Shown in pieces: positions 1 through 64,000 of a DNA stretch of 64,000 bases; positions within the stretch are counted from its first letter, which is position 1; every line of letters begins with the position of its first letter. Both the position numbers and the translations under genes were made by a program. Origin of the DNA: Tubiluchus corallicola. Lineage: Eukaryota > Priapulida > Priapulimorpha > Priapulimorphida > Tubiluchidae. The stretch is taken from contig JAQGDQ010000221.1 of the NCBI GenBank assembly GCA_030141605.1, positions 1 to 64,000 of the forward strand. Reading direction: 5' to 3'. Under the pieces are notes generated by a model. It was not told where the DNA came from. It ran no database searches and saw only the letters and a list, made by a program, of their open reading frames with translations.

Positions 1-140
1 AGGGAGGTAGGAAGAGAGATAGTATATAAGGAGAAAGAGAGAGATAAAGACAGAGACGAAAAGGGACAAAGAGAATACAGTGGGAGAGAAAAAGGGGAAG
101 GAAGGAAGAATGAGAAAGCAGGCATGCAAAAAGAGAGATA
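1..140. repeat. purine-rich GA simple repeat
   Basis: Almost uninterrupted A/G composition with degenerate GA, GAAG and GGAA units. It continues beyond the left edge. No coding signal. Confidence 0.8.
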
Positions 141-560
141 ATTTCGAAAATATTAGAGAAGATTACCCATGATGAAAATAGAGGATGACGTCATAAACAT
201 GATTCATTTTCACCACGCAGTGTCTGGCAAACATCTCAAAAGACAATTAAACCTTTTCGGGGAATTTAGAATGGCTGAAAAGAGTGGCTTTCACCGAGTG
301 TTTGTTGAGAACAATAGAACGCTTAATTTCTTTTACTTAAAATGGCGGCCACGTAACAGGGTGGTCAAAACTCCTTTCTCTTATTTACGCATTCGTCATG
401 TCACATTTTGTACGCTATCTTCTACTTACTAAGGGCCGCAAGTGTGGCTTCAAAGTAATGAAAGGGTTCGGGCAATGTTTAACGAAATTGCTGTTCTGGC
501 CTTTTTGGAGGCAGTGACGTCAGCAGACGAAGCCACTTGATCAAAATGCACAGAATTGTT
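141..560. other. no gene recognised
   Basis: Ordinary AT-rich sequence. An 87-codon open stretch at 169-432 has no recognisable domain, no splice context and no homology I can name, so I treat it as chance. Confidence 0.5.
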
Positions 561-1184
561 TGAAGCAAGACAGGATGATTTTTCATATACTACCCCATTT
601 TAAAACCCAGTAAAAAGTGAACATTTTAACACAATTAATACTGCAAAAGCATTTCTGATAATTAAATAATAGATTAAAAACTTAATTAACGGCGGGCGAG
701 CCCAACTATTGATGACATCACAAACTAACAATTTTTATCAGCAAAAATGTACCACGAGCGTGTTGCAAGTGCTTGCGAAAGTGAAAATTGAAGTACAGTG
801 CTACTGTAAGATATACAGTGTGTTGTACTGAAACTCGAAAAGTTTTAAGATAAAAATTCAAATCTAAAATTCACCGCTGTGCTCACGGATAGCTGTCGAG
901 CGTGTGTAGTTCGTCACAAACTAACACATCTGAACCACGAGGTACAACATCTGTTTTTGTGCAATGCGTTTCCGAAATGCAGGCGGTAGTGCCCGTCTAA
1001 CTAGCGAATGGTGAAATGCAGGTAACAGTGAAGAACTAGTGGCGTGGGCGTGAAATTGTTTTTGTGTGGTAATAATTCTTTCGTCTAAGTCATTTTGAAA
1101 AAAAAACATTATGTTTCCTTTCAATATTTTAAAGATTAGACTGTCTTGACCAACAGTTTAAGGTTGGGTCCGGTTTTGCTTTAA
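561..1184 (-). mobile_element. MITE family M2 (TTAA-type ends), full copy
   Basis: The right end reads, on the minus strand, TTAAAGCAAAACCGGACC and the left end TTTGAAGCAAGACAGG, so the termini are imperfect inverted repeats. The interior has the phrase GCGGGCGAGCCCAA and blocks shared with 7.4, 15.8, 22.9 and 51.7 kb. No transposase frame is present, so it is non-autonomous. TTAA at the ends suggests a piggyBac-like mechanism, but this is inference. Confidence 0.65.
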
Positions 1185-1564
1185 GAACGTAGCAGCCTCA
1201 AATTATCAAAGGTATGTATGTTGATTATAACGTTGTTAAAGATGTTGTTTTTTATGAATATTTTGATGAATGATGTTCGTCCCAAAAATACTCCATGGTT
1301 CTAACAGCTGATAAAGCTCTATTGTAAGCAGAAGTCACCATGTAAATTTTCATTTGTGATTTAAAAACAATAATAATTTCTTTGTCTACCAACTTTATAA
1401 AAGCCAACATATATGTGTGCATATATATATATGCATACATATACAATAACTATAATATCTTTCTTTGTACATAATTTGTACACCTTGAGTAAGATATTCT
1501 GTCATTCTGTATTCTATTCCATTTCTAATTTCGATATACAATATATTTATATATGTGTGATAAA
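1185..1564. other. no gene recognised
   Basis: AT-rich sequence with a short (AT)n/(CATA)n run around 1418-1445. Nothing else seen. Confidence 0.5.
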
Positions 1565-1894
1565 CTTTTGACTTTATAAAGTTTGCTCCAAGCTGTTTGT
1601 TCTACTATGTTGCACAATACGATTATCAAATATATTTCTTGATTACAAAATTGGAATGGAAAGAGGTTGAAACTGAGGATTACATTAGAAAACGTATATA
1701 CCTTCAAAATTACATTAGAAAATTTTATATATAGAGAGTTTTCTATTTCAATTTGAAGGTATAAACGTTTTCTAATGTAATCCCGATGCTTCAGCCTTTT
1801 TCCATTCCAATTTTGTAATCAAGAAATCTATTTGATAATCGTATTGTGCAACATAGCACAACAAACAGCTTGGGGCAAACTTTATAGTCACAAG
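1565..1894. repeat. foldback element with ~142-bp inverted arms
   Basis: Positions 1568-1709 and 1752-1893 are reverse complements of each other, matching at about nine in ten positions by eye, with a 42-bp loop. The arms share TGCACAATACGATTATCAAA and TTGATTACAAAATTGGAATG. The transcript of either strand would fold into a long near-perfect hairpin. It could be a foldback transposon or a small-RNA precursor; sequence alone cannot decide. Confidence 0.85.
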
Positions 1895-2404
1895 TTCATG
1901 AATTAGCACATTCTGGTACACAGAAAAAACGTTCTCGTTATACATGATCAACAATAGAAAAGCAATTTAATTTAACCCCTCCCAGGCTGCTATTAACACT
2001 TTCACACCGTGATCGTGCGAGGTGGTCAATAAAACATGACTGACTAGAAATTACGTTTCAATATCTATCCTTTTATTCGGAAACAAATCAAATTTTGACC
2101 ATCCATTGGCGAAAAACTGCCAATCAGAAACAACCAGCTGTGAAATTGAGCCGGATAAATCACATTACGTCTCCACGTTCAAGATTAAGACAAATAGGTG
2201 GGAAAAGCTAAGTGAATTACGGAAACCCAGTTGTGCTAAATAATAAATGAACCTAATTTGGATTAATGGGTCGGAGCTGGGTGATAGGATGGATATGATA
2301 CAAGAAGAACAGGAAGGTGAGAACAAATGAAAATAAGCCTCTTCACAGGTTCCTTGTGCGCACGCGCAGTTTCCGCAGGTCAACGGTTAGGTGTACCACA
2401 GCGC
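1895..2404. other. no gene recognised
   Basis: No coding, RNA or repeat structure recognised. A minus-strand 72-codon open stretch at 2165-2383 has no domain I know. Confidence 0.45.
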
Positions 2405-2990
2405 AGCGTCTTAACTACAACCGTCACGTAACGTGTGTGTAAAGCAAAGCCGACTGCCGCGTCAGTTCAGTAAGTTCAGTTGTTTTAAGTGGATTTTACT
2501 TAATTATTTATTAGTCTGTACGTAGAGTGGTTTGCTAGCAGGATCTTGCTTGGGAACAAGAAAAAATCAACTAGGTAAAGTTCTAGCTAGGTGTTAGAAC
2601 TGTTACTATTACAATAGTATGGGCTGCGAGACGTTGTCACGATCGCCATCAATTGCTGAGACTGCTGAAATTACAATGCGCCTTAACTACAACCGTTACG
2701 TGACATGTGTGTAAAGCAAAGCCGACTGCCGCATCAGTTCAGTAAGTTCAGTTGTTTCACGTGAACTTTGCTTAATTATGCATTAGTCGGCGCATAGGGT
2801 AATTTACTAGCAGGATCTAGTTTGAAAACAAGAAAAAATGAACTAGGTAAGGTGCTAGCTAGGTGTTAAAACTGTTTGTATTACAATAGCGTGGGCTGCG
2901 AGGCGTTGTCAAATGAACACAAATGCGTTGTCTGGTTTACTTAACCTTTGCACTTTTCACGATCATCATCAATCGCGTGGAATTGTGAAA
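2405..2990. repeat. tandem pair of a ~272-bp repeat
   Basis: The block starting near 2409 (CTTAACTACAACCGTCACGT) is repeated from about 2681 with roughly 85% identity by eye. Both copies share GTAAAGCAAAGCCGACTGCC and AACTAGGTAA followed by GCTAGGTGTTA. A third, partial copy lies at 17,585-17,785. The family is not identified. Confidence 0.75.
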
Positions 2991-3397
2991 AGGCTTTTCC
3001 TACCATGAATAGATAATTGAAAAATAACACAATGAAAGGACAGAAGGCAACATGTCGGATGGACTTTTGGCCTACATGTAGTTGTCAAAAACTACACCTA
3101 TACAAAACAGTTTAGTCATTTTGTTGCGCACAAAAAAGACATCAAAAGGACAAAACGACTTAAGAATGACAAAAACCATAAGTGTTCTCTTAGCACCGAG
3201 AACCGAACTAGAATCTTCTGCATTCACAGCACTTATGTTAACCATTAAACACGGCAAAACTGTGATATCTCGAATTCAAAAACTTAGTATATTGACTATT
3301 TAGCAATGATGATAACCTTTTACAGGGCTAAATTTTGTCTCGAAGAATTAGCCATCTCCCCCCCCCCAAATAAATGCCTTCAAGAGAAACTGGTAGA
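2991..3397. other. no gene recognised
   Basis: Overlapping short open stretches occur on both strands at 3072-3303 but neither shows a domain or splice signals. A run of 10 C lies at 3358-3367. Confidence 0.45.
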
Positions 3398-3712
3398 ACA
3401 AGAAAAGAACAAGAAAAGGGGTACCTGAAGTATGTTTCAGAAAAATCGCCTTAAGAAATTATATTACTTTGCAGCAATTCTGTGCGTATATCGTACTCGA
3501 GTTAAAAGGATTTTTGTTCGTTTTCATTTTAAATCTCTCGCAATACTGTTCCGACGCTAAATTATACGTTAAATTATGTCCCAAATTAAGTCCAGAAGTG
3601 TCACTCACACAGTTTGTTGTCAATTGTCACGTGCTCGCCGTGAATAGATCAAGCTTGGTGATTGTAACAGATTTTTTGAAAAAAGATTATCTTTAAAAAA
3701 TTCAGTGTTGCT
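3398..3712 (+). mobile_element. TTAA-type MITE family M1, truncated
   Basis: Begins with ACAAGAAAAGGGGTACCTGA like the other M1 copies and follows their order (AAAAATCGCCTTAA, ATATCGTACTCG, TTTTAAATCTC), then breaks off. The left TTAA is lost and a duplicated AAGAACAAGAAAA precedes the terminus. Confidence 0.6.
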
Positions 3713-4211
3713 TAACTTTCTAACAGAGTCTGAAAGCTTCTTGGAAGAAAGGTTCTAGCACAAACGACATTCAGTGTTGCTTAACTTTGGTTGCTACTCA
3801 GCTGTTCTCAGCACCTTAACTGGAAGTGTCAAATTGGACCAGAATTGTAAAAAGTAATTATTTACCTATTTCGGTCAACATTGCGTCGTGCACAGCGCCA
3901 TCTATAATAATTTAATGCATGTTTGTAAATGAAAGAGCTCATTAGATACTTGATTATGGCACACCTGAGCCAAGCAGCCGCTCTGATTACAGCTCATTAT
4001 CATGGCTGCAATTAACCTCGCAGATAAATCTTGTCAAAATGAACAGCGGTTGCTATGCAACGGTTTCTTACCGTCTTCTCGAGGACAGGTGCTAATTCTG
4101 CTATAACATATCTGCAGGTGACATATTATTGGAACATAATCAGCCGCTAAGAGGGGAAGAGGGGAAATTGTCTATTTCACACCAGTTTTTAGTACATGTA
4201 GAGACTACGCT
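3713..4211. other. no gene recognised; short 5S-like phrase twice
   Basis: The 19-mer TTCAGTGTTGCTTAACTTT occurs near 3701 and again near 3770. Its core is the reverse complement of the 5S A-box region seen in full at 20.9 kb, too short to call a 5S gene. Nothing else recognised. Confidence 0.4.
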
Positions 4212-5332
4212 TTAAAGGACAAGAAAAGGGGTACCTGAAGTAGACTTCAGAAAAATCGCCTTAAAAAAATTATAGTAATTTTATGCATATATCGTACTCG
4301 CATTGAAGTGAGTTTTGTTTGTTTTCATTTTAAATCTCCCGCAATACTGTTGCGACCGCGCCATTACATGACGTCATATACGCACAACGTAAATCAGGGG
4401 AGGAAGAGCAAACGTTAAATTATGTCCCAAATTATGTCCAGAAGTGTCGCTCACACAGTTTGTTATTTGTTATCACGTGCTTACCGTGAATAGATCAAGC
4501 TTGAGTTGCGACAATTTAAGCTACAAGTAAGGAAAAAATGTTTTTTTCTTTACGATTTTGTCAGGTTTATGCATGAACTTTCGTATGATGGTTTGTTTGA
4601 AATTACAGTTTCAAATTACAACATTAAAATTACATACCTTGTCTCATTTTACACACTATTTAAGCAATGGCTAAAAAATTTTCTGAAACAGCCCCCCCCC
4701 CACTAATTTTAGGTACGAGCCGCCACGACAAAGGACGTTACGCAATTATGTCCATCAAAGCAATATGGAATCTGCTAGATTTAAAGGATACGTCACTTTG
4801 CGGGGGGGGGGGGCATTCAGTAAGTTGCAGACGCACACAGACGAGCAGGGACTCGCTTTGTACGTAGAGCACATAGTTTGAAGATATTGCTTTTGTGACG
4901 TCCGTGACGTCAGTCTGGAATATAAGAACTATCGAACAGCATTGCAACCCTTTTTAATTTTCTGTTTATCGTATTTTATCTAGTAACGTTGTTTGTAACT
5001 AGTAACATCGGTTGTAACTTAATAACGTATTCTTATTAACAAGATACAGTAATTTAAAATTTCACTTAGTTAGTGACGTGTGTGCTACGAATGGTCTGAT
5101 TATTTTTTCAAACTTTACCCAATGTTATCTAAACTTGTTTGAAACGACTTATCACCCAAATGACTGCGTCTAACGGTCATCGTGGGGGTTTAAATTTACA
5201 TGTTATAAAACTGTATTTACATGTTACTGCCGACGCAAGTCCTGTATGCAAAAAGGCAGTGTATAAGTGGTATAAATTTTCAAGACGAATTTTTTAAGCT
5301 TTATGTAAGTGGCAGTTTTCTTGTACTTTTAA
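4212..5332 (+). mobile_element. M1 MITE, composite copy with nested insertions
   Basis: Left end is TTAAAGGACAAGAAAA at 4212; right end is TTTTCTTGTACTTTTAA ending 5332, giving TTAA at both edges and inverted termini. Compared with the simpler copies at 29.2 and 23.7 kb it carries a hAT-type MITE (4436-4731) and a further block with a CRE/TATA-like module near 4895-4990. A second terminus-like TTGTCCTTTAA at about 5631-5641 means the right boundary could be there instead. Confidence 0.6.
4436..4731 (-). mobile_element. hAT-type MITE (CAGTGGCGGCTCGT family), partial
   Basis: Read on the minus strand it starts with GTGGCGGCTCGTACC and runs to CACGGTAAGCACGTGATAAC, matching the left half of the copies at 11.6 and 40.1 kb. 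The other terminus is missing. The phrase AATTATGTCC flanks both sides. Confidence 0.6.
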
Positions 5333-5899
5333 GCGGCAGGCGTTTCCTTGTTGACCTTGAGATCAGGTGTCGAAGGTCAGTCACGGTCAGAGGAATTAAT
5401 AAAAACGTAAGGAAATTTCAGAGGTGTTGGTGCTTAAAAGCAAAACATTAAATTCTTATTACACATCTATTTAAAAATAAATATCTTGAATAATTTCCTA
5501 AAATCAGCATTAATAGTAAATTGTCAGAAAAATTGATTACAAAAATAGTAGAAACATTTCATCGTATTCATACGGTGTGAAATTTCAATTTAAAGCGAGT
5601 TTTTAGCTGTTTGTAAAAATTCAGTAACCTTGTCCTTTAACAGGAATACAAATTGATTAATGACTGCACCTGTTCCACTAATCTTACTAGCGTCTCTGTA
5701 AGTGTGGCCTCTCTGGGTGGCCAGGGTCACATCTGAATATAAGAAGCCTTTTACCATCGTAGTCAAGATCTGCTGTCTGATCATCACTAGGTTGAGTTTG
5801 AAGGGCATTCGTATACAAGCAAATTCTTCTTCCTTTTGAATACGCTGAGCACTGACACACATACAACTGTAGTTAAAACATTTTTAAAATATTAAAAAC
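5333..5899. other. no gene recognised
   Basis: A 90-codon minus-strand open stretch (5590-5862) has ordinary amino-acid composition but no family I recognise and no clear splice signals. I leave it uncalled. Confidence 0.4.
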
Positions 5900-5905
5900 A
5901 TTGCC

Positions 5906-5916
5906 ACACATGCACG

Positions 5917-5951
<35 letters not shown>

Positions 5952-6008
5952 ACGCACACGCAAAAAACATGCACACAAGCGCACGCGCGCACGCACGCGC
6001 ACACACAC
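5906..6008. repeat. CA/CACGCA dinucleotide repeat
   Basis: Alternating purine-pyrimidine run of CA with interspersed CG steps, interrupted once by AAAAAACATG. Confidence 0.9.
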
Positions 6009-6269
6009 AACTGTAGCTGAAGAAAGTTCCCACTCAAACCGGTTTAACAATGTTTATCAATATACTTATACTTTTTTAAAATTCCACTTGCAAAATTGTG
6101 CAGACTGTCTACCATGCAAGAAAGCTGACACTGTTAACTCTGGCCAAGAACTGTTGCTCATGTACTCATGCAAAATAATGTTTTTCTGTTAAGCAAAAAG
6201 GGTTTCAATAAACTTAGGACCCCAATAACTTGATATGATACAATAAAAAGTAGCCGTCAGTTTCTTAGT

Positions 6270-6465
6270 TTGATTGTTCATTTGCATTCATTCGTTCGTT
6301 CATTCGTTCGCTCGTTCGTTTATTCACTCATTCACTCATCCAACTCTTTCACTCTTTCACTCACTCACTCTTTCACTCGCTCGCTCATTCGTTCGTTCGT
6401 TCGTTCGTTCGTTCATTCACTCATTCATCTCCCCTTTCCTTCTCCCACTCTCCCTCTCCCTCTCC

Positions 6466-6495
<30 letters not shown>
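6270..6495. repeat. TTCA/TTCG tetranucleotide array passing into (CT)n
   Basis: TTCA, TTCG and CTCA units to about 6430, then pure CT/CCCT. It creates long artificial open frames of Ser-Phe-Ile-His type that are not genes. Confidence 0.9.
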
Positions 6496-6496
<1 letters not shown>

Positions 6497-7424
6497 ACCT
6501 TACAAGCTCTGAATAAAATGTATTAAAATTTTAGTTTTAGCTGGATTTGATGCTAATTTATTGATTTGAAACCAGTTTGTAAATTTACTGAGCATTATTG
6601 ACGATACTAGTGTCCAGTAGCTTTATAATTGATTTTTCAAAATGGCGCCTTTTCAATATTTTTAACTCTTTAGTTCACTTGTGCGATACAAGATTTATAT
6701 AAAGAATAGATTGCGTAGGTTAACTTTGCTCTCCATTCAAAGAGAATTGGTTACTGAGGTGAATAATTACAAAGTTGTAAATTACTTTGCTAGAATGAGT
6801 CATAGATGAAAGAGGTTGCTTTAAGATACTTTTTTTATAATGCTTTATTTTGTTTTCATTTTACGTTTAAAATTAAAATAATTAAATAACGTGTTTTTAT
6901 TACGTTTTGAGATTCAAGAGCTTACTGTAAAACTTTTTATTGTGTTTTAATTTTAAATACAAAATAACAATCTTCAAAACTTATCTTTCTCTTGTTTAGA
7001 TTTTAAACACAAAATTAAAATGTATAATCAAACCGTAATTGAACCTATGTTAATTACAAGAATCAAAGTTCCAGGAATGCTATCTTGCTTTCATGGCGTT
7101 TATTTGTCAAAGTTCTAAAACTTGACTACATTAAGTTGCGAGAAATTGATAACTTTTTTCCATTTATCGTTCGCGAAGCCAATTTTCGTTTCTCACTCAA
7201 TCAGACCTAAATCATTATCTTTATGCGGCGCCAAAGCCTGAATTACAGCTTGTAAATAAACTCGAATAGAATCATTCACGCGAAACGAATGAGCGTTTTT
7301 CAGATTTTAGCCGAAGATTATGCGCTCAAAATGGAGATTCGATCGTTCAATTTTTGAGCCAGAATTGTTATGCAAATGCTTCGGCATATTATTCATGTCT
7401 CCATTATAGGGAATTGGGTTTAAT
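6496..7424. other. no gene; possible regulatory stretch at 7140-7390
   Basis: AT-rich. The part from 7140 to 7390 is less biased and contains an octamer ATGCAAAT near 7369 and several TAAT cores. It looks like non-coding complex sequence, but conservation cannot be judged here. Confidence 0.4.
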
Positions 7425-7690
7425 GAGATTGTTTTTAAAGCAAATCTACTCTTTAAAACATTGAAAGGAAACATGCTATTTTTTCAAAAATGACTTACAT
7501 GAAAGAATTATTAGCACACAAACACAATTTCACATTCGCCCACCAGTTCTTTGCTGTTACATGGATTTCGCCATTCTCTAGTTAGACGGGCGCTAGCGCC
7601 TGTATTTTGGTAACGTATTACACAAAAAATAGGTGCTGTACCACTTAGTTCAGACATATTAGTTTGTGACGAACTAGAAAACTACTTAAA
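7425..7690 (+). mobile_element. M2 MITE, truncated
   Basis: Contains TTTTTTCAAAAATGACTTAC, the TTAGACGGGCGCTAGCGCC block and the TTAGTTCAGA...GTGACGAACT block in the order seen in the other M2 copies, then stops before the far terminus. Confidence 0.55.
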
Positions 7691-8076
7691 CGTATCAAAA
7701 TTCTAATTTGCTAACAGAGTTGTATGGATTGCTCTGGATTGTTATGTAATTCTTGCTACCAGTTTGTCAGTTTTCAGCAAAAAATTAGCTGATGTTAATT
7801 TACTGCCTTATTGCAACTTTATCCGAAACAAGAAAGAATGTCTTTGGCCTAATTGGTTCTCCCGTAACACGTATTATTGTATAAAAGATGTTGTATACAG
7901 TATATAATTCACATATAGGTACATTTTACTAGGAGCCTTTTAACGAGAGATATTCAATCATAGGGTCCTGTTTTTAAACAGATCTAGTTTTGCGCATAAT
8001 TTTATGTATTATAGGATCACCGTAAGTGCGCATGCGCTTGCTGATTCTTTTTCATACAATTTTAATGTATAAATGT
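7691..8076. other. no gene recognised
   Basis: AT-rich single-copy-looking sequence. No feature seen. Confidence 0.45.
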
Positions 8077-8126
8077 CAATAAAAATAATAATAACAACAA
8101 CAACAACACAACAGCAACAACAGCAA

Positions 8127-8157
<31 letters not shown>

Positions 8158-8163
8158 AGCAGC

Positions 8164-8194
<31 letters not shown>

Positions 8195-8222
8195 CAACAG
8201 CAACAACAACAACAACAGCAGT
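8077..8222. repeat. CAA/CAG trinucleotide repeat
   Basis: About 48 units of CAA with interspersed CAG. It reads as polyglutamine on the plus strand, but no flanking coding sequence is visible. Confidence 0.9.
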
Positions 8223-8934
8223 AGATACAGCGCCATTTTACCAGTTCGCATGAAAATTTTAAATTATTAGACGTTTTCTTTTCCAATTACATAAGTCTTT
8301 CAAATAGGTAAGCGCAATGCTAAGTAATATTATATAATAACTTTCCTTTATACTTTACTTTCGTTTCACATACGTTAAGCTTCAATTTCCTTCCGGTTTA
8401 AATGTTTGTGCGAGATCACGAACAACTGCGCCATCTGTCGAGCAGAATGCCTCATGACTTGCCATTAGCAAATTATTTTTTCATCAAGGTCAGCAAGAGA
8501 TTTTGGGAAGAATCTCATCAAAGCAAGGACATTAATTGTTCAAGAAACGATAGCAGTTTGCATTCAAACGTCCTGATTAAAGGCGGCTCTACATTCATCA
8601 CCCCCCCCCCCCCCACAGACAACTGGCCACGCCCAACTGAATCCCCTAAGCGTTTTTCTGAAAATGTCAACTATGATTAAAAACCGCAACCGTTGCCGTT
8701 AGCCAGCTGTAGAGGTAATTACAAGAAACCGCTCTCCACTGTTAATTAGTTTCAGCAGGATAACTGCAGCTTCGTGGTTTCAGATTCATCACCCTATAGA
8801 GAATTGGGGCTATTAAAAGGGAAGAAAAGGGATTTTACATCAGAAAAAGAAGAAAATACATCACAAAGAACTTTTTATACAAACTTATATTATTTAGCAT
8901 TACGCTTATCCATTTGAAAGACTTGCGAAATTCT
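8223..8934. other. no gene; includes a (C)14 run
   Basis: A homopolymer of 14 C lies at 8601-8614. A 92-codon open stretch at 8402-8680 crosses it and has no domain. Confidence 0.45.
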
Positions 8935-9745
8935 AAAATATCCTAGTAAACTATCAAAGATTTGTAAAAGTAAACTATTAAAGATCTGTACTAGTAAACT
9001 ATCAAAGATCTGTACTAGTAGACTATCAAAGATTTGCACTAGTAATCTATCAAAGACTTGCACTAGTAGACTATCAAAGATTTGTACTAGTAAACTATAA
9101 AAGATTTGTACTAGCAAACTAGCAAAGATCTGTACTAGTAAACTAGCAAAGATATGTACTAGCAAACTACCAAAGATCTGTACTAGTAAACTAGCAAAGA
9201 TCTGTACTAGTAAACTATCAAAGATTTGCACTAGTAATCTAACAAAGATTTGCACTAGTAGACTATCAAAGATTTGTACTAGTAAACTATAAAAGATTTG
9301 CACTAGTAATCTAACAAAGACTTGCACTAGTAGACTATCAAAGATCTGTACTAGCAAACTATAAAAGATTTGCACTAGCAGACTATCAAAGATTTGTACT
9401 AGTAAACTATAAAAGATTTGTACTAGCAAACTAGCAAAGATCTGTACTAGTAAACTAGCAAAGATATGTACTAGTAAACTAACAAAGATCTGTAATAGTA
9501 AACTAACAAAGATATCTACTAGTAAACTAACAAAGATTTGAACTAGTAAACTAACAAAGATCTCTACTAGTAAACTAACATAGATTTGAACTAGTAAACT
9601 AACAAAGATCTCTTCTAGTAAAGTAACATAGATTTGAACTAGTAAACTAACAAAGATCTCTACTACTAAACTAACAAAGATTTGAACTAGTAAACTTTGA
9701 TAGGTCTGCCCTAGTAAACTAACAAAGATCTGTACTAGTTATCTA
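8935..9745. repeat. 24-bp minisatellite, about 34 units
   Basis: Consensus ACTAGTAAACTATCAAAGAT followed by CTGT, with variants ATAAAAGAT, AGCAAAGAT and AACAAAGAT. Because 24 is a multiple of three, the minus strand stays open for 179 codons as an eight-residue repeat (LLVQIFDS). This openness follows from the period and is not evidence of a gene. Confidence 0.95.
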
Positions 9746-9929
9746 ACAAAGGACAAAAATTATCAGAAAGGGACAGTCTCAGTAGATATACTGTGCACTT
9801 GGCCTTTCTAGAAAAGTTTTGGGAGAACAAATTTTAGAAAATTGTTGAAACTGTCCAAAAAGCCTCCTGATGGTCATGTTTCAACTTATGTGGATGTAAC
9901 TGCCGTTAGCAACACTACTTGTAGACCGC

Positions 9930-10596
9930 TTAAGAAACAAGAGAATCCTCCACTTACTTGAAGCTTAAAAATTCGTCTTGAAATTTGTAACCACTTACAT
10001 GTTGCCTTTTTGCATACAGGGCTTGCATCGGCAGTAACGCTGTATAAAACATGTAAATTTAAACTCCCGCGATGACCGTTAAGCACAGCTATTTTAATGG
10101 TAGGTTGTTTGAAACAAGTTTAGATAACATTGTGTAAAGTTTGAAAAAATAATCAGAGCATTCGTTACGCACGCGTTACTAACTAAATAAAACTTTAAAT
10201 TACTGTATCTTGTCAATAAGAACAAAAATACGTTTTTTATTACTGAGTGGCGCACTCTGGAGGGTGAGCCAGCGACATTTTACCAATTGGCACAAACATT
10301 TTAAATGATTTTTTTCTAGTTACATAAGTCTTTCCAGTAGGTGAGCGAAATGCCAAGTAATGTAGATAAGCATGGAAAGTGTTTTGGGAGATAATTTAAC
10401 ATTTCCTTTTCTTCCCCTGATTTACGTTGTGCGTATATGACGTCATGCAATGGCGCGGTCGGTACAGTGTTGTGGGAGATAAAAAAATCCTTTCAACGCG
10501 AGTACGATGTGCGCATAAAATTGGTAGAAAGTATCATAATTTTTAAGGCGATTTTTCTGAAACCTACTTCAGGTACCCCTTTTTCTTGTCCTTTAA
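9930..10596 (-). mobile_element. TTAA-type MITE family M1, full copy
   Basis: Bounded by TTAA at 9930-9933 and 10593-10596. Read on the minus strand it begins TTAAAGGACAAGAAAA and ends near CTTGTTTCTTAA. The interior follows the M1 order, including GACCGCGCCATTGCATGACG and the block resembling TAACGGTCATCGCGGGAG. No transposase frame. Confidence 0.75.
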
Positions 10597-10649
10597 GACA
10601 CAAGCATCTGGGTACAGCAAGAGGTGAAGATCTTTGGTGGAAGGAAGTG

Positions 10650-10770
10650 TTCACAACTGTGACATCTGTGACGTCAGTCTGGAATATAAGAACTACCGAA
10701 ACAGCATTGCAACCCTTTTTAGTCTTCTGTTTATCTTATTTTATCTAATAACGTCGTTTGTAACTATAAT
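10650..10770 (+). repeat. repeated module with CRE-like and TATA-like motifs
   Basis: Contains TGACGTCAGTCTGGAATATAAG, written here as TGACGTCA, then GTCTGGAA, then TATAAG. The same module occurs at 4895-4990 (plus) and 11,418-11,490 (minus). The motif spacing is promoter-like, but no downstream coding region is seen in any copy. Confidence 0.5.
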
Positions 10771-11404
10771 AACTTTGCTGTTGTTCTGAATTAAAGTAAA
10801 TTGCTTTCAGGTCTTGTTAATTTATTAAAACAAGAATTTATCAGTAATATTAAAACGCTTTCGTTCGCTTCTATTTGGAATACATGTCTTAGAACTGTGC
10901 TTAAATGGAAAGATTCGCTGAACCCACATATCAAAAATTAATAGAAATAAGGTGTTTGTGGTGTCATAACGAAAGCGCCCCATACCACAAGTGGTACCCC
11001 ACATATCACAAATGGGGCGCTTTCGTTTGGACGACAAGGCATATTGGATGACTTCACTGGCATAGCACGTTCGACACACTGCTTGAACCTGGTTTCAATT
11101 TCTAGAAAAGGTAAAAGTGGATGGCCTTGTCCTTTAACACGACGGTTTATAAGCTAGTAGAGCGTACAACCAATCGCATGTCTTCTTGTAAAGGAGATCT
11201 AGGACAGACCATGAGGTGGGACCCTTCAGAGAGCTAACTAGATGCATGCTCATATGCCTACAGTCACGACTTGCTTCATTATAGTAGTTAAATTCGCTTA
11301 ATGAGTAATTAACTGAAGACTCATTTAATTAACATAAGCAATTAACTAAATTAAGCTATTAATGCAGCCTAAGTACGTGATATACACAAAATCACACTAG
11401 AATA
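10771..11404. other. no gene; contains a strong hairpin
   Basis: Apart from the inverted repeat listed separately and a TTGTCCTTTAA M1-terminus-like phrase near 11,129-11,139, nothing is recognised. Confidence 0.45.
10968..11027. repeat. perfect 16-bp inverted repeat
   Basis: AACGAAAGCGCCCCAT (10968-10983) is the exact reverse complement of ATGGGGCGCTTTCGTT (11012-11027). The loop is 28 bp and itself contains the palindrome ACCACAAGTGGT. Confidence 0.85.
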
Positions 11405-11647
11405 CAGCCAACGATATTAAAAGGGATTGCAATGCTGTTCGATAGTTCTTATATTCCAGACTGACGTCACGGATGTCACAAAAGCAATATCTTCAAACTA
11501 TGTGCTCTACGTAAAAAGCGAGTCCCTGCTCGTCTGTCTGCGTCTGCAGCTTACTGAATGCCCCCCCCCCCCCCCCAAAGTGACGTATCCTTTAAATCTA
11601 GCTGATTCCATATTGCTTTGATGGACATAATTGCGTAACGTCCTTTG
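11405..11647 (-). repeat. inverted copy of the 4.7-4.95 kb segment
   Basis: Reverse complement of 4735-4955, including the CRE/TATA-like module, a homopolymer of 16 C (opposite a G run at 4801-4811) and the flank of the hAT MITE. It shows that the MITE and its flank were duplicated together. Confidence 0.75.
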
Positions 11648-12150
11648 TCGTGGCGGCTCGTACCTAAAATTAGTGGGGGGGGGCTGTTTCAGAAAATTTT
11701 AGCCATTGCTTAAATAGTGTGTAAAATGAGACAAGGTATGTAATTTTAATGTTGTAATTTGAAATTGTAATTTTAAACAAACCATCATACAAAAGTTTAT
11801 ACATAAACTTGATAAAATCCTAAACAAAAAAAACATTTTTTCCTTACTTGTGGCTTAAATTGTCGTAGCTCAAGCTTAATCTCTTCACGGTAAGCACGTG
11901 ATAACAAATAACAAACTGTGTGAGCGACAGTACTTTTCTACCTGGTCTCAAACATGTGTGCACAGCCGCATGCGCACAGCAGCCAAACACTACGTTGCTG
12001 GAGCGCACTGTGCTGCCCTCACGTGGTCTGGACCGTACAAGTATAAAGAACTAAAGAAAAAATAACTTATTATACTGAATATTATCGATTATATTGAATT
12101 AATATAGGGGGTGCTGCAGTTCCACAGTACCTATACACGAACTGCCGCTG
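11648..12150 (+). mobile_element. hAT-type MITE, near-complete copy
   Basis: Starts GTGGCGGCTCGTACC and ends GCACTACCGC-like sequence in decayed form (ACACGAACTGCCGCTG). Imperfect 8-bp flanks GTCCTTTG and GTCCTGTG fit a hAT target-site duplication with one mismatch. The interior has CACGGTAAGCACGTG and ATGCGCACAGCAGCCAAACAC, as in the copy at 40.1 kb. Confidence 0.7.
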
Positions 12151-13092
12151 GTCCTGTGTCACTTTCATTAGTCTTCTCACGCAAAATCGACCAGTTTCCT
12201 CTATCCTCATAGGAGGCATTTGTCTAATGTCTTCATCCTTCTCTTCTTCGTGGAGTCATTTCGTTTAAAGCTGACAATCCCACCGGGAGGACATGTTTGG
12301 CGTTGTTTGTCATTTCTTTAAATTACCGCGCATTAATCCGGCTAAATTCGTGCGCGTTTTTGTTGCAGCATGTCACTTCGCATCCATTATTTAAATGGCT
12401 GCTAGATGACAGAGTAGTGTTTAGTAAGACAGTGAAAATGTTAACGGTGGAGTGGCAATATGTCATGTCGAAAACTAAGCCAGTATGGTATATCTCCAGT
12501 TAAAGTGATAAAGTTAATAAATCAAATCAATCAGATCATACCATGGCGGACAAACCAATTTGTAGTGTTCATTTGCTTGAGGGTATTAAGGGTCTGTTTG
12601 ACTAGTACAAAGCTAAAAAATAAAAAAATCGGAATCAATTTTCTATAGGCACTTAAAAACATTTATAGTTAAAAAGCAACACAACTTTAATAAAGCTTTT
12701 ACTTTATATAGTTAAAATCATGCCAAACGTTTCGACTAGCTGCTGCTGTCATCATCAGTGGTAAATTTGCAAACAAACTATCAGTTTATATAGACAGATC
12801 TTATTGTGCACTAGTTAAGTATTTAGCAGAAGCCAAATAGGAAACGAATAAACAGACCAGTAGAGAAATTGATACAGTAATTTAAGTACTAATTAGGCAT
12901 CTGCAAAAAGCCAAATAGGTAATGAAGAAAGGCATATCTCGAGTTAAGGTGTTTTTACCCTGTTTGCATGGATCTGCCCTTGTAAACTGGTTCTTGAATG
13001 TAAACGTAGTGTTAAATTTCCATCATAATCAATTACCCATTTAATTGTCATTCACATCTATAGTATAGCTGGCATCGACCCCAATTGGACAT
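12151..13092. other. no gene recognised
   Basis: Two short plus-strand open stretches (12,297-12,503 and 12,460-12,648) have no domain. No repeat structure seen apart from AT-rich tracts. Confidence 0.45.
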
Positions 13093-13594
<502 letters not shown>

Positions 13595-14213
13595 TAATTT
13601 TTCTGTGCTAAAGGTCTAGCTAGCCAGGAGTCACATAGTGCTGGCAATCGGTATGTTCCTTTGCTCATTATTGAGAATGACTATGGGCACAGTATAACTA
13701 CGTATTTCTAAAGTCTTTTTGTATTAGACTTAACGTATTTATTTAGTGTAATCATGTTGTAATTTAGTCATATTGTAATTTCTTTTCTCTTTACTAAAAT
13801 GTAGAGGTCTCTTACTATAGACTAGTAAATCTTTATTACTAAACAAGTACTAATTACTCTTGTTTCGTCGTCATTGTAAATATCATTATTGTAAAAATGA
13901 TATTCATCAACAATTATGCGCTTATTTGAATTACTCGTTTTCGATATGAAAGCAAAAGTACATACATTTAGAAAATTGCTACAAATTAAGCTCAATTCTG
14001 TATCTGTTTGCATCGAAATTGCGTAAGTAATTGAATTCAGGGCATTCAGTCGCCCAAGTTTTACTCTCCCGCCTATTTTTACAAAAATTCAAACTTCTAA
14101 AATAAAGTTAGAAAGTAAAAAACATTCAATTAAATCGTTAAAATCAGTCAATCATCGAAACAAAATTAAGCGTTTTCGCCATGTCATCTGACTGCGAATT
14201 TGAAATTTCTGAT
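13595..14213. other. no gene recognised
   Basis: AT-rich; no feature recognised. Confidence 0.45.
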
Positions 14214-14716
14214 ATAGGTACTGAGGAACTGCAGCACCACCTATATTCATTCAATATTATCGATAATATTCAATATAACAAGTCTATTTTCTTTAGTTCT
14301 TTCTTTATACTTGGAGAAAACCAGAGCACGTGAGGGTAGTACTGTTTGCTTTACAGCCCGGCACAGTGCACTCCAGCAGCGTGGTGTTTGGCTGCTGCGC
14401 GCATGCGGCCGTGCACACATGTTTGAGACCAGGTAGAGAAAGTACTGTCGCTCACACAGTTTGTTGTCAGTTGTCGCGTGCTTGGATGAAGCTTAAACTG
14501 CGATAATTTAGGCTATTAGTGAAATACAAATATTTTTTTGTTTAGGATTTTATCAAGTTTATGTATAAACTTTCACATGTTTGTTTGTTTAAAATTACAA
14601 TTTCAAATTACAACATTAAAATTACATATTGTTTGTTTCGTGTTACACAGTATTAAAACGATGGCTAAAAATTTTATGAAGCAGCACTTCCACTAATTTT
14701 AGCTACGAGCCGTTAC
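14214..14716 (-). mobile_element. hAT-type MITE, copy with one damaged end
   Basis: On the minus strand it starts CAGTAACGGCTCGTAGCTAA, contains GTGTGAGCGACAGTAC and the GCACAGCAGCCAAACACCAC-type block, and runs to GGTGCTGCAGTTCCTCAGTA. The last ~15 bp of the distal terminus are lost. Confidence 0.7.
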
Positions 14717-14897
14717 TGTACGCAGGGTTATAATTAGTGACCAATTAAATGCTAAATAGCACTTGTAATTAGCGCACAGTATATGAATGATGACACCATT
14801 TGAAACTTTTAATAATTATCCTGTTATAAGCCACCAGAAGTTGATTAATAGGAAGGTATATACGCCTAACCTGTTCTAATACAAGTTCTGTTTGCAA

Positions 14898-15297
14898 TAA
14901 GGGTGAGCATTCTCTACTAGAAAGCGAATTCGAATCGAATCTACTTTGTAAGTTTCGAATTCGAATCAAACCGAACTTCAGTACTTCGAACTCAGATTGA
15001 AAGATTTTCGAACAAGTTTTCGAAACACCATTAAAAATCAATCATACAAATGTCATGCATATTACACGATTTTGTTCTGCAGTGAAACCACTAATTTGTT
15101 AAAAAAATTTGTACAAAAATCACAGCTAAATTATGCTAATTGCGTGATGTTTCAAACGTTTTAATAATGAAGGACATATGTGGTTGAAGTGCTGAATTAT
15201 TCGAATCTATAGTTTTAGGTTCGAATCGAATTCGAACTAAAACAACTTCTTCGAATAAAACTCGAATTCGATTCGAACGTTCTACGCTCACCCCCTA
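14898..15297. mobile_element. second hAT-like MITE type with TTCGAATTCGAA subterminal repeats
   Basis: Left TAAGGGTGAGCATTC and right (minus strand) TAGGGGGTGAGCGTAG are inverted termini. Subterminal GAATTCGAATCGAATC occurs on both sides, a layout common in hAT elements. Flanks GTTTGCAA and TTACGCAA are a possible decayed 8-bp target duplication. Confidence 0.6.
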
Positions 15298-15840
15298 TTA
15301 CGCAATAATACATAAGATATAAAATTTCAAAACGAATGTCGAGAATGGCAAATCTGGCATCAGGTCGAGAACGGGGAATTTATTTTGGTTCCTAGATGTC
15401 GCTTATTTCGTGTTTAGCTCAGAAAAGGTGGGAGAGTCGATGTACCAAAGTAAATGTTTCATCTAAAGTTTGTTCTTGAAAAGTTTTTTATTATATAGAT
15501 GTTAGTGTTTGTATATCCGAATTTGAATTAGAGATTTTTGAGACACACTCCCAAAGCCATATAAAATTCATCGTGCAAAATGTAGGGCGCGTGATGCAAT
15601 TCTTCAAAGCCTCCTCTATTAAACTCAACAAGATTTTGTATTCAGGTCATGAAAATAGTCGTCCCTAGAGAACGCTGAATGCTTTAATGACGTTAGACCT
15701 CTGAAGCCCTGCAGTATTGCAAAGCATATAAACTTGCTCAGCAATAGTTAAAGCTGGCTTCATGAAACATGCATTCATGTTGTGCAAACGCCTCATTAAA
15801 TTCACCCCCGCGAAAACCAAGGCCATCGTAAAACATTAAT
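15298..15840. other. no gene; ends in a ~48-bp block duplicated beyond the next MITE
   Basis: The block CTCATTAAATTCACCCCCGC (about 15,793-15,840) recurs in near-identical form at about 16,337-16,381, directly after the M2 element. Otherwise nothing recognised. Confidence 0.5.
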
Positions 15841-16321
15841 TTAAAGGAAACATACTATTTTTTCAAAAATGACTTACGTGAAAGAATTATTGCCACAAAC
15901 ACAATTTCACGTTCGCGCCACTAGCACAAAAACCAGGTGTTGTACCTCTCAGTTCAGATGTGTGACTTTGTGACTAGATCACAGCTCATGCGTGAGTACA
16001 GCGGTAAATATGAAATTTGAATTTGATCTTAAAGCTTCCCTTGTTTTAGTACAACACACTGAATATCTGACAGTAGTGCTGTACTTCAATTTTCGCTTTC
16101 GCAAACACGTGCAAAACGCTCGTAGAATATTTTTCCTGTTGAAAACTATGTTAGTCTGTGATGTCATCAATAATTGGGTTCGCCCGCCGCGTTAATTAAG
16201 TTTTTAATCTATTATTTGATTAACAGAAACGCTTGTGCAGTATTAATTGCGTTTAAATGTATACTTTTCATCAGACTTGAAAATGGTGTAGTGTGTGAAA
16301 AATCATCCTGTCTTTCTTTAA
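15841..16321 (+). mobile_element. TTAA-type MITE family M2, full copy
   Basis: TTAA at both edges (15,841-15,844 and 16,318-16,321). Termini are TTAAAGGAAACATAC and, on the minus strand, TTAAAGAAAGACAGGATG. The interior carries GGGTTCGCCCGCCGCGTTAA, the reverse complement of the family's GCGGGCGAGCCCAA core. 481 bp, non-coding. Confidence 0.75.
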
Positions 16322-16890
16322 TATTGCGCAAAGATCTCATTAAATTCACCACCGCGAAAACGAGGACCATCATAAAATATTAAGATTGACAAACTTAAAT
16401 TGAAAAACATGCGTGAATTGCAACTATTCTGATTGAAATGCAGCCATGTAATAGCGGATTTATTGGACTTTGCAGAAGGTTGATTGGTAATGGATTGTTT
16501 AGTGCAAAACTTATGAAAGGAATGTTTGTCTACATAAAGGAAAGGAGGTCAAGCCTTGTGGGAATTTAAGCTTATTTCAATGTTCTGAAAAAATGTTAGA
16601 AATCTGGAGTTCTCAATTTACAAATTTGAGAAAGAAATGAAAATTATTTGTTCAGAAACTACCGACTACCTGGGTTTTTGTGTTTTTTGTTTATTTTGTC
16701 AATATAAATTATATGTATGTAATGTATATCTTTGTCAATTATCATGCATGTCAATTATCGGCATTGTCGTCTATTATCTATGTTTTGATATGCAGTTGTG
16801 TAATGTATAATGTACCTATAAGTAATGTAATGTATATAGCTTATATGTATTTTGACAAACAGCGTATAATGTATAATATATGTATTATGT
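16322..16890. other. no gene recognised
   Basis: After the 48-bp duplicated block the sequence is AT-rich with repeated GTAATGTATA phrases at 16,710-16,880. Confidence 0.45.
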
Positions 16891-16892
16891 AC

Positions 16893-17110
16893 GATTTGGA
16901 AGTAATTAAACCATTAATAAATTATGTTGAAAAAGCATTTTATGACATGATAAACAATATACTATATAATGATCATATCATTGAAAATGAGGCCTAATGA
17001 ATGACAATTTATTTTAAATACTACTCAGTAAACATTTCATTAAATAACTAACAGGTAGATTTAATAATATTTGTTTTATTAGTAATCGTTTTGTTTGTAT
17101 ATGTACACTT
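16893..17110 (+). mobile_element. LINE 3' end, 5'-truncated
   Basis: Encodes the last residues of a non-LTR reverse-transcriptase ORF (AINYVEKAF-like, here KPLINYVEKAFYDM) and then a 3' UTR with AGATTTAATAATATTTGTTT, shared with copies at 30.2-31.1 and 39.0-39.4 kb. Severe 5' truncation is typical for this class. Confidence 0.6.
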
Positions 17111-17479
17111 ATAGAAGATCACCACGTAAGTTGATTTATTAATTTCTTAAATCTTGAACCTTTGTTTATTAAAAAGATTAGATTAATTTGACTAGAGATT
17201 AAATTTTATAATTTGCGTAAAGATTTGTTAAACTTAATTAGATCAATTTGGTTTAGATTTCGCCGTATTATTGAGCAAAATTATATAAAATTATCTTATT
17301 TGTTTTCAAATTAAACGATTTTTTTAGAAGAAGGTAGCACACAGCTATAGTACAAGCAAAGCTTCATAATAGATTTTTGGGTTTTACATTTTATCATTGC
17401 ATTTAACTCACCTCAGAGAAGCACATTTAATTACAGTTTTTACAGTTAAAGAGGGTGTTAAAAACTACACGTTCAGTCA
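17111..17479. other. no gene recognised
   Basis: AT-rich; no feature seen. Confidence 0.45.
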
Positions 17480-17575
17480 GTGGCGGCTGCAGCACCCCTA
17501 TATTATCACACAATATTATACGAAACCAGAGCACGTGAGGGTAGTACTGTTTGCATCACAGCCCAGCAGAGTACG
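17480..17575 (-). mobile_element. hAT-type MITE fragment
   Basis: Begins CAGTGGCGGCTGCAGCACCC and continues with CCAGAGCACGTGAGGGTAGT, matching the distal end of the 14.2 and 40.1 kb copies but with the middle deleted. Confidence 0.6.
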
Positions 17576-17584
17576 CTGACAGCT

Positions 17585-17785
17585 CAGAGTCTGAGCGCAG
17601 AGTGATTTACTAGCACGATATAACATGGGAACAAGAAAAAATGAACTAGGTAAGGTTCTAGCTAGCTATTAAAACTGTTACTATTACAATAGCATGGGCT
17701 GCGAGGTGTTATCAAGTGTACACAAATACGTTGTCTGGCGCTGTCATCTATCGCTGGAACTGTGAAAAGGCTTATTTAGCCTTAT
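17585..17785 (+). repeat. partial copy of the 272-bp repeat at 2.4 kb
   Basis: Shares AAAATGAACTAGGTAAGGTT, GCTAGCTATTAAAACTGTTA and ATGGGCTGCGAG with the pair at 2405-2990. It shows that the family is dispersed. Confidence 0.65.
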
Positions 17786-18474
17786 TTATGAAGCGCTTTC
17801 TTGTGCTTTAAATTTGAGTTCTCAAAAATTATACGATCTTCAAAACGACTTTTACTGTTCTCTAACACGATGAATTCATCGCGTCAGAGCTTTTGCGTGA
17901 GAGCTTCAACATGTGCACACTGTAAACAACTTGAGAGGGAAAGCCATTTAGCTTAGTCAAAACACTGGCTTCTGAAGCCATATACAACGTAACAGTCATC
18001 AACGTCTGTCGTGGTGATGGTTAAATTAAGCTTCGATGTTTGTAGTAAAACTCCAGTCAGCCACTAAACATGCTTTTGTAGCGCAAGGAAATACAAGAAA
18101 CCGATACCAAAGTGATTCACAACAGTTTAAGCAAACATTCAATAATGACAAAATATAGCTTAGAGAACATAATATACTAGCCTATAGTAGCTTTTAATAG
18201 CCTATACTAACCTATAAATAGCCTATACTAGCCTATAGAATAATCCGACCATGTCTGTATGTAGTAATTCTAAATTTCAAGACGATTTTACGTTTTCTTA
18301 GTACAAGAGAAGTAATTTAAACAGGTAACAAAATATACGGATCACGTGTTACGTACAAATGGAGACACTTCCTGTTAAACTGATTAGTTAACAGCAAATT
18401 TGTAAAGAAAGATATTTTTCTCCAGTGTTATTGACATGGTGTTTGACGTTAATCTATTCGTAGTGTTTCTTTCT
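17786..18474. other. no gene; short CCTATA repeats
   Basis: AGCCTATACTA-type units occur at about 18,178-18,242. No other feature. Confidence 0.45.
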
Positions 18475-18602
18475 CTTTCTAATGCTCTTCTTTGTTTTTC
18501 TCTTCCTTTCTCCTTCTCTCTGTATGTCTCTCTTTGCCTCCTCTCCCTTTTCTTCTCGGTTCTCCCCCTCTCTCGCTTTCCCTCTCTCTCTCTCTCTCTC
18601 TT

Positions 18603-18642
<40 letters not shown>

Positions 18643-18696
18643 CTTTCTCTCTCTCTCTCTCCTAGCTCTCTTTCTCTCTCTCTGTCTCGCTCTCTT

Positions 18697-18792
<96 letters not shown>

Positions 18793-18905
18793 TCTCGCTA
18801 TCCTTCGCTTTCTGTCTGTCTCTCTCGCTTTCTCTCTCTCTCTCTCCTCTCGTTCGTTCTCCCTCTTTTTCTCTTCCCACTCCCTCTCTTCCTCTTCCCT
18901 TTTTC
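18475..18905. repeat. (CT)n microsatellite, ~430 bp
   Basis: Long polypyrimidine tract with occasional G and A. It gives artificial Ser-Leu frames on one strand and Arg-Glu frames on the other. Confidence 0.95.
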
Positions 18906-19374
18906 TCCAGCATCTCCTTCAGCCTCTTCGTCTAATATCCGTTTCTTTTATATAGATCTTTATCTGATACATTCCCTTTCCCTATGTCTTCCGTTCAGTC
19001 ATCTAATAGTTTGTTTGCAACTTTTCTGTATTTTTTCCTGACAAGAGAATGATAGCTGCGGATCGTGTACAATGTGTCACATGTTAAAGGTTAAAAGGTT
19101 TCCCATGTCTCTCGTGTCTTGAGTGTTACAGTCAATGAAGACTGAAGCACGGCAGGCAATCTGATCTTGTAAATAGATCAACAGTATAAAGCAAACATTG
19201 GGGATGGCTTGAGCGTAGGATTCTTGATGGACCATGGAGAAGCTTGGCAGCCTTTGTCTAATTATATGACAGATAACTGGGATGCATGAGAAAACGAGGA
19301 GGCTGGAGCCTTCAAGAAAAGAAACTCCAAGAAATGAAAATTTTTTAATTTTGAAACCAACATGGCCAAAAGAA
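18906..19374. other. no gene recognised
   Basis: Mixed composition; no domain or RNA structure recognised. Confidence 0.45.
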
Positions 19375-19490
19375 ACGAAATCGGTAGTTTACTTAGTCTA
19401 GATTTGAACTGGGCACCTTCGGATTACAAGTGCAATGTCGATGACAACTAGAACTACATAGCCACTCTTTAACATGGCAGGTGTTTCACT
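19375..19490 (-). mobile_element. tRNA-derived SINE
   Basis: Read on the minus strand it has a tRNA-like body with a B-box-like AGTTCAAATCTA and, upstream, a degenerate A box in GTAGTTCTAGTTG. The phrase TTTCACTGTTGCA at its edge is shared with 22,580-22,600, so the two belong to one family. Confidence 0.5.
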
Positions 19491-19976
19491 GTTGCAGCGA
19501 TTCTGCACCTCGACTCCACCGTGGATTATCTCAGCTTAGAAATAACGTAGAGCAATGAACTTGGTATCAAAATGATCCTCATGAAATGGAGATTCAGGAT
19601 ACGTGAATAACTAGAAAAGCTTAATTGCCAATTTATTGACGTTTTTCTACACAAGCACACATATGGTGTTCACCACATTTAGTGAAGAAAAAAACTGACC
19701 GAAAATATTCACTTTGACGGCGTCTGCTCCTGTTTATCTCAGCTGTCCCAGAACTCTCCCAGAACTGCCCAAAATTGGAAGTGCTCTTCCGCGTCACACA
19801 CCTCACCCCTCCACAATCGTTTGTGAAAATCAGAGAAGTAGTCTTTGCATAGCTTGTTTACAAACTAATGAACTAGTGAACAATGATGAAAACGTAACCT
19901 TCTTGGCAGGGGAAATGAGGGCCGTTTAAGTAATTTTTCTCAAGGTAAGACTCCATGTGTAGCCCACTATATAATT
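19491..19976. other. no gene recognised
   Basis: A 71-codon open stretch at 19,714-19,929 has no recognisable domain. Confidence 0.45.
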
Positions 19977-20365
19977 GAAGTATTTTTTAAATTACAACAA
20001 TCAAAGAATTTCCTTTCTGAGTCTTGCTTCTTCGAAATATTTTAATTAAAAAAAATGGCGTTGCTTAGGCCTTTATGGACTACCTGTTTATTCAGTTTTT
20101 CCTTATTTAATTACTACTTAATTTATTCTTGTCTGTTAATAATAATTATTATTATTAATTAGACCAAATCAACACGGAAAGTCAGAAATAAAATATGAAG
20201 GAAGGAAACTAGTTCATCCACTTTTGCTGATTTAAATTGACTGGATTTTATGTTGGACGTAACAGTACTTGAGATGTCATGTAGTGTGGTGTGGCCAACA
20301 CAGTAACTATAATATCCAGGACAGGAATCATACACAGTTTCTCTTATTGCTCTCAGAAATGAATG
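19977..20365 (-). repeat. left arm of a long inverted repeat
   Basis: Segments 19,977-20,062 and 20,205-20,345 are reverse complements of 21,548-21,625 and 21,395-21,540. Shared phrases include AAGCAAGAC.CAGAAAGGAA and TTACTGTGTTGGCCACAC. About 140 bp is inserted between the two blocks of this arm, including an (AAT)n run. Confidence 0.7.
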
Positions 20366-20868
20366 AGAGCAGTAGGGGCCGGTTTCAACTTAATTCTGAC
20401 GTGAATGAAAATGGGTGAAGTGACTTTGTCAGTGAAAAATAATTGGTTGGCATCCTTCTGTCTCGGAAGACAATGGAGTGTGCGCCAGGAGAGTCAGTTA
20501 TTGATCACATTGATGGAGCTGCAGCGTCGACTATGGCTGAGCAGTGCGATCCTTGAACGTCTCCAGGGCGTACGCCTGGGAAAGGTGTATGGAGGTCCTG
20601 AGTTGCCCAGACAACAGGAACCCCCTCTCTTCCTCGCTGGTGTAGTCCAAAGGAAAGCGGAGCGCTACGTTTGGCACCAGGTTGGCTGCAGGAGCTGCCG
20701 GAGTCAGTGAGCATGCTGCACTGTCCGCCTTCGGGGCTCCACTCCTGATTTGGAAGGTTTACTCCTCTACACATGGCCGTTGGGTCACTTGACTTCCTCC
20801 GCCCTCTAGCCGTTGGTTGCTTGTGCAGCTCCTCCGCCTAGTGTCGAGATACAGTGTGGGCATCCCGC
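20366..20868. other. GC-richer unidentified segment adjoining the 5S-like gene
   Basis: The composition is clearly richer in G+C than its surroundings. Open stretches of ~100 codons exist on both strands (20,405-20,710 plus; 20,505-20,774 minus), neither with a recognisable domain. It could be foreign or retroelement-derived, but I see no diagnostic motif. Confidence 0.35.
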
Positions 20869-20983
20869 AAGCCTACAGCGCCTGGTATTCCTAGGCGGTC
20901 ACCCATCCAAGTACTAACCAGTGTTGCTTAACTTCTGTGATCAGACGAGAACCGGTGTTTTCAACGTGATTTGGCCGTAGTCT
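20869..20983 (-). rRNA. 5S rRNA-like gene, probably a pseudogene
   Basis: On the minus strand it runs from GACTACGGCC to GCTGTAGGCTT and contains the conserved CACCGGTTCTCGTCTGATCA, AGAAGTTAAGCAAC, CTGGTTAGTACTTGGATGGG and TGACCGCCT blocks. It is 115 nt instead of ~120: the bases normally between AAGCAAC and CTGGTTAG (GTYGGGC region) are missing, which shortens the internal promoter spacing. No T-run terminator follows. It is therefore a single degenerate or SINE-borne 5S copy, lying between inverted repeats. Confidence 0.8.
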
Positions 20984-21154
20984 TGGAAAATAATTATTTT
21001 CCAACAATATACGTGTATTTTCCAACAATACACGAAAATGCCATTATTGTCAAAAAACTTTAAAAACCAGGTAGTTGATACGTTTCTCTACACAAGAGAT
21101 AACTCCGTGAGGCGGAGTGCGACATGAGGTGAGCACAAGACTGCGAGCTTGGTT

Positions 21155-21619
21155 ATGCTACTTTATGAGGTTCATATTCAGCGTAGAGTCCCAGAGGTAC
21201 CTAACAGAGAACATTACAGGGTTGTAAAAGCTTCAGTTATACGACTGCTGTTAACATCGCTGTTGAATGATGATGCATGGTTGTTAAAAATGCAAAAGGT
21301 TTTAAGAAATTACTGCCTTCGCACGAAAGGAAATTATTCGGTTAGAAAAGACCATGCATACTTAACGGTGAGAGAGACTAAACGCGGCGATAAAAGAGGA
21401 TATCCTGTCCTGGATGTGATAGTTACTGTGTTGGCCACACTACATGACAGCTCAAATACTATTCCGTTCAACATAAATTCCAGTCAATTTAAATCAGCAA
21501 AAGCAGGCAAACTAGTTTCTTTCATATATAAGTTTATGTATCAGCAAGGCCATTTTTTAATAAAAATATTTCCAAGAAGCAAGACCCAGAAAGGAATTGC
21601 TTTGATTGTTATAATTTAA
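21155..21619 (+). CDS. unrecognised 154-residue ORF inside a repeated segment
   Basis: I do not recognise this protein. The first ATG is at 21,155; the reading frame stays open for 154 codons with ordinary composition (basic, with hydrophobic stretches such as VLDVIVTVLATLH) and no cysteine-rich or catalytic pattern. Its 3' two thirds are duplicated, in inverted orientation and with the frame disrupted, at 19,977-20,345. That makes a mobile-element origin more likely than a host gene. There is no evident splice structure, and the downstream TAA is followed by AT-rich sequence. It could also be a fortuitously open part of a non-coding repeat. Confidence 0.25.
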   Translation: MLLYEVHIQRRVPEVPNREHYRVVKASVIRLLLTSLLNDDAWLLKMQKVLRNYCLRTKGNYSVRKDHAYLTVRETKRGDKRGYPVLDVIVTVLATLHDSSNTIPFNINSSQFKSAKAGKLVSFIYKFMYQQGHFLIKIFPRSKTQKGIALIVII

Positions 21620-21696
21620 AAAAAGATCTCAACTATATACTTTGCTTAAAAGGGAGGAAAAAAGTATTTTAAAGTATTTTTATTATAGCACTGTAT

Positions 21697-21795
21697 CACC
21701 ATCCCAAGATGCACCACTGTATCACCATCCCAGCATGCACCACTCTATCACCATCCCAGCATGCACCACTGTATCACCATCCCAGCATGTACGAC
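21697..21795. repeat. ~26-bp minisatellite, 4 units
   Basis: Units of ATCACCATCCCAGCATGCAC followed by CACTGT. Confidence 0.85.
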
Positions 21796-21948
21796 TGATT
21801 CACCAGAAAAAACACACGTTGTTGATATTACTCAAAGCATAAAGTAATTTAAACTTTTGCTTAGCTAACGAATAACAATGCTCTGATTGTTTTTTCAAAT
21901 TTTTTTTTTGCAATGTTGTCTAAACTTGTTTCAAACGACTAAAGGTAC

Positions 21949-22185
21949 GACTCCATGTGTACGTAACGCGTGATGCGTGATCCGTAATGCGCAATGCGTA
22001 TACAACAGTTTATATCATCTAAACACGTGGAAATGTTTCCATGTGCACCTAATTCGTGATGCGTGATCCGAAATGCGTGATGCGTATGCAACAGTTTGTA
22101 TCTAAACACGTGAAAGTGTTTCCATGTACGCGTGATGCGTGATGCGTGATCCAAGATGCGTGATGCGTATATAACAGTTTGTACT
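21949..22185. repeat. ~85-bp tandem repeat with internal TGCGTGATCCG units
   Basis: Three units each containing CGTGATGCGTGATCCG, an ACAGTTTGTAT phrase and AAACACGTGRAARTGTTTCC. The last phrase is a near-palindrome centred on CACGTG (E-box). Confidence 0.8.
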
Positions 22186-22329
22186 TAAGCGATTATTAAT
22201 AATTTGTGAATTTTAATATTTATTACTTAAAAAAGATAGGCAGACTTGAAAAATGTGACCTACTCAGCACAATTCTTCCTGTGACAACATTAGCCAACGA
22301 CATTTATTCCAGATAAACGCAACGAATTA

Positions 22330-22610
22330 AATTTGAAGCCATGAAAGTTTGAAAAGGCGAAATGTGAAAAAGTTTAACACGGCCTGAATATGAACCTGCG
22401 ACCTCCAAATTACAAAGTAGCGGATTTTATCACTAATAATAATAATAATAATAATGCATGAAACAAAAGAAATAATATAATATTATATATAGTATATATA
22501 ATATTAATATAATAGTAATAATAATATAAATTATATATTATGATTATAACACTAGAGCTTCGTATATGTGTGCAGTGAACCGTAACCCACATTTCACTGT
22601 TGTAAGTAGA
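22330..22610 (-). mobile_element. tRNA-derived SINE interrupted by (TAA)n expansion
   Basis: Minus-strand B-box-like GGTCGCAGGTTCATATTC near 22,390-22,410. TTTCACTGTTGTAAGTAG at the other edge matches the SINE at 19.4 kb. A (TAA)n/AT-rich expansion at 22,433-22,545 lies inside. Confidence 0.45.
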
Positions 22611-22624
22611 AACGCTGCTTATAA

Positions 22625-22862
22625 TATCTGGTCAAGAGTCAACGAAAAAAGTGATAACTTCATGGTCAAGAATCAACGAAAACAGTAATAACTTAATGGT
22701 CAACAATCAACGGAAAAAGTGATAAGTTCATGGTCAAGAGTCAACGAAAACGTAATAACCTCGTGGACGAGAATCAACGAAAAACGTAATAACTTCGTGG
22801 TCAAGAATCAATGAAAGAAGTAATAACTTCGTGGTCAAAAATCAACGAAAAAAGTGATAACT
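22625..22862. repeat. ~35-bp minisatellite, about 7 units
   Basis: Consensus GTGGTCAAGAATCAACGAAA plus AAAGTAATAACTTC. Confidence 0.9.
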
Positions 22863-22889
22863 TTATTATTAGTGGTTTTATTGCATGTA

Positions 22890-23400
22890 TCTAACATAGA
22901 AGTCAAACTTCGTGTTACCACAGAAACGTAATTTCACGTTTGCACGGCTAGTTCTCGACTGCTACATTTCCTTCTCGATATTTTCTAGTCAGACTGGCAC
23001 TAGTGCCTGCATTTCGTAAACGCGCGTGTTGCACAAAAAACAGATGCTATACCTCTTAGTTTAGAGGTATTCACTAGTACACGGTTTCGACAGCTCATGC
23101 GTGAGCACAGTGGTAAATTTGAAATCTGAATTTTTATCTTGAAACTTGCCTAGTTTTAGTACAACACACTGAATATCTTACAGCAGCACTGTACTTCAAT
23201 TTTGCTTTCTCAAACACGTGCAACACGATCATGGAATACTTTTTCTGTTGTAAATTATGTTAATTTGTGATGGCATCACTAATTGCGCTCATCGAATGTT
23301 GATTAAGTTATTCAGTTAATTACTTAATTACTAGATTCATTCGGCATTATTACAGGTGTTAGAATGTACAGTTTTCACGATTTACTTCACAATGCGGTAG
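22890..23400 (+). mobile_element. M2 MITE, diverged copy
   Basis: Carries GTCAGACTGGCACTAGTGCC, TTAGTTTAGAGGTATT, GAAATCTGAATTTTTATCTTG and GTTAATTTGTGATGGCATCA in M2 order. The terminal TTAA motifs are not clear. Confidence 0.6.
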
Positions 23401-23722
23401 GATTAGAAATCATGGTGTTTTCCTTTAATTCGTTTCTCTTCTCCATCTCGTGTTCTTCTTATCTACATTCTGCAGCAACTCGTCTACTGTAACATCAACA
23501 TGCAACAGGAAACCACTCACCACAGTCGAGCGAATTGCAATAATGCGCATTACTATAGGAAGCCAGACAATGTGAAGCCATCAACTTCCTGTCTGCATCA
23601 ACTCTAATTGCGGTGGCGTTAAGATTTTGGAGCTACGAAGAAGGAGGTGGTTCGCAGCCTTCCCCACTAAGATATGAGTGCAATATCTTTAAAAAAAAAT
23701 TTCTTCCAAATTGTGCACTGCC
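23401..23722. other. no gene recognised
   Basis: Somewhat less AT-rich; short open frames on both strands without domains. Confidence 0.4.
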
Positions 23723-24385
23723 TTAAAAGGACAAGAAAATGGGTACCTGAAGTAGGTTTCAGAAAAATCGCCTTAAAAAATTATGTTTTTGTTTGTTTTC
23801 ATTTTAAATCTCCCGCAATACTGTTTCGACAGCGCCTTTATCTTATATATTATCTTATCTTATCATTATACGCCATTACGTAAATCAGGGGAAGAAAAGT
23901 TTAATTATGTCCCAAAAACTTTCCATACAAGTTTATATTACTTAGCATTTCGCTTACCTGCTTGAAAGACTTATGTAACTAGAAAAGAAAATTATTAATT
24001 ATTTAAAATGTTTTCACCAATTGGCAGAATGTTCCTGACTCACCCCCCAGGGTGCGCCACTCACTAACCTAAAACGTATTTTAATCTTATTGGCAAGATA
24101 CAGTAATTAAATATTTTAAATAGCAACATGTGTACTACGAATGCTCTGATTATTTTTTCAAACTTTACTCAGTGTTATCCAAACTTGTTTCAAATGACTT
24201 ATCATCAAAATGGCTGCACCTAACGGTCATCGCGGGAATTTACAAGTTTTATGCAGCGTTACTGCCGACCCAAACCCTTCATGCAAAAATACTGCATATA
24301 TGTGGTATAAAATTTCAGGAATTTTTGAATTTCAAAAGTTTTAAAACTTTTCGTAGCCCGAGGTTTTCTTGTGATTGAAGATGTT
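23723..24385 (+). mobile_element. M1 MITE, plus orientation
   Basis: Starts TTAAAAGGACAAGAAAA at 23,723 and follows the M1 order to GAGGTTTTCTTGTGATT. The right TTAA is mutated. It faces the minus-oriented copy at 24,534-25,208. Confidence 0.7.
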
Positions 24386-24533
24386 TACTGTTTTCGCAAA
24401 CACTCAATGACAAGGCCAACTTAGTCCACATATTCTCTCTCACCCCTTGTCATGATTAAGGTAACCCAAAAAATTATATGTCACAAAAATTAACTTCTCT
24501 TACATCTCTCTTCACCCCTCATACAAAATAAGC

Positions 24534-25208
24534 TTAAATCGCAAGAACCCCTCCATATACATAAAGCTTAAAAAAATCGTCTCGAAATACAATACCACAC
24601 ATACTGCCTTTTTGCATACAGGACCTGCATCGGCTGTAACGCTGTATAAAACGTGTAAATTTAAATTCCAGCGATGACCGTTAGGCGTAGCCATTTTAAT
24701 GGTAGGTAAGTCGCTCGAAACAAGTTTAGATAAATTTGAGAAAAATAATCAGAGCATTCGTAGCACACATGTTGTTACAAAGAAGGAAAATTTTAAATTA
24801 CTGTACCTTCTCAATAAGATTAAAAATACGTTTTTGACTAGTGAGTGGTGCACCCTGGAGGGTGAGTCAGCGACATTTTTACCAATTGGCACAAACATTT
24901 CAAATTATTAGTCTAGTTACATAAGTCTTTCCAGCAGGTAAGTGAAATGCCAAGTAAAATAGATTTGCACGGAAAGTTTTTGGGACATAATTTAACATTT
25001 CCTTTTCTTCCCCTGATTTACGTTTTGCGTATATGACGTCATGTAATGATGCGGTCGGAACAGTATTGCGGGAGATTTAAAATGCAAACAAACAAAAATT
25101 CCTTTCAACGCGAATACGATATGTGTATAAGATTCCTGCTAGGTAGTATAATTTTTTAAGGGGATTTTTCTGAAACCTACTTCAGGTGCCCCTTTTCTTG
25201 TCCTTTAA
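24534..25208 (-). mobile_element. M1 MITE, minus orientation
   Basis: TTAA at both edges (24,534-24,537 and 25,205-25,208). Minus-strand start TTAAAGGACAAGAAAAGG. The interior matches the plus copy 150 bp to its left, so the pair forms a ~1.5-kb imperfect palindrome. Confidence 0.75.
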
Positions 25209-25689
25209 CCGAGAAACTTGCCAAGAAACCGCAGAACAAATTATCTTCGCCAACTCTTCTCCTCCCTCATCCTGCATGGGCTGAACGAACAAACATGCCA
25301 ATAAGTCACAAGGAGGTCTCTCAACCAACACCCTCCACCCCCACCCCACCCCCATCCCGAAAAGAGTAAATCGGGAAACATATGGGAACAGTCACGTGAC
25401 GTTAGTTATCCGTTTTCAAAATTTTCGACTTCTCGCGATCATCCCCCTCGGGTTAAGAGCTCAAACGAAGCCAATTAAATTATTTATTCAGAATCGTTGC
25501 TGCCGACTTTGCTGGCTTCAGTGCCATTTTAAAAATTCAGACGGTTTTCCAAAAATCAATGGATGACGCAGTGTGAACAGCGTGACCCCAGTGTGAACAC
25601 ATGCTAGTATAAAAATTTTAAGACCCAGCCGCCAATGTTGCGTTGTAACAGCTTTCAAGGTATTATGTTGTAAGTTTAAAGTCGTGTTT
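25209..25689. other. no gene; G-quadruplex-prone tract at 25,331-25,358
   Basis: The minus strand of 25,331-25,358 has four runs of 3-5 G separated by 1-4 nt loops. The rest is unremarkable. Confidence 0.6.
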
Positions 25690-25940
25690 ACTCTGATACT
25701 CTGAACAATTTTTGTTTACGTTGAACCGTTTTTGTTTACGATGAACAATTTTTGTTTACGCTGAACAATTTTTGTTTACGATGAACAATTTTTGTTGGCG
25801 CTGAACAATTTTTGTTTGTGCTGAACATTTTTTGTTTATATTGAACAATTTTTGCTTGCGCTGAACAATTTTTGCTTGCGCTCAGCAATTTTTGTTTGCG
25901 CTGAACAATTTTTGCTTGCGCTGAGCAATTTTTGTTTCGT
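25690..25940. repeat. 20-bp minisatellite, about 12 units
   Basis: Consensus CTGAACAATTTTTGTTTGCG with TTTACG, CTTGCG and ATGAAC variants. Confidence 0.92.
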
Positions 25941-26879
25941 TGAAATCATCAGTAAAGATTCGTCTGACAATGATCAAGTTAATTAATTTAATATCTAAAC
26001 TTTAACGCATGCGCAAAATTAAGATAATAATCAAAATAGAAGATATAATTTTCACTAGATATAATTCTTTATTAATTTCATTCATAATATTTCAGCAAGT
26101 CATTCATAAATACGTTAATATTTACACGATTAAAAATGATTAACACCGACACATTTACATTTCAACTAAATCAAACGAGTTTACAATAGGAGGGGAGAAG
26201 GCAAGGCTTATGCATTCGTTCATTATTTATTCAATTATTCGTTCATTAACTCATCCATTCATCCAATCTTTCCAGTTCCAAAAATACCTTTTAAATGACA
26301 AAATAAGTTATCTAAATTCCACCTTTTTTGAAACGAATTGACTTTAAACCAGTACGGGCCAAAATGGGACCTATTCTTCAGTGTAACTGATTGATTTTCC
26401 TTGATAGTTTGAAGTTGAAACTATTTTGCTGTGACTGTAGTTACAATACATGGTATTACCATTCTAGCCACCACCGTTCAGCATTTTTAAGATTAAGCAG
26501 AAGACAAAGTCTTGTTAATTTTCCAAGCATTATAAACGAAACTTAATAAAAACACTCATCTCGTGGTCTGACAGTCAATATTAGAAGCACCCGCAGAAAT
26601 TACATGCATAAAAATAGCAATCTTTTCATTTCAAAAACGAGTTAAACCACTTTTATTGCTTTTACTTATTTATGCTCATCTTCCACGGGCAGCTCAATGA
26701 AATATTCATGAAATGCCGATAAAAACACGGACAACACCGAGTTCTATTATTCTAGACAGCTTTATGACCTTCCGATAATCTCCAACGGCGCTGAGCTGAA
26801 TTATATAAGATGTTGTTCCCGAATGCAAATTAGATTAAGGAAACATTTCTGAATATTTTCTTTGGAACTTCAGCCAAGG
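25941..26879. other. no gene recognised
   Basis: AT-rich with TTCATTCA-like units at 26,210-26,265. The part from 26,640 to 26,850 is complex non-coding sequence. No coding signal. Confidence 0.45.
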
Positions 26880-27230
26880 GCGTATTAACCAATAGGCAAC
26901 ATAGCCTAGGGCGCCAAAGTTTGAGGGGCGTCACATTTCAGAAAAAATTCTTATTCTCCTCAGAAAATGTGTATACTTTCATATTAATGTAAAGGGCGCA
27001 TTTTATAACACACCACTGGCAGTTACTGAGCTCGACTTTTATATAAATGTCACATAACGCACAGGTGCAAGGTATAACGCAACAAGCAGTTGCGCAGCAT
27101 GCTTGAATATAAGCGCTACACAAATACATATAATTAATAATGACCACGTAGAGACTAGGTTAATAGTGTTTCTAATACACCACAAGTAATTGTTTAACCT
27201 TCTCATTACATAAATGATCATAAATTCAGA
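26880..27230 (-). mobile_element. interspersed repeat R-A, partial
   Basis: Reverse complement of parts of 52,475-52,735 and 61,430-61,690; shared phrases include CTACGTGGTCATTATTAATT, GCTGCGCAACTGCTTGTTG and GCGCCCTTTACAT. No coding capacity. The class is unknown. Confidence 0.65.
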
Positions 27231-27419
27231 ACAGAGAGAGGCAGGACAGAACTGTCAGCCTAGAGCGTCGTAAAGATTTAATACACCCCAGACTTCAGCC
27301 GTTAATCAACGGATGATCAGAATGTTAATCTAGCGGACAGCAAAAAGGTTCAGAAAATATTTTCGTTTTGTTGAACAAGACACTGAATAATGTTCATTTG
27401 GCATTGAACACCAAGCAGG

Positions 27420-27640
27420 CATTAAGGACTTTTAAATTTATTCAATAAACTGTCGTAAGTCTTTGAAAATACTTTTGCTGGACAAAATTATTCAATAAAA
27501 TGTCGTAAGACGTTGAGAATACTTTTTGCTAGATAAAATTATTCAATAAACTGCTGTAAGTCTTTGAGAGTATATTTTGGTAGATAAAATTAATCAATAA
27601 ACTGTCGTAATACGTTAAGAATACTTTTGCTGGATACAAC
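27420..27640. repeat. ~60-bp tandem repeat, about 4 units
   Basis: Units contain TTATTCAATAAACTGTCGTA, then AGTCTTTGAGAATACTTTTG and CTGGATAAAA. Confidence 0.85.
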
Positions 27641-27795
27641 TTAAACTATATTTTCTTGGAGTTAAAACACTTTTGTAAGTAACTACAAACACGGCTAAAT
27701 GCAGAAAAGGTGGCAAAAATAGCCACATACTGAGACTAAGTACACTATAAATCATGATTAAAAATTTTATTCATTAAAAACGACTAATTCTTTGC

Positions 27796-28526
<731 letters not shown>

Positions 28527-28665
28527 TCTGAGTAACAGTGGTAGTAGTAGTTGTTGTAGTGGTAGTGGTAGTGGTAGTAGTAGTTGTTGTAGTGGTAGTT
28601 GTAGTGGTAGTAGTAGTGGTAGTAGTAGTGGTAATAGTAGTGGTAGTGGCAGTAGTGGCGGCCAC
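28527..28665. repeat. GTAGTG/GTAGTT repeat
   Basis: Degenerate hexanucleotide repeat, reading as Ser-Gly or poly-Thr in different frames. Confidence 0.9.
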
Positions 28666-29231
28666 GTGAATGTGACAAAAAGGCGCCGTTGCCAATCTTA
28701 GTAAATTCACTGAGCCGCGCGTAGCTTTGAAAGTTTAACAAAATTTGAGTATCCGAGGTAATTATTATTTAATACAAGCTTTGATATAAAAAAAGCTATT
28801 GCAGTTTTCATATTTTAGAGCATTCTTTATTCTGAACTAATGTCTACAGAATCGTAAGGTTTTCCTTTAATAGAACCTTCGTTTTGATTGGATAACGGAT
28901 TGAAGCTGCGGCATTCATGAGCTTACTGTACCACGGCTTCAAAACCTTTAGCTCAGCTTATTTAACCAGCGTACAGCGTAACATGATCATTAATGTTACA
29001 TTAATTGTAATTAAATTACTGTACAGCCTCTACACGTGACATAATATTAAGTAGCACAAAATGGCAATGCCAGTTTTCACCAACAGGGGACGCAGCGTTG
29101 ACGACACAGCACTCGAAATAGTTCCAAGTGAACAACAATGAGGTTAGTTACAATGAGTTCCTATTCTTTGCTATTCTGTGTTCGCTTCGTATTTAATAAA
29201 AATGAACATTGACTAATGACTGTTTATTCTT
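28666..29231. other. no gene recognised
   Basis: No feature seen. Confidence 0.45.
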
Positions 29232-29854
29232 ACTAAAGGACAAGAAACGGGGTACCTAAAGTAGGTTTCAGAAAAATCGCCTTAAAAATTACATTACATT
29301 ATAGCAATTTTATTCGTATATCGTACTCGCGTTGAAAGGATTTTTTGTTTGTTTTCATTTTAAATCTCCCGCAATCCTGTTCCGGCAAGGCCACATTACA
29401 TAACGTCACTTAAGTAAACGTAAATCAGGGGAAGAAAAGGAAATGTTAAATTATGTCTCAAAAAACTTTCCATGCAAACTTATATCACTTAGCATTTCGC
29501 TTACCTGTTGGAAAGACTTATGTAACTAGAAAAGAAAATTATTTAAAATGTTTTCACCAATTGGAAAATGTCGCTGACTCACCCTCCAGCGTGCACCACT
29601 CACTAACCAAAAAACGCATTTTTAATCTTATTGACAAGATACAGTAATTTAAAATTTTACTTAGTCAGTGACGTGTGTTTTACGAATACTCTAATTATTT
29701 TTCAAACATTACACAATGTTATCTAAACCTGTTTCAAATAACATCATCAACATGGCTGCGTCTAACGGTCATCGCGTGTAGTATGTAAGTGGTATAAAAT
29801 TTCAAGGCGAATTTTTTAACTTTTATGTAAGTGGAGGATTTTCTTGTGTTTTAA
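29232..29854 (+). mobile_element. M1 MITE, nearly full copy
   Basis: Starts CTAAAGGACAAGAAACGGGG (left TTAA mutated to CTAA) and ends TTTTCTTGTGTTTTAA with TTAA at 29,851-29,854. This is the cleanest plus-strand reference for the family order. Confidence 0.75.
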
Positions 29855-29884
29855 ATGCTGCGCCTTGCCTTCTTAATTGATACT

Positions 29885-30195
29885 GACCACATTTTAGACA
29901 ACAACTGTTTGTGGTGTGTTAAACAATCTCCTAAAAATTTGATATAAAATTATATCTAATCGGTAATCAGTAATATTACTGATCGGAGTTTTTCTACTGT
30001 GCAACAAATACATTTTAGTTGAGAACAGATATATACAACTGGTTATTAAGAAACATAGATAGTTAGGTCAAAAACACAAATAATTCCTTAGTTATAGGTA
30101 TTTATAAAATTCTTCTAGCGTTGGGCATGGTAGAATTTTAGACCACAACTGTTTGTGGTGTGTTAAGTAATCTCCTAAAAAATTGATGTAAATTG
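29885..30195. repeat. direct pair of ~55-bp blocks 245 bp apart
   Basis: ACAACTGTTTGTGGTGTGTT followed by AAATCTCCTAAAAA-type sequence occurs at about 29,899 and again at about 30,147. Confidence 0.75.
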
Positions 30196-30214
30196 GCGGT
30201 AATTAAATGATGTG

Positions 30215-31110
30215 GAGCTATATGTGATATTGTTCCCCCATTTAAACAGTTACAGAAACGATTTGTTAAATTTTACCATAGTTGCTTATATAGTGAAAAT
30301 CACATAGCCAATTTCTTCATACAATATTCTCGATTTCATGCTTCTTGTAATGGGTTGTAATTTGTTATCTATTTGTAACGAGTACCAAACGTTTTACACA
30401 AATGAAAATTCTCTTTCGAAAGTTTTTCTTGTACATTAGATGTAGGTAGTAATGTTAACAAAGAGCAAATACGGACTGTAAATTTCATTGAAGAAGTTAT
30501 ATGGTCTCTAGAACGTAATTGTTTTGATTTTTTGACAGGAATGTGTTGTACGCCATATTAACATATCATCCTCTCACTTAGTTGTGAAAAATCCCATTTA
30601 GAAAAGTCCCATGTAGCAAAATCCCTGCTGAGAATCGTATATGTTGATATTGTTTAAAAAATGAAATCGAAGACGAATTACACTTTGTTATAAAATACCC
30701 ATATTACAATGATTATAGAATAAAATTATATAAGCACGTCAATGTAATTATTCCGGAATTTTTTCTTATGAGCGATGCTGATAAATTTTTACTTTTGATG
30801 GGAAGTAATGATTTTGAAGTAATTATGGCATTTATTAATTATGTTGAAAAAGCGTTTTAAGACATGATGAACAACATACTATGTAATGATCATATAATTG
30901 AAAATGAGACCTAATGAAAATTTATTTTAAATACTAATCATTAAACTTTTCATTTAAATTACTAATATAACTAGCAGGAAGATTTAATAATATTTGTTTT
31001 ATTAGTAATTGTTTTGTTTGTATATAGTATCATTATATTTCAATGTTGAAATTGTATGTATGTTTTGTATGCATTTTTGACACTAATAAATAAATATCTA
31101 ATTGTAGATA
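30215..31110 (+). mobile_element. LINE 3' end, degenerate
   Basis: With frameshifts and stops, the translation gives RFVKFYHSCLYSENHI, then EIEDELHFVIKYPYYNDYR and FLLLMGSNDFEVIMAFINYV followed by EKAF and a stop. The E-D-E-x-H-F then Y-P-x-Y-x-x-x-R pattern is typical of the C-terminal end of non-LTR reverse-transcriptase proteins. The 3' UTR matches 16.9 and 39.0 kb. 5'-truncated and dead. Confidence 0.7.
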
Positions 31111-31149
31111 TTCACATTGCTTACCTATCTTGTCAATTAATGTTATTTT

Positions 31150-31345
31150 GATTGTTGATCTGTTTATTTATTTGATGTGACTGCACCACGAGTACGAATA
31201 AAAAATATATAATATATGTATTGATCTGTTTGTATATTTGATGTTACCACAAGTACAAATAAAAATGATATATATGTATTGATCTGTTTGTATATTTGAT
31301 GTTAAGGCGAGTACGAATAAAAATGATATAGATACATATATACGG
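31150..31345. repeat. ~59-bp tandem repeat, 3 units
   Basis: Units contain TATTGATCTGTTTGTATATT, TGATGTTACC and GAGTACGAATAAAAATGATA. Confidence 0.85.
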
Positions 31346-32339
31346 TCTACGAAATAAACTACTAAATATACACATCAAAGAACAGTTAAAAAGAAGGATA
31401 ACGGAATTTGGATTCTGAACCATTGGCATTCGATGTTATTTTCATGTTAATGCTGAAATTTAATTTCGATTTGCGCTTTTGTTGACATGGTAGGTTTTTG
31501 TGAGCACCGCATTATAAATAAATATGCAAATTAAGCATTTGAAAAACACAGAAGTCACATCGTTTACTGATATTCAAAAATGATACACATTTGTAACACA
31601 CCACAAGCACTTAAAGCCGCTGTTCTCTTATAAACTCAAAAATGATGTCTACAGATTGCATGAAATGGTTTCTAATTGGTGATCTAAAATATTCCCACCT
31701 TAACTAATATGCGCCTCTTTTCTGCCTCTCTCTCCTATCCCTTTCTGTTATCTGTCTTTCTCACTCTTCTCTTCCTTTTTTCATTTTCCCTTCAATCTAT
31801 ATTGATCAGGTTCTTACTAAGCTTTCTTAGATTTTTAGAACCTCAGTTTGTCAGATTTATTCTAATTTCTATTATTATCATTATGTTTTTATCATGTTAT
31901 TTCATTCACCCAGTATTTAATTTCTATAAATTTTTATCAATTATTTTTCTGTCGTAATTTTAGATTAGTTTTGACATTTAAGAAAGCCAATATAGTTTCT
32001 CTAATCTTCAATACCCTTGAAAATCCTGGGGGGTTGAGTAGCGCATTTTGCATCAGTTTTGCTCAGACATCACAGGAGCAACGTTGCTCAAAACATTGGC
32101 TTAATATGATTTTCTAGAAATCAATTTTGTTGCTGTCAGACGCGCGGTCGTAACGTTAAGTCGCTAGAGATTTGATGCGCAATTACTCTAGCCACAGATT
32201 CGTGTTGTGTCTCAAGACAATTTGAGCCACTGATTCATTCTGCTCAGAAAGACTCGCTGGGACCTAGAAGCATGTGCTTTCATTAATTTATTAATAATCA
32301 TAATTTCGTGATTAATAATTAATGTTGGTTAGTTAATAT
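31346..32339. other. no gene recognised
   Basis: AT-rich; an 82-codon hydrophobic open stretch at 31,709-31,957 reflects T-rich composition only. Confidence 0.45.
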
Positions 32340-33025
32340 TAATAATAATAAAAACAACAACAGCAGCAGCATCAATAACAACAACAACTACTACAACAAC
32401 AACAACAACAACAACAACAGCAACGCTTTATTTTACAAACATAAACACAAGTATAATTAACAAATCACAAGCTTACTATAATATAAATAACAACGCATAC
32501 AGGAACACCCTATAAATACATGGATCTTTTTAAGCGTCGTTTGTGAGCGAGAGAGAGAGAGAGAAGGAGAGGGAAAGGGATAGGGAGAGAGAGAGAGAGG
32601 GGGGAGGTAGGGATGGAGAGAGAGAGAGAGAGAGAGAGTAAAGAGAGGGGGAGGAAGAGAAGTAGGGAGGGAGTAAAAGAGAGGAGGGAGAGAGAGGGAC
32701 CAGTGGCGTGAGAGGTCCAAATAACAGTAAAAAAACAACGGAAAGAAAGACTACTGTCTCAAATGAGGGTTTTCCCAAAGAAGAAATTTCGTTTAGCGAA
32801 TAAAAAACAGAAACTGGCTTCACGTTTGGCGAAATGCAGGCTAATGATGCATCTGATGCGGACGCAGTGCCTCTTTTCTGCTTTGGAGACATTTTTAACA
32901 ACGAAGCTTTCATAATAATAATAATAACAATAACAAACATAAACAGAGCACAATTAACAAATCACACACTTAAATAAACAACGCATACAGCAACACCTAC
33001 AAATACTGGGCTCTTTTAAGCGAAG
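32340..33025. repeat. CAA and GA simple repeats with a duplicated ~100-bp tail
   Basis: (CAA)n at 32,350-32,425, GA-rich at 32,547-32,700. The block ACAACGCATACAGGAACACC (with preceding ATTAACAAATCACA) at 32,440-32,540 recurs at 32,930-33,020, each time after a simple repeat. That is the usual look of retroposon 3' tails. Confidence 0.65.
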
Positions 33026-33261
33026 TTGGTATTTTAAAAATATCATAATTTATAACAAACACATTTACATCACAATGCTGATTGAATACATTAAATCTTA
33101 GCAAAATGAATTCGTACCTCTAAATTTAGAATCATGTATTGTTATAGAATCTAAATTTTTAGCTATATAAAGGATTCAGGATCGATTGCAGACGCAGACC
33201 CTACAGTTTCATACTTGCTTCCGTTCGGTTCATATTTAGCTTCGAAAACATGTGGTTCAAC

Positions 33262-33585
33262 AGGGTGTTTTTCATATCCTACACCACTCTGAAGTACGGT
33301 AAAAGTGTACATTTGAACAGCTATAATAGTGCCAAAGTGTTTCGAATTTCATATCCTACACCACTCTGAAGTACGGTAAAAGTGTACATTTGAACAGCTA
33401 TAATAATGCCAAGGTGTTTCTGATTTCATATCCTACACCACTCTGAAGTACGGTAAAAGTGTACATTTTAACAGCTATAATAATGCCAAGGTGTTTCTGA
33501 TTTCATATCCTACACCACTCTGAAGTACGGTAAAAGTGTGCATTCTAACAGCTATAATAATGCCAAAGTGTTTCTGATAATAAAA
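33262..33585. repeat. 78-bp tandem repeat, 4 units
   Basis: Units with TTTCATATCCTACACCACTC, TGAAGTACGGTAAAAGTGTA and ACAGCTATAATAATGCCAA; the units differ at only a few positions. Confidence 0.95.
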
Positions 33586-33894
33586 TAATAGCTTAAAGGA
33601 AATGTCAAGCCTTCTAGGAAGTAGTCTTATTTCAATGTTCACGAAAAATGTCAAAAGGATTTAGTAACAAAACTGCAATAAGCGCCTCGTGTAACAAGTA
33701 AAATCACTTTAAAGTCGCGGTCACTTCATGCTTGGGTGCGCTCCCATTTTCAACACCCATTCTCCTCCCAATGACGTCATTTGTCTTGAACGAAGGTAGC
33801 GCACTGTCAATCTTCATGAAAGTATAATAAGTTTTTACAAAAAAATAAGACAGATAATTTTGCGATATTTTTGCATAAATATTAGGTAAGCTTC
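33586..33894. other. no gene recognised
   Basis: No feature seen. Confidence 0.45.
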
Positions 33895-34310
33895 AAACAG
33901 CAACAAACAAGGACTTTAACTAAGGCAACTACAGCAACAACAACAACCACAGCAACAGCAACAACAAAGACATTAGCAACAGCAACGAACAAGGACATTA
34001 ACAACAGCAACTACTACAACAACGGCAACGACAACGGCAACAACTACAGCAACAACAAACATTAACAATACCAAATACAACAGCAACAAACAAAGACATT
34101 AACAACAGCAACAACAAGGACATTAACAACAGCAACTACAACAGCAACAAGAACACGAACAACAGCAACTACGGCAACAACAAGGGCATTGACAATGGCA
34201 ACTACAGCAACAGCAACAACAAGGGCATTAACAACGGCAACTACAGCAACAACAAGGACACCAACAGCAACAAACAAGGACATTAGCAACGGCAACTGCT
34301 ACAGCAGATT
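33895..34310. repeat. CAACAG-rich compound repeat
   Basis: Irregular ~33-bp units such as CAACAAGGACATTAACAACA embedded in CAA/CAG. Open frames through it are repeat translations. Confidence 0.9.
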
Positions 34311-34479
34311 TGCTTGCCTAGCTGTCCGCCTGTTTGGAGGCATGCTAATTTGCTCGTCTAGCTGCCTGTCATTTGCTCGCGCGCCTAGCTGATGAAAACA
34401 ATAGACGTGTATAACAAACCACACTCCAGTGAATTCACGAAACTTGTAATAATTATTGAGTTTTTTATGACAACGAAGT

Positions 34480-35150
34480 AGTCCATTTTCGTCAAAAGTT
34501 TCACAGTGTTAACTCAAATGAAATGATAGCAAGCATTATCTAGGCGCCACGTCACAGTGATGTCATTCCAATCAATAGTTGCACAAACTCAACTAAGATG
34601 ACCTTTACAACGAAACGATGTTAAACATTATTTAGCGGAGACGTCACGCTGAGGTCATCTCCGTCAGAAATTTCACAAAACTCAACTTAAACGACCTCTA
34701 CAGAGAAATGATGATAAACATTATTTAGGCGCGACGTCACAATGATGTCATTTACATCAAAAGTTAGGCAAACTCAAATCAAACGATCACTACAAAAAAA
34801 TGATGTTCAACATTATGTAGGCGTGACGTCACTATGATGTCATTTACATCAAATATTTTGCAAACTCAACCCAAACGGCCTCTACAAAGAAGTGATATTA
34901 AACATGATCTGGGCATGACGTCACTATGATGTCACTTACATCAAAGTTTCACAAACTCAACTCAAATAATTACCATAAAGAAATAATATCCAACATTATC
35001 TAGACATGACGTCACCATGATGTCATTTCCATCAAAAGTTTGGCAAACTCAAATTAAATCAAATCAAGTCAAATCAAATCAAATCAAAACTACAAACGAT
35101 TGATGTCCAACATTATCCAGTCATGACGTCACAAGATGTCACTCGTCAAG
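34480..35150. repeat. ~91-bp minisatellite carrying TGACGTCA-like sites, 7 units
   Basis: Each unit has a GACGTCAC core followed ~5 bp later by GATGTCAT, within AACATTATCTAGGCATGACG and CAAACTCAACTCAAACGACC. Several units have TGACGTCA intact, the CRE palindrome bound by CREB/ATF factors. The minisatellite structure is seen directly; any binding is inference. Confidence 0.9.
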
Positions 35151-35534
35151 CTGTTATATAAATGGGTCGAAAAGATTGAAAAGGGATTAAAATCATTTGC
35201 CTCCCATTTGCCTGAGTGGTAAACAGAGGGCTTCGTCAGCTTTGCATGAATTCCGTCAATCCACAAACCAATTTCTAATGCAATCACAACAAATTCCACT
35301 GTATTGATTTCCACATTAGAGACTTTATTGTCGTTTGAAATTCTCCAATAGACTGACGATTTTGCTTCCTCAAAAACTAATGCAATTCTCAAACCCCGGC
35401 GGAACGAAATTATTTACGTTGTTGCTTTTGACTTCGGGTTTTTTGGCGTTTGATGTTTTATCTGGTAGTCATTGTGGGATGTAACGGAAGCGGTGATGGC
35501 AAAAACGGTACATAGAAACTAATGGACTTGATAC
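35151..35534. other. no gene recognised; 87-codon minus ORF noted
   Basis: The minus strand 35,129-35,392 is open for 87 codons with balanced composition, but I recognise no family and it overlaps the end of the minisatellite. Confidence 0.35.
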
Positions 35535-35890
35535 ATCGTATGTATCGTTACCACTACTGCTATTGCAACTGCTACTGTTACTCATTACTGTTATTAATGA
35601 CTGTTACTGTTGCAGTTACTGCTATTTTAAATAGTAGTCTACTACAGCTATTAGTGTTTCTGTTAATATTGCTATTACTGATGCTGTTGCTGTGGCTGTG
35701 GCTGTGGCTGTTATTGTTACTGTTATTGTAGCAGTTGCTGTTGTTGTTGCTGTCGCCGCTGCCACTGCCGCTGCCGCTACCACTGTTACTGTTACCGTTA
35801 CCGTTACTGTTACCAATACTGTTGCCGCTACTGTTACCATTACCATTACCATTACCATTACCATTACTATTACTAATACTATTACTATTA
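35535..35890. repeat. TTACTG/GCTGTT/CCATTA hexanucleotide repeats
   Basis: Degenerate hexamer blocks change gradually along the tract; open in several frames. Confidence 0.9.
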
Positions 35891-37204
35891 TAGATATCTT
35901 TCATATTATTATCTCCATCCACGAACGATTTATCTCTCAAAGAGAATTTTTTAAAATTACAAAAACGATGCTCTTGTTCATTTTCATTGATCTGGTAACT
36001 AGGCATAAATCGTAACAGCGCAGATAAAGTCGTAAATGTTTTGCCTGCAATTCTATTATTTTATTGCAGCTTCTAATTCATTGCAATTTAATTAGATAAT
36101 GATGCGCCGGTAGATTTATTACAGCTACTCAGAGGAGCTCAGTTAACATCATTGACACAGAGTTTAGTGATACAAATGCACTAATCACAAATAACTGCTT
36201 TATATCATACGAGTGCGTAGGGAAAATAAATTTGTTAATCCCCCCCCCTCTTCGCAAGGCAGGTTTCTAACTCTAAACGGTCCGTGCCTTAATAATTTCG
36301 TGCACGAAGTTCGTAAGCTTTTTTAAATTCTTGCAAGCGTTAGGCATAAGGTCAAGGGCAACTGTCAAAATGAAATGTCAAAGTCACTGAGAAACTTGTC
36401 TTCACATAAACTTCAGTCTGTTACATGCTTTGGTAGAAAAACTAGATTAGTTGATCTGTATCAGTTGTAGCCCAAAGGTTACACTTATGGTCAAAAGTAG
36501 GCCGAGGTCAAGGTTGAGGTCAGTTGTTTACAATAAAACATCAAAAGCGCATGTAACTGCAAGACTAATAGATCTACACATTACGAGATGTGTCACCATA
36601 TGATTGCCCCCTCCTGTACAGGGAATGGTGTCATGACTCATTTCTCCAAAAACCTCCTTAATTTTTTATTTATCACAATAAGGAATGGAAAGATTTTATT
36701 ATAGATATCAAGATAAGAAACACTAAATAACGGAACTATAGAAATGTTTCGCAACTGAGCACAGCAGGGAGGCTCATCGCTTTCTAATACCCTGTATGCA
36801 CTCCATGTTTGCCCCCCCCCCTTCCTTGCACGTTCAAAATATGTCAGCTTTGCTCAGTTACATATGACATTGTAATGAAAACGGATATAGCTTAGGATGT
36901 AATTTACACAAGCTAGTTATAATTGCTGCAGTTGGCATGAAAAGAGGTACCCTCCGGGGCTCCAGGCGTTACACAAATATTGACGATGGAGGTAACCTTT
37001 CACTAGAGCTTGATAATCCTGGAAACGCATTGTGGTTTCGCTCTGGGATGAAGCCAAGTTGCTAGGTTCTGTAGATCTGTGTTTCATTAACTCGACTGTT
37101 TTTGTCTGGCTTGGTTGTGGTATGGTAGCCGCGAGGGGTCACAGTGTAATTCGATTCAGCTAGCTTCTCTACGCGTCCTGCAGGATGGAAGAATACCGCC
37201 TGCT
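35891..37204. other. no gene recognised
   Basis: C homopolymers at 36,240 and 36,812. Slightly higher G+C at 36,930-37,200 with a ~45-codon open frame but no domain or splice sites I trust. Confidence 0.4.
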
Positions 37205-37700
37205 TCAGTGGTGATGTTGATGATGACGATGGTGATGATGATCACAATGTAGATCGTGATGATGACGCGATGATGATGATTATGGTGACGATGATGACGA
37301 CGACGACGATGATGATCATGATGGTGATTATGATGGCGATGATGACGAAGATAACGAAAATGATGATGACGATGATGGTGATCATGATGGTGATGATGAT
37401 GGCGATGATGACGAAGATAACGAAAATGTTGATGACGATGATGATGATAATGATGATGATGAAGATGAAGAGGAGGAGGAGGAGGAGGAGGAGGAGGAGG
37501 ACGACGACGACGACGACGACGACAACGACAATGATTATGATGATGATTTAGTTGGTGATAGTGACAACATGAGGAAAACAGTAGTACGGATATTGCAGAT
37601 ATATTAGGACGACTGTCGAAAATGATGATCAGGATGAGGATGAAGATGTTGGCGATGGCGACGATGACGACGATGACGATGACGATGACAAAGATGGTGA
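37205..37700. repeat. GATGAC/GATGAT repeat with GGA and CGA blocks
   Basis: Trinucleotide-derived array including (GGA)10 at 37,470-37,500. Reads as Asp-Asp or Met-Met in frame; not a gene. Confidence 0.92.
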
Positions 37701-38980
37701 CGATGGTAGTGAAATCAACAACGGAATAGGCGATTTCTTGTTTATTAACGTAGTTTCCGAAAGGTCACCACAATCAATTTTATATTCGAAGTTATCTAAA
37801 AACAATTACTCAGTCGTTTTAAAGTGCCAATGTTAAACTAAAGCGAATCAAATCTAGAAAATGGAGAATAATACACTTGCCTGATTATCGAGATCTTCTA
37901 AAGATGAGAGTTTCTCGTTGGGTTTCTATCCCGTCTAAGATTCTTTCCAAACAATATCACAATTTCCAAAGACGTATTCTTCACAGCTTTCTTATACGAA
38001 ACTGCTAATGATAATCTTTCTATTAACGATAACAGTGGGTACAGTACATTACAGTACTACGTACAGTACTACAGTGTATACCACGGTAGGTATAACCACT
38101 ACAGTCGGTAGACGGCGCTTAATCACACTGTGAATTAATAATTATCACAGCGTCATGTGCTACACCAAATATAGAGTTGATCTTTGAAAATGAACCACGC
38201 TTACTAAAACCAACGCTCTGCTTTAGGAAGACCGTAAAAATATTCAACTTTGATCCAATCTTGATATTGTATTTGGCTTTCTTGCTGTACAATGTTCCCT
38301 TTTAAAATTTCTTTGCGTTTGTTTTGAATACTGACGACTCTTGGCACGTTAATGAATTCATCATTTTACTCAGCGAAACTACATGACGTCATTTATTACG
38401 TCAGTAAAAACACACAAACAGAACTATTTAGCGCACGATGTAGTTTTTACGTTCCACTCGGCTTCAGTGGTTTTCTAAACTGGTACTGATGCAGCAGCTG
38501 CGGCTCGCGCATCTCTTATAATCTTGAAAGATGCTGCCGTTGTCAAGACAACTCGTAAAGCTGGTTTCCGAGGTAACCGGACTCGAGGCCTGACAAATGA
38601 TTACATTACATCCTACATAACTGCTCTAGAGACAGCTAAATACCACACGAATTCAGGAAGCCAAGGACTTGACCATTTTGAGAAGGGGTGTGTGAAAGCC
38701 TTTCATAAAAGAAGAGAATTAAAATTATGTCAGGGGAAAGTTGAGCTGCTACAGACGCAAGTTTATTAATTATAAATTACACTTCATAAATAATAATGGG
38801 GCATTGGTAGAGACATAAAACGATGTGAAATTATTAAAATGAATGTAGATCAGTTTGTAAATTGAAAATATATTTACATTTATATTTATTAGTGCCAAAA
38901 ATACAAACAGTAAAAAAACAAGAAATACATACAATTCAATTTTAAAACATACTGACACTGCAGACAAACTAAACAATTAC
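37701..38980. other. no gene recognised
   Basis: Includes a dyad-rich patch of ACAGTACTAC/GTACAGTACTA at 38,035-38,080. An 81-codon plus ORF at 38,524-38,769 has an ordinary composition but no recognisable family. Confidence 0.4.
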
Positions 38981-38984
38981 TAAT

Positions 38985-39400
38985 AAAACAAATCTTCCTG
39001 TCACCTATAATTAGTTATTTAAATGAAATGAATAGTTAGAATTTCAAATAAATTGTCATTCATTAAGCCTCATTTTCAATGATAAGATCATAATATAGTA
39101 TATTGTTCATCATGTCATAAAAACGCTTTTACAACATAATTAATAAATGCCATAACTACTTCTAAATCATTACTTCCTATCAAAAGTAAAAATTTATCAG
39201 CATCGCTCATAAGGAAAAATTCTGGAATAATTACATTGATGTGCTTATATAATTTTTCTCTAAGATCATTGTAGTATGGACATAATCAATAATCAATAAA
39301 TGCCTTAATTACTTTCTAAATCATTACTTCTCATCGGGAATAATAATTTATCAGCATCGTTGATGAGTAAAAATTCCCGTATAATTCATGTAAGACATTT
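38985..39400 (-). mobile_element. LINE 3' end, 5'-truncated
   Basis: The minus strand reproduces the C-terminal RT frame (FFLMSDADKFLLLIGSNDLE-like) and 3' UTR of the LINE at 30.2 kb. A second, partially duplicated piece of the same frame occurs at 39,285-39,400. Confidence 0.65.
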
Positions 39401-39594
39401 GACAGTATTATAGAGTGTGTTGTAGAATTGGCAAACAGTTTTGGCAATTTATAAGATGAAAAAGCTGTTTTGCTCAAAAGTATCTGTATGTGAGTATTTC
39501 TATGGATGTGAATGAAGTATAAGCAGTATTAATTAGAAGCTTAAATTACTTGTTCGATTGTGTGCTTTGTTGATCCTCCCCATTCATTTGTTGG

Positions 39595-39835
39595 TCGAAC
39601 GAGTGAATGAATGGACGAACGAACGAACGAACGAACGAATAAACGAATAACTGAGTATATGTACGAAAGAACAAACAAACAAAGAAACGACTGAATGAAT
39701 GAAAAAATAAATAAATGACTAAGTAAATGATTGAATTAATAAACGAACGAATGATTGAATAAGTGAATGAACAAATGATTGTATGAATGAATAAATGAAT
39801 AAATGAATGAACTAACGAACGAATAAATGAACGGA
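39595..39835. repeat. GAAC/GAAT tetranucleotide repeat
   Basis: Degenerate GAAC, GAAT, AAAT units. Confidence 0.9.
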
Positions 39836-40128
39836 ATTTAGGCCCACACGCCTAGCCAATGAGAAGTGAACAAACTTGCACTTGCAAGCAACAACTTTGT
39901 TACTTTCATGGCATTTCCTTGCAGAAATCATTGAAGTCTGCGTTAATTTGTCTATCTGTCTCTAGTACAAAGTCAATACAGTGTAGCATTAATAAGTAAT
40001 TTGGATCTCGTCAATGCCAGCGGTTAGTAAAGCTCCTCTCATCACTGTGTCAATACAATATGAACTGAGCAAATATTGGACCTATTGGCAATGTGGTTGA
40101 GACAGTTCATTGTTCATTATGGTAGGGG

Positions 40129-40578
40129 GTGGGTGACAGTGGCGGCTCGTAGCTAAAATGAGTAGGGGTGCTGCTTCAGAAAATTTTTAGCTGTAAAGCG
40201 TCCATTATTAAATAATTTATGTTTTAAGCACACACGCTAAGTTTACACCTTATCACATCCAAGAATATGACGGTACACGGTAAGCACGTGGCAATTGTTA
40301 CTGTGTTAGAGACAGTACTTTCTGTATCTAGAAGCAGAAGCCAGAGTACAGCGTGTTATCTCAGACATGTGCGCATGGCCACATGCGCACAACAGCCAAA
40401 CACACCATTGTGCTGGGCTGTGAAGCAAATTGTACTTCCCTCACGTGTTCCTACAAAAGTGTAAGGAAAGAGCTCAAGAAAAAAACTTGTTGTATTAAAT
40501 ATTATCGATAAAAATGAGTCAAAACAGGGGGCGCTGCAGTACCACAGTACCTACACACGAGCCGCCACTGGTGGGTGA
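40129..40578 (+). mobile_element. hAT-type MITE with perfect 8-bp target duplication
   Basis: The element is 40,137-40,570 (434 bp) with termini CAGTGGCGGCTCGTA and ACGAGCCGCCACTG in inverse orientation. Exact duplications GTGGGTGA flank it at 40,129-40,136 and 40,571-40,578. An 8-bp duplication with CAG-type ends is the signature of the hAT superfamily. No transposase frame. It is the reference copy for the partial ones at 4.4, 11.6, 14.2 and 17.5 kb. Confidence 0.9.
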
Positions 40579-40904
40579 GAGTGCGGGGGTGGCCATTTAA
40601 GGTACTTTTACCTTGCGGGTTTAACTGGTCTCGGTCATCGCTGTAACGTTGGCTTCTTTAACAATAATTACTGCAGTTAGTGTATGCGGGTATCTCCATC
40701 TATTGGTCATTCACGCAAGTAGATTTAAATCGTTGTTGTTTGGCGAAGGTGATTTTATAGATACAACCAAACGTGGTTGTGACACTGAACCAGCTGGAAA
40801 TCACTGTTGCTATTGTAATTGTTCTTGTTGTGGTGGTGGTGGTGAAAATTTAAATGAAGGAGTGAATAAATAGGTGAATGAAAACTGAATTAATAAATTA
40901 ATAT
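40579..40904. other. no gene recognised
   Basis: A 74-codon open stretch at 40,649-40,873 ends in GGT repeats; no domain. Confidence 0.4.
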
Positions 40905-41225
40905 CATATGAATGGATGAATTAACCAATGAATGAATGAATTAATGAAAGCACGAATGAACGAATGCGCCGATGAATGAACGAATAGATAGACTAATGAA
41001 TAAATGAATGATTGAATGAATGAATGAATGAATGAATGAATGAATGAATGAATGAATGAATGAATGAATGAATGAATGAATGAATGAATGAATGAATGAA
41101 TGAATGAATGAATGAATGAATGAATGAATGAATGAATGAATGAATGAATGAATGAATGAATGAATGAATGAATGAATGAATGAATGAATGAATGAATGAA
41201 TAAATGAATGAGTAAACGGTTGATT
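40905..41225. repeat. (GAAT)n tetranucleotide array
   Basis: About 50 perfect GAAT units at 41,010-41,205 with degenerate shoulders. Confidence 0.95.
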
Positions 41226-41609
41226 GAACAAATGAACAAGCAATCTGCTGTTAACAATGTGAACTGATCAAACCAGCTGTGTTATGGTAGCCATATCACT
41301 ACAAACACATGAAGCTTTTTATATTAAACACACAAATTGATTCATCTGAGCACTTGACATTTACTGGCACTTTGTTAAAATTGCAATTTAGTCAAATGGG
41401 ATGCGTGTAAGCCTGCCATACTAAGGGCCATTGTATTGCACGTTCGTAATAAATGAGACAAAATTCAAAGCTTGTAACTTTCAAGAGTCGTTCAGCGTTC
41501 AAGCAAAACGCAATTTGCTTAATGTATCTATGGTCAGTGGAGTAGAAATCTATGACGCGGACGTAATTTATGGCTCGACAATGTCACGCAGGGGGATGTA
41601 GTCCATAGA
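41226..41609. other. no gene recognised
   Basis: No feature seen. Confidence 0.45.
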
Positions 41610-41700
41610 TCTGTAATCGGTCTGGGTTGTATGGCCGAGCAGTTTAGATTTCGGACTGCAACCAAGCAGTCTTGAGTTCGAAACTAGCGGCTGCAAATGC
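41610..41700 (+). mobile_element. tRNA-like sequence, probably a SINE head
   Basis: A-box TGGCCGAGCAG at 41,632-41,642 and B-box-like AGTTCGAAACT at 41,675-41,685. The A box is of the Leu/Ser-tRNA type, but acceptor stems do not pair, so this is a tRNA-derived SINE head and not a functional tRNA gene. Confidence 0.5.
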
Positions 41701-42133
41701 CAGGCATATACCCTACATGTTATTCGTTGTTTGTGTTGGAAGCTCATTTCCGAAGTAAGCAAGTTTATATTTGCTCTGTATAAATAAGTATGAAGTACTT
41801 GAAGAAAGAGTACATAACTACTTCTGTAGTTTTTGTGCAAGTATGTATATAGGAAACCTGTCTTATCGCATCATTAACCATGTAATTGTTTAATGGATAG
41901 GCCTGGTATAAAGTTCAAGGCAGGAAATAACTCGTTGGAAAAGATCTAGCGGCCGTGGTAGTTGACGGAGCAGGTCTTTCCCCACGTCTAGAGGCAAAGC
42001 TATCTGTTAACTTAATATGTACTAACTGTAGTTAAAGGGAAGTTAGCTTTTCCCTACGCGTCTAGAGGCAAATCTATCTCTAAACTTAGTAAAGACAGTA
42101 GGTTTGTGCTGTATAAATGACTGTATGAAGTAC
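41701..42133. other. no gene; short repeated phrase
   Basis: TACGCGTCTAGAGGCAAATC-like sequence occurs twice (about 41,982 and 42,055). Confidence 0.5.
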
Positions 42134-42513
42134 TTAAAGCACAAGAAAACCCTCCACTTTCTAAAAGCTTAAGAAATTCGTCTTAAAAATTTATACCGCT
42201 TACATACTGCCTTTTTGCACGCAGGACTTGCGTCGGCCGTAACGCTGTACAAAGCTTGTAAAGTTTTGATTGTTAGGCGCAGCCATCTTGAAGTTAAGTT
42301 TTTTGAAGAAGTTTATATAACATTGCGTGAAGTTTTAAAAAATAATCAGAGCATTCGAAACACACATGATATAACTTTGCATGGAGAGTCTTTTGGGACA
42401 TAATTTAGCATTTCCTTTTCTTCCCCAGATTTACGTTGTGCGTATATGACGTAACGTAATGGCGCGGTCGGAACGGTATTGCAAGTGATTTAAAATGAAT
42501 ACTTGTCCTTTAA
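42134..42513 (-). mobile_element. M1 MITE, internally deleted
   Basis: TTAA at both edges (42,134-42,137 and 42,510-42,513). Termini TTAAAGCACAAGAAAA and, on the minus strand, TTAAAGGACAAGT. About half the interior is missing. Confidence 0.7.
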
Positions 42514-42834
42514 AGGTTCTAACAATGTAAGTTATTATTAATTTATTCCAATATAGTCTATATAATTTTTTATAACGGTTCTTAGTTATAGCCATACCTT
42601 TTAATCATGCAATGAGTTCTCTTTTACCCAATGCAAATTAAACTAAATGTAAATACTTGTGTTTCAGAATAAAGAAACTTTTCGTCAACACGTTAAACTA
42701 GTGTTTGTATCCATTTCTACTCATATTTAGTTAAAATTTAGCTAACATTCTACGCGCACGCACACACGCACACACACACACACACACATACACACGCAAA
42801 TATACACATACACTTTAAAATGGACGTGGGTAAA
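42514..42834. other. no gene; (CA)n at 42,755-42,800
   Basis: CA/CACG dinucleotide run; otherwise AT-rich. Confidence 0.6.
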
Positions 42835-43060
42835 TAAAATTTGCGGATGAACATTAAATTATCATTAACATATGTAGGATCTTCAAAACGATTTAATGTA
42901 TGTATTTTTAATTTTGATTTGAACTCGTAGAAAGACTTGATTCTGAGGGCATTCCAGAGTTCGACTCCTTGTTTAGTGATACAATTGTTGCCGATTTGTT
43001 ACTAGTGCGCGTTTGTTTGATATTGTGTGTTCTTGGACTTAATGTTGGCCCAAGGAGGAT
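42835..43060 (-). mobile_element. degenerate LINE reverse-transcriptase C-terminus
   Basis: The minus-strand translation contains KQGVELWNALRIKSFYEFKS followed by KLKIH, preceded by SKNTQYQTNAH and two stops. The G-x-x-LWN-x-L...FK-x-x-LK pattern is the conserved end of CR1/jockey-like RT proteins. It is a dead fragment from a LINE different from the one at 30 kb. Confidence 0.6.
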
Positions 43061-43164
43061 GTCGCAAAGTTCGTCTTAATTACTTCGCGTTTGATTAACT
43101 TGACTTGTGAATATTACATTGTTTGTCTTCTTGCTCATCTCTCTTTCATAATTTTTTACATCTC

Positions 43165-43275
43165 ATTCTTTTTTAGGCTTGTTATAACATTGAAATAGCT
43201 TAAATAGGCTTGTTATAACATTGAAATAGCTTAAATAGGCTTGTTATAACATTGAAATAGCTTTAATTTCCCTCT
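43165..43275. repeat. 31-bp tandem repeat, 3 units
   Basis: Units of TAGGCTTGTTATAACATTGA followed by AATAGCTTAAA. Confidence 0.92.
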
Positions 43276-44690
43276 AATCTTATTGTACGTATTTGCTTCT
43301 GAATGACCTTTTACATTAATAGTGTTCTAGTTTTCTGTATTTAAGCTGTGTAAAACAGATCTACCTTGAACATTTAGACCTGTGGGCTAGCCAGGCTAAT
43401 TGTTATCTGTGTTTTAGTATAGTGGTATTTTAGTATTGATAATAATTATGTTGTTTGAATCTTTGATTGTAAAAGCTAACAGGCTTAATAATTGTGGGCA
43501 AACTTTAATTCAGTATCAGCTCTCCCCCTTATTTCCTTACCCACAGCGGAGTGGAAGCTTATTTTTATGAATGGCGTGTTAATATTGTTGATATATTTGT
43601 ATAAACATAGGATTGTGTAGAAGTCTTTATGTGCTTGTAAAATTGGGATTTTAAATATTGTTCTTAATTATATTGCAGAAGTTTGTTTTGCGATGAAAAA
43701 CGTTTTATTTGAATAGTCAGAGACTAATCTTAAGCTATGATTTTGAAGACTATTTAGTTTATTATAGCTGTATCTTGAAATTTCATAAAAAGACATGCAC
43801 TCGTATAAAGAAGTGGGGTTGAATGAGAATTTAAAAAAATAATAGTTTAGTTAGTCGACCCTTTACCGGTCGTAAGCCTAGATAGAATAGTCTTATATTA
43901 AAAACAATAAAAAAACAAAAGTTTAGTTGCATTTAATATATTATAATTGTTGTGAATAAATTTAGGAATACGAATTTTGGTGAATAATTAATGGAGTTAT
44001 CAGATGAATTAGATTCAGATGATAAACTCACGCCTCCCTGATTTCGTTAATTTAATTTATACGGTTGAACAAGAAACTCCTCCAGCTGGCAGCTCGAATT
44101 TAATGAGTTAGAATTGTCACACGATTTGTAGAAAGTGCAGGTGTAGTGTTCGAGAAGACTCTATTGTTTAACTAGAATACATGCAGAGTAGGAGATAATT
44201 AGGAGAAGGTCTAGAGCGATTAAGTTGTCGCGTGCAAATAAGTTAATGAAGAGAGACAAGGTCGAGTATCAGTGCTCATCGGACATTAGAAGGAAATCAA
44301 AAGTTATGCCGACCAGATGGTATGGAAGTCTCAAAAGCGACGGAATTTAAGAAACTCATTACTGGTTATAAAATCAGAAGTGAAAGGAAAGTCGCTGTCC
44401 AGGAGGTAGCAGATGTTGCCAGATGGTGCAATATCTGGAAGGTCAGCTCTCAGAAATATAGGCTCTAGGAAAATTTACCTAGACACACACATCGGGGTGA
44501 CGTAGGCGAGCGTCACACAACACGAGCAAGAGAGGGAGTCTGACAGTGGTTTGCTGCCATACCGTGTGTCCGGGACATCTTCTACAAGACAAGAAGTAAC
44601 GTTGGCCCAGCGTAGAGAGGAATCTGCGTACTTAGCAATCGACTGAGCACTGGTGCTACGTAGTCTCGAAAAGGAATCAGGATTTGACCA
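43276..44690. other. no gene recognised
   Basis: AT-rich to 44,050, then less biased. A 76-codon minus ORF at 44,475-44,705 has no domain. Confidence 0.4.
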
Positions 44691-44966
44691 AGTGTAGGGG
44701 TACATTGGTCAATCCACAAGTTAAGTGGTTCAACTTATATATTTTGTATCAGTATCTGAATAGCTGTAACCGTTACGTTGTATTAAGCACCTTCAGTGCA
44801 GCACATCGAAATTGTTAGTCATTAAGTGAATAGCATCTTCTCTGGAGCTATACTCTAGTTGTAAACGCCCACCGGCGTATAAGACCAAATCTTATAGTAA
44901 AGCCAGAGTTGATTAAAGTGTAATTGTAAATTCAATAAAGTCTGTTCACTGTATTAGCGCAGACAT
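44691..44966 (+). mobile_element. possible solo-LTR-like segment
   Basis: Begins TGTAGGGGTACATTGG and ends CGCAGACA, with an AATAAA followed by a TGTTCACTGT run near the end. This is only suggestive: no second LTR, primer-binding site, polypurine tract or gag-pol frame is visible. Confidence 0.2.
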
Positions 44967-45375
44967 CGAGTTTGTGAATGATTAGAGCGTTAACGGTAAT
45001 TTGCATACGCATCACTAAATCCTAGATACGAACTTGAGGAGATTCGCATTGTACTTAAAAGCTCAATTGCGGGAGCTAAGCTTGTAAACCTGAGGGATAA
45101 AGGCCTCACTCACAACGCACGGTCAAAGTGAAAGTCGTGTAGGACAAGATCATTGCCTTAGCGACTTAACTAAAGCCCTCGGAGTCGGGCAGACGATATT
45201 CGATCAATTACCTGAGAGCGAACAATAAGCGAATCTATAAAATCTAAAATATCAATCAAATCAATTAATTCAAGATCACTCGACACGGCAAAATAACTAT
45301 ACGATCACTTTATCGAATGGAGAACTTGATATAATTAGTACAAAATTAAACTAACTGAGCAGGTGACCATGCGAC
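44967..45375. other. no gene recognised
   Basis: No feature seen. Confidence 0.4.
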
Positions 45376-45640
45376 TGAACTTTTGACTAAACAGCCTGTA
45401 TAAAAAACGTTCTAGCGGCGCTTGGTGGGTGGGACTCTCGGAAGGCGGTATATAGCTCTTTAGAAAGAGCAGGAACTGAGCTACACGGTAATGTGGGTGA
45501 GATTTTAGGACGCCTGTACTAAAAGAAGCTGCAGCGCGTTAATTGGAGGTTCCATTTTCCGCAATTCTCGCTTGGAAAACTGCTGACATTTTTCATTGCT
45601 CTGACGTCATCCCATTGTACTCAGTCTAAAACTTTATCTA
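45376..45640 (+). repeat. direct repeat D1, first copy
   Basis: Shares CAGCCTG, AAAAAACGTT, TGGGACTCTCGG, GGCTCTTTAGAAAGAG-like and TTTTAGGAC blocks with 47,263-47,520 in the same orientation, 1.9 kb away. Each copy is followed by a Helitron-like 5' end. Confidence 0.7.
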
Positions 45641-45645
45641 TCTAT

Positions 45646-45766
45646 TCTATTATATTAATATTCTTGGTATATATATAAGATTCGAGGCTACAGCCCGGAC
45701 GAGGGCACCATTTGCGGCGATCTATACATCAAACGAAAGGTCTCGATCTAGTGTCGTGCCATTGAT
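45646..45766 (+). mobile_element. Helitron-like 5' end
   Basis: Starts TCTATTATATTAATATTC and carries ATACATCAAACGAAAGGTCT, as does the element at 47,636. It is cut off by the CTAC array. Confidence 0.5.
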
Positions 45767-45771
45767 GGTTA

Positions 45772-45772
45772 C

Positions 45773-45817
<45 letters not shown>

Positions 45818-46477
45818 CTACCTACCTACCTACCTACCTACCTACCTACCTACCTACCTACCTACCTACCTACCTACCTACCTACCTACCTACCTACCTA
45901 CCTACCTACCTACCTACCTACCTACCTACCTACCTACCTACCTACCTACCTACCTACCTACCTACCTACCTACCTACCTACCTACTTACCTACCTACCTA
46001 CCTACCTACCTACCTACCTACCTACCTACCTACCTACCTACCTACCTACCTACCTACCTACCTACCTACCTACCTACCTACCTACCTACCTACCTACCTA
46101 CCTACCTACCTACCTACCTACCTACCTACCTACCTACCTACCTACCTACCTACCTACCTACCTACCTACCTACCTACCTACCTACCTACCTACCTACCTA
46201 CCTACCTACCTACCTACCTACCTACCTACCTACCTACCTACCTACCTACCTACCTACCTACCTACCTACCTACCTACCTACCTACCTGCCTACCTACCTA
46301 CCTACCTGCCTACCTACCTACCTACCTACCTACCTACCTGCCTACCTACCTACCTACCTACCTACCTACCTACCTACCTACCTACCTACCTACCTACCTA
46401 CCTACCTACCTACCTACCTACCTACCTACCTACCTACCTACCTACCTACCTACCTACTTACTTACTTACTTACTTAC
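45772..46477. repeat. (CTAC)n tetranucleotide array, ~700 bp
   Basis: More than 170 CTAC/CTAC-like units with (TTAC)n at both ends and a few CTGC variants. It yields a 278-codon Leu-Pro-Thr-Tyr open frame, an artefact of the 4-bp period (12-bp register). Confidence 0.97.
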
Positions 46478-46483
46478 CTTCTC

Positions 46484-46560
46484 AGTCACCCATCCAAGTA
46501 CTAACCCGCCTCGTCGTTGCTTAACTTCGGTGATCAGAGGAGAACCAGTGTCATCAACCT
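46484..46560 (-). rRNA. 5S rRNA-derived fragment (pseudogene)
   Basis: The minus strand reads ACTGGTTCTCCTCTGATCAC, CGAAGTTAAGCAACG and GGGTTAGTACTTGGATGGGT, the central part of 5S rRNA. Both 5S ends are absent or rearranged, and the CTAC array abuts the 3' side. Confidence 0.7.
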
Positions 46561-46706
46561 GTTTTGAACAACAGGTATCTTCAGCGCCGTAATCGCGTAT
46601 AAGCACCTGCTCGTCATGTACAAGAATTGCAAACTTGCTACATAGGAACACGTAGTCATGCGTATAAATTGTCCTCAAATACCAGCAAAATCCACACTAA
46701 GTTTCG

Positions 46707-46712
46707 TTTATT
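46707..46712 (-). terminator. poly(A) signal for the C-type lectin exon
   Basis: AATAAA on the minus strand, 156 nt after the TAG stop of the lectin exon. No other hexamer occurs between. Confidence 0.5.
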
Positions 46713-46867
46713 AACAATCAGTATGCAAATCAGTAACAACGGTATACAAACATGTTTAATATTAGCCTATATCGATTCGATTTTTTTTACTTTTTCAAGA
46801 ACGGTAGTGAACTAGTTAAAAAAAGACAAAAATTCGGATTTCCGTGATAAGTAATGTAGCTTGTCGC

Positions 46868-47091
46868 CTAGGATTCACAAATATACGGCAGTTTTGCTGT
46901 ATCACACGAGAAGTCATTCCACGTGTTCCCATTTGCCCTCAGGATGGCGCAGCTTTCGCCATCGCCGTAATTATCCGGTTGGCCATCTGCTACGTCCCAA
47001 GAAGTAAAAAGGGCAGGTCGACCTGTTGCAGACCACCTCCAGTCACCCTCCTCGTGTATGTCGGTTAAGCCAATCCAAAAATGCTCACCAG
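46868..47091 (-). CDS. C-type lectin domain protein, terminal exon
   Basis: This exon encodes the C-terminal half of a C-type lectin fold, which binds carbohydrate through a calcium ion and is usually extracellular. The frame begins at a 3' splice site (TTTTTAATAAAG before 47,091) in phase 1 and stays open for 73 codons to TAG at 46,868-46,870. Visible motifs in order: FWIGLTD, the W-x-W pair (DWRW), QPD followed by N and a Glu eight residues on, then Cys, WND, and C...LPYICES. Q, D, E, N and D are the expected calcium-site ligands; QPD is the galactose-type version. Three cysteines fit the domain's conserved disulphides. It has no start codon because it is an internal-to-terminal exon. The N-terminal half of the domain (first Cys, W-x-x-A-x-x-x-C) was not found between here and 48.9 kb. 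The frame is intact, so the gene is probably live, with earlier exons upstream to the right. Confidence 0.85.
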
Positions 47092-47262
47092 CTTTATTAA
47101 AAACAAAATGTATTTAATATTAAATTTGGTGATTTACCATTATATTTTCATATAATATAACTGTTATTTAACTTTTATACATTCCACAGCAATTATAACG
47201 TACTTTATCACTCCCATGAAACACTAAAATAACAAATATTATCAGTGATTTTTTTCCAAATT

Positions 47263-47520
47263 TTGACCAAACAGCCTGCGAAAAAACGTTATAGCCGCAC
47301 CTGGTGGGACTCTCGGCAGGAGCTATACGGCTCTTTAGAAAGAGGAGGAACAGGGCTACACGATGATGTCGCCTATATTTTAGGACACGTCCACCAAGAG
47401 GAGTACCGAGGAGTTAATTACATGTTTTATTTTTGGCAATTTTCGCTTGGAAAACTGCTGACGCAAAGCCATTGTTCTGACGTCATCCATTATACTATGT
47501 TTATAACCTTATTTTTAATT
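47263..47520 (+). repeat. direct repeat D1, second copy
   Basis: Second copy of the 45,376-45,640 block; about 80% similar by eye. An open 93-codon frame here is not conserved in the first copy. Confidence 0.7.
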
Positions 47521-47635
47521 CAGTAAAAGCTTCTGGCTTTGTGCTAGGTAAGTAAACAAACACTAGGTAGGATGTTCGCGTATTATTGATTGTACGTGTG
47601 TTTATACGCAAAATTTTTTGCGGGGCCTTTGCTAG

Positions 47636-47875
47636 TCTCTTATATTAATATTCTTGGTATATATATAAGATTCGAGGCTACAGCTTCGACGAGGGCACCA
47701 TTTGTGGTGATCTATATATCAAACGAAAGGTCTCGATCTAGTGTCGTCTCATTGGTTTTTTTTTCGAATGGGGCCCACCACGAGGAACGGGGGGCGAAAA
47801 ACCTCCAAAAATGGCCCTTTTTCGGCCGTTTTTTGCAAAAAGTTATTTGCAAATCTTTTGCGGGGCCTTTGCTAG
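47636..47875 (+). mobile_element. non-autonomous Helitron-like element, head-to-tail junction
   Basis: The 240-bp element starts TCTCTTATATTAATATTC and ends CTAG, followed by T. A small hairpin (GCAAA/TTTGC, 47,849-47,861) lies 10 nt before CTAG. Directly upstream, 47,618-47,635 is an identical 3' end (TTGCGGGGCCTTTGCTAG), so two elements abut head-to-tail. TC...CTRR termini with a 3' hairpin and no target duplication are Helitron features; the assignment is inference. Confidence 0.5.
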
Positions 47876-48165
47876 TAACTTATTAATGCTGTTGGCTGTC
47901 GTAATTTAAGCTTATTAATAGTCGTCTATTACGATCGAAAGGAGCAATTTGCAAAAACTGCGTGGGAATGTCCGTGCACTATTGATCATTGGTGGATGGA
48001 TCTAAGAGCTATAGCATGCATATTAATATTAATAACCATTTAATGTGCTCATTCATGTACATTTACCGAAAGAATAGCTATTATCACATATTTGCTGCTG
48101 AAAGATTGTGTCTAACGACTAAAGTTTACAATTCCCCACACACACAAAATTAGTTCGTGAAGCGG
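47876..48165. other. no gene recognised
   Basis: Short intergenic stretch without features. Confidence 0.45.
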
Positions 48166-48246
48166 ATTAGGGTTAGGGTTAGGATTTGAGTTTGGGTTAC
48201 GGAGCGTTGGGGAAGGATTAGGGTTTGGTTAGGGTTAAGGTTAGGC
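48166..48246 (+). repeat. interstitial telomere-like TTAGGG repeats
   Basis: GGATTAGGGTTAGGGTTAGG followed by degenerate TTAGGGTT units to about 48,246. Confidence 0.75.
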
Positions 48247-48469
48247 CTGCAGGGGCATAATCTGGCCTAGGCATTTTACACCCTGGGTATAGTTTGGCCT
48301 TGAACAGTTTGTCGCCTGGTGAGTGAAATACACTAGCAACGGAGGTCCAAATTGTATGTACGTGTACTAATAATTGCGCGTTTATGTATGTTAATGCAGT
48401 CACAAAAGTACTAATAAAGATTCATTATTCTTTTTGCTGTTGTCGTCGTTGTCGTCGCCATCGTCGTTG

Positions 48470-48516
48470 ATGTTATTATCATTATCATTATCATTATCAT
48501 TACTATTATTATTATT

Positions 48517-48601
<85 letters not shown>

Positions 48602-48782
48602 TCATTATCATTATCATTATCATTATCATTATCATTATCATTATCATTATCATTATCATTATCATTATCATTATCATTATCATTATCATTATCATTATCA
48701 TTATCATTATCATTATCATTATCATTATCATTATCATTATCATTATCATTATCATTATCATTACCATTATCATTATCATTAT
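48470..48782. repeat. (ATTATC)n array with ATC and CAG blocks
   Basis: About 30 ATTATC hexamers, preceded by (ATC)n and (CAG)n. It encodes apparent poly-Met-Ile, poly-Ser-Leu or poly-Ala frames that are artefacts. Confidence 0.95.
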
Positions 48783-48940
48783 TAATATATTATACTGCTA
48801 GCTTAAGCGTTAGTCTGTACTGTAATCATAAGCATTTTGGTTCAAATAATGTCTTAGATCAGTGAAGTTGACAGCTCAAAAAAGTGTCTACCTGTCATAA
48901 CCAGTAATAAGCAATCATAACCTACCTGTCATAACCTAAC

Positions 48941-49552
48941 CATCATTTGGATTAACATTTTTATGCAGTTTTGGCTCTTTCATTCGCTTCAGTCCATTGT
49001 CTTGAAGGTCAATATAATTGAACCTCGGACTGTTTGTCAAGTACAACTCCAAATGTTCCAGGTTCTTGCAGCCATGAATGGCAATGCGTTGCAGCTCACT
49101 GAATTCGTAAAACAACTCAGGTTCAATTTTATGCAAATTTTGCAATTCAATCAACCGGAAATTCTTAACTTTGACCACGATATTGCTTTCGCCTAAGCTT
49201 TCCAAATTTGCTCCCCAGAAGCAAATGCTAAGACAGCGACGGTCCTTCCAATTAAAAATCCTGGAGGTAGTATGGTTTCTGAGTACTGGTAAATAGAGAG
49301 ACCGTCCAAAAAGACAGGGAGTGCCTTCTCTGTGGCTACAAGTCGTGTCATGTCGATCTTATGGTTCACCCCGCATGACACGTGACATGTTGTAAGTCCA
49401 GTTGTCTTGTTGCATTCTTCTACGCTGGGTTCAAGTTCACATGGCTGGTTAGGAGCGGCTTCTACGAATGTTGTAGAAAATTCCTTGCAAACTGATTTTA
49501 AGAGAAAAGTTGCTACTACTTGCAAGATATGCCTTTTTAACAAAGCCAACAT
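48941..49552 (-). pseudogene. LRR receptor N-terminal exon, frameshifted
   Basis: Paralogue of exon 1 of the gene at 58.9-59.6 kb. ATG at 49,552 starts a signal-peptide-like MLALLKRHILQVVATFLL, followed by a cysteine cluster (C-x-LEP...C...C-x-x-x-C-G), then an LRR region. Near 49,210 the frame is broken: the first part ends in a stop at 49,193, and the rest continues in another frame from the same position with motifs aligning to the paralogue (FRLIELQNLHKIEPELF, LEHLELYL, PKLHKNV). A donor G|GTTAGG at 48,941/48,940 keeps the phase-1 position of the intact gene. No EGF exon follows on this strand. It may be a dead gene, a programmed or sequencing frameshift, or the 5' part of a different gene. 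Confidence 0.7.
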
Positions 49553-49739
49553 GTTGCTTTCTAAATTACTTTATACACGAAAAGATTGGCAGCTTGGATA
49601 CAGAAAATCATTGCCGAACAATGTGAATATGTAATTATGTTAATGCGAGTTTTTTTTAAATATTCTATTCGGGGAAACAATGAAATAACAACAACGAGAC
49701 AATGGGTTCTTGTGTCACGTTCAACGCAGAGACTTGTCT

Positions 49740-50960
49740 CGCAATAGAAGTTGCCAAGTCGCTCACACGTTGAAACAAGTTGTGAAAGAAGTTGCCAAGC
49801 TGTCCACACGTTGAAACAAGTTGCGAGAAAAGTTGCCAAACCGTCCACACGTTGCAGCAAGTTGTGAGAGAAGTTGCCTAGCCGTTCACACGTTGCAGCA
49901 AGTTGTGAAAGAAGTTGCCAAGCCGTTCACACGTTGCAGCAAGTTGTGAAAGAAGTTGCCAAGCCGTTCACACGTTGCAGCAAGTTGTGGAAGAAGTTGC
50001 CAAATCGTTAACATGTTGCAACAAGTTGTGAGAGAAGTTGCCAAACCGTCCACGCGTTGCAGCAAGTTGTGAAACAAGTTGCCAAACCGTCCACACGTTG
50101 CAGCAAGTTGTGAGAGAAGTTGCCTAGCCGTTCACACGTTGCAGCAAGTTGTGAAAGAAGTTGCCAAGCCGTTCACACGTTGCAGCAAGTTGTGGAAGAA
50201 GTTGCCAAATCGTTAACATGTTGCAACAAGTTGTGAGAGAAGTTGCCAAACCGTCCACGCGTTGCAGCAAGTTGTGAAACAAGTTGCCAGGCCGTTCACA
50301 CGTTGCAGCAAGTTGTGAAAGAAGTTGCCAAGCTGTTCACATGTTGCAGCAAGTTGTGGATTGCCAAGCCGTCCACACGTTCCAACAAGTTGCGAGAGAA
50401 GTTGCCAAATCGTTCACATGTTGCAACAAGTTGTGAGAGAAGTTGGTAAAACGTTCACACGTTGCAACAAGTTTTGAGAGAAGTTGCCCAACCGTTCACA
50501 CGTTTCAACAAGTTGCGAGAAAAATTACCAAGCCGTCCACACGTTGCAACTCGTTGCGAGAGAAGTTGCCAAACCGTCCACACGTTGCAGCAAGTTGTGA
50601 AAGAAGTTGCCTAGCCGTTCACACGTTGCAGCAAGTTGTGAAAGAAGTTGCCAGGCCGTTCACACGTTGCAGCAAGTTGTGAAAGAAGTTGCCAAGCCGT
50701 TCACATGTTGCAGTAAGTTGTGGAAGGAATTGCCAAGCCGTCCACACGTTCCAACAAGTCGCGAGAAAAGTTGCTAAACCGTCCACACGTTGCAACAAGT
50801 TGCGAGAGAAGTTGCCAAACCGTTCACACGTTGCAACAAGTTGCGACAGAAGTTGCCAAACCATTCGCACGTTGCAACTCGTTGCGAGAGAAGTTGCCAC
50901 ACCGTTCACACGTTGCAACTGTACTCCCAGAAAGAAGTTGCGCAACAAGTTGTGAGACAA
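49740..50960. repeat. 41-bp minisatellite, about 29 units
   Basis: Consensus GTTGCCAAGCCGTTCACACG followed by TTGCAGCAAGTTGTGAAAGAA, with higher-order variants. 41 is not a multiple of three, so successive units are read in different frames. It starts about 190 bp upstream of the ATG of the frameshifted LRR exon. Confidence 0.95.
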
Positions 50961-51692
50961 GTCTCTCCCTCTGAACGCGCTATAATATAGTGATTGTAAT
51001 ATCAGAACCAAACTGAAGCTGTTAATTTGGTTAGAATTTGGTCAGATTACTTCTAGAGTAGGACCATCCCAATACAACAAATAACCCCTAAATCACAGCG
51101 ATGTGTTTGCAATCAAGATATGTGTTCGAAGTGGTGATCCGTAATAAATTCTTAGGAAAAAAGTCACAGGAAGTCACAATTTTGGTGAGGAAAATGTTAC
51201 AGAAAAACTAACAATTTTGGTTAGGAAAGAGTCACAGAAAAAAGTCACAGTTTTGGCTAGGAAAAAGTCAAGAAAAAGTAACAATTTTGGCTAGAAAAAG
51301 TCACAGAAAAAGTGACAATTTTGTCGTGAACTGATTCACGAGTTTGTTTATGAACTTTATAAACTTTAGCAACATTACAACTTTACAGCAAGTTAGACTA
51401 CAGTGAATCATTTTCTCACCTGACTGGTTTCTGATATGCATTACCCAAGGTTAACCAGTTTCAACTGATTTCAACTATTTTTAATCTAGTAGTCACAACG
51501 TAGAGTGCAGAAAAGACAGTCAATAATGAAGTGTTTGTGCCACTAAAGGAGTTAGGTTTATGAGTTTGGTTGCTACATATGTTGACAAAAGCCTTTTTCA
51601 CAAATTCTGGGTAGAAAAGAATGTTAGGTAATCAAACAAAGTATTCAAGTCATTCATAATTTATTTAGCGATCATAAAAACGGCAAATATTT
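50961..51692. other. no gene; degenerate AGTCACAGAAAAA repeats
   Basis: AAAAAGTCACAGAAAAA and ACAATTTTGG phrases recur about six times at 51,150-51,325. No other feature. Confidence 0.6.
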
Positions 51693-52234
51693 TACAGGAA
51701 GACAGCAAGATTTTTCATATACTACCCCATTTTCATGTCCCATAAAAAGTGTACGTTTTAAACCAATTAATACAGTAAAAGCGCTTCTGGTAATTAAATT
51801 ATAGATCAAAAACGTAATTAAGGCGGGCGAGCCCAACTATTAATGGCATCACATCAAACTAACAAATTTTTCAATAGCAAAAATACTCCACGAGGGTGTT
51901 GCACTAAAACTAGGCAAGTTATAAGATGAAAATTCCAATTTCAAATTTAGTGCTGTGCTCACGCATGAGCTGTCGAACGTGCGTAGTTCGTCAGAACTAA
52001 CACATCTGTACTGAGAGGTACAGGACCTGTTTTTTGTGCAATGCATTTCCAAAATGCAGGCGCTAGAGCCCGTCTAACTAACGAATGGCGAAGTGCATGT
52101 TGTAGCGAAGAGCTAGTGGCGCCAACACTAAATTACATTGGTGTGGTAATGATCTTGCACATAAGTCATTTTTGAAAAAATAGTAGAGTGTTTTGACCTT
52201 CAGTTTTTAACATTGGGTCCGGTTTTGCTTTAAA
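51693..52234 (-). mobile_element. M2 MITE, full-length copy
   Basis: Contains GGCGGGCGAGCCCAACTATT, the CTAGAGCCCGTCTAACTAAC block and the terminal GGGTCCGGTTTTGCTTTAA with TTAA at 52,230-52,233. The far end has AGACAGCAAGATTTTTCATA, a decayed version of the 561 terminus. Confidence 0.7.
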
Positions 52235-52236
52235 TC

Positions 52237-52750
52237 AGATATTAACTGACAATACATTTGTAACAGTGCGTTCAGACTAGCCAGTTTATGTCGCGAGTTT
52301 TCACACTGACAGTAAACTCACAAGTGTGAACTGCTTTGCGAGTTACTTTTAGCAAGAAATTGCAAGCTCTCCTAACAGTTGCTATCAGGAGAGTTTCAAG
52401 ACCTAAAGACATCCTAGGCTGATAGTTCTGTCCCACCCATGTAAATTTATAGTTGCTAATGTAATAAGCAGATTAAACAATTACTTGTGGTGTGTTAGAA
52501 ACACTTTTAACATAATTTCTACGTGGTCATTATTAATTACGTGTATCTGCATAGCACTTATATTCAGCAGGCTGCGCAACTGCTTGTTGTGTGATACCTT
52601 CCACCCGTTCGTTATGTAGCAATTATCTAAAGTTGCACTCAGTAACTGTCTGCAGTGTGTTATGAAATGCGCCCTTTACATGAATAAAAAAGTATGCACT
52701 TTTCTCGGGGAGAATAAGAATAACAATATGGGTAGTGGCATGAACTCCTG
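52237..52750 (+). mobile_element. interspersed repeat R-A, copy in the 3' flank of the receptor gene
   Basis: Shares TAACTGACAATACATTTGTA, CCAGTTTATGTCGCGA and the CTACGTGGTCATTATTAATT block with 61,180-61,700 (same orientation) and, inverted, 26,880-27,230. The junction with the M2 terminus is also present at 61.17 kb, so it was copied by segmental duplication. Confidence 0.7.
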
Positions 52751-52771
52751 AGCATAGCAGTGCACGAATAT

Positions 52772-52777
52772 TTTATT
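52772..52777 (-). terminator. candidate poly(A) signal downstream of the tail-exon array
   Basis: AATAAA on the minus strand, 130 nt past the stop of the last tail exon. I found no AATAAA inside the ~303-bp repeat units, so transcripts using any tail exon may share this 3' end. Confidence 0.4.
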
Positions 52778-52906
52778 TCAGAGGCGCAATAAAACACATA
52801 ATTATAGCACACGGTTACATCACTACACACATTTTAGTTTAAATTAATTTTGTTTCACTCATAGTGATTTTTCTCTTGATGTTCAATGAAATGCGTCAGA
52901 TCAATT

Positions 52907-53025
52907 TTATTTTAAAGTATTTTTCTCTAGCCTTTCAACTGCTCTCCGTTGTTTCACTACTGTACCTTTGGATTCTCCTTGTATAGTTTTTTCACTGTCT
53001 GATTCTTCACTGTCTTTGCTAAAGC
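52907..53025 (-). CDS. tail exon copy A (9th from the donor)
   Basis: Acceptor TTTTGCAG; codons 53,023-52,910 give 38 residues starting FSKDSEESDSEKT and ending RLEKNTLK, stop TAA at 52,907-52,909. Most distant copy, with two acidic-to-other changes (E to K, E to I). Short basic C-terminus class. Confidence 0.7.
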
Positions 53026-53130
53026 CTGCAAAATGATAACAACAAATATTGTAAACATGTTTAGTAGACTAGTGTAAGTTGCCAAATGCGTACATGTATG
53101 AGTCATACAGTTAGTTTGCTAGCTACCACT

Positions 53131-53327
53131 TTAGTTAAAATTAAATTTTGTTTCACTTCTTGTGATTTTTCTCTTGATGTTTAATGAGATACATCGGTCA
53201 CAGATCAATTTTATCAGAGTATTTTTCTCTAGCCTTTCAACTGCTCTCCGTTGTTTCACAACTGTACCTTCGAATTCTCCTTGTTCAGTTTTTTCACTGT
53301 CTGATTCTTCACCATCTTCACTAAAGC
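53131..53327 (-). CDS. tail exon copy B (8th)
   Basis: Acceptor TTTTGTAG instead of GCAG. 64 residues: FSEDGEESDSEKTEQGEFEG, then VVKQRRAVERLEKNTLIKL and a long basic extension ending ETKFNFN. The extension results from a shifted frame after LEK. Stop at 53,131-53,133. Confidence 0.7.
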
Positions 53328-53513
53328 CTACAAAATGATAACAACAGATCTTGTAAACATGTTTAGTAGACTAGTGTCAACTGTCAATTGCATACATGTA
53401 TAAGCCATACAGTTAGCTAGCTAGCTAGCCACTTTAGTTAAAATTAAACTTTGTTTCACTCCTTGTGATTTTTCTCTTGATGTTTAATGAAATACGTCAT
53501 TCGCAGATCAATT

Positions 53514-53632
53514 TTATCTTAAAGTACATTTCTCTAGCGTTTCCACTGCTCTCCGTTGTTTCACTACTGTACCTTTGGATTCTCCTTGTTCAGTTTTTCC
53601 ACTGTCTGATTCTCCACTATCTTCACTAAAGC
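53514..53632 (-). CDS. tail exon copy C (7th)
   Basis: 38 residues, FSEDSGESDSGKTEQGESKG then TVVKQRRAVETLEKCTLR, stop TAA at 53,514-53,516. Short class; Arg to Thr before LEK and a cysteine in the C-terminus. Confidence 0.7.
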
Positions 53633-53804
53633 CTGCAAAATGATAACAACAAATATTGTAAACATGTTTAGTAGACTAGTGTCAGTTGCCAATTGCATAC
53701 ATGTATAGCCATACAGTTAGTTTGCTAGCTAACCACTTTAGTTAAAATTAAATTTTGTTTCACTCCTTGTGACTTTTCTCTTTATGTTCAATGAAATACG
53801 TCAT

Positions 53805-53935
53805 TCACACATCACTTTTATCTTCTAGTATTTTCTCTAGCCTTTCAACTGCTCTCCGTTGTTTCACTATTGTACCTTTGGATTCTCCTTGTTCAGTTTT
53901 TTCACTGTCTGATTCTCCACTATCTTCACTAAAGC
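53805..53935 (-). CDS. tail exon copy D (6th)
   Basis: 42 residues, FSEDSGESDSEKTEQGESKG then TIVKQRRAVERLEKILEDKS and DV, stop TGA at 53,805-53,807. Ser-Asp-Val at the C-terminus matches the class I PDZ-ligand pattern. Confidence 0.7.
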
Positions 53936-54040
53936 CTGCAAAATGATAACAACAAATATTGTAAACATGTTTGGTAGACTAGTGTCAGTTGCCAATTGCA
54001 TACATGTATGAGTCATACAGTTAGTTTGCTAGCTACCACT

Positions 54041-54237
54041 TTAGTTAAAATTAAATTTTGTTTCACTTTTTGTGATTTTTCTCTTGATGTTTAATGAGAT
54101 ACATCGGTCACAGATCAATTTTATCAGAGTATTTTTCTCTAGCCTTTCAACTGCTCTCCGTTGTTTCACAACTGTACCTTCGAATTCTCCTTGTTCAGTT
54201 TTTTCACTGTCTGATTCTTCACCATCTTCACTAAAGC
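54041..54237 (-). CDS. tail exon copy E (5th)
   Basis: Near-identical to copy B including the TAG acceptor; one Arg to Lys change in the 64-residue extended tail. Stop at 54,041-54,043. Confidence 0.7.
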
Positions 54238-54423
54238 CTACAAAATGATAACAACAGATCTTGTAAACATGTTTAGTAGACTAGTGTCAACTGTCAATTG
54301 CATACATGTATAAGTCATACAGTTAGCTAGCTAGCTAGCCACTTTAGTTAAAATTAAACTTTGTTTCACTCCTTGTGATTTTTCTCTTGATGTTTAATGA
54401 AATACGTCATTCGCAGATCAATT

Positions 54424-54542
54424 TTATCTTAAAGTACATTTCTCTAGCGTTTCAACTGCTCTCCGTTGTTTCACTACTGTACCTTTGGATTCTCCTTGTT
54501 CAGTTTTTCCACTGTCTGATTCTCCACTATCTTCACTAAAGC
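54424..54542 (-). CDS. tail exon copy F (4th)
   Basis: 38 residues, same protein as copy C (…VETLEKCTLR); the DNA differs by at least one synonymous change. Stop at 54,424-54,426. Confidence 0.7.
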
Positions 54543-54714
54543 CTGCAAAATGATAACAACAAATATTGTAAACATGTTTAGTAGACTAGTGTCAGTTGCC
54601 AATTGCATACATGTATAGCCATACAGTTAGTTTGCTAGCTAACCACTTTAGTTAAAATTAAATTTTGTTTCACTCCTTGTGACTTTTCTCTTTATGTTCA
54701 ATGAAATACGTCAT

Positions 54715-54845
54715 TCACACATCACTTTTATCTTCTAGTATTTTCTCTAGCCTTTCAACTGCTCTCCGTTGTTTCACTATTGTACCTTTGGATTCTCCTT
54801 GTTTAGTTTTTTCACTGTCTGATTCTCCACTATCTTCACTAAAGC
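54715..54845 (-). CDS. tail exon copy G (3rd)
   Basis: 42 residues as copy D but with KTKQGES in place of KTEQGES. Ends LEDKSDV. Stop at 54,715-54,717. Confidence 0.7.
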
Positions 54846-55018
54846 CTGCAAAATGATAACAACAAATATTGTAAACATGTTTGGTAGACTAGTGTCAGTT
54901 GCCAATTGCATACATGTATGAGCCATACAGTTAGTTTGCTAGCTAACCACTTTAGTTAAAATTAAATTTTGTTTCACTCCTTGTGACTTTTCTCTTTATG
55001 TTCAATGAAATACGTCAT

Positions 55019-55149
55019 TCACACATCACTTTTATCTTCTAGTATTTTCTCTAGCCTTTCAACTGCTCTCCGTTGTTTCACTATTGTACCTTTGGATTCT
55101 CCTTGTTCAGTTTTTTCACTGTCTGATTCTCTACTATCTTCACTAAAGC
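55019..55149 (-). CDS. tail exon copy H (2nd)
   Basis: 42 residues as copy D but with SEDSRES (Gly to Arg). Ends LEDKSDV. Stop at 55,019-55,021. Confidence 0.7.
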
Positions 55150-55322
55150 CTGCAAAATGATAACAACAAATATTGTAAACATGTTTGGTAGACTAGTGTC
55201 AGTTGCCAATTGCATACATGTATGAGCCATACAGTTAGTTTGCTAGCTAACCACTTTAGTTAAAATTAAATTTTGTTTCACTCCTTGTGACTTTTCTCTT
55301 TATGTTCAATGAAATACGTCAT

Positions 55323-55453
55323 TCACACATCACTTTTATCTTCTAGTATTTTCTCTAGCCTTTCAACTGCTCTCCATTGTTTCACAACTGTACCTTCGAA
55401 TTCTCCTTGTTCAGTTATTTCGCTGTCTGATTCTCCACTATCTTCACTAGAGC
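55323..55453 (-). CDS. tail exon copy I (first acceptor after the transmembrane exon)
   Basis: Nearest acceptor to the donor at 55,765, intron 311 bp. 42 residues: SSEDSGESDSEITEQGEFEG then TVVKQWRAVERLEKILEDKS and DV; the basic RR of other copies is WR here. Stop TGA at 55,323-55,325. By proximity this is the default tail of the gene model. Confidence 0.8.
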
Positions 55454-58400
55454 CTGCAAAATGATAACAACAAATATTGTAAACATATTTAGTAGACTAG
55501 TGTCAATTGTCAATTGCATACATGTATAAGCCACACAGTTAGCTGGCTAGCTAACCAGCTAGTTAGTTGGCATTAGGCCACTCGCTCGCCTGTTTGTTCG
55601 TTTGTTCGTCTGCTAGGTAGTTATGTCGAAGTAGTTGTCGTAGTCTGCCCTTCATCCTCGATTGTGAAAATGATTCACTCTGAATAGCATACGCGCTCTG
55701 ATTAAACCAACGTGGTAACCAGACAACAGCGACTCAACTATTTTAAAGGAAAAACAAAGCATACCCGTGATCGCCTTCCGGTGCTTTTGTTTTTGACATC
55801 TAAAAATTACATAAGTTGCTAGCAAAAACAATACAATCAGAGAAACTGCTGAGCCCACAAGTTTCCCGTTGCTAATTAAGTTTTCTTTGTCTTCAGTGTT
55901 AAATTGACATTGCGATCCATTATTTCCACTCAAGCATGTACACGTGTATTTATTAACAAAATCAAAACAATTGCCTCCATTCTGGCACGGATTAGAAGCA
56001 CACTCATTGTAATTTGTTTGACACTGGTTTCCCACATAACCTTGTATACAGTGACAATTGTAATTATTTATACCATGCAGACATGTGCCACCATTTTTGC
56101 ATGGATTGCTTGCACACTTGGTGTTATTCAGATTACACACATACTCCCCAAGTTCATTTATACAGACGCATGTGTAATACCCATCTTCATTAACACATAT
56201 TCCACCGTCTTTACAAGGATTATCAAGCAGGCATTCGTTAACATCAGTTTCACAAGTTTTTCCAGTGAATCCTGCTGTGCAGTCACACGTGTAATTGTTT
56301 ACCTTGTCTACACACGTTCCGCCATGTTTGCATGGCTTGTGCAGTTGCTGGCATTCATTAATATCAGTTTCACAAGTTCTTCCAGTGAATCCTGCAGTGC
56401 ATTCACACGTGTAATTGTTTACCTTGTCTACACACATTCCGCCATGTTTGCATGGCTGGTGCAGTTGCTGGCATTCATTAATATCAGTTTCACAAGTTCT
56501 TCCAGTGAATCCTGCAGTGCATTCACACGTGTAATTGTTTACCTTGTCTACACACGTTCCGCCATGTTTGCATGGCTGGTGCAGTTGCTGGCATTCATTA
56601 ATATCAGTTTCACAAGTTCTTCCAGTGAATCCTGCAGAGCAGTCACACCTGAAATCGTTTATCAGGTCCACGCAGGTTGCACCATTCTTGCACGGCTGAC
56701 GCAGATCTTCACATTCATTAATATTTATACTGCATTTCTCGCCTGTGTATCCGGGATCACACATGCATATCGCTGTTGGGTTACCAGGTGCACACGTTCC
56801 ATGACCACATGAACTTGGTTTACACAATTCAACTTCACAAGTGGTTCCATTGTAGTCATCAGTACAGTTACAAGTAAAACTGTTCACACCGTCTATGCAT
56901 GTCCCACCATTTCTGCATGGATTGCTTTCACACTCATCGATGTTTTGCTGACACAGCTGCCCCTCAAATCCAGACGCACAGTTACATTTGAAAGAGCCAA
57001 ATGAATTAACACATGTTCCACCATTTTTACAAGGATTAGCAAGCTGGCATTCATTAACATCCGTTTCACAAGTTCTTCCAGTGAATCCTGCAGTGCAGTC
57101 ACACGTGTAATTGTTTACCTTGTCTACACACGTTCCGCCATGTTTGCATGGCTTGTGCACCTGCTGGCATTCATTAATATCAGTTTCACAAGTTCTTCCA
57201 GTGAATCCTGCAGAGCAGTCACACCTGAAGTCGTTTATCAGGTCCACGCAGGTTGCACCATTCTTGCACGGCTGACGCAGATCTTCACATTCATTAATAT
57301 TTATACTGCATTTCTCACCTGTGTATCCGGGATCACACGTGCATTTCGCTGATGGGTTACCAGGTAAACACATTCCATGACCGTTGCACGATCTTGGGTT
57401 ACACCCTTCAACTTCACATGTAGCTCCACAGTAAACACCGGCACAGTTACAAGTAAAACTGTTCACACCGTCTATGCATGTCCCACCATTTCTACATGGA
57501 CTGCTTTCACACTCATCGATGTTTTGCTGACACAGCTGCCCCTCATATCCAGACGCACAGTTACATTTAAAAGAGCCAAATGAATTAACACATGTTCCAC
57601 CGTTTTTACAAGGATTAGCAAGCTGGCATTCGTTAATATCCGTTTCACAAGTTCTTCCAGTGAATCCTGCAGAGCAGTCACACCTGAAATCGTTTATCAG
57701 GTCCACGCAGGTTGCGCCATTGTTGCACGGCTGACGCAGATCTTCACATTCATTAATATTTATACTGCATCTCTGACCTGTGTATCCAGGATAACACCTG
57801 CATTTCGCTGATGGGTTACTAGGCAAACACATTCCATGACCGTTGCACAATCTTGGTTTACACCCTTCAACTTCACATGTGGCTCCAAAGTAAACACCGG
57901 CACAGTTACAAGTAAAACTGTTCACACCATCTATGCATGTACCACCATTTTTGCACGGATTTGACTTACATTCATCTATAGGTATGCAAAAAGGTACCTC
58001 ATCACCCGGGGGACAAGATGTACACTTAAAATCATCTATCTGCAAATTGGAATTGTGGGTCTTTCCTCGATTGTGGTCAGGATGGTAACAAGTATATTCA
58101 ATACTCCCGCCAGGTCTGATATATTTGTCCAGAAAAGTTGAATTAGCCACCCATCTTAGATAGCAGTTACATGTTAGCTGCTTGTTTCCTGCAAAACAAA
58201 AAATCACAGACTTGGTTCATACCAAATACGTTCTCATCACAATGTAATGGAAACCGACAAGCTTATTTACTGGATAATTTCACCGTCGGATTTTTGTACA
58301 GTGGGGCTCTAAGCTCAAGATATTTGACCTCCATAGCAGTTAATTGACAACCTCGATGCTTGCCTGGATTCGTACTTTGAAACTGCAGCATACGTTGGTA

Positions 58401-59604
58401 GTTAACTCAGCTTCATTTCAAACTATGAAATGATGTTTCAGGAATTTGATTGGTTGACACCTGGTGTTAAAATATAATGGAAACACTTGATGTAAAAGAA
58501 TGTCAGTCTTTACAAAGACTATGTCACTAACGATGTGATGCCTCACCAGCTATGGTATTCAGTTATGGTTGGACATATTTAAAATTCAACCCAAACACAC
58601 CAAGTAATCATTAACAAGCGATAAATCTACAAGAAAATAACGCAACAGATTAAAATCTACCCAGACTACTTGACATAAGAAACCCTCTACAGTACTATAG
58701 TATTATGATTCGTAACAGTGACCACTTGGTGAAACGTGTCCACATTTTCTAAATAGATGTCAGCAGGCAGTACGTTTGCCTCATCTTTGGTTATTTTGTT
58801 TTTATGAAAGAAACTTTCCGTATACTGGATTAAAATGATTGTTCAACAATCACTTATTTTGTTCCCAAGTAACAGCATTATTTGTCTAGATTACTTGAAA
58901 CGTTTACCGTGCCAAATGAATGATTACATACCTTTCAGGTTCACTCTCAAATTACGAACATTTTCATGCAGCCGAGGTGTTACGACATACTTTAGCAGAT
59001 TATTACCGGAAATTTGAAGGTTTGATAAAAAGGAGGACTTTTCCATTTTAACGTCAACTGTCTCAAGTTGAGGATTCGTCGTTATGATGAGGTCACGAAG
59101 CTGCTGACAATTTGAAAAGTCCAGAGAAAGTGAAGTAAGTTTCCACAGCAGCTTCAACTTCAAATATGTCATGGTGTTTTGATCTGCAAATGCATCATGA
59201 TGAATAGATTCTAGTTTCTTAGCATAATCAATTTCGAGATGTTCGACTTTTCCCCCAAATGTGTCTCTATCAATACTAACAATGCTAGTTAGCGCAAATT
59301 GAATCCATTTTAATTTTTTTCCTTGCAACCAGTTTGTAGGTATCGCATCACTTTTATAATAAGGCAGTTGGAGTATATCTCCATCTACAACGTTTCTGTC
59401 CAATTCACGCAAATCACTTTCTTTCAAATTGAGATGAGCATATATTTGTCCACACTGAAACTTGCAGTTAACGCCTCCTGCGATCTGTTTAATGCTGGAA
59501 CACTTGCCGCTTAAAAATATTTTAGGCTCTAGGTCTCGGCACCTAGCTTCTGTATCAAGAAACGTAATTAAGGCACTCAGAAGTAAAAAAAACGTGGTCC
59601 TCAT
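55323..59604 (-). CDS. LRR-EGF single-pass receptor, complete gene model (default tail)
   Basis: Joining 59,604-58,932, 58,188-55,765 and 55,453-55,323 gives 3228 nt, 1075 residues, with no internal stop; both introns are phase 1 with GT-AG ends (AAAG|GTATGT...TTTTGCAG; ACGG|GTATGC...TTTTGCAG). Predicted layout: signal peptide ~1-20, LRR region ~25-224, C-terminal LRR cap ~225-290, 18 EGF repeats ~296-990, transmembrane helix ~1001-1020, cytoplasmic stretch QKQKHRKAIT then a ~42-residue acidic/basic tail. EGF-type receptors of this form act at the cell surface in adhesion or recognition; no ligand can be inferred. It is the only complete member of a tandem family in the window. Tail choice may vary (copies A-I). 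Nearest known architectures share LRR plus EGF (Slit-like) or long EGF arrays (Notch, Crumbs, fibropellin), but the short cytoplasmic end fits none of these. Confidence 0.85.
55765..58188 (-). CDS. receptor exon 2: LRR cap, 18 EGF repeats, transmembrane helix
   Basis: 2424 nt, symmetric phase 1-1. It opens with an LRR C-terminal cap (LTCNCYLRWVANSTFLDKYI ... C ... C-x-x-C). Eighteen six-cysteine EGF modules follow. Many have the calcium-binding pattern (D-I-N-E-C ... D-x-x-N-x-Y/F-x-C), O-fucose sites (C-K-N-G-G-T-C) and O-glucose sites (C-x-S-x-P-C in repeats 1, 5, 10, 17 and 18). Repeats 1-4, 5-9 and 10-15 are three diverged copies of one block, the second and third extended by extra INECQQ-type modules. 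Repeat 5 has an extra cysteine (VYCGATC where repeat 1 has VYFGATC). Repeat 16 is atypical (CINELGEYVC). The exon ends with GSAVSLIVLFLLATYVIF and KQKHRKAIT before the donor. All 18 modules lie in one exon without introns. Confidence 0.93.
58189..58931 (-). other. intron 1 of the receptor gene
   Basis: 743 bp, GTATGT donor and TTTTTGTTTTGCAG acceptor, phase 1. No repeat or RNA gene recognised inside. Confidence 0.85.
58932..59604 (-). CDS. receptor exon 1: signal peptide and LRR region
   Basis: The ATG at 59,604 starts MRTTFFLLLSALITFLDTEA, a clear signal peptide; one in-frame codon upstream is TTG, not a start. Four cysteines (C-R-D-L-E-P ... C ... C-x-x-x-C-G) resemble an N-terminal LRR cap, followed by degenerate LRRs (LKWIQFALTSIVSIDRDTF, VEHLEIDYAKKLESIHHDAF, LKLLWKLTSLSLDFSNC, LRDLIITTNPQLETVDV, LSNLQISGNNLLKYV). 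The exon ends NLK and the first base of Gly. Exon 2 supplies the LRR C-terminal cap, so the intron lies between the last LRR and its cap. Confidence 0.9.
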
Positions 59605-61130
59605 CAATATTTTCAGGGTTTTTTGGCGTTCTATTGATGTGTTAAGATATCACATTAAGAATGCATCACGGGTAATTATGAAGAAATTCATTGCGTCATA
59701 ATTACCATCAATGTAATTATCATTGTTATTCGTACCACATTCTTTATCCTAAACAATTAGAACTCCACCATTGTTATAGTACTATAGTAGGCTCACTTTG
59801 TAGAAAACTATCCTGGATCAAGACAATGAACTTCCGGGTAGATTACACTGTCGAGATCAAGAAAATTACAAAACTCTAAAAATTCTGCTGTTCCAAAGCC
59901 ATGCAGCATTTGTTTCCTAAAAAACTAAAGTAAACTAAAGAAAAAAACTAGACAATGTTGGGTCTATTCCTTTGCCATTGTCAGTATGAAAGCGTATAGA
60001 GGTCACTACAGCCTGATGTCTGACACATGTACTGCTGTTACTGAGTTAGTTAGTTATTTCTTTTGTGCACGTATATTTTGTTCCTTATTTTTATTAGTGC
60101 TGATAAGAAACTCCGTAAAGTGTAATTTTTGCGTTTTATTTTATGAGACTTAAATGACATGCTACAACACGTATATGTTATTAGTTTACAGACATTAACT
60201 CAGTATAACATTTGTAACTAAAATTAACACTTGTAGTTGAGTAATCAGTTACACAACGATACTGAAATGGACAATTATGAAGCACAATATCAAGTCCACC
60301 ATGTCATCTTGGAGTTCGACCCCCTGAGTCGAATTCAGGCCACTGTTATCACTTAAACCGAAAAAACGTAACAAAGAAATTTGAAAAAGCTATAGGTAAA
60401 GCATGAAGTTAATTCGTACTATAGCTGCATTTCAGCTGTAATCCAGACGAGGGTGAAGCTGCCATTGACTTAAAAATTATCATGTAACTGGCTCCGTTCT
60501 AGCCGTCTTGACCTTGTCTTGCTACTGCACAAAACGTTTCAGACACAGAGGGTAAGGCTAACTTTGTGCAAATCCTCATCAGTTTAAATCAAGTCGCATA
60601 CCAGTCACGACACTCCTGGCCAAGTCCTGTGACAGTGGGAGTCCCAAATTTTAATTTAAAGTTTGCACACCAGGAGCGAATATTGTATTTTTCTATTTTG
60701 CAGTAACTTGGATCATTTTTGTTTTTGTTTCAGCCCCTAGACGTGATTTTTCCACATTAAAGACAATGCTTGAGTTAGATCTTATTTTCGAAGCGAAGTT
60801 TTAGTGAAACGCTTCTTTGGAATGCACAAAGATAAGATATGTCTCACAACAGAGCAAAATTGCAGCAGCAGTTTATTAGAAATTCAAATAAACAGATTGA
60901 TGTTAGGCTGAAACTTTATACCTGCATCTAGTGGTACAAAATTTGTTATCTTCGTGTAAATAAGAGTAAATTGTTCGATCAAAGCTATTTTGTTGAAACT
61001 ACTAGCTTCTAACTTATTGTACACTTATTCATAAGACGTTAACCTTAGCCATCTAAATAGCATATACAATATGAATATGGGTAGCGGCATGTGACTCCTG
61101 ATCGTATCAGCGCACGAATATTTTATTTCA
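59605..61130. other. upstream region of the receptor gene; no second gene recognised
   Basis: 5' flank of the minus-strand gene. No TATA box at a convincing distance and no further exon identified. Some mixed-composition sequence at 60,400-60,640 has no open frame of note. Confidence 0.4.
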
Positions 61131-61745
61131 TAGTAGAGTAGAGTATTTTAACCTACAGTTTGACTATGGGTCCGGCTTTGCTTTAAATCAGATATTAACT
61201 GACAATACATTTGTAACAGCGCATTCAGACAAGCCAGTTTATGTCGCGAATTTTCACACTGACAGTAAACTCACAAGTGTGAACTGCTTTGCGAGTTGCT
61301 TTTAGCAAGAAATTGCAAGCTTTCCTAACAGTTGCTATAATGGGAATTTCAAGACTTTACGACAGCTAGGCTGATAATTCTGCCCCGCTAATGTGAATTT
61401 ATAGTTGGCAATGTAATAAGCACATTGAACAATTACTTGTGTTGTGTTAGACACACTTTTAACATAATTTCTACGTGGTCATTATTAATTACATGTATTT
61501 GCATATCGCTTATATTCACCAGCCTGCACAAATGCTTGTTGCGTGATACCTTTCACCTGCTCGTTATGTAGCACTTATGCAAAAGCTGCTCTCACTAACT
61601 GTCGCGATGTGTTATAAAGTGCGCCCTTCACATGAATATGAAAGTATGCGCATTTTTCGGGAAGAATAAGAAAAATAATAAGAATGTGGGTAGTGGCATG
61701 AATTCTTAAGCATATCAGCACATGAATATTTTATTTCTGGGTCGT
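61131..61745 (+). repeat. segmental duplicate of 52,180-52,800 (M2 edge plus R-A)
   Basis: TTAGTAGAGTAGAGTATTTT, GGGTCCGGCTTTGCTTTAAA, the R-A blocks and the TAGTGGCATGAATTC/GAATATTTTATTTC end follow the same order and orientation as downstream of the complete receptor gene. This marks a tandem duplication of the 3' flank. Confidence 0.85.
61730..61735 (-). terminator. AATAAA equivalent to the one at 52,772
   Basis: Same sequence context (GAAATAAAATATTC) as the candidate poly(A) signal of the complete gene, but now ~1.1 kb from tail exon J because of inserted sequence. Confidence 0.3.
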
Positions 61746-62704
61746 AATAATACACATAATTACATAAAATACTTCTTTAACAGATGAAGAGATGAAGCAG
61801 TTTAGTTTTGCATATGTACAGCTGTGAAATCGGCACAGGTAACATAGTTATGTTTAACGCATACTTGCCGCTTATTGGTTATTTTAAAAATGCATAAACA
61901 CAGGTGATTCCTACAGGTCGTGGAGCAGTGAAATTCTCGATCTAGCTAGACAGTTGTTACTTGATTTTTGAGCATATCGTAACGTGTGGCAAACACGTCT
62001 AAAGTCTGTCCACACTGCTCAGTTCAAACATCTCTAACGAGATTGAGATGTTTTGATTTATACTATTGTGGAACTTCCTCAAATGATATAAACGAGTAGA
62101 AACGGCTTGTAATATGGTCAATTGAATACGGAACTTAATCTAGACCTGTATTGGTGAGACTCCCAGCAAGTTGGCAGACGGAGTCAAGCAAGCTAGACCC
62201 ACGAGGAAGTTGTAGCGACCATGTCCGGTGATGAGGCGAAGAGGTGGCGATCCGTGAGGTGAGCTGCAAGCGGCTGTCGGAACTTGGTGGAATCGAATGA
62301 TGGATGTTATGGTATGAATTGACAAGGCATGGAATGGAATGGAATGTTGCAGATACGTTTACAAAGTCTAGTGATGAAACCATTGTCATGGAATGGAAAT
62401 AAAATGGTGACGCAGTTAATGTCAAGACTAGAACTCCGACGTGGTAAACCCGGTACCGGTATGCTTGTAGCCTCGTACACACATGTACAGTTTTGCTTAA
62501 ATGATCTGTGCACAGTTTTTTTCATGCATATTATATTTGTAATTAAATAAAGCAATTGAATTTAATGCCCAGTTTGTTTAGACTAATTGAGATTGTCAAT
62601 CAGTAATTTTTTTTCTAAATATTACATCACAACAGTGACGACGTTACACGTTAGGGAAATAACACAGAACCCATAACACGTGCTTTAGGAAGGACCGTCA
62701 CATA
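61746..62704. other. insertion between duplicated flanks; no gene established
   Basis: About 950 bp absent from the paralogous 52.8-kb position. The part 62,130-62,480 is richer in G+C; it has a plus-strand MSGDEAKRWRSV start followed by a consensus donor (GAG|GTGAGC) and a 115-codon minus open frame, but no domain in either. A (TGGAA)n patch lies at 62,328-62,345. Confidence 0.4.
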
Positions 62705-62816
62705 CATCACTACACACACTTTAGTTAAAATTAAATTTTATTTCACTTCTTTTGATGTTCAATAAAATACGTCATTCACCAATCACTTTTATCTTAAAGT
62801 ATTTTTCTGTAGCCTT

Positions 62817-62905
62817 TCAACTGCTCTCGGTTGTTTCACTACTACCTTCGGATTCTCCTTGTTCAGTTATTCCACTTTCTGATTCTCCACTATCTTCACT
62901 AGAGC
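62817..62905 (-). CDS. tail exon copy J of the neighbouring paralogue
   Basis: Acceptor TTTTGTAG at 62,906; phase-1 entry as in copies A-I. 28 residues: SSEDSGESESGITEQGESEG then SSETTESS, stop TGA at 62,817-62,819. Two bases are missing after GAAGGTA relative to the other copies, so the basic KQRRAVE segment is replaced by a Ser/Thr/Glu end. The intron to the transmembrane exon is 292 bp. Only one copy is present here, so the array of nine is specific to the other gene. Confidence 0.65.
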
Positions 62906-63197
62906 CTACAAAATGATAACAACAAACATTGAAACAAACATCTAGTAGTGTCAATTGTCAATTGCATACATGTATAAGCCAACAGTTAGCTAGCTAACTA
63001 GCCAGTCAGTTAGTTAGTTGGCAATTAGGCCACTTGCTCTCCTGTTTGTTCATTTGCTAGGTAATTACGTCTAGGTAGTTAGTCTGCCCTCCGTCCTCAA
63101 ATGTGAAAATGATTCACTTTGAATAGCATATGCTCTCTTTGGAAACCAAAGTGGTAACTGGTAACCAGACAACAGCAACTAGACTATTTAAGCATAC

Positions 63198-63344
63198 CCG
63201 TGATCGCCTTCTGGCGTCTTTGTTTTTGCCATCTAAAAATTACATAAATTGCTAGCAAAGACAACACAAACAGAGCAACTGAAACTGCTGAGCCCAAAAC
63301 TGTCGAGTTGCTGATTGACTTCTTTTGGTCTTCAGCCTTCAGTA
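63198..63344 (-). CDS. transmembrane exon of the neighbouring paralogue
   Basis: Acceptor CATTTTCAG before 63,344 and donor G|GTATGC after 63,198 bound a 147-nt exon, phase 1 at both ends. It encodes LKAEDQKKSISNSTVLGSAV, the helix VALFVLSLLAIYVIF and RWQKQRRQKAIT, close to the end of exon 2 of the complete gene. Unlike there, the EGF region is not fused to it: an intron separates them, so the EGF exons should lie beyond 64,000. If they do not, this is a fragment. Confidence 0.7.
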
Positions 63345-64000
63345 CTGAAAATGATTGAGTCAACATTGAAATTACTTGCAGAATATTTAAGCAACTACAA
63401 CAGACACAATTTGGGATTAGCATTAAATGATTTTTAAGAATCATTTTTAATATAATTGATTTTATTTTAACAGTTGATGGAAAAATTTAGTCACACAATT
63501 TGCATGTTAAGTTGAGCAAACGTCCTTTAATTTATACGAACACGTATCGGGCCTGATTACAAATTATGGTTTTCATGATAATCGCCACAGTGTACGGTAT
63601 GGTTGCAGTTTCGTTTTAAACTCTGAGGCTTGAAAAAGCTAGATGACACTAATGGATGTCCACCATCCATTGAAAGGTATCATTATTCCTTTTCTTGTTA
63701 AGCCGTTTTACTTTATATATATTGTAATTACTGTTATGTGTATTTTTAGATTGTTTGAAGTATCTACCATTGATACCTTTAATATCATTGTGATACTTTT
63801 CTTTTTCATCAACAATAGATGGTGACAATATTTTTTATCATCCATAAAAATGTCATTGTAGTTTAGCCTAAGGTATATATTGGCCAATGTTGAACTATGA
63901 AAATACTGAAAACCGAATATTTTGGAAACAGCATTTGTCATATTCAGCATTGACCTAAACTAGTGGAGAAACAATTAGCTTATGAGTATAACTAAAATGG
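63345..64000. other. intron or flank of the paralogue; no exon recognised
   Basis: No EGF-like or LRR-like frame on the minus strand to the window end. A short AT-rich dyad around 63,760-63,830 is not interpretable. Confidence 0.4.

Follow-up and report, generated by a model that had tools for sequence, protein, structure and literature searches.

In the 64,000-nucleotide stretch of Tubiluchus corallicola DNA analyzed here (the window), a receptor gene on the minus strand carries its last unit, made up of an intron end, the tail exon, and the start of the 3′UTR, nine times in tandem. Tandem Repeats Finder delineates a single array at 52,833–55,557 (period 304, 9.0 copies, 92% matches, 1% indels, score 4463). 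The reading that we favor, with about even confidence, is a young tandem array produced by unequal exchange, in which the first acceptor would be dominant.

The gene is composed of an LRR-like exon, an EGF/transmembrane (TM) exon, and a tail, which join in frame into a predicted protein of 1,075 aa with the first tail:

58932..59604, minus strand: exon 1, an open frame with the ATG, a signal-peptide-like start, and an LRR-like region; donor AAG/GTATGT, phase 1
55765..58188, minus strand: exon 2, an 854-aa open frame with an LRR C-terminal-cap-like region, an EGF run, and a TM segment; donor CGG/GTATGC after 55,765, phase 1
55454..55764, minus strand: intron of 311 nt between the TM donor and the acceptor of unit 1

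The EGF run of exon 2 is recognized by Pfam (3.6e-109, 16 stretches) and is followed by a hydrophobic segment, SAVSLIVLFLLATYVIF, as befits an EGF-repeat membrane receptor; the TM segment and the LRR C-terminal-cap label were both assigned by eye. The LRR signal of exon 1 stays below the Pfam cut-offs (25.6 bits against 27 for LRR_8 and 23.8 bits against 27.7 for LRR_5), and a low-confidence structure model of the region, with strands about 23 residues apart, has a mean pLDDT of 47.7; we therefore use the term LRR-like rather than LRR. The gene had been described in an earlier note as an LRR-EGF receptor: the EGF part stands, while the LRR part has to be softened in this way. No homolog of exon 1 was found in the protein database at E ≤ 0.001 among 170 candidates of 0.55–1.75 times its length of 224 aa, a range outside which long receptors fall, and no PDB sequence matches it at E ≤ 0.1. 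The whole receptor matches 2782 proteins, with 7966 candidates sharing most words scored; among the 120 matches listed, none is better than E 0.21 for the LRR-like part or than E 5 for the TM-tail part, in a search that could miss relatives resembling the LRR-like part alone.

The units follow one another at spacings of 304, 304, 303, 305, 302, 303, 305, and 302 bp and share 82.4–99.7% pairwise identity. They fall into five kinds that differ by several percent: unit 1; units 2, 3, and 6; units 4 and 7; units 5 and 8; and unit 9. Each of the nine acceptors is directly preceded by TTTTGCAG or TTTTGTAG, and every unit is open to a stop when read in the phase that the donor after 55,765 imposes; these nine open frames do not amount to nine independent facts because the units copy one another. 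In the list below, the upper coordinate is the first exon base of the tail, as located by script, and the lower one the end of its stop:

55323..55453, minus strand: unit 1 tail, 43 aa, ending KSDV; in-phase GT after 55,394; mosaic of two unit types
55019..55149, minus strand: unit 2 tail, 43 aa; in-phase GT after 55,090
54715..54845, minus strand: unit 3 tail, 43 aa; in-phase GT after 54,786; first of block 3–5
54424..54542, minus strand: unit 4 tail, 39 aa, ending CTLR; in-phase GT after 54,483
54041..54237, minus strand: unit 5 tail, 65 aa; in-phase GT after 54,178
53805..53935, minus strand: unit 6 tail, 43 aa; in-phase GT after 53,876; first of block 6–8, a near-copy of block 3–5
53514..53632, minus strand: unit 7 tail, 39 aa, ending CTLR; in-phase GT after 53,573
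53131..53327, minus strand: unit 8 tail, 65 aa; in-phase GT after 53,268
52907..53025, minus strand: unit 9 tail, 39 aa, the most diverged unit; in-phase GT after 52,966

The earlier note had claimed nine tandem units, each with an acceptor, a phase matching the donor at 55,765, and a stop, and this is what we find, at the coordinates that it gave. The in-phase GT located 60 nt into every unit is absent from that note.

Both paralogues found, B and B′, have one tail each, and both share the exon 2 donor of the array gene. The tail of B is as follows:

62817..62905, minus strand: single tail exon of paralogue B, GSSEDSGESESGITEQGESEGSSETTESS and a stop

As read from the sequence, the last 3′ unit of one member of a small LRR-like/EGF receptor family would have been duplicated, apparently via a short intron/3′UTR match, AACTAA, and the array would then have grown to nine by block duplication and exchange between copies. 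The 3′UTR-to-intron junction is identical at the boundaries of units 2–9. Units 3–5 and 6–8 form a pair of 910-bp blocks that are about 99% alike; their end-to-end alignment has 12 differing columns, seven of them within the first 10, where a 1-nt indel shifts one block, so that the blocks are separated by about five substitutions and one indel. By its sequence, this pair is a recent block duplication. All 21 columns that differ between units 1 and 3 lie in the first 195 of 326, with none after, and unit 1 is therefore a mosaic. Over the whole unit, it is the closest to B (79.4% identity versus 73.3–77.0% for the other units), partly because its upstream intron is intact. Over 21 codons, units 1, 4, and 7 tie for the fewest differences from B (four), and relative to B′, unit 1 is among the farther units, with 10 codon differences against six for units 4 and 7. 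No sequence feature marks out unit 1.

The near-identity of the 910-bp blocks would also be expected if the assembly had raised the copy number, most plausibly in block 3–5/6–8, the true array being shorter; the count of nine comes from one contig-level assembly of 2344 contigs. We regard this as very improbable. Divergence of several percent separates the five kinds of unit, which makes an assembly artefact unlikely as the whole explanation, and no second copy of the array appears among the matches listed in the genome search, in which counts are lower bounds. The window also contains other long arrays, for example 176 copies of TACC, which are no proof of correctness at the tail array. Contig C2328, to which the receptor cluster aligns at about 80–91%, together with pieces of the window at 45.3–49.9 kb, is thought unlikely to be the other allele of the locus, since positions 1–45 kb of the window gave no match above 400 bits to 251–311 kb of C2328 among the matches listed.

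Alternative last exons are expected to carry a poly(A) signal of their own in each unit. AATAAA occurs in none of units 1–8, one copy overlaps the stop of unit 9 (52,911), and the weaker ATTAAA is present in four of the nine units (4, 5, 7, and 8), lying within the open frame in units 5 and 8. The first signal beyond the array is the following, and the next AATAAA after it lies at 51,665:

52772..52777, minus strand: first AATAAA past the array, likely the shared poly(A) signal

Without AATAAA, units 1–8 therefore do not resemble self-contained last exons, and any alternative use of the units would most likely be a choice of acceptor inside one common 3′ end. The description of the units as nine alternative terminal exons thus holds for their intact acceptors, phases, and stops but not for the signals of units 1–8, nor for their pattern of change, which is neutral-like (see below). 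The first acceptor is favored when splicing happens during transcription. The likeliest course is that most transcripts join 55,765 to 55,453 and terminate close to the AATAAA at 52,777, which would leave units 2–9 largely within a long 3′UTR. As the other eight acceptors are nearly identical, some splicing to them may be expected; the resulting tail variants would be noise or low-level variation, not a maintained nine-way switch.

A rather unlikely alternative is a choice among the nine acceptors, in which each transcript would join the donor at 55,765 to a single one of them, with a common 3′ end and four classes of C terminus (KSDV, CTLR, a long basic tail, and NTLK). The retention of acceptor, phase, and stop in all nine units speaks in its favor, as do the tail classes, which differ in charge and end: four of the nine tails end in S-x-V, which we take to be a class I PDZ-like end, and five keep DSGxxxS, which we take to resemble a beta-TrCP degron, both motifs being short enough to occur by chance. 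However, the C termini result from a 2-nt difference from the paralogues. The tails of the two single-tail paralogues end SSETTESS and a stop, and each of the nine units in the array has 2 extra nt at this end and reads on into what is 3′UTR in the paralogues. The general preference for the first acceptor in co-transcriptional splicing also argues against an open choice. Precedents exist in Drosophila pip and PGRP-LC, whose mutually exclusive 3′ regions are duplicated in tandem, with a single one used per transcript (eight clusters in pip) and with the choice reported to involve competing RNA structures between a docking site and the units (PMC9013439). An array of this type would place homologous 3′ units, with acceptor and phase in agreement, behind a single donor, as nine of nine units do here. 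The terminal-exon array, which the earlier note considered unusual, is to that extent not without parallel. In contrast to pip and PGRP-LC, the repeats here would encode a receptor cytoplasmic tail, and exclusive choice among them is putative. We saw no sign of a docking/selector switch in the 201-nt common intron, the one intron covered, whose pairing with the nine unit introns stays within the shuffle range (z from −0.1 to +2.1, 100 shuffles each).

Sequence change within the array bears on the same question. Variable columns among the nine units amount to 19/111 in the intron part, 14/60 in exon bases 1–60, 6/45 in bases 61–104, 7/27 from base 105 to the stop, and 15/70 beyond; within the array, the exon therefore does not stand out clearly from its surroundings in conservation. 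Replacement changes make up 11 of the 14 changes in bases 1–60 (79%, with 74% expected) and 14 of 19 over 102 nt (74%, with 72% expected), a fit to the neutral expectation that leaves the nine tails not visibly maintained and argues against one-of-nine use, in a test low in power with 14 changes in 60 bases. In the same receptor family, the ectodomain is constrained (omega 0.30–0.47); for the tails, omega relative to B is undefined in seven of nine units because silent changes are zero. The first 60 exon bases show no indel among units, and all acceptors, phases, and frames are intact. The array consensus differs from B at 5/60 positions in exon bases 1–60, 2/42 in bases 61–104, 16/104 in the intron part, and 3/52 beyond the stop. 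That the exon is nearer to B than the intron part favors alternative tails and could reflect constraint, but the region past the stop is equally close.

The in-phase GT lying exactly 60 nt into each of the nine units would allow another arrangement, which we consider quite unlikely: units 1–8 would act as symmetric 60-nt cassettes, entered and left in phase 1, with unit 9 as the last exon, giving up to nine acidic 20-aa repeats per tail. The U1 pairing of these sites (−5.6 to −7.9 kcal/mol) is comparable to that of the receptor's own donors (TM donor, −6.5; exon 1 donor, −8.4). A precedent is provided by chicken BG, whose tails comprise 13–36 exons of 21 or 24 nt, varying in number between genes and presumed to form a coiled coil; in BG1, an unspliced intron yields another C-terminal stretch (PMC4046983). 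The likeness is a receptor tail built from many small repeated exons; here, the candidate exons are 60 nt long, the tail is acidic, and unit-to-unit splicing is putative. An acceptor and an in-phase GT stand 60 nt apart in all nine units, none with G at +5. The usual donor preference includes G at +5, and the sites would be weak by that measure. In addition, of 1500 stretches drawn at random from the window, 144 hold an in-phase GT whose pairing reaches −5.6 or better, and a single founder site is therefore an event of about 10% by chance. Exon bases 1–60 show no lower variability within the array than the rest does. A comparison of B with B′ by eye reveals two silent changes and none of replacement in the nine codons past the GT, a pattern that points to coding use of these codons in the paralogues and to read-through of the site. 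The GT site also exists in B (−7.5) and B′ (−7.6), and a pattern search aimed at the tail acceptor found no second copy of it in the stretches of B and B′. In these single-tail relatives, the donor-like site would have no partner; under chained use, it would have become usable only once a second acceptor appeared downstream.

Dscam-type clusters are composed of internal exons for Ig domains. The array resembles them as a set of tandem near-copies of one exon, but it lies at the 3′ end with a stop in every unit; AATAAA follows unit 9, and no later exon was noticed in passing. In the shrimp Penaeus monodon, the Dscam tail variants 44.1 and 44.2 are likewise alternative exons for the tail, and the stop codon depends on which of them is used; they are two variants, not nine, are derived from transcripts, and belong to another receptor class (PMC6851185). 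Among the titles and abstract openings listed in searches of open-access papers, we saw no receptor whose terminal tail exons form a tandem array of some nine copies.

The young array favored here is apparently a terminal-exon array caught soon after its origin, with single-tail paralogues for comparison. It poses a testable question: is duplication of a last exon enough to bring about alternative splicing, or does the first acceptor prevail for as long as regulation has yet to evolve? The array could give the receptor alternative inner tails and, if several were used, the receptor of one gene could signal in several ways. It is also conceivable, though unlikely, that an immune-type receptor is growing a modular tail by unequal exchange, its units being used singly, with or without the degron-like and PDZ-like motifs, or chained as acidic 20-aa repeats; if so, tail length and signaling would vary between alleles and transcripts.

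Gene A, the minus-strand receptor gene that carries the tail array, reads in frame through three exons and would encode 1,075 aa with its first tail; the two exons upstream of the tail are the following.

59,604-58,932, minus strand: exon 1, in-frame join, LRR-like
58,188-55,765, minus strand: exon 2, in-frame join, 16 EGF stretches and a hydrophobic segment

The 16 EGF stretches (Pfam EGF, 3.6e-109) bear out the EGF part of the LRR-EGF receptor proposed in the earlier note, and the hydrophobic segment is read from the sequence as transmembrane (TM). The LRR part stays below the Pfam cut-off (LRR_8, 25.6 bits vs 27), and the structure model of exon 1, made from a two-sequence input, is weak (mean pLDDT 47.7), with four strands spaced about 23 residues apart; the label is a fair one, its LRR part unproven. 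Tandem near-copies of a 120-bp EGF unit are present in exon 2 (56,230-56,724; 91% over 4.1 copies), so the ectodomain also seems to be growing by repeat exchange.

The nine-unit array of tail exons is real. It spans 52,833-55,557 (304-bp unit, 9.0 copies, Tandem Repeats Finder; unit spacing 302-305 bp), and the acceptors, entry phases and stops attributed to the nine units by the earlier note were all found where it had placed them. Each unit, numbered from 1 to 9 in transcript direction, contains an intron end, the tail exon and the start of the 3'UTR, and at the boundaries of units 2-9 3'UTR sequence abuts intron sequence. Downstream of unit 9 the sequence resembles the 3'UTR of B', a paralogue on contig C2328, and carries AATAAA at 52,777, the next one being at 51,665. 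No AATAAA was found in units 1-8; ATTAAA occurs in units 4, 5, 7 and 8, and lies within the open frame in units 5 and 8. The ending S-x-V is found in four of the nine tails, and DSGxxxS is kept in five; these short motifs resemble a PDZ ligand and a degron, respectively, and are offered as ideas for tests only.

Units 3-5 and 6-8 form a pair of 910-bp blocks that differ by roughly five base changes and a single 1-nt indel. The 21 columns at which unit 1 differs from unit 3 all fall within the first 195 of 326, which makes unit 1, judged by its sequence, a mosaic of unit types. Together, the block pair and the mosaic point to sequence exchange among the copies; the nine intact frames are thus inherited jointly and cannot be counted as nine lines of evidence.

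A 651-bp query against the assembly (343.5 Mb, 2344 contigs, animal by gene content) gave at least 11 matches, match counts in this search being lower bounds. The array accounts for nine of them; the others are paralogue B at 62,717-63,233 and B' on C2328. Each paralogue has a single tail, GSSEDSGESESGITEQGESEGSSETTESS in B and GFSEDSGESESGKTEKGKSGGSSETTESS in B', closed by a stop. Between B and B', the final nine codons differ, by eye, by two silent and zero replacement changes; over all 29 tail codons there are 5 replacements and 3 silent changes. Directly after GGTA, all nine array units carry two extra bases relative to B and B', and therefore leave the B/B' frame and run on into sequence equivalent to the 3'UTR of both paralogues. 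Because SSETTESS is shared and varies silently, the state of B is likelier the ancestral one in this outgroup-free comparison.

Among the three genes, only A looks complete.

C2334, about 62,700-73,500 (window 62,700-64,000 and the pieces L009 and L010 beyond it): paralogue B, EGF exon with a stop and a ~5-kb interruption

Paralogue B is broken: an in-frame stop lies in its EGF exon, which runs into ~5 kb that B' is without. This interruption looked retroelement-like; a 111-aa piece scanned against Pfam matched no family. Searching C2328 251-281 kb for exon 1 gave nothing at E <= 1e-3, so B' may be without the LRR-like part. The EGF exons of B (L009, about 2,300-2,790) and B' (L012, a piece beyond the window, 5,580-6,660) have an in-frame end, NKDYCIANVRDY and a stop, so that a secreted form may exist alongside the membrane form.

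An LRR-like gene fragment lies at window 48,936-49,570 (26% to exon 1; Pfam match below the cut-off). Its counterpart on C2328 (271.1-272.1 kb, 88%) is located after B', and gene A was not seen there. The fragment adjoins a 41-bp minisatellite of about 29 copies (49,746-50,917), found partly on C2328 too. Also in the window are 176 TACC copies (45,775-46,479) that overlap a 5S rRNA-like match at its edge (46,460-46,575, 45.1 bits), a further 5S match (20,870-20,982, 73.9 bits), a C-type lectin domain exon on the minus strand (46,871-47,089, Lectin_C 4e-12) and a short, contig-internal, degenerate TTAGGG array (48,167-48,245).

Variable columns among the nine units number 14/60 at tail exon positions 1-60, 6/45 at 61-104, 7/27 from 105 to the unit 3 stop, 15/70 beyond it and 19/111 in the intron part. 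Replacements account for 11 of the 14 changes at positions 1-60 (79%, where an expectation that weights transitions 4:1 gives 74%) and for 14 of 19 over 102 nt (74% vs 72% expected). Compared with B over 21 codons, units 2-8 each have 4-7 replacements and not a single silent change, unit 1 has three replacements and one silent change, and unit 9 nine and two. Omega of the nine units against B' is 0.76-1.99; it is 0.38 for the 29-codon tail between B and B', 0.47 for exon 1 between A and B, and 0.30-0.38 in four EGF comparisons. Neither replacement shares nor omega showed purifying selection in the array tails, whose shortness leaves the test little power. Two comparisons run in the opposite direction or are neutral. 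Between B and the array consensus, 5/60 positions differ in exon 1-60, 2/42 in exon 61-104 and 16/104 in the intron part; past the stop the two are as near as in the exon (3/52), so the closeness of the exon is not confined to coding sequence. Unit 1 is the nearest to B, but units 4 and 7 lie closer to B' (6 differences each over 21 codons; unit 1 has 10), and the unit taken as the main one is thus not singled out by sequence.

In each unit a GT lies exactly 60 nt into the tail exon, in the entry phase, and the tandem layout gives every such GT except the last an acceptor ~243 nt downstream. A real alternative absent from the earlier note, if quite an improbable one, is that these 60-nt pieces are chained as cassettes, which would give acidic 20-aa repeats in the tail. 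In U1 pairing the GT (-5.6 to -7.9 kcal/mol) is near the TM donor after 55,765 (-6.5) and weaker than the exon 1 donor (-8.4), and it is without G at +5. Such an in-phase GT is held by 144 of 1500 random window stretches, and the same GT occurs in B (-7.5) and B' (-7.6), where a pattern search showed no second copy of the tail acceptor, so it was probably present by chance before the array arose. Chained pieces in gene A would resemble the many small tail exons described for chicken BG genes (PMC4046983).

That the units serve as alternative ends of the receptor, as the earlier note suggested, is rather doubtful. In a test modelled on competing-structure schemes and confined to the common intron, pairing of this intron with the intron part of each unit was no better than in shuffles (z -0.1 to +2.1). 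Precedents come from pip and PGRP-LC, tandem terminal exons with exclusive choice (PMC9013439), and from shrimp Dscam, whose alternative tail exons choose the stop (PMC6851185). The most economical reading, to which we give an even chance, is a young array with a dominant first acceptor: splicing would go mainly to that acceptor, at 55,453, and the later units would lie mostly within the 3'UTR. Given the precedents, the array of gene A would be a variant of an already known arrangement; its usefulness lies in its youth and in the single-tail relatives available for comparison.
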